DNA of 29,374 nt from IMG/VR virus record IMGVR_UViG_3300046006_000296, positions 1-29,374 of that record; one strand, given 5' to 3'. Below are positions 1 through 29,374 of the stretch, one piece after another. Below the pieces are notes generated by a model, which ran no database searches, was not told where the DNA came from, and saw nothing but the letters and a program-made list of their open reading frames with translations. Position 1 is the stretch's first letter. Every line of letters begins with the position of its first letter. A program made the translations under genes and the position numbers. Source of the DNA: a virus.

Positions 1-342
1 CAGGTACGGCTCCAGCGCCTGATTCATCGCATCGGCAAACTGCGCCTTCGAGAGCAGCGGCTCCACGCCGCGCTTCATCTGTTCTTCGCGCTGCCAAGCG
101 TATTCCTGAATCTTGGGGTCGGCCTTCGACCAGTATTCGTGATATTCCTTTTTCCACGAGGCAGGCGGCTTGCGCCACACGGGTTCCTCGGCAGGTTCAG
201 CAACCTGCGGTTCCTCGACCTGCTTCTGGGCAAAGCGCCCCTGCTCATCCCGTCCCTGCGGCGGGGTGTCCTCGGCCTGCTCAAACTGCTGTTCGAGCAA
301 CTCCTTGCGGTCGAGCGTCTCTGCCTGTGGGGCTTGTTCCAT
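1..342 (-). CDS. Scaffold-like capsid assembly protein, N-terminal part (runs off window start)
   Basis: An open frame reads leftward from ATG at 342 to the first base of the window with no stop, giving the first 114 residues. It begins MEQAPQAETLDRKELLEQ and is rich in Glu, Gln, Pro and Lys, with a charged N-terminus and the segment PASWKKEYHEYWSKADPKIQ. That pattern (acidic, Gln-rich N-terminus, then an SWxxE.....W.kldpe.Q-type stretch) is common in podovirus scaffolding proteins. Its start overlaps the upstream stop as TAATG, and it lies downstream of the portal and small head genes, where P22-type phages carry the scaffold just before the coat gene. The role would be guiding procapsid assembly. 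The C-terminal coat-binding end is outside the window, so the call rests on composition and position. Confidence 0.68.
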   Translation of the reverse strand, partial: MEQAPQAETLDRKELLEQQFEQAEDTPPQGRDEQGRFAQKQVEEPQVAEPAEEPVWRKPPASWKKEYHEYWSKADPKIQEYAWQREEQMKRGVEPLLSKAQFADAMNQALEPYL

Positions 343-689
343 TACCGTCTCCTGTGGGGGTCGTGGGTAAATCGGATTTCATCGCGCAACCGCGACAACA
401 ACTTGTTCGCATCCGAGTGGGTCATGTTCGCCAACTGGTGGCGCAACACATCCACTCGGCTGTTCTGGGGTTTGGGTTTGCTCACGAACTTGGTCGGGTC
501 ATCGTTGCCGACCTCGACGCAACCGTTAGCCTTGAGGTGCCGACGATGCTGGGAGCGCGAGGTAATCATGCGCCCGTCAATCATCGACTTGTACGGCGCG
601 ATGTCGGGGACAACGTAGTGATAGCGCCCACGCTCGTCGCGCTTACGCTCCACAAACTCGCCGTCAACCATCACATAAGTTCGTTTCAT
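342..689 (-). CDS. Conserved-looking small phage protein in the head operon, function unknown
   Basis: 115 residues starting MKRTYVMVDGEFVERKR. The middle segment reads DGRMITSRSQHRRHLKANGC, followed by VEVGND. A short protein with a 'SRSxHRxHLKxxGc' stretch is frequent near the portal/scaffold genes of podo- and siphoviruses, but I know no function for it. No membrane segment is visible; the ends are very basic (final residues DPHRRR). The start ATG shares ATGA with the stop of the upstream repeat protein, and its own stop shares TAATG with the scaffold start, so it is translationally coupled on both sides. A virion-assembly or DNA-binding role would be a guess. Confidence 0.75.
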   Translation of the reverse strand: MKRTYVMVDGEFVERKRDERGRYHYVVPDIAPYKSMIDGRMITSRSQHRRHLKANGCVEVGNDDPTKFVSKPKPQNSRVDVLRHQLANMTHSDANKLLSRLRDEIRFTHDPHRRR

Positions 690-1330
690 AGCAGCAACAA
701 TACTTCTTCGTCGTCCATTTCCTGATGCTCTCGCATCAGTCTCTCCACCCTGTCGATGTCGCCTAACAGCGCATCCCAGTTAATCGTGGGTTGTGCGATG
801 TTAACAGTTAAATGCGGTTCAACAATCCTCTCTGCAATCTCTGGGCGTGCTTCGTGCAGTTGCTCGTAAACCGAGATTAACTCTTGCTTGCGCCTTTCAC
901 GCCTTTCTTGCTCTTCTTCCCACCGCTTCTTGCGGTTCTTGTCGCCTTCGTGGGAGTCGCTGATGACGATGATGGGCTGGACGGAGGCGGTGAGGGTGCC
1001 GGTGGCTCCGGTCGCTTCCACACCGGCAAGCGCAACCTCTCCTTGAAGGCCGACAGCACCTGTCGCGCCAGATGCTCCCACACCAGAAAGGGCAACCTCG
1101 ACCGAATCGGTTTCATCTCCGACGACTCCGACGGCAGAGACACCCGTAAGGCTCGCCTCAAGGCTTGCTCCGACGCTTCCCGCCGCGCCCGTTGCAGAAT
1201 TGCCCGAGAGCGTGACGCTTTGCTGGGTGCCGAGGCTACCGACGCCGCCTGTTCCGGTGACGCCTGTGACCGGGAGGCTGTCCCATTGCGCGTCATCCCA
1301 TGTACCTGTGTCCCACGGCCCCTTCGCCAC
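686..1330 (-). CDS. Gly/Ala repeat protein of the head region, putative virion decoration or fibre protein
   Basis: 214 residues in three parts. Residues 1-20 carry a Trp-spaced motif, WDTGTWDDAQWDS. Residues about 20-115 are four to five degenerate repeats of roughly 18-22 residues with the pattern V-x-L-[SA]-G-V-x-A-[ST]-G-A-x-G, probably beta-structured. Residues about 125-214 are a highly charged, probably coiled-coil tail (KNRKKRWEEEQERRERRKQE) ending in an acidic and leucine stretch. Gly/Ala repeats with a Trp-rich cap recur in phage head-fibre and decoration proteins, so a virion-surface role is plausible from context. It follows the 151-aa structural gene after a 6-base gap and overlaps the next gene as ATGA. 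Confidence 0.72.
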   Translation of the reverse strand: MAKGPWDTGTWDDAQWDSLPVTGVTGTGGVGSLGTQQSVTLSGNSATGAAGSVGASLEASLTGVSAVGVVGDETDSVEVALSGVGASGATGAVGLQGEVALAGVEATGATGTLTASVQPIIVISDSHEGDKNRKKRWEEEQERRERRKQELISVYEQLHEARPEIAERIVEPHLTVNIAQPTINWDALLGDIDRVERLMREHQEMDDEEVLLLL

Positions 1331-1336
1331 GGCTCA

Positions 1337-1792
1337 TCACACAATCCGCATCAGCGCGGTAGAGGCATCGTTAGTCGGCATGGTCAGGATGAAATTACCC
1401 GCCGTGACCGTCTGCGCCCCGAAGGTGTAAACCGCGACCGACTTGTCGGCCTGCGTGCTGTTGTAAATCAACACCGCGTCAAACGCCGTCGTCAGGGTCA
1501 CCGCCGAATAAGTCAGCGAGGCAGAGGGCGTCCAATACGCCGTGGTTCCGCTTGAGGTGGGCGCTGTGGCGTTGGAAACGGTGATGCCGCCTGCGCTATA
1601 CCCCGCGCCCGACACCTCTCCAGAGGCGTTATAGGCGGTCGTGGCAGCGTTAACGGTAGCCGTGGCCTCGTAGAGCGCAGCCTTGAAGGTGTCCTTGTTG
1701 GTGTTTGCCCGAGTTGGCGGGGTGCCGATGGCGTGAACGCCGCCGAGGATTTCGACCTTGAACGAGGTACACATTGCCTGCGAGTTAGGCAT
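1337..1792 (-). CDS. Putative virion structural (head) protein
   Basis: 151 residues starting MPNSQAMCTSFKVEILGG. The reading frame extends further upstream, but ATG at 1792 is preferred because it forms an ATGA overlap with the stop of the preceding small gene, the rule throughout this operon. The 'N-terminal MCTSFK.EiLgGvH' block followed by a Thr/Ser/Ala-rich beta-type body is a pattern of small proteins encoded near portal genes in many tailed phages, often described as structural. The segment AFDAVLIYNSTQADKSVAVYTFG looks like alternating beta strands. No catalytic motif or membrane segment is seen. A head decoration role is inferred from location only. Confidence 0.72.
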   Translation of the reverse strand: MPNSQAMCTSFKVEILGGVHAIGTPPTRANTNKDTFKAALYEATATVNAATTAYNASGEVSGAGYSAGGITVSNATAPTSSGTTAYWTPSASLTYSAVTLTTAFDAVLIYNSTQADKSVAVYTFGAQTVTAGNFILTMPTNDASTALMRIV

Positions 1793-1977
1793 CAGAGTTT
1801 CTCCGTTTCGCCAAAGAGGGCCGGGACTTGCTTTAGGTGAACATGGACAGACCGATGCACCATCTCGCCCTCGTGCCAGTATTCCACCCACCGGGTGTGT
1901 TCGTGGTCGTTATCGACCTCGCCTTCGCGCTTATCTAAAAGCGACTCGTCCATCATCCCTTTCGTCGTCGTAATCAT
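1792..1977 (-). CDS. Small acidic/His-rich protein between portal and head structural gene
   Basis: 61 residues starting MITTTKGMMDESLLDKREGE. It contains HEHTRWVEYWHEGEMVHRSVH, unusually rich in His, Trp and Glu. The gene overlaps the portal stop as ATGA at its start and the next gene as ATGA at its end, which strongly supports it despite its size. Its function is not recognised. It could be a small portal- or head-associated protein; the sequence gives no direct clue. Confidence 0.72.
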   Translation of the reverse strand: MITTTKGMMDESLLDKREGEVDNDHEHTRWVEYWHEGEMVHRSVHVHLKQVPALFGETEKL

Positions 1978-4226
1978 TGCAGGCGCGGCTCCAGTTCAAG
2001 GGTCTGCTGCACCGCCTCCACGCCCACCGCACGGCCATCAGGGCCGCGCACGATGCGCTTGGGAGCCGTCAGCGTGGCAAGGGCAGTACGCACGCCCTTC
2101 ATGTTCTCGTCGTTAGACGATGCCATCTGGCCGTAGAGCGCCACGAGGTTCTGCATCGCCTGCCTTACCTCGCCGCCCATGTCCTGCATGACGCGCTCGG
2201 TGACGGCTTGCTGCTGCTCCAGAGCGGGGATGTCGAGGCCGGGGTTGGCAGAGATACGGGCGACCATGACCTTCGTGGCAGCGTCCAAGTCGGCCTTGTA
2301 TTTCGCCATCTGCTGTTCGGCGGCGATTTTCTGCTGTGCAAGTTGCGCCTCAAACTGCTGCTTCATCTGCTCCAGTTGCTGGTCGTTCTGCGCCTTGAGC
2401 GCCTCAACCTGCGCCGCCTGCTGCAACTTAGCCTGCTCAATCTGCATGAGCATCTGCGACTTGGCCTGTTCAGCCTGCGCCTCCATCTGCGCCTGCTGCA
2501 TGGCGGGGTTCTCACGCGGCTGCGCGGCCATCTGCTTCAACTGCTCCGTCGCAGCGTCAATCGTACCCTCAAGCGGACGCGCCGCCTTAAACGCCTGCAC
2601 GCCGTACTTGAGCAAGTCCATCATCACCGGGACAAGTTCCGGCGAGGCTTGACCGACCGGCAGCGCCTGTTGCAAGAAACCGCCGAAGGCTTGCAGGAAC
2701 TGGAGCCTGTCCTGCTTTTCTTGCGCCTCGTCAATCTGCACAAGGCTGTCAGCGGCAATGTCGATGCGGAAGTTACGCAGCGGCTTGTCGCGGATGAGTT
2801 GCAACGCCTGCGGGATGAGCGCCTTGTCGGCGTCCGACATCTGCTCTGCGGCAGAGTAGGCGAGGATGGTCTGCGGCTGGTACCGCATACACATGACCTG
2901 CGCCTTCAACCGGATGAGTTCCGTCGCAAAAAGCGCCACGTCCTCCTGCATCGACCGCAGGCGCAGGCCCGCGTACTGCCCCTTGATTTGCTGCGCCGTG
3001 GCCGTTTCCGAGGCCGCAGACTGCCCACGGATGATGTCGGAGATGCCCGTGATTTCGTATATCTGGCCCTTGATGTCGGCGCGCGCTTGATAGCATTGGA
3101 TAAGCGCCTGCGCGATGGTGTCGAGCGGCAGCAGGTCGATGCTGCCCTTGAGGCCGCCCTTCTCGCCAAACGCCGCCCACTTGTCCACCGGGATGAGGGC
3201 GTTGTTGTCGCCCTCGGTCATCAGGCGCTGAAGCGCAGGCTGCGAGGCGTCATATACGCCGCGCACACGCAGCGCCTTTACCAACCCGTCGATGCGGTCG
3301 GAGAGGATGTCCAACTCCATCGCTTGGTCTTGGTACAGCACGAAGTCGGGGACGGGGACGAGGTTGTCCGAGGTCGTCGTGGCGTAAAGCGGCTTCGGGC
3401 AGGGGAAGAACCCCTCCAGCCCGAGCGGGTCGTCGCGCACGTCGATGAAGTGCGGCATCCCCTTGCAGAACCAGTAGACCTTGAGCGTCTCCTTGTCCCA
3501 GAGTTCGCACACTTTGGCAAGGTTGTATTGCCGCTTACTGTCGCGGTAGGCGTTCAGCGTCTCCGGGCCGGAGTCGGTCGGTATCTGGCGCGCCATCTCT
3601 GCGCCGAAACGCTCCACGAGCGCCTCACGGGTCATGTAGACCCAGCGCCATACCTGACCCACCTCTTCCCAAGTGCGGCCTTGCGAGTGTCCAAAGTCCT
3701 TCCAATGGACGTAATCGACCGGGGCGCGCTCGTACTCGATTTGCTCAAGCGGCTGCGGTGCGCCTTCGCCCTCTTCGATGTCCGAGGTGATGGATACGCC
3801 GTCGTCCTCAATGCCGATGGGGGCAACGTGCGGTTCGTACCGCACCCACGCCGTGCCGCGACCGCCGAGGAACCTGTCCTCGACATCGTATTTCATGGTC
3901 GAGCGGAAGTCGGGGAAATGCTCAATCTCAAAGTCGATGGCGCGTTCGATGAGGCGCGATGCCACGCGGCCCACGGGGTCGTTGTCACCAAACCGGCGCT
4001 GCACGTCAGCCTTCGGCAGTTTGGCGTAGACGGCGGGAATCAGCGTCTGGACGTTGCTCCACAGGATGTTGAACTTGGCCGTCTCGTTGCCCGACTGGCC
4101 GCGCGTGTCGTCACGGTAACGCTTGACGAGTTTCTTGACGCGCGCCTGCCACTTGGCAAACTCGTTGTCGTAGGTACCTACAGCGCGCAGGTACTTCTCA
4201 AGTTCTTGGCTGACGCGCTCGTCCAT
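1974..4226 (-). CDS. Portal protein (P22 gp1-like)
   Basis: 750 residues, close to the 725 of P22 gp1. It would form the dodecameric ring at the head vertex through which DNA is packaged and ejected and onto which the tail is built. The N-terminus (WQARVKKLVKRYRDDTRG, then NILWSNVQTLIPAVYAKLPK) is the typical opening of the P22-type portal family, followed by a family-like core with FEIEHFPDFRS and YVHWKDFGHS. Residues from about 555 to 680 are a long Gln/Ala/Met-rich helical stretch (QAEQAKSQMLMQIEQAKLQQ), comparable to the C-terminal barrel helix of P22 portal. It follows terminase with four small genes between and overlaps the next gene by ATGA. The start lies 3 bases after the upstream stop. 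Confidence 0.93.
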   Translation of the reverse strand: MDERVSQELEKYLRAVGTYDNEFAKWQARVKKLVKRYRDDTRGQSGNETAKFNILWSNVQTLIPAVYAKLPKADVQRRFGDNDPVGRVASRLIERAIDFEIEHFPDFRSTMKYDVEDRFLGGRGTAWVRYEPHVAPIGIEDDGVSITSDIEEGEGAPQPLEQIEYERAPVDYVHWKDFGHSQGRTWEEVGQVWRWVYMTREALVERFGAEMARQIPTDSGPETLNAYRDSKRQYNLAKVCELWDKETLKVYWFCKGMPHFIDVRDDPLGLEGFFPCPKPLYATTTSDNLVPVPDFVLYQDQAMELDILSDRIDGLVKALRVRGVYDASQPALQRLMTEGDNNALIPVDKWAAFGEKGGLKGSIDLLPLDTIAQALIQCYQARADIKGQIYEITGISDIIRGQSAASETATAQQIKGQYAGLRLRSMQEDVALFATELIRLKAQVMCMRYQPQTILAYSAAEQMSDADKALIPQALQLIRDKPLRNFRIDIAADSLVQIDEAQEKQDRLQFLQAFGGFLQQALPVGQASPELVPVMMDLLKYGVQAFKAARPLEGTIDAATEQLKQMAAQPRENPAMQQAQMEAQAEQAKSQMLMQIEQAKLQQAAQVEALKAQNDQQLEQMKQQFEAQLAQQKIAAEQQMAKYKADLDAATKVMVARISANPGLDIPALEQQQAVTERVMQDMGGEVRQAMQNLVALYGQMASSNDENMKGVRTALATLTAPKRIVRGPDGRAVGVEAVQQTLELEPRLQ

Positions 4227-4229
4227 CTG

Positions 4230-4523
4230 TTAGTCCTTCTTGTTGCGCGCGGAGATGGCTCGGGCCTTCGCCTTTGCATCTTCCTTGCTCGACGCACCCC
4301 ACGCACGCAGCGCGAGGGCGAGGCGGGTCGGCTTGCCGTTCTTTTCCATCGGCCCAGCCATGTTGCCCATGCGTGCGAGGAACGATGCGCGGCGCGGGTT
4401 GTCACCGGCCTTGACCGGGGGCTTGAGGGTGCCGCCCGTCTCACGCTTGTACGATGCGCGGCCAGCGGCGTTGAGGCCACCCTTCGGGTTCTTGCCTTCC
4501 TTACGCTGCCATGCTGCGCTCAT
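4230..4523 (-). CDS. DUF6321-like small basic protein
   Basis: 97 residues starting MSAAWQRKEGKNPKGGLN. The signature 'WQRKEGKNPxGGLNxxGRaSYxRETGGxLKPPV', then a Phe/Arg/Met segment (FLARMGNMAGPM), then a GKPTRLALALRAW-type block, matches my recollection of DUF6321, a family seen in phages between terminase and portal. The protein is very basic (C-terminus ARNKKD), suggesting contact with DNA or RNA, but no function is established to my knowledge. Its start forms TGATG with the upstream stop, and it precedes the portal by 3 bases. Translational coupling in a terminase-portal operon suggests a packaging or head accessory role. Confidence 0.82.
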   Translation of the reverse strand: MSAAWQRKEGKNPKGGLNAAGRASYKRETGGTLKPPVKAGDNPRRASFLARMGNMAGPMEKNGKPTRLALALRAWGASSKEDAKAKARAISARNKKD

Positions 4524-4687
4524 CAGTAACCCTTTTTCTCAGGTTTAGCCGTTTTCGCAGACTCGCGGAACGCCTTTGCGGTCGGCGCACCGGGGTCACC
4601 GGGCTTACGCATCCTCTCGCCGGAGCCAGCCTTGATGCGCTCCTGCTTGGCTAAGATGTTGGCGTAAAGTCCGGGCTTACGGTTCAT
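4523..4687 (-). CDS. Small basic conserved-type phage protein (54 aa)
   Basis: 54 residues starting MNRKPGLYANILAKQERIKA. The frame opens further upstream, but ATG at 4687 gives ATGA with the end of the preceding gene and begins the recognisable part: 'GLYANIxAKxxRIKAGSGERMRKPGxPGAPTAKAFxxSAKTAK'. Proteins with exactly this Lys/Gly/Pro-rich pattern are frequent next to terminase and portal genes in podoviruses. No function is known to me. The high positive charge would suit nucleic-acid contact. The stop overlaps the next start as TGATG. Confidence 0.78.
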   Translation of the reverse strand: MNRKPGLYANILAKQERIKAGSGERMRKPGDPGAPTAKAFRESAKTAKPEKKGY

Positions 4688-4989
4688 TTGCTGAACAGGC
4701 CCACCGCCAACACGGCAGCGCCTGCACCCGTCGTGACCTTCCACGGGCCGGTGGCCGCGTTGAGGCCAAGTTCCACGACATACACGCCAACAGCCGTACT
4801 CGCTGGGATGGAAAGGATGGTCGTGCTGCCGTCGATGATGCTGACGGTTGAAGTCAGCGCCGTTGATACCGTCACCACGATGCGATGCAGGTAATCGTTT
4901 GCCGCGCCGTTGGTGCCAAGCACCTGCGCGGTCTGCGAAACGGCGACCGTCTCGTAAGGGTATTGATACGGAAGATTAACGCCACTCAT
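4684..4989 (-). CDS. Small beta-rich protein of the terminase-portal interval, possibly virion-associated
   Basis: 101 residues starting MSGVNLPYQYPYETVAVSQT. The sequence is dominated by alternating hydrophobic/Thr-Val stretches (HRIVVTVSTALTSTVSIIDG; TAVGVYVVELGLNAATG), indicating a beta-sandwich fold with no charged catalytic clusters. It starts within the terminase stop (ATGA) and ends within the start of the 54-aa gene (ATGA). Small beta-sandwich proteins in this position are usually virion components such as decoration proteins, but that is inference; the family was not recognised by name. Confidence 0.72.
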   Translation of the reverse strand: MSGVNLPYQYPYETVAVSQTAQVLGTNGAANDYLHRIVVTVSTALTSTVSIIDGSTTILSIPASTAVGVYVVELGLNAATGPWKVTTGAGAAVLAVGLFSK

Positions 4990-6335
4990 ATGCGCGCCCT
5001 CCTAGAGACGCTTCGGTCGTGTACCTGCCACATATCGTTGAGCGTGACCTGATTTTGCGGCCCAACGATAAGCACCTTGCTCTCCAACGGCTTTTGCGCG
5101 GCAGGCTCCTGCCTCCACGCAACTGCCAGCATACGGAAAGCGTCAGCAGGGTGTGATGTCCAATCGTGTCGGGGTGATGCCCTAAACGCTTTCTTGTCCT
5201 CATCATACTCCCGTTGATACTGGCGTAAAGCCTCAATGCCATCGCCGCAACGCACGGAGTTGAACCAAGTGCGCGGGAGCATCTGGCGCACCGCTTGGAT
5301 TCCGTCCTGCAATCCGATGTTTGGCACGACCGAGAGGCTGCCGATGCCGAGGTGGTCGGCCAACTGCTCCACGATGCTGCGCCCCGTCTGTAGGCTCTTC
5401 GCGCGCGCGTCATGCGGCAGGTAATGCTTGCCGTAGGTGTAACCCTTGTTAACGACTACCTCTGCGATGGTGCGAATATCTGCACCCGAGACTGCGTAGA
5501 AGTCGATGACGCGCACCTCGCCGCCCACGACCTGATACCAAAATATCGCGGTGTCGTCTCGATACCCCAAGTCCCACGCGGTGTGTACCGGATACCCCGG
5601 CTCAAAGACTACACGCTCGTTAATACGCGGCTCTGCCTGTCGCATCTCTGTGCCGTAAAACGCGCCGAGGATAGCCGCCTCGAAACTGCACTCGAACTCT
5701 TGGAGGTATTGGTCTTCCGACAGTTGGGCTTTCGCTGCGTTAAGTTCGCTTTGGGGCAGCAGCCCTGACTCGCTGGCAGGTAGGCGCAACAGGAACCATT
5801 CGTCGGGCAGGCGTTGGGCTGTCTGGTAGATGTCGTAGAACTGATTGCGTCCCTTCGGAGTGCCTGCAAAGACGCACCAACCGCCCTTGTCAGCGAGGGC
5901 GGCTCTTAACACGCTTCCAAACACGCTCGGCTTGAAGTCACCGTATTCATCGAGGTACAGGCCGCTGAACCCGAGGCCGCGCATCGCATCTGCGTTGTCG
6001 GCTCCAAACAGTCCTATCTTCGCGCCGTTAACCAGCGTCAGGGTCATTTGCGCTTCGTTTGCATCTTTGATGAGCGGCTGGGCGTAGTGCTTGAAGTAGT
6101 CCCACGCAATGCGGCGTGCTTGGTTCTGGTAGGGAGCGACATACCCGAAGAGGCCATTCGGCCCCCGGTACATAAAGGCTGCGCGGATGATGTCGTTAAC
6201 CGCTGCGACTGTTTTTCCTGCTCTTCGATGCGCGACGAGGCAGGCCCACCGCTTGGTGCGCTCATGGAACGGCAGGAAAGCCCGTCTAGGGCGGTACGGG
6301 AGTTCTACCCGCTGCTTCACTCGGGCTTGCCCCAA
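4986..6335 (-). CDS. terL: Terminase large subunit (ATPase and nuclease)
   Basis: 449 residues. This is the packaging motor: it translocates DNA into the procapsid by ATP hydrolysis and cuts the concatemer. The ATPase domain shows a Walker A-type loop AHRRAGKT (about 35-42), a Walker B strand LYLDE (about 126-130, with the catalytic Glu) and a coupling motif FAGTPKGRN (about 155-163). The RNase H-like nuclease domain starts at TAWDLGYRDD (first acidic residue about Asp254), continues through YLPHDARAKS and ends with HPADAFRMLA, as in the family. It overlaps the small subunit-like gene by 19 bases and couples to the next gene by ATGA. Order and length fit P22/T7-type phages. Confidence 0.95.
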   Translation of the reverse strand: MGQARVKQRVELPYRPRRAFLPFHERTKRWACLVAHRRAGKTVAAVNDIIRAAFMYRGPNGLFGYVAPYQNQARRIAWDYFKHYAQPLIKDANEAQMTLTLVNGAKIGLFGADNADAMRGLGFSGLYLDEYGDFKPSVFGSVLRAALADKGGWCVFAGTPKGRNQFYDIYQTAQRLPDEWFLLRLPASESGLLPQSELNAAKAQLSEDQYLQEFECSFEAAILGAFYGTEMRQAEPRINERVVFEPGYPVHTAWDLGYRDDTAIFWYQVVGGEVRVIDFYAVSGADIRTIAEVVVNKGYTYGKHYLPHDARAKSLQTGRSIVEQLADHLGIGSLSVVPNIGLQDGIQAVRQMLPRTWFNSVRCGDGIEALRQYQREYDEDKKAFRASPRHDWTSHPADAFRMLAVAWRQEPAAQKPLESKVLIVGPQNQVTLNDMWQVHDRSVSRRARI

Positions 6336-6613
6336 GTCGCCTCAATCTCAATCTTGCTGCCGTCTGGGCCGCTGTGCTCGTGGCGTGCGAGTTTAGGCAC
6401 ATGGTATTCAAGTAAGTCGCTGAAGCACTTAAACGCCGCCTCTGCGCCCTTGTTCGCGTGTATCTCTTCGAGCCAGCCCTGTAGCCGACCTGCGTTGCCG
6501 TCTACAAATCGCGCAATGGCTTCTCTCGCCAGTTGCGTTGACTCGTTAGGCACGCCCTTCGGTCTGCCGGGGCCACCCTTTCTGCCCTTTTTAAAAGAAC
6601 CTTCGTTAACCAT
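6317..6613 (-). CDS. Putative terminase small subunit
   Basis: 98 residues starting MVNEGSFKKGRKGGPGRPKG. The basic Gly/Pro/Arg N-terminus resembles an AT-hook-like DNA-binding tail (GRPKGVPN). It is followed by a helical domain (ESTQLAREAIARFVDGNAGR, GWLEEIHANKGAEAAFKCFS, DLLEYHVPKLAR), a layout common in small proteins immediately upstream of terL. The expected role is recognition of the packaging site and regulation of TerL. It lacks a clearly recognisable helix-turn-helix, so identification rests on position (19-base overlap with terL) and the DNA-binding tail. No strong ribosome binding site is visible. Confidence 0.62.
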   Translation of the reverse strand: MVNEGSFKKGRKGGPGRPKGVPNESTQLAREAIARFVDGNAGRLQGWLEEIHANKGAEAAFKCFSDLLEYHVPKLARHEHSGPDGSKIEIEATWGKPE

Positions 6614-6632
6614 GTGAACAGTTTACTTCTGT

Positions 6633-6812
6633 TTACCGGTACGCCGCAATGCCTCGGTTAGCGTTAAGGTGCGTTATCTGCGACGGCAGCATGACCGACA
6701 CATGGGAGAATTTGAACATCAGCATATCGGCACGGCGTTCCCACCGTTCGTCGGAACGCTCCTGTTTCCATGTTAACTGCGCTGCACTTTTTGCGGACTT
6801 GCCGAGTTTCAT
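6633..6812 (-). CDS. Small basic protein (59 aa), function unknown
   Basis: A 59-residue frame starting MKLGKSAKSAAQLTWKQERS and ending with GIAAYR. It is supported by its ATG, which sits in an ATGA overlap with the stop of the 700-aa gene, and by filling an otherwise empty gap before the TerS-like gene. A competing longer frame on the same strand (6664-6876) lacks such coupling and has an implausible Cys/Arg-rich composition. The N-terminal half is charged and helical (SDERWERRADML), with a Met-rich centre. No family was recognised. Position suggests a packaging-associated accessory, as inference only. Confidence 0.6.
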   Translation of the reverse strand: MKLGKSAKSAAQLTWKQERSDERWERRADMLMFKFSHVSVMLPSQITHLNANRGIAAYR

Positions 6813-8911
6813 CTCTTTTCCTCGTTTTCCGAAAGCATTTGCTGTGCGCCAAATGTTGCAAGTACCGCAGGAACAATTCCCGCTTTTGCGGCTTTCCTCA
6901 AACCCTCAAACCCTTCTGCCTTAAAAATGTTTCTGGCGCGAATCACATCTTCTCTAGCCACGCCGAATCCTTTTGCGGCGTAATCAATGTCCCGAGCATT
7001 TCTTGCTGCAACGGTTTCTCGATATGCAGGGTTTACATCTAAATTTTTCATCGTCATGGGCGCTTGTTCCATCATCTCAAGCATTCGCGCAGTAACCGCA
7101 CCCGGAGTGTTGCTGCGGTAAGCGTCCCCGTAATCAATGTATCCAGTTTCGGCGCGTCCAAAGTCAATTTCTGTTTTGCCAAACGCCTCGGGGTTTTTCT
7201 TTACGATATCACGCACTTCTTTCGCAAACTTTTCACCCTGCGCTGTACCTTCGTTTGCAAGAATTGTTATGCCGTTTGGCGCACTTGCAAGGTAATAACC
7301 TCGTTGCTCAAACAGAGGAGCAATACGCTCCATGTCCGCTTGAGTCATGTTTTTACCCAAGTCAATGGATGCTCCAGAGTAATCTGCGGCTGACTTTGCA
7401 GGCAGTAACTTGTGCCACGCGCCTGCCTCTTGCACATCAAAATATGCTCTCGCCGCTTCCACGGCGTTTAAGGCATTCACCGAGCCGGGCGTTAACGCGC
7501 GCGACTTGTCAGCCGTTGTGTAAATTCCGGTTACGGGCCGCGCGACCATTGCAGGGTTTGCCGTGTCCTTAAACCTTCCTACGGTTTCAACTGTTTCACC
7601 CGGCAGCATCCGAGCCGAGGTGTAACCGATGTCCCGCCCCGACAGGCTGGTGTTCCACGACCCTCTTGGGTCTTGCGTATACGCCGCGCGCACATCGAAC
7701 GGCGCGTTAAGCAATCCTTGAAGATGCCCCGTTGCGGGAGAACTTACGGCTTCATAAGTCGCGTTGGCTTCCTGCGTGGGGAAGTAATCGGCATACGACC
7801 GTGCCGCTTCTCCCGGTTGGATATCGCCCCGACGAATCTTGTTCCCTGACCACGCCGCCGCTTGCGCCGTACCTGTTCCCCAATCAGAAAAGCCGCCCAA
7901 CTGTTCGCGGTTTGCTTTTTCTATCGCGCGCGCCCTGACTTCATCCATGAATGCGTGCTGCGTCGGGCCACCAACCGTGCCTGTTGGATATCCCATCAGT
8001 TCAGCCTCATGCATATCGTTAACGCCGCGCCCAATTCTCTCGGGTGCGTATGCAACGCCGAGTTGCGTTGCGAACGGGTCGCGCTTGTGACCAAGGTAGT
8101 CTGCCCGACCAGCGTCATACATGGCTTGCAACGGAGGGCTGTCCCTTGAAGGGAATCGACCCGTTAAAACTGGCTCTCCGGTGACCGCTTGGATGTGTCC
8201 CTTCGCGGTCATCGAAGTATTGCCTGCGACATTATTTGCGCGGCTTAACGCGGCAAGATTTTGGCTGACCAAATCTGCCTCGACAGGGTTGTTCCCGGTG
8301 CGGGCAAAGATGTCTTTGCTGCTGTCGATGTAGAAATTTCGACCGGGCAACCCTTCCTGCATCGCCCTCACATAATCGTTGACCATTGCGCCAAGTTTTT
8401 GCGGGGAGTCAACGCCCGGTGGCGCGCCAACATACTGACCCGAAGTGCCGACTCTGCGTTTTGCTCGGGTAACCAATTGCTCCGCTGCTTCTGTTCCTTC
8501 TCGCGCTTTCCCAGCCGCTTTCGCCACGCCGCCCACAACAGGCGCGCCCGCAAGGATAGCCAGCCCCATGCCGAGTTTGTCGCCCGTGCGCCGGGAACGC
8601 TCAAAGTCTCGCGCAGCCTGCGGGTATTGCAACGGGGTAAAACCTGCGACGATGTCTAGTGCCGTGTCGCCCGCGCTCTGCGATGCAGGAGCGTCAAGGC
8701 TTGTCATGCGCTGTGTTGCGCCCTTCACAGACTGTCCTAACTGATTCATGCTTGGGACAGGGTCGCCAGATGCGCCAAATCGTTGCCCATAATCATCGGG
8801 AACAGATACACCCTGCGTTTCGGCTATCTTCCGGCGCAGTTCATCAAAATATTGCAACGCTGCAGCAAACCTTGACGGTTCCGTTTTTTTGCTTTTGTTA
8901 GCAGCAGCCAT
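6809..8911 (-). CDS. Large protein of unknown function, candidate virion-internal (injected) protein
   Basis: 700 residues. After a basic N-terminus (MAAANKSKKTEPSRFAAALQ) comes a Gly/Ala hydrophobic stretch (about 110-135, LGMGLAILAGAPVVGGVAKA) that may be membrane-active. A long soluble body follows, with segments such as YPTGTVGGPTQHAFMDEVRA and RSYADYFPTQEANATYEAVS. The C-terminus has a second hydrophobic segment (KAGIVPAVLATFGAQQML). No catalytic motif was recognised. Large Gly/Ala-containing proteins with amphipathic segments are typical of internal virion or ejection proteins, but this one lies upstream of terminase rather than with the tail. It follows the DUF5856 gene after 2 bases and couples to the 59-aa gene by ATGA. 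Confidence 0.6.
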   Translation of the reverse strand: MAAANKSKKTEPSRFAAALQYFDELRRKIAETQGVSVPDDYGQRFGASGDPVPSMNQLGQSVKGATQRMTSLDAPASQSAGDTALDIVAGFTPLQYPQAARDFERSRRTGDKLGMGLAILAGAPVVGGVAKAAGKAREGTEAAEQLVTRAKRRVGTSGQYVGAPPGVDSPQKLGAMVNDYVRAMQEGLPGRNFYIDSSKDIFARTGNNPVEADLVSQNLAALSRANNVAGNTSMTAKGHIQAVTGEPVLTGRFPSRDSPPLQAMYDAGRADYLGHKRDPFATQLGVAYAPERIGRGVNDMHEAELMGYPTGTVGGPTQHAFMDEVRARAIEKANREQLGGFSDWGTGTAQAAAWSGNKIRRGDIQPGEAARSYADYFPTQEANATYEAVSSPATGHLQGLLNAPFDVRAAYTQDPRGSWNTSLSGRDIGYTSARMLPGETVETVGRFKDTANPAMVARPVTGIYTTADKSRALTPGSVNALNAVEAARAYFDVQEAGAWHKLLPAKSAADYSGASIDLGKNMTQADMERIAPLFEQRGYYLASAPNGITILANEGTAQGEKFAKEVRDIVKKNPEAFGKTEIDFGRAETGYIDYGDAYRSNTPGAVTARMLEMMEQAPMTMKNLDVNPAYRETVAARNARDIDYAAKGFGVAREDVIRARNIFKAEGFEGLRKAAKAGIVPAVLATFGAQQMLSENEEKR

Positions 8912-8913
8912 AA

Positions 8914-9282
8914 TTAACTTAAGTTTTCGAGTTTGTACTTGAGGCTCGTCACCGCATCAACCACGGCATCGAACAGGTTAACAAGGTCGCTGTCCTTCGG
9001 GAGTGAGCCTTTGATTTCGTCGAGGAAGGTCAGCAGCGACTTCACATACGCCTTCGGGTTGCTGTTCTTATGGAATTCGACATCGTAGCCCGTGATGATG
9101 CCGTACCGCCCTTGATACGCTTCGGCGTACTTGTCCACGAGGTCGGGGATGGCTTCGTAGTACTCCCCGAGCGCCATGTGCTGCGCGAAAGACTTGGTGG
9201 CAAGATGCTGAAGGTGCGTGATGGTCGCGCTGTGAAACATGGTTCCGACAAAAAGCGCAGCGGTTTTTTCGTGAGCAGCCAT
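8914..9282 (-). CDS. DUF5856-like (Dps/ferritin-like helical) phage protein
   Basis: 122 residues. The motif series 'TITHLQHLATKSFAQHMALGEYYEAIPDLVDKYAEAYQGRYGII' resembles viral proteins I know as DUF5856, a helical family with a Dps-like look (His and Glu spaced as on a four-helix bundle). Whether a metal site is formed cannot be seen from the sequence alone. It is the first gene of a long leftward late operon and has a strong ribosome binding site (GGGGAG two bases upstream of ATG in the coding sense). Possible roles are DNA or virion protection, but none is demonstrated to my knowledge. Confidence 0.75.
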   Translation of the reverse strand: MAAHEKTAALFVGTMFHSATITHLQHLATKSFAQHMALGEYYEAIPDLVDKYAEAYQGRYGIITGYDVEFHKNSNPKAYVKSLLTFLDEIKGSLPKDSDLVNLFDAVVDAVTSLKYKLENLS

Positions 9283-9335
9283 GACTCTCCCCTATGGTAC
9301 GATGATGCTAGACCCCTACAGGGAAGGATGCAAGC
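9283..9335. promoter_or_regulatory. Divergent intergenic region between late operon and methyltransferase gene
   Basis: 53 bases separate two divergent starts, so promoters for both the leftward late operon and the rightward methyltransferase should lie here or just inside the genes. Visible elements are a strong leftward Shine-Dalgarno next to 9282, a rightward one (AGGGAAGGA, about 9318-9326), and an inverted repeat CCCT-AC-AGGG just 5' of the latter. -10-like hexamers occur (TACCAT leftward, TACGAT rightward) but neither has a good -35, which would fit activator-dependent late transcription. Confidence 0.4.
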
Positions 9336-9860
9336 ATGACTACTATCTCCGAAGCCTACCGCGCCCAACAGGTCGAACTGCACACCAATCCCAACTACGG
9401 CGTGGCTTCCATCGCCTTTGCGCCCATCGTTGCCAAACTTGCCGTGGATAACGGGGTTAAGTCAATTAGCGACTACGGTGCTGGCAAGAAGCACCTCCAG
9501 ACCGCCCTACAGGGCGCAGGGCTGGAGTTTGATTACCGACCCTATGACCCAGCCTTTCCCGAGTACGGGCCTCCCGTAGAGGCTGATATGGTCTGCTGCA
9601 TTGATGTCCTAGAACACATCGAACCCGACCGGCTCGACGCGGTGTTGGATGACCTCGCCCGTATCATGCCGAAATTGGGCTTCTTCAGCGTCCACACGGG
9701 GGCGGCTGGCAAGACCCTTTCGGACGGCAGGAACGCCCACCTCATCCAAGAACCTGCCCGTTGGTGGCTTCCCCGGCTCTGTGAGCGGTTCCACATCCAC
9801 CATCTTCAGCACCATCAACTGATGGGTCAGGGCTTCTGGGTCGTCGTCAGCCGCGCCTGA
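9336..9860 (+). CDS. Class I SAM-dependent methyltransferase-like protein
   Basis: 174 residues. The Rossmann-type features are motif I ISDYGAGKKHL (about 44-54), an acidic post-I residue in YRPYDPAFPEYG (Asp71) and DMVCCIDVLEHIEPD (about 84-98), the motif 'D(V)LEH' typical of small-molecule and lipid/sugar methyltransferases. No DPPY or NPPY catalytic motif of adenine/cytosine-N4 DNA methylases is present, nor a PC motif, so the substrate is unlikely to be DNA base amino groups. It is the only plus-strand gene between two leftward operons, and its last 34 bases overlap, tail to tail, the end of the nuclease-like gene. A good Shine-Dalgarno precedes the ATG. Confidence 0.8.
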   Translation: MTTISEAYRAQQVELHTNPNYGVASIAFAPIVAKLAVDNGVKSISDYGAGKKHLQTALQGAGLEFDYRPYDPAFPEYGPPVEADMVCCIDVLEHIEPDRLDAVLDDLARIMPKLGFFSVHTGAAGKTLSDGRNAHLIQEPARWWLPRLCERFHIHHLQHHQLMGQGFWVVVSRA

Positions 9861-10123
9861 AGCCACGCAACAGTCTCGGCAGGGTCACGGGCCAGATACC
9901 ATTGGCCTAGCGGCTCAAACGCGCTCTGGAACCGTTCCTGACCCCTTCGCAATTTGCCCTTCGGGGTCTTGATTTCGAGGAACGCCGCGAAGCCGGGGGC
10001 GGTCACCAGTTTGTCCGGCACGCCTTGACCTGCCTGTCCCAAGTCGTAGACCGTAAATCCTGCCGCCCTGACGGCTGCGGTGATGGCGGCATCGTTCGCG
10101 TCACGGCGCGCGGCGTAGCGCAT
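9827..10123 (-). CDS. VRR-NUC/PD-(D/E)XK-type nuclease-like protein
   Basis: 98 residues from ATG at 10123, chosen because it forms TGATG with the upstream stop; the frame itself opens 10 codons earlier. It has RDANDAAITAAVRAAGFTVY followed by GQGVPDKLV (Asp37) and AFLEIKTPKGKL (Glu50-x-Lys52), then the RGQERFQSAF block and a C-terminal AETVAWLQARL helix. This is the VRR-NUC layout (PD...ExK, then Q..F), used by phage Holliday-junction-type or structure-specific nucleases. It lies last in the leftward early operon next to a second nuclease-like gene. It is short but complete for a minimal VRR-NUC domain. Confidence 0.82.
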   Translation of the reverse strand: MRYAARRDANDAAITAAVRAAGFTVYDLGQAGQGVPDKLVTAPGFAAFLEIKTPKGKLRRGQERFQSAFEPLGQWYLARDPAETVAWLQARLTTTQKP

Positions 10124-10503
10124 CAAGGCTGCCCGTCGGCGTACTCGTACCAAAGCCGATACGCCGTGATAAATTCGTCCACGCCCTCGCCGAGCATGAT
10201 GGGTTTGCCGAATGGCGGGATAAAGTAAAAACTATTGATGTGCAACCCGTCGTCCGTGTCGCCGCGTACTACCCAAACTTGGAAGTTAGGCGTACCGGCA
10301 AGTGCCTGTAGGGTTCGGCGTAACCCCTCCGACATCGACTCGCCCTGACGCTTCCACTCAAGCACAAGAAACTTGCCCTTGCGCTCCACAATGCCGTCGA
10401 TGTTGCACGGGCAGGCTTTAGGGTTGTTCGGCAGCACCCCAAGGAACGCGCCGTAATCAATATGTGGCGCATCCCGGTTTTTCATCAGCCGCTCAAACTC
10501 CAC
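10123..10503 (-). CDS. PD-(D/E)XK nuclease-like protein
   Basis: 126 residues if translation begins at GTG 10503; ATG at 10485 (residue 7) is an equally good choice, since GTG lacks a Shine-Dalgarno and would overlap the upstream gene by 11 bases. The core is CNIDGIVERKGKFLVLEWKR: Asp36, then Glu49-x-Lys51, the PD-(D/E)XK arrangement on a beta hairpin, followed by SEGLRRTLQALAG and a strand FQVWVVRGD. Cys31 and Cys33 precede the core. A DNA nuclease of recombination or host-DNA type is likely; the exact family is not named. Its stop is coupled by TGATG to a second nuclease-like gene. Confidence 0.75.
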   Translation of the reverse strand: MEFERLMKNRDAPHIDYGAFLGVLPNNPKACPCNIDGIVERKGKFLVLEWKRQGESMSEGLRRTLQALAGTPNFQVWVVRGDTDDGLHINSFYFIPPFGKPIMLGEGVDEFITAYRLWYEYADGQP

Positions 10504-10672
10504 GGCGTTTTGCGTCGAACAGGGCGCGTTGTGGTGATACCCAACCCGCTTTAGTCTTGACCCAGCCGCGAGACTTCAGCAGTTCCTCGCCACCGCAAGC
10601 ACCGCTGCGATGTTGAAGAATGCTCGACGCGCCGAAAAACTTCTGACCGCATTGTTTACAGGTGCGGGTCAT
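10493..10672 (-). CDS. Small Cys/His zinc-finger-like protein (59 aa)
   Basis: A 59-residue frame starting MTRTCKQCGQKFFGASSILQ. Cys5-x2-Cys8 is followed by His21 and Cys26, a zinc-finger-like set, then GWVKTKAGWVSPQRALF. Its ATG lies in an ATGA overlap with the stop of the 110-aa gene, and it fills the gap before the nuclease-like gene. Small CxxC...H...C phage proteins with a trailing 'W...kGW' segment are familiar but without known function. A nucleic-acid-binding role beside two nuclease-like genes is a reasonable inference. Confidence 0.68.
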   Translation of the reverse strand: MTRTCKQCGQKFFGASSILQHRSGACGGEELLKSRGWVKTKAGWVSPQRALFDAKRRGV

Positions 10673-11001
10673 CCGATTTCCTGCGCCTTTTCGATGAGTC
10701 GAATCGCCATCGTGATGTTTTCCTGCTGCTCAACATCCGATTGCATCACATATACCGCGTTAATCATCGCCTCGCCTGCGGTATACATCCGCTCGTAATC
10801 GTCGTTCGGGCGACCACCAAACAACTCGTAATCGGGGTCGGCTTCCTGCATCCGTTCACTCGAATCCTCGATTGCAGCGTCCATGTCGGCTACGGTTTTT
10901 GTCTGGCACGCTATCTGCCACGACTTGCCGTGACCATCGGCGTTTGCCTGTACTTGATACGCCTTCAACGCATCCCACATATCGTTCGTTGTTAACTTCA
11001 C
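10669..11001 (-). CDS. Small acidic protein of the early leftward operon, unknown function
   Basis: 110 residues; the start codon is GTG at 11001, sharing GTGA with the stop of the replication-type gene. The sequence is acidic and helical (NDMWDALKAYQVQANADGHG; DMDAAIEDSSERMQEADPDY; ERMYTAGEAMINAVYVMQSD), with no catalytic or metal motif. It sits between the replication-type gene and the zinc-finger-like gene, both by overlap, so it is expressed with them. No family was recognised. Confidence 0.7.
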   Translation of the reverse strand: MKLTTNDMWDALKAYQVQANADGHGKSWQIACQTKTVADMDAAIEDSSERMQEADPDYELFGGRPNDDYERMYTAGEAMINAVYVMQSDVEQQENITMAIRLIEKAQEIG

Positions 11002-11525
11002 GATTGCACCTCTCGCTTTTTGAGTTTGTTCAGACCGCGTTCACCGAACAGTTGGCGAACCATCGACATCAGGTGCGGGTGACCCAGCACCTCGGCTGCA
11101 TCGGCTGACCGCAACGCGGCGGCGGTCGAGTCCTTCAGCCGCTCCATCGCATCAGAGTCAGGGCTGATGGTTAGTCGAGCAAGATATGCCTCGCATAGTT
11201 TGAGCCGGTTTAGCGGGGTCGGCTTCTGCTTGCCCCATTGTCTCGCGTTCCAGTCGTCCTGTTCAGCGTGACGGGCAACATCTGCAGCGCGTTGCTTGTC
11301 GGTTTTCTCGACCTTCTCGCCAAGTCGAGGTGCGGCTTTTTTATGCAGTTCAAACAGACCCTGATACTGACCTGCAATTGACTGGTCAACGACCGCCTGC
11401 TGGTCAGCACCGAAACGCGACAATTTGAGTTTCATCGCGTGTTCGGATGCGGGTTTGATGGTTTTGCGAATGGCTTTGCGGTAAGCCACCCATTGTTCCC
11501 AAGCCGCTTCGTCTAGTTCGTGCAT
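10998..11525 (-). CDS. Replication-associated protein (resembles C-terminal domain of phage replication initiators)
   Basis: 175 residues. The N-terminal 65 residues carry the pattern 'W..W..YRKxIRKxIKPAS....k.kLsrFG.dqqavVdQSIAgQyQGLFeL', which I recognise from C-terminal DNA- or helicase-binding domains of phage replication proteins (DnaT/lambda O-like companions). The rest is charged and helical (DKQRAADVARHAEQDDWNAR, then LNRLKLCEAYLARLT and MSMVRQLFGERGLNKLKKRE). No helicase Walker motif is present, so it is more likely an initiator or loader than an enzyme. It heads the leftward early operon with an AGAGAGG ribosome site six bases upstream, next to a long repeat-rich non-coding region, where an origin would be expected. 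Confidence 0.6.
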   Translation of the reverse strand: MHELDEAAWEQWVAYRKAIRKTIKPASEHAMKLKLSRFGADQQAVVDQSIAGQYQGLFELHKKAAPRLGEKVEKTDKQRAADVARHAEQDDWNARQWGKQKPTPLNRLKLCEAYLARLTISPDSDAMERLKDSTAAALRSADAAEVLGHPHLMSMVRQLFGERGLNKLKKREVQS

Positions 11526-11627
11526 AAAAACCTCTCTGTGGTTAGACAGGACAAGCGTAACTGTTTACCAAGGTTAATGCAACAACTTTAGTTTAGGTTT
11601 CTAGATTCAAAACTGATTGAGGCTAAA

Positions 11628-11732
11628 GATGGTCTAAAACGATGGTCTAGACCCTGATGACTGATGGTGAACTCTGCACGGTTTAGACGGAATACGCCTA
11701 AAGCGAGTCGTGCAGAATTGATGACTGGATGG
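11628..11732. repeat. Iteron-like short repeats (GATGG family) with central palindrome
   Basis: GATGGTCTA occurs at 11628-11636 and again at 11641-11649. TGATGACTGATGG at 11655-11667 recurs as TGATGACTGGATGG at 11719-11732. The core GATGG therefore appears four times in one orientation. The second copy runs into a perfect 10-base palindrome, GGTCTAGACC (11644-11653). Short direct repeats beside a replication gene are typical of initiator binding sites. The repeats are few and imperfect, so the call is tentative. Confidence 0.45.
11673..11716. repeat. Interrupted inverted repeat (8 + 5 bp)
   Basis: TCTGCACG (11673-11680) is the exact reverse complement of CGTGCAGA (11709-11716). Inside it, TTTAG (11682-11686) pairs with CTAAA (11698-11702). 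Together they can form a long stem with an asymmetric internal loop. It lies inside the non-coding region and could be an operator pair, an origin hairpin or the first element of a structured RNA. Confidence 0.5.
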
Positions 11733-11867
11733 AGCCACCCTGCTGTCGGCTACTTTTGCCGGTTTCCCGGTGCCATTCACGCTTCCCGACTAACGCCGCG
11801 TGCCTACAGGCTGGCTGCCCCGGTGTAGGTTTAAGTTGGCTCTGCGCGTAGTTTCCCCGACCAGAGC
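11733..11867. other. Chain of potential RNA hairpins (candidate structured RNA, strand uncertain)
   Basis: Consecutive complementary pairs are visible: AGCC/GGCT (11733-11736 with 11748-11751); CCGG-TTTC-CCGG at 11759-11770, which on the minus strand is a GAAA (GNRA) tetraloop hairpin; CACGC/GCGTG (11778-11782 with 11798-11802); CCTACA/TGTAGG (11803-11808 with 11824-11829) with an inner GGC/GCC; and GCTCTG/CAGAGC (11839-11844 with 11862-11867). Individually each is short and could occur by chance in GC-rich DNA. Their dense succession in a non-coding stretch is what is notable. No known RNA family was recognised. Confidence 0.35.
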
Positions 11868-11899
11868 AGTCAACCGAGTGAGCAAGCGTGGTGGGGTGT

Positions 11900-11928
11900 T
11901 TGACACGACTAGAACAGCCATGTACATT
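11900..11928 (+). promoter_or_regulatory. Sigma70-type promoter, rightward
   Basis: A perfect -35 hexamer TTGACA (11900-11905) is followed after 17 bases by TACATT (11923-11928), which matches four of six -10 positions. Transcription would begin near 11935. No open frame with a ribosome site follows, and a hairpin terminator lies some 50-70 bases downstream, so the product would be a short RNA. Confidence 0.55.
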
Positions 11929-11935
11929 ACCTATC

Positions 11936-12010
11936 ACGCTCGATTCGCATCTGAAGCGTATAGGCAGCCCCCCTGCCGCGTCAAGCCCCCGTTCAGGGGG
12001 TTTGTCGTTT
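11936..12010 (+). ncRNA. Candidate short RNA, OOP-like in position, antisense to the end of the Cro operon
   Basis: Between the 11900 promoter and the terminator, about 70-75 bases can fold into three successive hairpins: ACGCT/AGCGT (11936-11940 with 11955-11959), GGCAG/CTGCC (11963-11967 with 11973-11977), and the terminator stem. The 3' end overlaps the last codons of the minus-strand 59-aa gene (stop at 11993). In lambda the 77-nt OOP RNA is likewise made in the opposite direction between cII and O, overlapping the cII 3' end. Similarity here is of layout, not of sequence. Boundaries are predicted, not observed. Confidence 0.42.
11983..12003 (+). terminator. Intrinsic terminator hairpin
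   Basis: AAGCCCCC-GTTCA-GGGGGTTT forms a stem of eight pairs (one G-T wobble) with a five-base loop, followed on the plus strand by a broken T-tract (TTTGTCGTTT). It would end the short rightward RNA. On the minus strand the same stem overlaps the stop of the 59-aa gene but is followed by CTTGACG, a poor T-tract, so leftward termination is less certain. Confidence 0.65.
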
Positions 12011-12172
12011 CTGGGGTCTAATGCGCTTAACGGCTTTGAGGTAAACGCGCCAAGCGCCAGTAGCCGCTTTGAAAGCCTTTATCCGGGCTTCGCTCCAGTC
12101 AGTCGCAGGCCATGCCTTGAATACAGCCCACGCCTTGTCGTAAGCGATTTTGGCGGCTTCTGGGCTGACCAT
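11993..12172 (-). CDS. Small basic helical protein downstream of the Cro-like gene (cII position)
   Basis: 59 residues from ATG at 12172, starting MVSPEAAKIAYDKAWAVFKA. The same frame extends upstream to 12283, but that part overlaps the Cro-like gene and has a poor composition. The protein is helical, Trp/Ala/Lys-rich and ends very basic (KAVKRIRPQKRQTP). It lies 5 bases after the Cro-like stop and ends inside the terminator hairpin. It occupies the place of cII in lambda-type operons but does not resemble CII. It may bind DNA or RNA; no family was recognised. Confidence 0.62.
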   Translation of the reverse strand: MVSPEAAKIAYDKAWAVFKAWPATDWSEARIKAFKAATGAWRVYLKAVKRIRPQKRQTP

Positions 12173-12177
12173 AGGGG

Positions 12178-12369
12178 TCAGCCGGGGGTAGGCGTAGAAT
12201 CGGCTGCAACGGGCGTAGTGACGGCTTCTAGCGCCTTCCATTGCCATACCCGCATGGCAGGTAGTTTCCCTGCCTTGACCCACCTGCTGACGGCAGGGCG
12301 GGACACCCCAAGTTTACGGGCGAGGGCGGCTTTGCTACCGGCAACGGCTAGGGCGGCTTGGATGTCCAT
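12178..12369 (-). CDS. Cro/YdaS-like helix-turn-helix regulator
   Basis: 63 residues from ATG at 12369, starting MDIQAALAVAGSKAALARKL. The helix-turn-helix is residues about 10-36: GSKAALARKLGVSRPAVSRW, then VKAGKLPAMRVWQWKALEA. This is the compact fold of Cro/YdaS-type regulators, which bind short palindromic operators as dimers. The open frame extends upstream with leucine-rich sequence that is not protein-like for this family and would cover the promoter region, so the internal ATG is preferred. It is divergently oriented to the recombination operon, with two GTTAAC sites in the 113-base gap, so it probably represses one or both promoters. Confidence 0.85.
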   Translation of the reverse strand: MDIQAALAVAGSKAALARKLGVSRPAVSRWVKAGKLPAMRVWQWKALEAVTTPVAADSTPTPG

Positions 12370-12379
12370 GAAGCGGTAA

Positions 12380-12427
12380 GTTAACGATGGTAAAAATAAA
12401 TGCAAGAGGCTGTTGACATCGGTTAAC
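12380..12427. promoter_or_regulatory. Pair of GTTAAC palindromes, candidate Cro operators
   Basis: GTTAAC occurs at 12380-12385 and 12422-12427. The centres are 42 bp apart, four helical turns, so both sites face the same side of the DNA. The right one lies in the spacer of the rightward promoter; the left one is just upstream of the Cro-like start codon. GTTAAC is also common in coding regions of this genome, so the motif alone is weak evidence; position and phasing are the support. Confidence 0.4.
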
Positions 12428-12441
12428 AGCAAGCGCATCAT
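12413..12441 (+). promoter_or_regulatory. Sigma70-type promoter for the rightward recombination operon
   Basis: A perfect -35 TTGACA (12413-12418), a 17-base spacer and CATCAT (12436-12441, four of six matches) precede the first rightward gene at 12483. The spacer contains a GTTAAC palindrome, giving a simple route for repression by the neighbouring Cro-like protein. The arrangement resembles a lambda PL promoter. Confidence 0.6.
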
Positions 12442-12482
12442 GGCTTCACGGTCACAAACGACCGGCAACCGGAGCAACAGAT

Positions 12483-12677
12483 ATGCGACCCATCCCCCAA
12501 CACCTGCCCCCAACAATTCGCTGGGCAATCGCAGCAGGTGAATCCCGAGCAGCCCGTGACCTTGCGATGAAGCATGCAAGAGCGCACGCAGACATCCGTG
12601 CAGCGTTTGTTACCTGTGCTCGAACCAACCAACGGCTGATGTTCCAAGCCCTACAGATGGCGAGGGCAACAGTATGA
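12483..12677 (+). CDS. Small helical protein, first gene of the rightward operon
   Basis: 64 residues starting MRPIPQHLPPTIRWAIAAGE. It is Ala/Arg-rich and helical (SRAARDLAMKHARAHADIRA, then TNQRLMFQALQMARATV), with a positive charge and no metal or catalytic motif. A GGAG ribosome site lies about ten bases upstream, and the stop shares ATGA with the next small gene. As promoter-proximal gene of the early operon it could be a regulator or host-takeover protein, but nothing in the sequence shows which. Confidence 0.62.
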   Translation: MRPIPQHLPPTIRWAIAAGESRAARDLAMKHARAHADIRAAFVTCARTNQRLMFQALQMARATV

Positions 12678-12751
12678 AAACCATTGGCCTGTACCTGTTT
12701 TCGTTTGTCATGTTTGCCGCTTTAGTGTGGCTTGCTGTGAGGACTTTCTAA
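12674..12751 (+). CDS. 25-residue single-span membrane microprotein
   Basis: The frame encodes MKTIGLYLFSFVMFAALVWL followed by AVRTF. Nearly the whole length is one hydrophobic transmembrane span flanked by Lys2 and Arg23. Its ATG overlaps the previous stop (ATGA), and its TAA overlaps the next start (TAATG). This double coupling is the main support for so short a gene. Early-expressed phage microproteins of this type often act on the host envelope, but no role can be assigned. Confidence 0.55.
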   Translation: MKTIGLYLFSFVMFAALVWLAVRTF

Positions 12752-12906
12752 TGGACGACTGGCAACAGCAACGCGAATGCGAGGAACGCCGGTACTACAC
12801 CGAGCCGGTCATCCTCACTTGGACGCAAGCCGATATCGACCGCCACAACGAACTGCGGCGCGAACTTAAACAAATGATTGAGGAAAGCAAATGTCAGACC
12901 TTCTAA
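12751..12906 (+). CDS. Small charged protein (51 aa), unknown function
   Basis: 51 residues starting MDDWQQQRECEERRYYTEPV. It is rich in Glu, Arg and Gln with a helical C-terminal half (DIDRHNELRRELKQMIEESK). The start is coupled by TAATG to the membrane microprotein, and the last 16 bases overlap the annealing-protein gene, whose ribosome site (GAGGAAAG) lies inside this gene. No family was recognised. Confidence 0.58.
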   Translation: MDDWQQQRECEERRYYTEPVILTWTQADIDRHNELRRELKQMIEESKCQTF

Positions 12907-13424
12907 AAATTAATGTCAACGACCATGTTGAAAAGAAAGGCAACCTGTCTTACCTGTCATGGGCGTGGGCATGGGCTGAAGTGCTGAAGATTGACCCATC
13001 TGCGCGATGGACAGCGCACGAGTGGGATAACAGTCCCGTCATGTACCTGCGGAACGGCACGGCGATGGTTAAGGTCAGCGTTGAAATTAAGGGCAACGAC
13101 AAAACCTGCATCCTCCCTGTCATGGACAACAGGAACCGCGCCATCGTTGACCCTGATGCGTTTGCCGTGAACACCGCCACCATGCGTTGCCTTACAAAAG
13201 CGATTGCGATGCACGGTTTGGCTCTCTACATTTTTGCCGGTGAAGATTTGCCCGAGGGCGAGAAAGCCGAACCTAACCCCGAGGTGTTGGCGCAGATTGC
13301 GTCGGCGGCTGATGCTGCTGCGCTCGTTGCCCTCTTCAAGTCGCTTGACCCCGCCATCCGCGCAGCGCACATGGATGCGTTCAGCGCACGCAAAAGGGAG
13401 TTGGGCAACGGGGGTACGACATGA
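12891..13424 (+). CDS. Single-strand annealing protein, DUF1071/Sak-type
   Basis: 177 residues. The signature is strong: KKGNLSYLSWAWAWAEVLKI (about 15-34), then VKVSVEIKGNDKTCILPVMD, NRNRAIVDPDAFAVNTATMR and CLTKAIAMHGLALYIFAGED (about 100-119). This is the DUF1071 family, counted among Sak-like (Rad52-related) phage single-strand annealing proteins that coat single strands and promote annealing during recombination-dependent replication. The C-terminal third is a short helical tail. It lies just before the YqaJ exonuclease gene, the classic exonuclease-annealase partnership. The start overlaps the previous gene by 16 bases with a good ribosome site. Confidence 0.9.
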   Translation: MSDLLKINVNDHVEKKGNLSYLSWAWAWAEVLKIDPSARWTAHEWDNSPVMYLRNGTAMVKVSVEIKGNDKTCILPVMDNRNRAIVDPDAFAVNTATMRCLTKAIAMHGLALYIFAGEDLPEGEKAEPNPEVLAQIASAADAAALVALFKSLDPAIRAAHMDAFSARKRELGNGGTT

Positions 13425-13636
13425 GCAAACATCAAGGGGAACGGTGTTGCGGAAGTTGCATTTTTTATGTTGAGAAAAAAGACGACGAAGGATTTTGCGC
13501 GTTTGCTTGGCCGCCATACATAAAAGCAAAGCAACGACCCGTAAGCGCATACGACCGTTGTGATTTGTACGAAGAATTACCGGATGGACAAGTTCCATTG
13601 ACAGCATCATTTATTGAAAAGGTATTAAAAATATGA
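13421..13636 (+). CDS. Small Cys-rich (zinc or Fe-S-type) protein
   Basis: 71 residues starting MSKHQGERCCGSCIFYVEKK. Cysteines 9, 10, 13, 26 and 47 give a CC-x2-C...C...C set with a FCAFAWPP turn, a pattern common in small phage metal-binding proteins of unknown role. The gene is visibly more AT-rich than its neighbours (for example the run around 13600-13630), hinting at recent acquisition. It is coupled at both ends by ATGA overlaps with the annealing-protein and exonuclease genes, so it is co-translated with the recombination pair. Confidence 0.68.
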   Translation: MSKHQGERCCGSCIFYVEKKDDEGFCAFAWPPYIKAKQRPVSAYDRCDLYEELPDGQVPLTASFIEKVLKI

Positions 13637-14244
13637 TGGAACAGCGTACAGACGACTGGTTTGCGGCACGGCTTGGCAAGGTCACAGCCTCCCGCGTTGC
13701 GGATGTCATCGCCAAAACCAAGACCGGCTATGGCGCAGGTCGTGCTAATTACGCGGCTGACCTTGTGGTGGAGCGGCTGACCGGGCAGAAGGCATCCTCG
13801 TTCACTAACGCCGCGATGGAGTGGGGGACGGAGCAGGAGCCGAACGCCAAAGCCGCCTACGCCGCCAAGACCGGGATACTGGTCGAGGATGTCGGCTTCA
13901 TTGACCACCCGACCGTTGCGATGTCTGGTGCCAGCCCTGACGGGTTGGCCGAGGATGGGCTGGTGGAAATCAAATGCCCGAACACCGCTACTCATCTGGA
14001 ATACATCTTCGACGGCAAGCCGCCGCAAAAGTATGTGACGCAGATGCAATGGCAGATGGCGTGTGCCGGTAAGCCGTGGTGCGATTTCGTGTCATTCGAC
14101 CCGCGCCTGCCCGAGCGGTTGCAACTGTTAGTCGTGCGCGTTCTGCGTGATGACGACTACATCAAGATGCTTGAGCAGGAAGTGACTACTTTCCTGCAAG
14201 AGTTGGACGACAAACTTAACAAACTGGAAAAGGTGACCCTGTGA
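13633..14244 (+). CDS. YqaJ/lambda-exonuclease-type recombination nuclease
   Basis: 203 residues. It shows the YqaJ/lambda Exo order: DWFAARLGKVTASRVADVI (about 8-26), an AMEWGTEQEPNAKAAY helix with a Glu-rich site, SGASPDGL (Asp103), LVEIKCPN (Glu112-x-Lys114) and YVTQMQWQMACAG. These are the metal-binding and catalytic residues of the PD-(D/E)XK exonuclease that resects double-strand ends 5' to 3' to feed the annealing protein. The start is ATGATG, so Met1 or Met2 can serve; the first overlaps the previous stop. The gene continues into the SSB-like gene by GTGA. Confidence 0.93.
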   Translation: MMEQRTDDWFAARLGKVTASRVADVIAKTKTGYGAGRANYAADLVVERLTGQKASSFTNAAMEWGTEQEPNAKAAYAAKTGILVEDVGFIDHPTVAMSGASPDGLAEDGLVEIKCPNTATHLEYIFDGKPPQKYVTQMQWQMACAGKPWCDFVSFDPRLPERLQLLVVRVLRDDDYIKMLEQEVTTFLQELDDKLNKLEKVTL

Positions 14245-14501
14245 ACAAGCAGTATGACAACAACAACCGTGGCGTTTTGTTTAAGAACGATAAGCGCGGC
14301 AACGAAAAAGCCCCCGATTATCGCGGCTCTGCCGTTCTTAACAATATCGACCTCAACATCAGCGCGTGGATTAAGCGCAGCAGTAAAACCGGCGATGCCT
14401 TCATGTCCCTCAAGTTCGAGCCGAAGCAGGCTGCGCGTCCTAAAACGATGGCAGAGCAAAACCCCGAGAAGTTTAACGACGATGAGGATTTGCCGTTTTG
14501 A
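14241..14501 (+). CDS. SSB-like small protein with acidic C-terminal tip
   Basis: 86 residues, GTG start sharing GTGA with the exonuclease stop. The N-terminus (YDNNNRGVLFKNDKRGNEKA, then PDYRGSAVLNNIDLNISAWI and GDAFMSLKFEPK) is the pattern of a small beta-barrel phage family seen near recombination genes. The last residues, DDEDLPF, closely mimic the DDDIPF tip with which bacterial SSB recruits repair and replication proteins. It is much shorter than host SSB (about 178 residues), so only an OB-like core and tip would be present. A single-strand-binding or SSB-mimic role is inferred from tip and context. Confidence 0.68.
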   Translation: MNKQYDNNNRGVLFKNDKRGNEKAPDYRGSAVLNNIDLNISAWIKRSSKTGDAFMSLKFEPKQAARPKTMAEQNPEKFNDDEDLPF

Positions 14502-15175
14502 AAATCTTCATCGGATACGATAGCCGCGAGGACATCGCATACGAGGTGGCTCGTGCGTCCATTCTGGAACACATGGAGGCAGAGGTTGTCGCGCTTCGAC
14601 TAGATGACCTCCGTGAGATGGGGATGTACTGGCGCGAACCAGACCCGTTCTCATCCACGGAGTTTAGTTTTAGCCGGTTCCTTGTGCCTGCGCTCTGCAA
14701 CTTTAGGGGCAATGCCTTGTTCATGGACTGTGACTTTCTGGTACGGCACAGCCTGAAACCGTTGCTCGACTTCAACAATCCCGATGTTGCCGTGTGGTGT
14801 GTCCAGCACGACTACAAACCCACATCTCTGACAAAGATGGACGGGCAGGTACAACGCCAATACCCGCGCAAAAACTGGTCGTCGTTTATGTGGTTCAATT
14901 GCAGCCATCCGTCAATGGGTGGGCTGACACCCGAAATCGTGAACAGCGAAACCGGGATGTACCTGCATCGGTTCATGTGGGTAAACGACCGGCACATTGG
15001 TGCGTTGCCGCCGACCTTCAATTACTTAGAGGGCTGGCACACACGGGCGCAGGTTCCTGACCCGACCTGCGTGCATTTCACCGAGGGTGGCCCGTGGTTC
15101 GATGAATACCAGAATGTCGAATACGCCTACGAATGGAAGCAATGGGCTGGACGGGTGAGGGCATCCGAGCGATGA
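14498..15175 (+). CDS. Glycosyltransferase-like protein with DxD motif
   Basis: 225 residues, TTG start at 14498 that overlaps the previous stop as TTGA. Features are the N-terminal MKIFIGYDSREDIAYEVARA strand-helix of GT-A nucleotide-sugar transferases, STEFSFSRFLVPAL (about 53-66), the DxD metal/nucleotide-sugar motif in LFMDCDFLV (Asp77-Cys-Asp79), KMDGQVQRQYPRKNWSSFMW and a C-terminal GWHTRAQVPDPTCVHFTEGG. Such proteins are known in phages and bacteria next to cell-surface or DNA-modification genes; here the neighbours are recombination genes, so acceptor and timing are unknown. No signal or membrane segment is seen, so it acts in the cytoplasm. Confidence 0.85.
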   Translation: MKIFIGYDSREDIAYEVARASILEHMEAEVVALRLDDLREMGMYWREPDPFSSTEFSFSRFLVPALCNFRGNALFMDCDFLVRHSLKPLLDFNNPDVAVWCVQHDYKPTSLTKMDGQVQRQYPRKNWSSFMWFNCSHPSMGGLTPEIVNSETGMYLHRFMWVNDRHIGALPPTFNYLEGWHTRAQVPDPTCVHFTEGGPWFDEYQNVEYAYEWKQWAGRVRASER

Positions 15176-15582
15176 AACGCATCTTCCCGCGAGGCACTAG
15201 ACCGGACGCTATGGCATCTGTCGTGGCGCGGATGGTGTCTAACCTTGACCCGCTCAAGACATGGGCGGTCGAGGTTACGGAGTGGAAGAAGCCGCGCACC
15301 GCCCAACAAAACAAATTCCTGTGGGGTGTTTGTTATCCCTGCATTTTAGAGGGCGGTGGCGAGGCGTTGCGCGGATGGACACGCGATGACCTGCACGATT
15401 ACTTTCTGGGCGAGTGCTTCGGATGGGAAACGCTGGAGGGGTTTGGCAGGAAGCGCCTGCGACCGCTCAAGCGTTCCTCTGCGCTCGACAAACAAGAGTT
15501 CAGCGATTACTTGCTGTTTCTTGAAACAAAGTGTCTTGATATGGGCATCGTGATACCGGAGCCGTCGTATGAAACTGCGTAA
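15172..15582 (+). CDS. ninB: NinB-like recombination protein
   Basis: 136 residues from ATG 15172, which overlaps the glycosyltransferase stop as ATGA; an earlier in-frame ATG at 15133 would overlap that gene by 43 bases and is less likely. The pattern RPDAMASVVARMVSNLDPLK, then W.VEVTEWKKPRTAQQNKFLWG, and later TRDDLHDYFLGEC and ALDKQEFSDYLLFLE matches NinB/Orf of lambdoid phages, which helps load recombinases on single-stranded DNA (RecFOR-like function in lambda). It fits the annealase/exonuclease/SSB-like genes upstream and a YbcO-like nuclease downstream. Confidence 0.88.
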   Translation: MKRIFPRGTRPDAMASVVARMVSNLDPLKTWAVEVTEWKKPRTAQQNKFLWGVCYPCILEGGGEALRGWTRDDLHDYFLGECFGWETLEGFGRKRLRPLKRSSALDKQEFSDYLLFLETKCLDMGIVIPEPSYETA

Positions 15583-15853
15583 GGAAGCCCGAGGGCGAGG
15601 CTGCATGGTGCGTATCCCCGAGGTCTGCAATCACAACTCCGAGACAACCGTGCTGGCGCACTACAGGCTTGCCGGAGTCTCCGGCATAGGCATGAAGTCG
15701 CCCGACATCCTTGGAGCATGGGCCTGTAGCGCGTGCCACGATGCTATCGACCGTCGAGCGCATACCGACCTTGACCGCGACTATGTGCGCCTGCTGCACC
15801 TTGAGGGCATGGCGCGAACCCTCGCGCAACTTAACCGAGAGGGACTACTGTGA
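15569..15853 (+). CDS. YbcO/DUF1364-type putative nuclease
   Basis: 94 residues. It has the family order: RGCMVRIPEVCNHNSETTVL (Cys12, Cys20), AHYRLAGVSGIGMKSPD (His31) and ACSACHDAIDRR (Cys53, Cys56, His57, Asp61). The Cys/His set suggests zinc binding in an HNH-like nuclease fold, as in YbcO of cryptic lambdoid prophages. It lies beside ninB as in lambdoid nin regions and would act on recombination or Holliday-type intermediates; activity is inferred. It overlaps ninB by 14 bases and its stop shares GTGA with the next start. Confidence 0.85.
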   Translation: MKLRKEARGRGCMVRIPEVCNHNSETTVLAHYRLAGVSGIGMKSPDILGAWACSACHDAIDRRAHTDLDRDYVRLLHLEGMARTLAQLNREGLL

Positions 15854-16431
15854 CCTTTATGGTAGACACGCCGTACACCCCGGCGTACATCCGCAACGAA
15901 TTCCTATATGACCACCAGACGGGCAGCGGGGAGTTTACCCCCTGCACTATCTTCGGGTTTCGCGCCGAACCTGCACGGGTACCCATGTTTAGCGTTATGG
16001 CGGCTTGTGGGGCGCAATGGGCGAGGGTGCCTATCCATGCCCTTGTCAGCAAGCCATGCCCTCCAATGGCTTTAGAACTCGCCTGCTGGTGGGACTCCTT
16101 TAGCCGCCACGCCGAGGTGCGGGAGATGGAATTCCTGCGGGGTCACCGCGTCCGCGCCCGTGGCAGGGACGGAGTGTGGAGGCCGGGGGTGTATGTGTTC
16201 TCTGTGTTTTGGCACAACGGTGGATGGTCGGAGGTCAGCGACCAGAGCAAAGACCATCACATTGTCCGGCTGGAGGCTGGGCCGCTTATCGCCTACCCCA
16301 ACAACAAACTGCATTGGGTTGACCCAAGCCACCTGTCGGGCGACCCGCCGCGAGATTGGAAATCACCGTCACAGTCCTACAGCGTGGAGGCACTATGGTC
16401 AGATGGTTCGTCAACTGGTTCCGCAACCTAA
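15850..16431 (+). CDS. Phage protein of unknown function at end of recombination operon
   Basis: 193 residues from GTG 15850, sharing GTGA with the previous stop; ATG at 15859 is an alternative start. Recognisable blocks are HQTGSGEFTPCTIFGFRAEP, VPMFSVMAACGAQWARVPIH and FRAEP-type Trp-rich strands, then NNKLHWVDPSHL near the C-terminus. The N-terminal 75 residues look like a compact, mostly beta domain of a type often seen downstream of nin-type genes, but I cannot name a function. No membrane span or metal site is obvious. Confidence 0.68.
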   Translation: MTFMVDTPYTPAYIRNEFLYDHQTGSGEFTPCTIFGFRAEPARVPMFSVMAACGAQWARVPIHALVSKPCPPMALELACWWDSFSRHAEVREMEFLRGHRVRARGRDGVWRPGVYVFSVFWHNGGWSEVSDQSKDHHIVRLEAGPLIAYPNNKLHWVDPSHLSGDPPRDWKSPSQSYSVEALWSDGSSTGSAT

Positions 16432-16511
16432 AGGCACGCAGACACCACGAATGGAGCCGCGTGCCAAAACCTAACTGGGCGTGCAGCCGAGGCTATCGAG
16501 ACACTTGGTAG
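16395..16511 (+). CDS. Small basic Trp-rich protein (38 aa), tentative
   Basis: 38 residues starting MVRWFVNWFRNLKARRHHEW and ending GYRDTW. The N-terminus is strongly amphipathic with Trp and Arg, possibly a membrane-surface helix. A GGAGG ribosome site lies just upstream of ATG (inside the previous gene, which overlaps by 37 bases), the main reason to accept it. It is the last gene before the tRNA. Function unknown. Confidence 0.45.
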   Translation: MVRWFVNWFRNLKARRHHEWSRVPKPNWACSRGYRDTW

Positions 16512-16524
16512 GGATTAATTCTGC

Positions 16525-16596
16525 TCACCTGTAGTTTAACTGGCAAAACTCCGGGTTTTGACCCCGGCAATCCTCGTTCGAACCGAGGCAGGTGAT
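16525..16596 (+). tRNA. tRNA-Gln(UUG)
   Basis: A full cloverleaf can be drawn: a 7-bp acceptor TCACCTG/CAGGTGA; T8-A9; D-arm GTTT/AAAC with GG in the loop; a 5-bp anticodon stem CCGGG/CCCGG with loop TTTTGAC, anticodon TTG; a four-base variable loop; and a T-arm CCTCG/CGAGG with loop TTCGAAC. The U1-A72 pair is typical of tRNA-Gln. The discriminator base appears to be T rather than the usual G, and CCA is not encoded. It lies at the convergence of the rightward early operon and the leftward late operon; its last base touches the endolysin stop codon on the other strand. It reads CAA codons, and the late operon encodes very Gln-rich proteins. Confidence 0.93.
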
Positions 16597-16934
16597 TAAA
16601 CCCTACGCTCGAAGTGCGGCACATCCTTGAACGACTTCCAGAACCCGCCCCATTGGTTCTTGGGGTCGAGGCTCTGCCAGTATTCACCAACCGGCGTTAG
16701 AGCCGGGATGTCGTAGGTCAGTTTGCCGTCCTTGAAGAAGTTAAGGTCGATGGCGCACCGCTTGAGGTGGATGCTGTTCATCGTCTTGCTACGCCCAGTC
16801 TTGACATAGATGGCCTGCTGTTCCGGGGTACGGGCAAGTTCACCGCCCGTCACCACAAAGCCCAACTCCGTCGCCTTGTTGATGAGTTTGGCGACATCCA
16901 GCAGGAACGCTGCTTGTTCTTTTACAAGGCTCAT
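16596..16934 (-). CDS. Endolysin, M15-type peptidase (L-Ala-D-Glu or D-Ala-D-Ala type)
   Basis: 112 residues. It is a compact zinc peptidase that cuts peptidoglycan cross-bridges at lysis. The motif order is GGELARTPEQQAIYVKTGRS (about 30-49), SIHLKRCAIDLNFF with zinc ligands His56 and Asp63, and WGGFWKSFKDVPHFE with His107 as third ligand, as in M15/VanY-type phage endolysins such as that of T5. No signal sequence is visible, so release through a holin is expected, and the membrane proteins are immediately upstream. It is the last gene of the leftward late operon; its start overlaps the holin-like stop. Confidence 0.92.
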   Translation of the reverse strand: MSLVKEQAAFLLDVAKLINKATELGFVVTGGELARTPEQQAIYVKTGRSKTMNSIHLKRCAIDLNFFKDGKLTYDIPALTPVGEYWQSLDPKNQWGGFWKSFKDVPHFERRV

Positions 16935-17473
16935 TTCATGGCTTCCTTAAGTGCGTCGGTCTTGTCCTTGCTCGACTGGCTGGAACCGAAGTAGTACGAG
17001 ACAACCTGCGTAGCGACCGCAGACAGCACGCCCAAAATGTAGATGAGGATGTCCTTGCGGCTAGGGTCAATCGGACTTGCTTGGAACAGCACGATGCCAA
17101 AGAGCGTAAAGGTGATGCCAAGCAAACCAAGCGCCAGAATCGGCGTGATGAGTTTGTTCAGCAGCGGTGCCTTGTCGGAGGTGACAATCTGCGTCTCGCG
17201 CACCCGCGCATCGTTGGTGTCCTTCAGGCGCATCTCAAGTTCAGCGAGGTCAAGTTTGTCTTCTTCCAGACGCAACTTGAGCAGTTCTTCCTCATGCTCC
17301 ATCTGGGCAATCTGCACCCGCGCCAAGTCTTCGGGGGACATATCGGGCTTAAGTTCAACGCCCAACTTCTCCTCGACCACCTTCTTGCCCTTTGCCATGA
17401 CGGCGTTGGCGACGAGGTTAAGCCCGTTGCCAAGCAACGGCGTAATAATGGCTTGTAGCGCGGCAGGTATCAT
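16931..17473 (-). CDS. Holin-like protein (GTA_holin_3TM type)
   Basis: 180 residues. The N-terminus (PAALQAIITPLLGNGLNLVA) is a hydrophobic/amphipathic helix, followed by a charged coiled-coil (about 45-95, EHEEELLKLRLEEDKLDLAE), then two transmembrane spans (about 108-130 and 141-162) and a tail YYFGSSQSSKDKTDALKEAM. This is the layout of the 3-TM holin family first described in gene transfer agents. It would form the membrane lesion that lets the endolysin reach the cell wall. The gene overlaps the endolysin start (ATGA) and the next upstream gene (ATGA). Confidence 0.85.
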   Translation of the reverse strand: MIPAALQAIITPLLGNGLNLVANAVMAKGKKVVEEKLGVELKPDMSPEDLARVQIAQMEHEEELLKLRLEEDKLDLAELEMRLKDTNDARVRETQIVTSDKAPLLNKLITPILALGLLGITFTLFGIVLFQASPIDPSRKDILIYILGVLSAVATQVVSYYFGSSQSSKDKTDALKEAMK

Positions 17474-17877
17474 TTGGAAGCCCTCACAACATCTTCACCC
17501 TTGGTCACGGTCACATGGTCGCCCTCGACATCAACCCGCATGGGCTGTTCCTTACGGTCAAGTTTGTCCAACTTGCCAATGAGTTCCTTGATGACCGCAA
17601 ACTCCGGCTTCTCTTCCTTGACCGTAGCACCGGCAATGCCGTTGAGCATGGAGATGAGCGCAGTCAGCGAGGCACCCAGCAGGCCCATCACCGCAGCAAT
17701 CTTGTCGGCATCCAGCGCAAGGCTGGACAGTACGCCGATGATGACGATGACCGTGATGTACTTGAGACCATCCTTGCCGATGGCCTTGCCTGCCACATCC
17801 TTTGCGGTGCTGTTGGCCTCCAGCCGTCTCATCTCGGCTTCGATTTGAACCTTCAGCAAGTCAATATCTTCACTCAC
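17470..17877 (-). CDS. Two-span membrane protein of the lysis cassette
   Basis: 135 residues. After a charged N-terminus (DIDLLKVQIEAEMRRLEANS) come two hydrophobic spans (about 38-55, LKYITVIVIIGVLSSLAL; about 59-84, KIAAVMGLLGASLTALISML), then a soluble basic/acidic C-terminal domain with HVTVTKGEDVV. It lies between the holin-like gene and a small membrane gene, coupled by ATGA on each side. It may be a second holin, an antiholin or a spanin substitute. No lipobox or signal peptide of Rz/Rz1 spanins is present. Confidence 0.75.
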   Translation of the reverse strand: MSEDIDLLKVQIEAEMRRLEANSTAKDVAGKAIGKDGLKYITVIVIIGVLSSLALDADKIAAVMGLLGASLTALISMLNGIAGATVKEEKPEFAVIKELIGKLDKLDRKEQPMRVDVEGDHVTVTKGEDVVRASK

Positions 17878-18065
17878 TTAATGGACTCCAGAAACATCAT
17901 CGTCACCGTGCCAAACGCGGTCAGCAGGATGACGATAATCGCCCCGCCAACCCGCATCAGAAGGTTCTCCAGACGCTTTAGCCGCGCATGGATGGCTTCG
18001 TAGCGCACCGCGCAGACATCAATGTGACTCGTCACGGTCACCTCAAGGTCTTGTACCGTGGTCAC
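17874..18065 (-). CDS. Small XhlA-like membrane protein
   Basis: 63 residues, GTG start sharing GTGA with the preceding stop. Residues 1-37 form a charged helical segment (HIDVCAVRYEAIHARLKRLE), then one transmembrane span (about 38-59, VGGAIIVILLTAFGTVTMMF) and a short tail. A short coiled-coil followed by one C-terminal membrane span is the layout of hemolysin XhlA-type phage proteins, which act with holins. The resemblance is architectural rather than a clear sequence match. Confidence 0.7.
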   Translation of the reverse strand: MTTVQDLEVTVTSHIDVCAVRYEAIHARLKRLENLLMRVGGAIIVILLTAFGTVTMMFLESIK

Positions 18066-18211
18066 GGCTCCCCGTCCTTCGGCACCTGCGCCTCTACCTG
18101 CGCTTTTAACTTCGCCCAGAGCGGATAACCGCCTTGGCTCGTCGGGAGCGAACCCAGCAGGTTCACGATGGCGACGGCTTCTTCCAAAGTCACTTCAAGT
18201 TTGGCTTCCAT
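18062..18211 (-). CDS. Small protein (49 aa) between tail and lysis genes
   Basis: A 49-residue frame starting MEAKLEVTLEEAVAIVNLLG and ending VPKDGEP. Its ATG forms TGATG with the stop of the 106-aa gene, and its stop forms GTGA with the XhlA-like start, so it fills an otherwise empty slot with coupling at both ends. It reads as a short helix-turn-helix-like hairpin (SLPTSQGGYPLWAKLKAQVE) without membrane character. No function known. Confidence 0.65.
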   Translation of the reverse strand: MEAKLEVTLEEAVAIVNLLGSLPTSQGGYPLWAKLKAQVEAQVPKDGEP

Positions 18212-18531
18212 CAGACGCTCCACGGCAGCGGCGGCGAGACGACCGGCGGGTTAATCTGATTGTCAATCTGCTGCTGCACCGCAGCCTCTGTAGCGTCCTT
18301 GTCCACGCCGTTGGCCCAGACCCAGCCGAGCACTTGGTCGAGCGTGAGGTCAGCGTAGGGGGTGAAGGACTTGTCCTTCTGAAACGGCACGGAGCAGGTT
18401 GAGTAGACGCTTCCGTTGTAGTCTCCGTCCACGCCGTTGCAAGACCAATGAACGATGAAAACGACATCGGTATCGCCGTCCTCTTGCGGGAGGCAGTCAA
18501 GTTGCGAGATTTTCCAAGTGATAGTGGTCAT
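18211..18531 (-). CDS. Conserved-type small phage protein downstream of the tail fibre
   Basis: 106 residues starting MTTITWKISQLDCLPQEDGD. The pattern 'tWkI..LDclP..dg.tDVVf.vHW.CnGvDGdYnGsvYsTCsVPf', then SFTPYADLTLDQVLGWVWAN and a Pro-rich end, is familiar from proteins directly after tail-fibre genes in many phages. No function is established to my knowledge. It has no membrane segment. A tail-assembly or fibre-associated role is plausible from position. The start lies immediately after the fibre stop. Confidence 0.78.
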   Translation of the reverse strand: MTTITWKISQLDCLPQEDGDTDVVFIVHWSCNGVDGDYNGSVYSTCSVPFQKDKSFTPYADLTLDQVLGWVWANGVDKDATEAAVQQQIDNQINPPVVSPPLPWSV

Positions 18532-20739
18532 TTATTTAGTCTCCAATGCGGCGAACTTCGCCTCAAGTTGTTCGATACGGGCCATTGCTTCTTGCAGGGC
18601 TTTGATAGCGGCGTGGTACATATCGGTCGTGTACACGGTCTTAAACGGCACACCGTCCTCTGGGGTCTCGCCAAACCCATCAATGTCTACAAACTCCGGC
18701 GCGACCGACTCTACCTGCTGCGCGATAACGCCGATGTTGTCATCGTCGTGCGTCTGGTCGCGGTACTTGAACTTGACGATTTCAATTGCCTTGAACTTGT
18801 CCCACATAGAGCCAAGCGGAACAATATTTTTCTTCGTGCGCTCATCGGACAGGTTGACATTGTTGGCGCTGTAGTTTGCCAAGCCGCCGTTATTGCGAAT
18901 TGTTGCGCGTTCGCCGCCCGTGTCACTAAGCGAAATTCCGGAGTTAGTATTGTTTGGCGCTGCTGCTGAATATCCAACGCTGATACCCCAAGGGGTAGTT
19001 GCCGATGAATTTGTAAATGTGCAAGTCCAATCACTTGTATTAGATTTTACAAAACGGTGATAACCGTTGTCCGAAGTTGTCCCAACAAGTAGGTTACCCC
19101 CGCTCGTGATGCGGGCGCGTTCGGTGCCGTTGGTGCCAAACGCCATGATGCCGCTAACTTCGTTAAATATTTGCAACTCTGTGCCAATTTGGTAGAGGTA
19201 ACTTTTTCTCGTCCCGGCATGACTAAGTTCAAAAAGAGCCTGAGTATTACCGTTTATATTTAGCGTTCCACGGTCAGCCGTGCTACTCAGCGTCATCGCC
19301 TGCGTGAACGAGATGGCGTTGCCTGCGGTGCCGGAGGCTGCGTTGTACCACTTGTGAGCGCCATCTTGGGTATATAAATTCGCCGTTGCGCTGGCTTTGT
19401 ATGCCCATTGATTGCTGGTGTTGTACACGCCGTTCCACACCATGTTGACATCACTGCTTGAGCCGTAAACAGCCCCGCCTGAAATGTCAAAAGCCTTAAT
19501 TCCAAAACTGGAACTCCACGCCGACGGCGTCACGCCCAGACCGAGGTTGCCGCCAGAATTGGTCAAGCACATAACTTGCGTGCTGCCATTCATAAACAAA
19601 AAATCGCCGCTTGTTGCGTTTTCTCGGCCAATATCCCAATACGCACTTAATACAGAAGATGAACCAATCCGAATTGACGGCGTAGCGGAAGTTCCAACAA
19701 CGTGCAGTTTATTTGCAGGCGAACTCGTCCCGATGCCGAGGCCCGTCGAGGTGAGGCGCATGCCTTCTGATGCTTCTGCACCAAAAGACAAATATCCGTT
19801 GCCAAGCCGCAGATAGTTTGACCCACCGCCGGAATTGTTTAAAAGTTGAAGTTCGTTGACGCTTGTGTTTGATTTAATAGTAAGAACAGCAGAATTGTCG
19901 CTAAAACGCGGAAATCTAATTTCTGCTCCGGGCGTAGCACCAACCTGCAAATTTGTCCCATCAAAGGTCAGCGCACTCCCACTCGTCGCCACCTTGCTGC
20001 CGTTCAAGTACAACACGCCGTTGGCGGTGCCGCCGTTGAGCGTGAGGTTGCCGCCTATCGTGGTTGCGCCCGTGATAGCCGCCACACCGCCTACAGACAG
20101 CGCAGAGGCAATGGAGACATTGGCACTAAAGCCAGCGTTGCCGACAAAGGTCGAAACACCGCCGACATACAACGACGATGCAATCGACACATTGGCAAAC
20201 CGCGCATCACCCGCGCTGTTCAGTTGCGAGACGACTTGGAAGCGCGTGCCGTCATAGACGACTACCACCACCTCACCGCTCTTGATGTCACCCGCAGCAA
20301 GGGCCACAGACCCGTCACGGGTCACAGCCTTTGCACCCAGCGAGTCGATGTTGAGCGTCACCGCGCCCGTGTTATCGCCCGTGGCGACGAAATAGAACAT
20401 CTGTCCGGCAGCGTAGGCGGCAACCACAGGCGCACCCACAGCCGTGATGGTGTCCGTCCCAGAGACGCTTGTAAGCAGTTTGGTGACAGTAGACTGCACC
20501 TGCGACAAGTTCGCAGAGTCCGTGGCGGCAGAGCCGACCCCAAGCCCCGTGAACTTGTAGGTGGACATCGGGATGTTGGCGGTGACCGTCGTCTGACCGT
20601 CCTTCGTGATGACGGTCGAGAGGCCGGTGGCAAGGTCAGCCGTCAGGGCGTTAAACGCCGTGGACGAGATGACGGTGCCAGCGACTACAGGCTGGCCTGC
20701 CGTGTTGATAAGGAATGTACCCGAGCCATTAAAAGACAT
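18532..20739 (-). CDS. Tail fibre protein with C-terminal S74 intramolecular chaperone
   Basis: 735 residues. The N-terminus (FNGSGTFLINTAGQPVVAGT) is a virion-anchoring type seen in phage fibres. The middle is Gly/Asn/Ser/Thr-rich beta repeats, including a 24-residue tandem duplication at about 182-229. The C-terminal 105 residues are an S74 chaperone starting SDERTKKNI, with the Ser631/Lys636 dyad that cleaves the chaperone off after trimerisation, then DDNIGVIAQQVESVAPEFV and a coiled-coil end. It should bind host receptors. A strong AGGAG ribosome site lies ten bases upstream. Codon use in the middle is more AT-rich than the ends, as often in swapped fibre segments. Confidence 0.9.
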   Translation of the reverse strand: MSFNGSGTFLINTAGQPVVAGTVISSTAFNALTADLATGLSTVITKDGQTTVTANIPMSTYKFTGLGVGSAATDSANLSQVQSTVTKLLTSVSGTDTITAVGAPVVAAYAAGQMFYFVATGDNTGAVTLNIDSLGAKAVTRDGSVALAAGDIKSGEVVVVVYDGTRFQVVSQLNSAGDARFANVSIASSLYVGGVSTFVGNAGFSANVSIASALSVGGVAAITGATTIGGNLTLNGGTANGVLYLNGSKVATSGSALTFDGTNLQVGATPGAEIRFPRFSDNSAVLTIKSNTSVNELQLLNNSGGGSNYLRLGNGYLSFGAEASEGMRLTSTGLGIGTSSPANKLHVVGTSATPSIRIGSSSVLSAYWDIGRENATSGDFLFMNGSTQVMCLTNSGGNLGLGVTPSAWSSSFGIKAFDISGGAVYGSSSDVNMVWNGVYNTSNQWAYKASATANLYTQDGAHKWYNAASGTAGNAISFTQAMTLSSTADRGTLNINGNTQALFELSHAGTRKSYLYQIGTELQIFNEVSGIMAFGTNGTERARITSGGNLLVGTTSDNGYHRFVKSNTSDWTCTFTNSSATTPWGISVGYSAAAPNNTNSGISLSDTGGERATIRNNGGLANYSANNVNLSDERTKKNIVPLGSMWDKFKAIEIVKFKYRDQTHDDDNIGVIAQQVESVAPEFVDIDGFGETPEDGVPFKTVYTTDMYHAAIKALQEAMARIEQLEAKFAALETK
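20053..20196 (-). repeat. Tandem 24-residue duplication inside the tail fibre
   Basis: Two adjacent coding units begin ANVSIASSLYVGGVSTFVGN and ANVSIASALSVGGVAAITGA (protein residues about 182-205 and 206-229). The first 14 residues are nearly identical, the rest diverged. The DNA copies differ at many third positions, so the duplication is not very recent. Confidence 0.7.
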
Positions 20740-20745
20740 CTGTGA

Positions 20746-22443
20746 TTACTCCTGTTCTTGACTATTAGGCGCGGTCAACGCGCCATATGTTGCGCCCGTC
20801 ATGCCACGACGGCGAATGCTCGGGGGGCGTTCAAGCCTGTTTTGAAGCATACGACTTAATGCAACCGAGCGAGTTACTGGCCGAGCAAGCGGCAATCCCG
20901 CAGCCAATATGCCGGGAGCGCCAACAATCGGAAGCATTGATGTTCCACCCGCTGCCATCGCCGCATCAAGTGCGCTTACGCCGGGGCTTCCATAAGTTTC
21001 CGGCGTAACACTTGCTTTAGGAAAATTGCCAGCAAATTGAGCAGCAGTCCGCAAGCCTCCAGTCAAGGGCTTGTCTGCTTTCAATTGTGCTGCAAGTTTT
21101 TTAGCGTTAACATTGCCAGACAACTCAAGTGCGTTTTCAATGCTGTAAGTTTTAGCAATTCTTGTTCGCGCATCATTAAATTCGTTTATTAACTGCGTAT
21201 CGCCAGACTGCGCGAGACGGCGACTAATTAACGCCTCCATTGCATCTGCTGCTTTGCGTTTAGCCGCTCCCAACGCTTGTTCTTCCGCAGTTGGCGCACC
21301 AGAAAAATGCTTTGTCGCTTGTTGGCGCAAAGTCTTTACCAAAGTAACTGCGGTTTTAGAATCAAAGTTTGGTTGATTTATGGCATTAACAAGGTTGTTA
21401 ATTTTTTCTGCACCAGCCAAAGGCAAATCTGGAAAAGCGCGTAACAATTCTTGCGATTCCGCATTTATTGTGGCGATGTCAGAATAAAAATCATTGTCCG
21501 CAGAAAAAGCACCAAATGATTTAAGTTTTTCGTAAACTTTTCCAGACTCGGCACGAACTCGCTCTAATGCGGTTTTGGTGATTTGTTCACCAGCAGGCAA
21601 ACCAACGGCTTCGGCAGCAAGGCGATTGGTAACCTCTTGGTTTTTGCCGGAAGCAATCTGTTGCAACGCTGCTTTGCCGCTGACGCTTTCAAGAGCGATA
21701 TTGCCAACGGTCGGACGAACCGAAGCAGGAGGAACGACATACCCTTCTGGGCGTGCCGCCGCAAACTCTTTTTCTGCAACCGTTTGGCGTGGGGTGGCAA
21801 CGCGCCCGTATGGCAACGCGCCGCCAGCAATTCCTGCTGCCATCGCAAGAGGCGCAGGCGCTCCCATCTCTGTTGCAGTCTGGGCGGTTGCCGCGCCAGT
21901 ACCTGCACCAAGAACTTGACCGCTAGGGTTTTGCGCCATCAATGACGCAATACGCTGCCCTTGAGTTGACCCGCGACGAGCGGCGATATTAGTTGCAATG
22001 GTTTGCGCGGTTCGCGGAATACCTGACGCGCCTGTCATTGCGCGGGTTGCCTCGTATCCAACACGCTCGGCAGCCGTTTGCGGCTCCGGTAAACCAATAG
22101 CCGTCAAGCCACGCTCTACTGCTTGGCGACCTTTGCCGCCCATCAGCAAGGCATCTGCAAGTTCTGACAATCCGTAAGCCGTTACGCCTGCGGCTGCACC
22201 GGGAATTGCACCAACTCCGGCAAAAGGCGCACCTACGGCAGCGCCAGTACCAGCAGCGGCGGCATATGGAGCAAGTGCGCGACCAACAAGGCCAAGCCCA
22301 CGAGCAAAGCCAGATTCTTTAGGAGACGCTCTTTTTGCCCGTTCAGCCTGTACTAACGCTCTGGCTTGTGGTGAATTCTTGTCAACATTGTCTGGAACAT
22401 TGGGAATTTCAATGCCATCTTTTGTGCGAATTGTGTACGGCAT
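20746..22443 (-). CDS. Large Gly/Ala-rich protein, candidate ejection (internal virion) protein
   Basis: 565 residues. After a short N-terminus (PYTIRTKDGIEIPNVPDNVD) comes a long Gly/Ala hydrophobic region (about 45-100, LAPYAAAAGTGAAVGAPFAG) with glycine-zipper spacing, then a helical body and a second hydrophobic stretch near 490-520 (GTSMLPIVGAPGILAAGLPL). Glycine-zipper membrane-active regions in large late proteins next to tail genes are typical of podovirus ejection proteins (P22 gp7, gp16, gp20), which are injected to make a conduit through the envelope. It overlaps the next upstream gene by TAATG. No enzymatic domain is visible. Identification is by composition and location. Confidence 0.65.
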   Translation of the reverse strand: MPYTIRTKDGIEIPNVPDNVDKNSPQARALVQAERAKRASPKESGFARGLGLVGRALAPYAAAAGTGAAVGAPFAGVGAIPGAAAGVTAYGLSELADALLMGGKGRQAVERGLTAIGLPEPQTAAERVGYEATRAMTGASGIPRTAQTIATNIAARRGSTQGQRIASLMAQNPSGQVLGAGTGAATAQTATEMGAPAPLAMAAGIAGGALPYGRVATPRQTVAEKEFAAARPEGYVVPPASVRPTVGNIALESVSGKAALQQIASGKNQEVTNRLAAEAVGLPAGEQITKTALERVRAESGKVYEKLKSFGAFSADNDFYSDIATINAESQELLRAFPDLPLAGAEKINNLVNAINQPNFDSKTAVTLVKTLRQQATKHFSGAPTAEEQALGAAKRKAADAMEALISRRLAQSGDTQLINEFNDARTRIAKTYSIENALELSGNVNAKKLAAQLKADKPLTGGLRTAAQFAGNFPKASVTPETYGSPGVSALDAAMAAGGTSMLPIVGAPGILAAGLPLARPVTRSVALSRMLQNRLERPPSIRRRGMTGATYGALTAPNSQEQE

Positions 22444-23996
22444 TAGTAGTCAACCTCTTCAACTTTATTTGGGCTTCCAAGAGTTGAAGGCAACCCTTCC
22501 GCAGTAATTGGCTTACCACCTCTTACAAGGTCGCTACGCCCAAGTTCTTGATTTAAGAAATCAAGCCTATCCATTTTGTCTTGATACAACTGCTCAAGAA
22601 GGATACGAACTTGCTCTTTATTTTGCAGCGCGCTTAAATCGCCGCCCAAAGCATCAATGACGCGCTTTGCGTCGTATTCTGTAAGAACACCGGGGCCAAC
22701 AATATCTACTCTAAACAACCCCAACAAACCATTGAGTTTTCCGTTTGCAACTTGCAGAGCAAGTTCCTCTGGTGTAAGAGTTTTTCCAAAAAGATTTTTG
22801 GCTTTTGCAGAAATAGCATCTGCGTATCTTTCAAAACCAACATTGGTATCGCCAACTGTTTTAAAATACGAATTAAGTCGTTCCAAACCTTTTAAATGGC
22901 TAAACGCTTCTTCCCGGTAAGTAATGTATTGTTTTTCAGACAACCCACTTGCCGCGCTTGCAGTTGTTGGTTTTGCATCAGCAGGAACGGGAACGAGTCC
23001 AGTATCCGATTGATACATATACTGGCCAGATGACGGGTTAAAGGTAGATTGCACAACTTTGCCGTTTGACAAAGCAAACGCTGGGCCTTGTTGCCCTCTG
23101 CCACCACCGCCAGCAGACTTTTCTTTTGGCACCCGCTTAAGTTTGCTGTAATCGCCCGTTCGGTTAAATTCTGCAAGACTTTCCGTAGTAAAATCACCCG
23201 GCGAAGGTTTTCCTATTCTGTCTACAGGTTTTGTAATGGATACCAAGTCACCAACATTGCCAGACTTTATTGCGGCTGCAATGCTTGCAGGCGTAAAGTC
23301 GGCTGGATTAATGTTTCCAAGTTGGAGTTTTGCTTTTTCAGGTTGCAGCGTCGGGTAGATGGCGCTAGCAACATTTTGCAACATTGGGTTTTGGCTAGTC
23401 AGCATTCCCTCAAGGGCAAGCGAACGCTTTTGTTCAGGCGTAAATTCAGCCTTGTATTGAGGATTGGCAAGCAATGCGGCAATGCGCTGCGGGTCAGTTT
23501 CTCGACCCGTTGCGGTTGGCATATACACTTGGTCGTCTTCCGGTCTGCGCCCCAAGCGCACTTGTGGGCCTGCTTGCGGAACCATTTCTGGAGTCGGGGC
23601 AGGCATAGCGGTCTTGCGGTATTCCAACCGACCGTCTACCAGTTCCGGCGTTCCCGCTTGTGCAATGTCTTGCATTGCGGCTTCGCCAATCGTCATCGTT
23701 TTGGCAGGCTCGGTCAACGCACGAAGGAAATCCCGTGCCTCACGGGTTTGCGCCTTCATTGCGCTTTCTTCGGCTTCCTCTGCCTTGCGTTCGCCACGGG
23801 CGGCGAGGAACGCTTGCAGACCCTGCACCAGAGGCGCTCCGCGAGGAATGGGGGCGTTCTGGATGTCCCCCGGCTGGTACGCCTGCTGCGCCAACATCTC
23901 TGCCATACGGCGACGACGGCGTGCCTCGGAGGCTTGCCGCTGGTACTCGTCTGGGAGCGCAAACATCGAGACTGTTTTGTAGCGTTCGTCAGCCAT
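22443..23996 (-). CDS. Candidate ejection/internal virion protein (517 aa)
   Basis: 517 residues from ATG at 23996, preferred over an earlier in-frame start because GGAGGA sits eight bases upstream. The N-terminal third is Arg/Glu/Gln/Ala-rich and helical (YQRQASEARRRRRMAEMLAQ), the middle Pro/Gly-rich (SAGGGGRGQQGPAF), and the C-terminal half a compact helical domain (YREEAFSHLKGLERLNSYFK; LLEQLYQDKMDRLDFLNQEL). No catalytic motif is seen. It sits among the large late genes between tail nozzle and fibre, as P22 ejection genes do. Base composition changes from GC-rich in the first third to AT-richer afterwards, suggesting a mosaic joint. Confidence 0.65.
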   Translation of the reverse strand: MADERYKTVSMFALPDEYQRQASEARRRRRMAEMLAQQAYQPGDIQNAPIPRGAPLVQGLQAFLAARGERKAEEAEESAMKAQTREARDFLRALTEPAKTMTIGEAAMQDIAQAGTPELVDGRLEYRKTAMPAPTPEMVPQAGPQVRLGRRPEDDQVYMPTATGRETDPQRIAALLANPQYKAEFTPEQKRSLALEGMLTSQNPMLQNVASAIYPTLQPEKAKLQLGNINPADFTPASIAAAIKSGNVGDLVSITKPVDRIGKPSPGDFTTESLAEFNRTGDYSKLKRVPKEKSAGGGGRGQQGPAFALSNGKVVQSTFNPSSGQYMYQSDTGLVPVPADAKPTTASAASGLSEKQYITYREEAFSHLKGLERLNSYFKTVGDTNVGFERYADAISAKAKNLFGKTLTPEELALQVANGKLNGLLGLFRVDIVGPGVLTEYDAKRVIDALGGDLSALQNKEQVRILLEQLYQDKMDRLDFLNQELGRSDLVRGGKPITAEGLPSTLGSPNKVEEVDY

Positions 23997-24264
23997 TCTC
24001 AAATCCTCCCCGGTCAGGGCCACCCTGCGGGTTGGTCATCCCCGGCGACTTCTGCATCTTCGGGTACTGCCGCAAAAACTGACGCGGCGCACGGTTGATG
24101 TCCGCAGCGTTTTGCGGGGGCGAATACTGCATATCACTCTGCGCCCCTGCGTTGTTGCTCACCTGCTGGCTCTGGCCCTGCATCTGGAGCATACGCGCCA
24201 TGCGCTGACCGCGACCGCCGTTCATCATGGGGGGAGCGTTAAAGGTTTGGTATGGAGTTCTCAT
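23989..24264 (-). CDS. Small Gln/Met/Pro-rich virion-region protein
   Basis: 91 residues from ATG at 24264, four bases after the upstream stop; an earlier in-frame start at 24291 would overlap the preceding gene. It starts MRTPYQTFNAPPMMNGGRGQ and is low-complexity: Gln, Met, Asn, Pro, Gly and Arg, with little predicted fold. The last eight bases overlap the next gene's start, and the ribosome site of that gene lies inside it. Its position resembles that of P22 gene 14, but there is no sequence evidence for equivalence. Confidence 0.68.
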   Translation of the reverse strand: MRTPYQTFNAPPMMNGGRGQRMARMLQMQGQSQQVSNNAGAQSDMQYSPPQNAADINRAPRQFLRQYPKMQKSPGMTNPQGGPDRGGFENG

Positions 24265-24268
24265 ATTT

Positions 24269-26356
24269 TTACCCGAAGAATTTGGAAACACTACCCGCTT
24301 GACCTATGCCGCCACCTAGACCGCCAAGCACGCTACCGTACAGTCCCATCTGCGCGTTCTGGCGTGCAATCTGATTCTGGTAGTTTTGTTGCGCGAAGTT
24401 ACCCGCCGCCTGCGTAGCGCCGAAGATGGGAGCCGCTCCCACCTCTGCGCCCTGATAGGCTTGGAACTGCGGCATCTGTACCTGTGCGCCGCCCATGATG
24501 GCTGCAACCTCGTTAAGCGGGAGCGCCCGAAGCGCCAACTGCTCTTGCAACGCCGCCTGACGCTGGGCGTTCTGGAAGTTTGCCGCCGCCTGCGCTTGGT
24601 TGAAGCCCTGTGCTTGGAGCGCCGCTTGAGCCTGCGCCTGCTGCAACGCTGACTGTTGGTTCTGGGCAAGCGAGGCGTTATACAGCCCAGCAATGTCCAT
24701 CTCCTGCCCAAACTGCTGACCGGCAGCAGCGTTGTACGCACCCGCCGCGCCCAAGCCCTGTTGGAAGTTCTGCGCGATGGCACGGTTAACGGCTTCCTGC
24801 GCCGCCTGTCCCGTCTGGAAGGATGCCATCTGCGCGTCTCGACCAAACTCACCCGCCGCAAGCCGCTGTGCGAACTGCTGCGCCTGCGCTTGGTTGGCAA
24901 ACTGACCCGATTGGAGCGCCAGTTGAGCGTTTTGGGCGATTGCAGCGTTTTGTGCGCCCGTGGCCTGCTGACCCGCGCCGAACCCCGCCAGAGCCGCTTG
25001 GTTGGCAAAGCCGCCTAGAGCCTGTGCCTCGCCTAGCCCCTGCTGGCGTGCCGCCATATCAAGGCTAATGCCCTGTAGCGCGGCCTGCGTTCGGAGGTCG
25101 TTTTCCTGCTGCTGCTGCTCGGCAATGGCGGCGTTAAACGCCTCGCCACCACGCACCAAACCCTGATTGGCAAGTTGGGTTTCCAACTGCGCCCGTTGGC
25201 GCTGCAACTGCGGGTCGAGGCGCGACATGATGGCCTGCTGCGCCGTCATACCAGCGCCAACCGGCATTGCGGCAAGTTGCGAAATGTCCAACTGCCCTTG
25301 AAGGGTCGGGGCAGCGGGGCCACCTTGCGCCGTGCCAAACTGGCCTGCGCCGGTCTGCACGCCGCTAATGCCGCTTGTGTCCAAGCCCTGCAAGTTCAGC
25401 CCTTGAGGGCCACCCGCAGCCATGCCGTACTGACCGGCGGTAGGGCCAAAGTTAACCGGCAGCGCCGACACATCAGAGCGTGCGCGACCCTGCAACTCGG
25501 GAACGGTCGGCAGGTTGCCATAACCGCCAAATTGGAACTGCTGTGCCGGAAGCCCCTGCGGGGTGAAATCCGTGCCGTAAACATTTTGCACGCGCCCGAT
25601 GGCCTGTTCACCAAGGCCGGACAACGCACGCTCCACCCGCTGCTGCGCCTCAAGGGTCGCCTGTGCCTCGGGGGTCAGGTACTGCTCAATCGTCGGGGTG
25701 TCCAAGTCCACCATCTCGGTGAACATCTCGCGGGTGGGCATCACATCGCCCAGATACTCCCCGCCGCCGTAGCCCTGATTGAACCGTTGCGTCTGTCCCG
25801 GCCCCATGCCGGACGCATCAAAGCGACCGCCGCCAATAAGCATCGCAGTAGGAACCTGCGCTCCGGTAGGGAGCGTGGTGAAGTCGGCTCGACCGCCCTG
25901 CGTGTATGCGAAGTCATCGCCCATTCCCAGAGCCTCGCGCCGCGCAGCAGGCATACCGTCGGCCTTTGATGCCGTAGGTTCGGGCGTAACGCCAAGGTCA
26001 ACGCCGCCGCCATACATACCGCCACCGCCCATCTGCACGCCACCACCGCCCGTTGTGGGCATTGCAGCGCCGCCACCAACGCCAACGGTTGAGGGTGCGC
26101 CCTGCGGTGCGCCGGTAGCAGGTGCGCTAGGCTTTTGCGCCTGACGCGCATTGTAGTTAGCCATCGCCGCGTCATACGCAGCGCGGTTGAATTGCGGTCG
26201 CCCGTAAGTCACGCGCTGACCACCAAGCGGGGTAATGACATTGGGGTTAGAAAGCCGCGCAGTAAGACGCGCCGCCTCTAGGTTGGCAATGCCCTGTTGT
26301 TGCGCTGCACCTGCGTAATCAGGCGCTGGCGGCGGTGCCGGTGATTTTTTTCCCAT
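24269..26356 (-). CDS. Large Gln/Ala/Gly-rich protein, candidate ejection protein
   Basis: 695 residues. It opens with MGKKSPAPPPAPDYAGAAQQ, then ANLEAARLTARLSNPNVITP and GQRVTYGRPQF, a start typical of a phage late-protein family that follows the tail nozzle gene. Residues about 85-120 are Gly-rich. From about 360 to 640 there is an extended helical, Gln/Ala-rich region with quasi-repeats (QAQAQQFAQRL, QQALQQAQAQAALQAQGFNQ), likely long coiled helices. The C-terminus is Gly-rich again. It may be injected or form an internal tube. The start has an AGGA ribosome site, and its first 38 bases overlap the end of the GNAT gene. Confidence 0.7.
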   Translation of the reverse strand: MGKKSPAPPPAPDYAGAAQQQGIANLEAARLTARLSNPNVITPLGGQRVTYGRPQFNRAAYDAAMANYNARQAQKPSAPATGAPQGAPSTVGVGGGAAMPTTGGGGVQMGGGGMYGGGVDLGVTPEPTASKADGMPAARREALGMGDDFAYTQGGRADFTTLPTGAQVPTAMLIGGGRFDASGMGPGQTQRFNQGYGGGEYLGDVMPTREMFTEMVDLDTPTIEQYLTPEAQATLEAQQRVERALSGLGEQAIGRVQNVYGTDFTPQGLPAQQFQFGGYGNLPTVPELQGRARSDVSALPVNFGPTAGQYGMAAGGPQGLNLQGLDTSGISGVQTGAGQFGTAQGGPAAPTLQGQLDISQLAAMPVGAGMTAQQAIMSRLDPQLQRQRAQLETQLANQGLVRGGEAFNAAIAEQQQQENDLRTQAALQGISLDMAARQQGLGEAQALGGFANQAALAGFGAGQQATGAQNAAIAQNAQLALQSGQFANQAQAQQFAQRLAAGEFGRDAQMASFQTGQAAQEAVNRAIAQNFQQGLGAAGAYNAAAGQQFGQEMDIAGLYNASLAQNQQSALQQAQAQAALQAQGFNQAQAAANFQNAQRQAALQEQLALRALPLNEVAAIMGGAQVQMPQFQAYQGAEVGAAPIFGATQAAGNFAQQNYQNQIARQNAQMGLYGSVLGGLGGGIGQAGSVSKFFG

Positions 26357-26762
26357 AACGGTGTCCTAAATAACGACACGCCTCGCGTGTCATGGTCAGG
26401 AAAACAATATCACCGTCGGTGTCGGCATCCTTTAGACGCGCTTCCTCGGTGAAACCCATTTTACGCACAAGCCTGATGGCTTTCGCGTTTTTACTGCCCA
26501 CGGGGGCGATGATTTTGTCAACCCCGCAGACATTGAAAGGATAGTCAAACATGGCTGCAATGTAAGCGGGGGTTAAGCGGTCAGAAATGGCGATGTGGCA
26601 AACCACGCTGCGCCCGTTCCAGTTCTCGTAAACCACGCCGCCGACAATGTTCTCTCCCTTACGCAATCCGATGGCGTTAGAGCGTTCAGCGTGATACCCG
26701 CCGCCCGTATGCCCACAGACCCATTCGCCCACCTCGGGGCCGCTTGTTATATGCCAGCCCAT
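26319..26762 (-). CDS. GNAT-family acetyltransferase
   Basis: 147 residues. The GNAT fold is visible: AIGLRKGENIVGGVVYENWN (strands 2-4), CHIAISDRLTPAYIAAMFDY, and AIRLVRKMGFTEEARLKD, the C-terminal helix-strand where acetyl-CoA-binding proteins carry 'N..A..l..k.GF'. A DADTDGDIVFLTMTREACRY segment follows. The same type of small acetyltransferase is often found between tail and ejection genes of podoviruses. The substrate is unknown and could be a virion or host protein. It overlaps the tail-nozzle gene by 16 bases. Confidence 0.85.
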   Translation of the reverse strand: MGWHITSGPEVGEWVCGHTGGGYHAERSNAIGLRKGENIVGGVVYENWNGRSVVCHIAISDRLTPAYIAAMFDYPFNVCGVDKIIAPVGSKNAKAIRLVRKMGFTEEARLKDADTDGDIVFLTMTREACRYLGHRYGKKITGTAASA

Positions 26763-28309
26763 CCGAGTTGATACACCACATCAGTTGAGGCCCATTGAAT
26801 CGCTAACTTGTTGCTGCTGCTCTGAAACTGTACTGACCCGCAGTAGCCAACGCCGGTAACGCCCTGCCAGTTGTTTTGAATCTCAAGGTCGGAACCCCAC
26901 ACAGCCGTGTTCCACAACGCGCTGTCCCATAGGGCAGTCAGCGGAGTAGAAAACGATATCGGGGCAACATTGTCTGAAATGTTGAAATCGACATTGATGC
27001 CGACCCGCAAAGACGGGGTGCCGTTGCTGAAAATGCTAGGCCGTGCGCGTGTAAAAATCTTCTGTACACCGCGAGTCTCAAAGTAGTTAAAGGCTTGAAG
27101 AATCTTGCCGTTTATGTTGCTTGTGTCATCAATGTAGCCGGTGCTACCCGTTGTCCAAGCCTTTGCCACGAAAGTTGCAGCGCCAAAGTACGGAGTGTCG
27201 TCAAGAAGCCCAAAGTGAAAAGCATTCCAGTTTGTAAACCTGCACCACGCCTTCGTGATGTTGTTCATCACAAACTGCTCTTGTGCGCCTTCACGCACCG
27301 GGACATTGACGATTAGGGCGTTGTTCTTCGGGTTGTACAACATACACCACCCGAAATTGTCCCTATACGCCGCAGCAGCCGCCGCAAACGCACCCTGTAT
27401 CTTGTCCGATAGCGCGATGTTGGGGTCAAGCCGCGAGGACTGAAGCGCCGAGGCCATTGGAATCAGCCCGTCAAGCGTCAGCACCAAAAGGTCGCCGCCG
27501 TATTTCATAAGAGAGCGGGTGCCGATAGGCGCACCTATAATCCACACGCCAATCAGCGCCCATGTGGACGCAGATGAGGGGTCGGTGCCACGGTAGACAA
27601 TGACCTCGCCCTTGTCGGTGACAAATACAAGGTTGTCATCTACGCCGTAACCAGCGTCAATTGTCCACGAGGCCATCGACACCAACACGCCGCCCAGACG
27701 CGCAATGGATGACAGGTCAAGAACCTGCGCCGCGCCGCCAACGCTTGAGGTCGGCAGGTACCATGCCTTCAGCGTGTTTTTCTCGATGAACCATACGCGA
27801 TTCTTAAAGAGCGTCGGAGAGTTAAGCGTAGTGGTCGTAACGCCCGTAATGGCAGGCGAGGATGAACCCGTGATGCTTGTCCAACTTGAGCCGTTGTAAA
27901 GATACGGCGTGTTGGTTCCGTTAGCGGCATACAGATAGTTGCCGCCTGCGGTCGTGACATTGGTGTATTCCCACTTGGAATTTGACAGGCCGCTGACCGC
28001 TGGTGCGCCAATAGCACCCGCAGATGTTGCGTTGTAGATTTTGCCGTCAGAGATAGCCCACAACTCATCGGCTGTGCCGCCGCTGTAGGTTATCAGGGTT
28101 TCTACATCGTCGGGGAACCCCGTGGCGTGCTTCACATAGCCGCCGCGCAAGACAACATTGGATACGCCGGGGAAGTAATTGTCCAACTGCACGGCATCCG
28201 TGGGTGCCATGTTGGCGAGAGAATCCCGAGCGTTCCAACCGCCCACGGGCGACGGCAGGCTTGCGACATTTGCCGCAGAGCGTTGGACGAGGCGACGAGA
28301 AACAGCCAT
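26747..28309 (-). CDS. Tail nozzle/DNA-stabilisation-type protein (beta-propeller-like)
   Basis: 520 residues. It starts MAVSRRLVQRSAANVASLPS, then PVGGWNARDSLANMAPTDAV and LDNYFPGVSNVVLRGGYVKH, a well-known opening of podovirus tail proteins. The body has repeated strand motifs with Trp and Tyr (NYLYAANGTNTPYLYNGSSW) consistent with a beta-propeller such as P22 gp10 or T7 gp12. Near the C-terminus is a Trp-spaced motif WDSALWNTAVWGS. It would cap the adaptor ring and hold packaged DNA. It directly follows the adaptor gene (TAATG), matching P22 order gp4-gp10. Confidence 0.82.
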   Translation of the reverse strand: MAVSRRLVQRSAANVASLPSPVGGWNARDSLANMAPTDAVQLDNYFPGVSNVVLRGGYVKHATGFPDDVETLITYSGGTADELWAISDGKIYNATSAGAIGAPAVSGLSNSKWEYTNVTTAGGNYLYAANGTNTPYLYNGSSWTSITGSSSPAITGVTTTTLNSPTLFKNRVWFIEKNTLKAWYLPTSSVGGAAQVLDLSSIARLGGVLVSMASWTIDAGYGVDDNLVFVTDKGEVIVYRGTDPSSASTWALIGVWIIGAPIGTRSLMKYGGDLLVLTLDGLIPMASALQSSRLDPNIALSDKIQGAFAAAAAAYRDNFGWCMLYNPKNNALIVNVPVREGAQEQFVMNNITKAWCRFTNWNAFHFGLLDDTPYFGAATFVAKAWTTGSTGYIDDTSNINGKILQAFNYFETRGVQKIFTRARPSIFSNGTPSLRVGINVDFNISDNVAPISFSTPLTALWDSALWNTAVWGSDLEIQNNWQGVTGVGYCGSVQFQSSSNKLAIQWASTDVVYQLGWAGI

Positions 28310-29223
28310 TAGTTCTCGTACCCGTAGCCGCTGTCAGGAATGTTGTCGTAGCCGATAAGCACCGTGCCGGGACGCGGGGCAAACGAGAGGTTGGCAGCGC
28401 CCGTATCCTGTGCGACAGCCGTCTCAAGTTCAGCGAGGTAGTCGCGGAAGATGGCGGTCGTATCAAAGCCCTTTGCCTCAAAATACTTGAGTTTGGTAGA
28501 CAGCACCATTACACGGTCGGGATAGATGCAGGTGTCGTTGTCTGCCGTCATCGAAGTCTTGGCGGCACCCGCAACGCTTTCTGCCCATGCGTTGCTGCGG
28601 TACTCGAAGCCGAGCAACTCGCCAGCGTTCATTCCGGGCCAAATCTGGAAGTATTTGCCGAGCAAGCGGTAACGGATACGGGGGCCGGTCGAGATGTAGC
28701 CCGAGAGCAGCCACTCCCATTGTTGCGGCGACTCTGGGCCGAGCATCTCCCAACGCTTGCTCTTGTCCCAATGCGTGCGGTTGACGCTGCTGTAGTAATC
28801 CGAGGGCAAACCGTACTTGACCTTTTGGAACACCAGACCGCCACCGACCTGCGCCTCTGTTGGCTCGTAGTTGATGGAGACAGCCGAGGGAGACAGCACG
28901 CCCGTCACATAAGTGGCATTGGGGATGCCAACGCCCTGCACCTGATAGGTCGAGTCGATGAGCGAGGTATCGGGGATGCCGGTAATGGTATATGCCGAGG
29001 TCGTCCATGTACCCGTGGTGCTGATGGCCTCGGTGTAGAAGGTGTGCTGCTTGGTCAGTTCGCGCCAGTCAGCACGCCGCATCAACTCGTACCCCGAGGC
29101 GTTCATCAGGGCAAGAATCTGCACCACATCCTGATTGGGGTTACCTGCCACCGTAGCCGGTATCGGTAAACCCAGTTCAGCGGTGACCTGCTGAACCAAC
29201 GCCAACATGGTTGTGGTGCTCAT
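28309..29223 (-). CDS. Head-tail adaptor protein (P22 gp4/T7 gp11-like)
   Basis: 304 residues. The N-terminus (MLALVQQVTAELGLPIPATV, then ILALMNASGYELMRRADWRE) is the helical part of podovirus adaptors. The inserted central region (about 70-130) is Thr/Ser/Tyr-rich beta structure; it makes the protein longer than P22 gp4 (166) and T7 gp11 (196). Later come LPSDYYSSVNRTHWDKSKRW and a C-terminal helix ending in FAPRPGTVLIGYDNIP. It would bind the portal and recruit the tail nozzle. The start is 3 bases after the upstream stop, and the stop shares TAATG with the nozzle gene. Confidence 0.82.
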   Translation of the reverse strand: MSTTTMLALVQQVTAELGLPIPATVAGNPNQDVVQILALMNASGYELMRRADWRELTKQHTFYTEAISTTGTWTTSAYTITGIPDTSLIDSTYQVQGVGIPNATYVTGVLSPSAVSINYEPTEAQVGGGLVFQKVKYGLPSDYYSSVNRTHWDKSKRWEMLGPESPQQWEWLLSGYISTGPRIRYRLLGKYFQIWPGMNAGELLGFEYRSNAWAESVAGAAKTSMTADNDTCIYPDRVMVLSTKLKYFEAKGFDTTAIFRDYLAELETAVAQDTGAANLSFAPRPGTVLIGYDNIPDSGYGYEN

Positions 29224-29226
29224 TCG

Positions 29227-29374
29227 TTAACTCTCCGCAACGGGTTCCTTCTTCGGGCGACCAGCCTTGCGCGTCATCAACGCTGCCATCTGCGCCTGAA
29301 GTTCTGCCAGTTGTTTTTTGGTGTCGTCCAATTGGTTTTCGGTTTCCGAGCGATTCCGCTTTGCAAGAAACGCC
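29227..29374 (-). CDS. C-terminal end of a head-region gene (runs off window end)
   Basis: The frame enters from beyond the right edge and ends at TAA 29227-29229. The visible 48 residues include a coiled-coil-like stretch (ENQLDDTKKQLAELQAQMAA) and a basic tail with GRPKK, an AT-hook-like core. It is not in frame with the scaffold fragment at the left edge, so the two are different genes or are separated by missing DNA. It precedes the adaptor, where a head-completion or DNA-binding protein could lie after the coat gene. Confidence 0.65.
   Translation of the reverse strand, partial: AFLAKRNRSETENQLDDTKKQLAELQAQMAALMTRKAGRPKKEPVAES

Follow-up and report, generated by a model that had tools for sequence, protein, structure and literature searches.

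Introduction

In plasmid ColE1, RNA I, a short terminated RNA with three hairpins, lies opposite the long folded RNA II at the replication region, and plasmid rep genes of the IncI/IncB type possess pseudoknotted leaders together with a short antisense RNA. Coliphage 186 carries the face-to-face, mutually interfering promoters pR and pL, which drive its lysis/lysogeny genes. The 186 regulator Apl has been studied (PMC7498355). In phage lambda, convergent promoters pR and pO regulate replication, and pO activity lowers transcription from pR (PMC3985674); the oop RNA acts on cII, with an overlap of 52 nt (PMC5869508). Cluster A mycobacteriophages use either RepA or, in non-RepA phages, an RNA-based origin, with a noncoding RNA needed for replication (PMC7157519). 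Lake phages are also known to encode large noncoding RNAs; GOLLD, ROOL and OLE are treated in PMC12286853.

Here we describe a locus in viral DNA from IMG/VR record IMGVR_UViG_3300046006_000296, positions 1–29,374; this whole stretch of 29,374 nucleotides is referred to as the window. An earlier note on this DNA read the locus as an OOP-like short antisense RNA in a lambda-like early layout and regarded such a regulatory RNA as new in a Cro-only phage. A short, terminated RNA is indeed predicted in the oop position, but that reading is incomplete, as the RNA is one arm of a promoter pair. Since an oop-type RNA at such a position is known from lambda, the short-RNA part is not new in kind. The opposed promoter, the large minus-strand RNA and the interlocking of the small hairpins had been overlooked, and the large pseudoknotted partner RNA is the more unusual part of the element.

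Materials and Methods

Homologous viral contigs were gathered via the Sak recombinase gene, the O-like gene, DUF1376 or the pattern of the element. The element-pattern search returned at least 119 contigs; as the pattern fixed both −35 boxes, only features outside it were counted from this set. The O-like set comprises loci retrieved by the O-like protein and by nothing else, 71 of which have 500 bp or more of upstream sequence. Within the DUF1376 set (33 loci), 18 elements were counted by strict match and the remainder by eye from the sequences. The mutual exclusivity of the RNA and DUF1376 was assessed with profiles and motifs in partial records, the last loci being classed by eye. Greedy ORF calls in relatives are unreliable and were used only with a profile match or visible homology. 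All records are metagenome contigs, and since these derive from related phages, the cases are not independent. The element is carried by hundreds of uncultured phages, apparently from freshwater, to judge by sample context.

Results

Promoter P1 and the Short Rightward RNA

Within the window alone, matches to a P1-type promoter are at chance level (4 found against 3.3 expected in 8 kb), so comparison across homologues had to decide. The perfect −35 promoter TTGACA-17-TACATT pointed out in the earlier note (Table 1) proved to be conserved well beyond chance. Its hexamers show 10/12 consensus matches; NANNNT lies 16–18 bp from TTGACA in all 66 distinct P1 segments, where shuffles predict 11.4, and an A stands 7 or 8 nt past the −10 box in 68 of 70. 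In the alignment of the Sak set, every sequence has CGTCAAG and nearly every one TTGACA; L005 and its sister L014 have TTGACT.

Table 1. Positions of the element and its neighboring genes in the window.
Feature	Positions	Strand	Details
Promoter P1	11900–11928	+	−35 TTGACA 11900–11905, 17 bp, −10 TACATT 11923–11928
Short terminated oop-like RNA	11936–12012	+	predicted start A11936, three hairpins, ~75 nt
Hairpin 1 of + RNA	11936–11959	+	arms B and C, ACGCT:AGCGT, extreme 5′ end
Hairpin 2 of + RNA	11963–11977	+	GGCAG-CCCCC-CTGCC, inside P2 spacer
Terminator	11982–12012	+	CAAGCCCCC-GTTCA-GGGGGTTTG then TCGTTTCT; terminator-like site 11982–12004
Promoter P2, facing P1	11955–11984	−	−35 TTGACG (complement 11979–11984), 18 bp, −10 TACGCT (complement 11955–11960)
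Large structured RNA from P2	11655–11948	−	predicted start G11948, extends at least to 11655
Hairpin in P1 spacer, − RNA	11906–11920	−	perfect stem of at least 4 in 37/59 vs ~14% of shuffles
Helix A:B	11886–11939	−	11886–11895 with 11930–11939; closes 5′ hairpin of − RNA, encloses P1
Helix 1	11839–11867	−	11862–11867 with 11839–11844; 4/6 pairs with two-sided changes
Helix 2	11803–11829	−	11824–11829 with 11803–11808; 100% paired, 5/6 two-sided
Helix 3, pseudoknot from helix 2 loop	11772–11815	−	11812–11815 with 11772–11775; 100% paired, 3/4 two-sided
Helix 4	11778–11802	−	11798–11802 with 11778–11782; 100% paired, 2/5 two-sided
Helix 5, pseudoknot from helix 4 loop	11745–11790	−	11786–11790 with 11745–11749; 100% paired, 3/5 two-sided
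GNRA-tetraloop hairpin	11758–11772	−	GAAA here; GUAA, GCAA in relatives
Helix 6	11673–11716	−	11709–11716 with 11673–11680; 98.6% paired, 5/8 two-sided
Cro-like / YdaS HTH regulator	12178–12369	−	PF15943 3e-9, P22_Cro 1.4e-6
Small gene, 58 aa	11993–12169	−	end overlaps short RNA by ~18 nt
Replication gene, C-terminal part of O-like / primosomal initiator, 175 aa	10998–11525	−	phrog_678, phrog_6451

Downstream of P1, three hairpins without a gene, the last a terminator, had been described within about 75 nt. The fold of the predicted RNA (−34.3 kcal/mol, z −4.27) accordingly consists of three hairpins and nothing else, and no shuffle folds as well. Among homologues, the stems vary freely while pairing is kept. 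Hairpin 1 retains a perfect stem of at least 5 in 52/74 distinct segments, compared with ~14% of shuffles, and has clade variants such as CCTC:GAGG. For hairpin 2, a perfect stem of at least 4 is found in 54 of the 57 distinct P2 spacers versus ~19% of shuffles, its wobbles not deciding the strand. The terminator stem covaries, and its + strand tetraloops in relatives are GAAA, GCAA, GCGA, GUGA or GAGA.

Loci that keep the genes and lose promoter, stems and terminator had been named as the case against the oop-like reading. None occurs in the O-like set, where the element is present in 71/71 loci and the terminator tail in 69; in the DUF1376 set, the element is present in 30/33, some with CGCGCAAG replacing CGTCAAG, and absent from three (L305–L307).

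Promoter P2 and the Face-to-Face Geometry

The conserved CGTCAA reads as TTGACG on the minus strand, the −35 box of a second putative promoter, P2. TA---T lies 17–18 bp from it in 73/73 distinct segments (8.2 expected), and T, G and C follow 6–8 nt past the −10 box in 59, 59 and 54 of 69, respectively. The −10 boxes of P1 and P2 are 24–26 bp apart in 92 of the 96 distinct elements, and in all distinct elements A2 and T6 of the −10 box are invariant in both promoters and the spacing is fixed. Conserved hexamers, opposed orientation and a fixed distance characterize P1 and P2 as a convergent pair. Several DUF1376 phages (L283–L286, L289–L291, L296) have TTGCGC instead of TTGACG as the P2 −35 box, with all else kept, and thereby offer natural variants for a promoter test.

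Given the predicted starts A11936 (+) and G11948 (−), the two RNAs would overlap by ~13 nt at their 5′ ends. This figure hinges on the positions assigned to the starts, and if leftward transcripts arrive from the Cro operon, the short RNA would be fully antisense to them. Each RNA's hairpin is encoded in the spacer of the opposite promoter, and the small hairpins belong to two predicted transcripts that interlock. In the + RNA, the stretch lying between the two starts finds its pairing partner to the right; in the − RNA, it pairs to the left, as helix A:B.

Gene Neighborhood

The minus-strand order, namely a Cro-like/YdaS HTH gene, a 58-aa ORF, the element with its opposed short RNA and an O-like gene, reproduces the lambda order cro-cII-OOP-O recognized in the earlier note, which was also right in placing the RNA opposite to the Cro-like operon and over the end of its second gene. 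The 175-aa product of the O-like gene matches phrog_678 "replication initiation O-like" (positions 222–309, 1.3e-12) and phrog_6451 (positions 180–255). The 58-aa gene had no family match in profile searches, and in L102 and L145 unrelated DNA cytosine methyltransferase-like ORFs take its place, while the element stays. At 11993–12010, the unrelated minus-strand genes of the window and L145 share the terminal peptide QKRQTP, because their stop codons fall within the terminator of the short RNA. This terminator appears to be a joint at which the 58-aa gene and the cytosine methyltransferase-like gene are exchanged.

These observations bear on a plain oop-like antisense mechanism, in which the P1 RNA would pair with the last part of the Cro-operon transcript and have it cleaved, as oop does, in an RNase III-dependent way, with the cII-O mRNA, P2 and the large RNA being secondary. 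Position, size, terminator and opposed orientation all match lambda (PMC5869508). However, no more than ~18 nt of the small gene are overlapped, against 52 nt in lambda, that gene is swapped for unrelated ones where the element stays, and P2 with its minus-strand RNA, neither of which a plain oop needs, is conserved as strongly as P1. We therefore consider this explanation decidedly unlikely.

Dyads related to GTTTACCAAGGTTAA occur at 12380–12394 and 12412–12426 before the Cro-like gene, and a third, at 11563–11577, separates the RNA domain from the O-like gene; when as many as 3 mismatches are allowed, the window has 18 matches against 4.6 expected. The three dyads are probably Cro operators, and the one at 11563–11577 perhaps accompanies a further promoter for the O-like gene. 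Given this operator-like site and possible promoter, P2 need not be the main promoter of the O-like gene. The window contains no DnaA box, and no iterons mark an origin here. A tRNA-Gln (TTG) gene is located at 16525–16596 of the window, and L072, L031 and L102 also carry tRNA.

An apparently related, unannotated element precedes the replication protein O gene of an annotated spring-water podovirus (L198; MW202691.1, ~8971–9190). It has TTGACT-16-TAAACT, hairpins and a type II-like CCCCCCTAACCCCC stretch; P2 was not seen there.

Large Minus-Strand RNA

Past a 5′ part shared by all elements, the predicted P2 transcript enters a domain of ~250 nt. Aligning 53 distinct sequences of the type found in the window (type I) supports six helices, two of which are pseudoknots, with 98.3% of cells paired in the helices and 22/34 pairs changed on both sides. 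The covariation score, 0.373, exceeds all 500 shuffles (0.153) and all slid controls (at most 0.09), so that two-sided changes surpass both kinds of control, as in a structured RNA. As free energy gives the large RNA weak support (z −1.98), the case rests on covariation. Sequence comparison thus assigns a pseudoknotted domain to the first ~290 nt of the leftward RNA.

RNAalifold energies per strand leave the strand undecided, and the assignment therefore relies on GNRA loops and counts of wobble pairs. The wobbles of the GNRA hairpin, read on the minus strand, are 28 GU and 0 AC. Those of the hairpin in the P1 spacer fit the minus strand in 19 cases and the plus strand in 4, which assigns this hairpin to the P2 RNA. 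Helix A:B has 9 bp and strong covariation in DUF1376 phages (GCGTGACGA:TCGTCACGC and other sequences); across all elements its support is weaker, and its wobbles do not decide the strand.

A DNA-level site, with the dyads acting as protein operators or as single-stranded DNA structure (in recombination, packaging or priming) and not as RNA, would fit the location of dyads inside both promoter spacers. Against it, the stems change with compensation while loops are kept, GNRA loops and wobbles are strand-specific, and the TTGACA-NANNNT spacing and start bases are preserved as in promoters; we regard it as extremely unlikely.

In other phages, domain types II and III substitute for type I; type II has covarying helices too, though fewer, and the shared 5′ part and both promoters are kept across all domain types. 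Genes for homing-type endonucleases (HNH, DUF559) lie between the type II RNA and the O-like gene at L031:2949–3677, L023:817–1386 and L117.

Known phages and plasmids contain no nucleotide match to the noncoding region, and a pattern scan of bacterial and archaeal genomes returned six matches, without stems and apparently due to chance. The Rfam 15 covariance models (group I/II introns, GOLLD, riboswitches and others; window searched to E 5) detected only tRNA, and the large RNA constitutes a widespread RNA family without an Rfam entry. Other candidates were tried and rejected: a group I intron on the minus strand with a GACUA motif (the motif is missing in many clades and there is no Rfam match), a CsrA-sponge-like RNA with GGA loops (not kept in all clades) and operators in the promoter spacers (the stem sequences vary freely).

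The domain might also be a mobile element, intron- or ribozyme-like and associated with homing endonucleases, that displaced DUF1376 and has no phage role of its own. In its favor, type II RNAs are immediately followed by HNH and DUF559 genes, and the slot accepts three or more interchangeable types of domain. However, Rfam has no group I/II intron or other match for it in the window to E 5, no endonuclease gene adjoins the RNA in several type I loci, the window among them, and all types have the 5′ part and both promoters in common, which makes this origin very unlikely.

Slot Exchange with DUF1376

Across the 71 loci of the O-like set, P2 is followed by the structured RNA in 66, by DUF1376 in 5 and by both in none. 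From the other side, all 33 loci of the DUF1376 set have an O-like C-terminal gene next, and none has the structured RNA. The DUF1376 gene begins ~40 bp beyond the P1 −35 box and is followed by the same O-like gene. Both proteins match the primosomal family phrog_6451, DUF1376 at residues 1–114 and the O-like protein at residues 180–255. By sequence comparison, DUF1376 is identified as the N-terminal half of a primosomal/O-type initiator, and the RNA stands in its slot. Profile searches of RNA-type records, which are possibly incomplete, found no DUF1376 in 11 and, in the 10 of these covered by the further profiles, neither Phage_rep_O nor DnaB.

The large RNA could be a cis-acting leader of the next gene, riboswitch-like or an attenuator, with the short + RNA only tuning it. 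It ends ~15–30 nt before a ribosome-binding site and ATG in L102, L072 and L031, and the pseudoknotted leaders of IncI/IncB-type rep genes set a precedent. However, the next gene varies (O-like, a 108-aa gene, HNH, DUF559), in the window ~130 nt, with an operator-like site among them, separate it from the RNA, and DUF1376 phages do without the domain. Where endonuclease genes are inserted between the type II RNA and the O-like gene, the RNA persists undamaged, an argument against its being a simple leader of the O-like gene. Taken together, we find a leader unlikely.

Discussion

Proposed Mechanism

To a two-promoter replication-control switch in the position of lambda pO/oop, with the structured RNA working instead of the N-terminal half of the initiator, we give about an even chance. 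Its parts, namely both promoters and their geometry, the hairpins of the short RNA, the folded minus-strand RNA and the slot exchange, are established by comparison of sequences; we infer transcription from both promoters, their mutual exclusion and a role of the RNA in replication. Rightward transcription from P1 would terminate by itself after ~75 nt and yield an RNA opposed to the end of the Cro-like operon. P2 would produce a long leftward RNA comprising the folded domain and then the O-like gene, or a homing-type endonuclease gene and the O-like gene. With opposed start sites ~12 bp apart, the geometry should leave room for RNA polymerase at only one promoter at a time, and transcription from either would cross the other. 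Promoter choice may therefore set leftward transcription of the origin/replication region: replication would be allowed when the large RNA is made and held back when the short RNA is made. Since the large RNA occupies the exact slot of the DUF1376 N-terminal half, it presumably acts in replication initiation or control as an RNA and not as a mere leader. The convergent lambda pair pR/pO is a precedent for the switch, and the occurrence of RepA or an RNA-based origin among mycobacteriophages indicates that a protein/RNA exchange of such kind is possible.

A bolder version of the switch is tentative and rather doubtful. Here, the folded RNA would replace the N-terminal, presumably origin-recognizing half of the initiator and would itself recognize or prime the origin, the oop-like RNA being a built-in brake. 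P2 would drive DUF1376 and the O-like C-terminal half in one phage group, and the pseudoknotted RNA and the same C-terminal half in the other.

Through the exclusive exchange of RNA and DUF1376, the replacement of part of an initiator protein by an RNA becomes open to direct testing. The short-RNA half of the element reopens the old question of the role of oop-type RNA in replication from phage origins, and the well over a hundred conserved cases form a natural series for promoter strength, spacing and hairpins.

Comparison with Known Systems

The likeness to ColE1 consists in a short, three-hairpin, terminated RNA opposed to a long folded RNA in a replication region. In ColE1 the short RNA is fully complementary to the 5′ part of the long one, which serves as primer once RNase H has cut it, whereas here the predicted 5′ overlap is ~13 nt, unless leftward transcripts start further upstream, and an O-like protein gene follows. 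Like the cluster A mycobacteriophages, the phages described here have either a protein initiator part or an RNA within one group; hosts and genes differ, and the two are likened by arrangement alone. Origins of the mycobacteriophage type are RNA-encoding segments that by themselves sustain autonomous replication with no protein initiator; for the phages here, the comparison covers the slot exchange and the lack of DUF1376, Phage_rep_O and DnaB profile matches. Compared with GOLLD and similar RNAs, the large RNA is smaller, has no Rfam match and is tied to a promoter pair before O-like genes.

With lambda pO-oop-tO, the locus shares, in sequence anatomy only, a sigma-70 promoter, a short RNA and an intrinsic terminator, the RNA being flanked by the gene that follows cro and by the O gene and running opposite to the cro operon. 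Lambda oop is antisense to the 3′ part of cII over 52 nt; here the short RNA overlaps by ~18 nt a gene that has no family match and is exchanged. Whereas lambda pR lies far upstream and no large structured RNA has been described for that phage, P1 is opposed here at ~12 bp by a dedicated second promoter, and the hairpin of either RNA is encoded within the opposite promoter. To our knowledge, such an interlocked design has no close parallel. Relative to the face-to-face pair pR–pL of coliphage 186, the starts here lie at nearly the same place, and the pair would make one small and one structured RNA.
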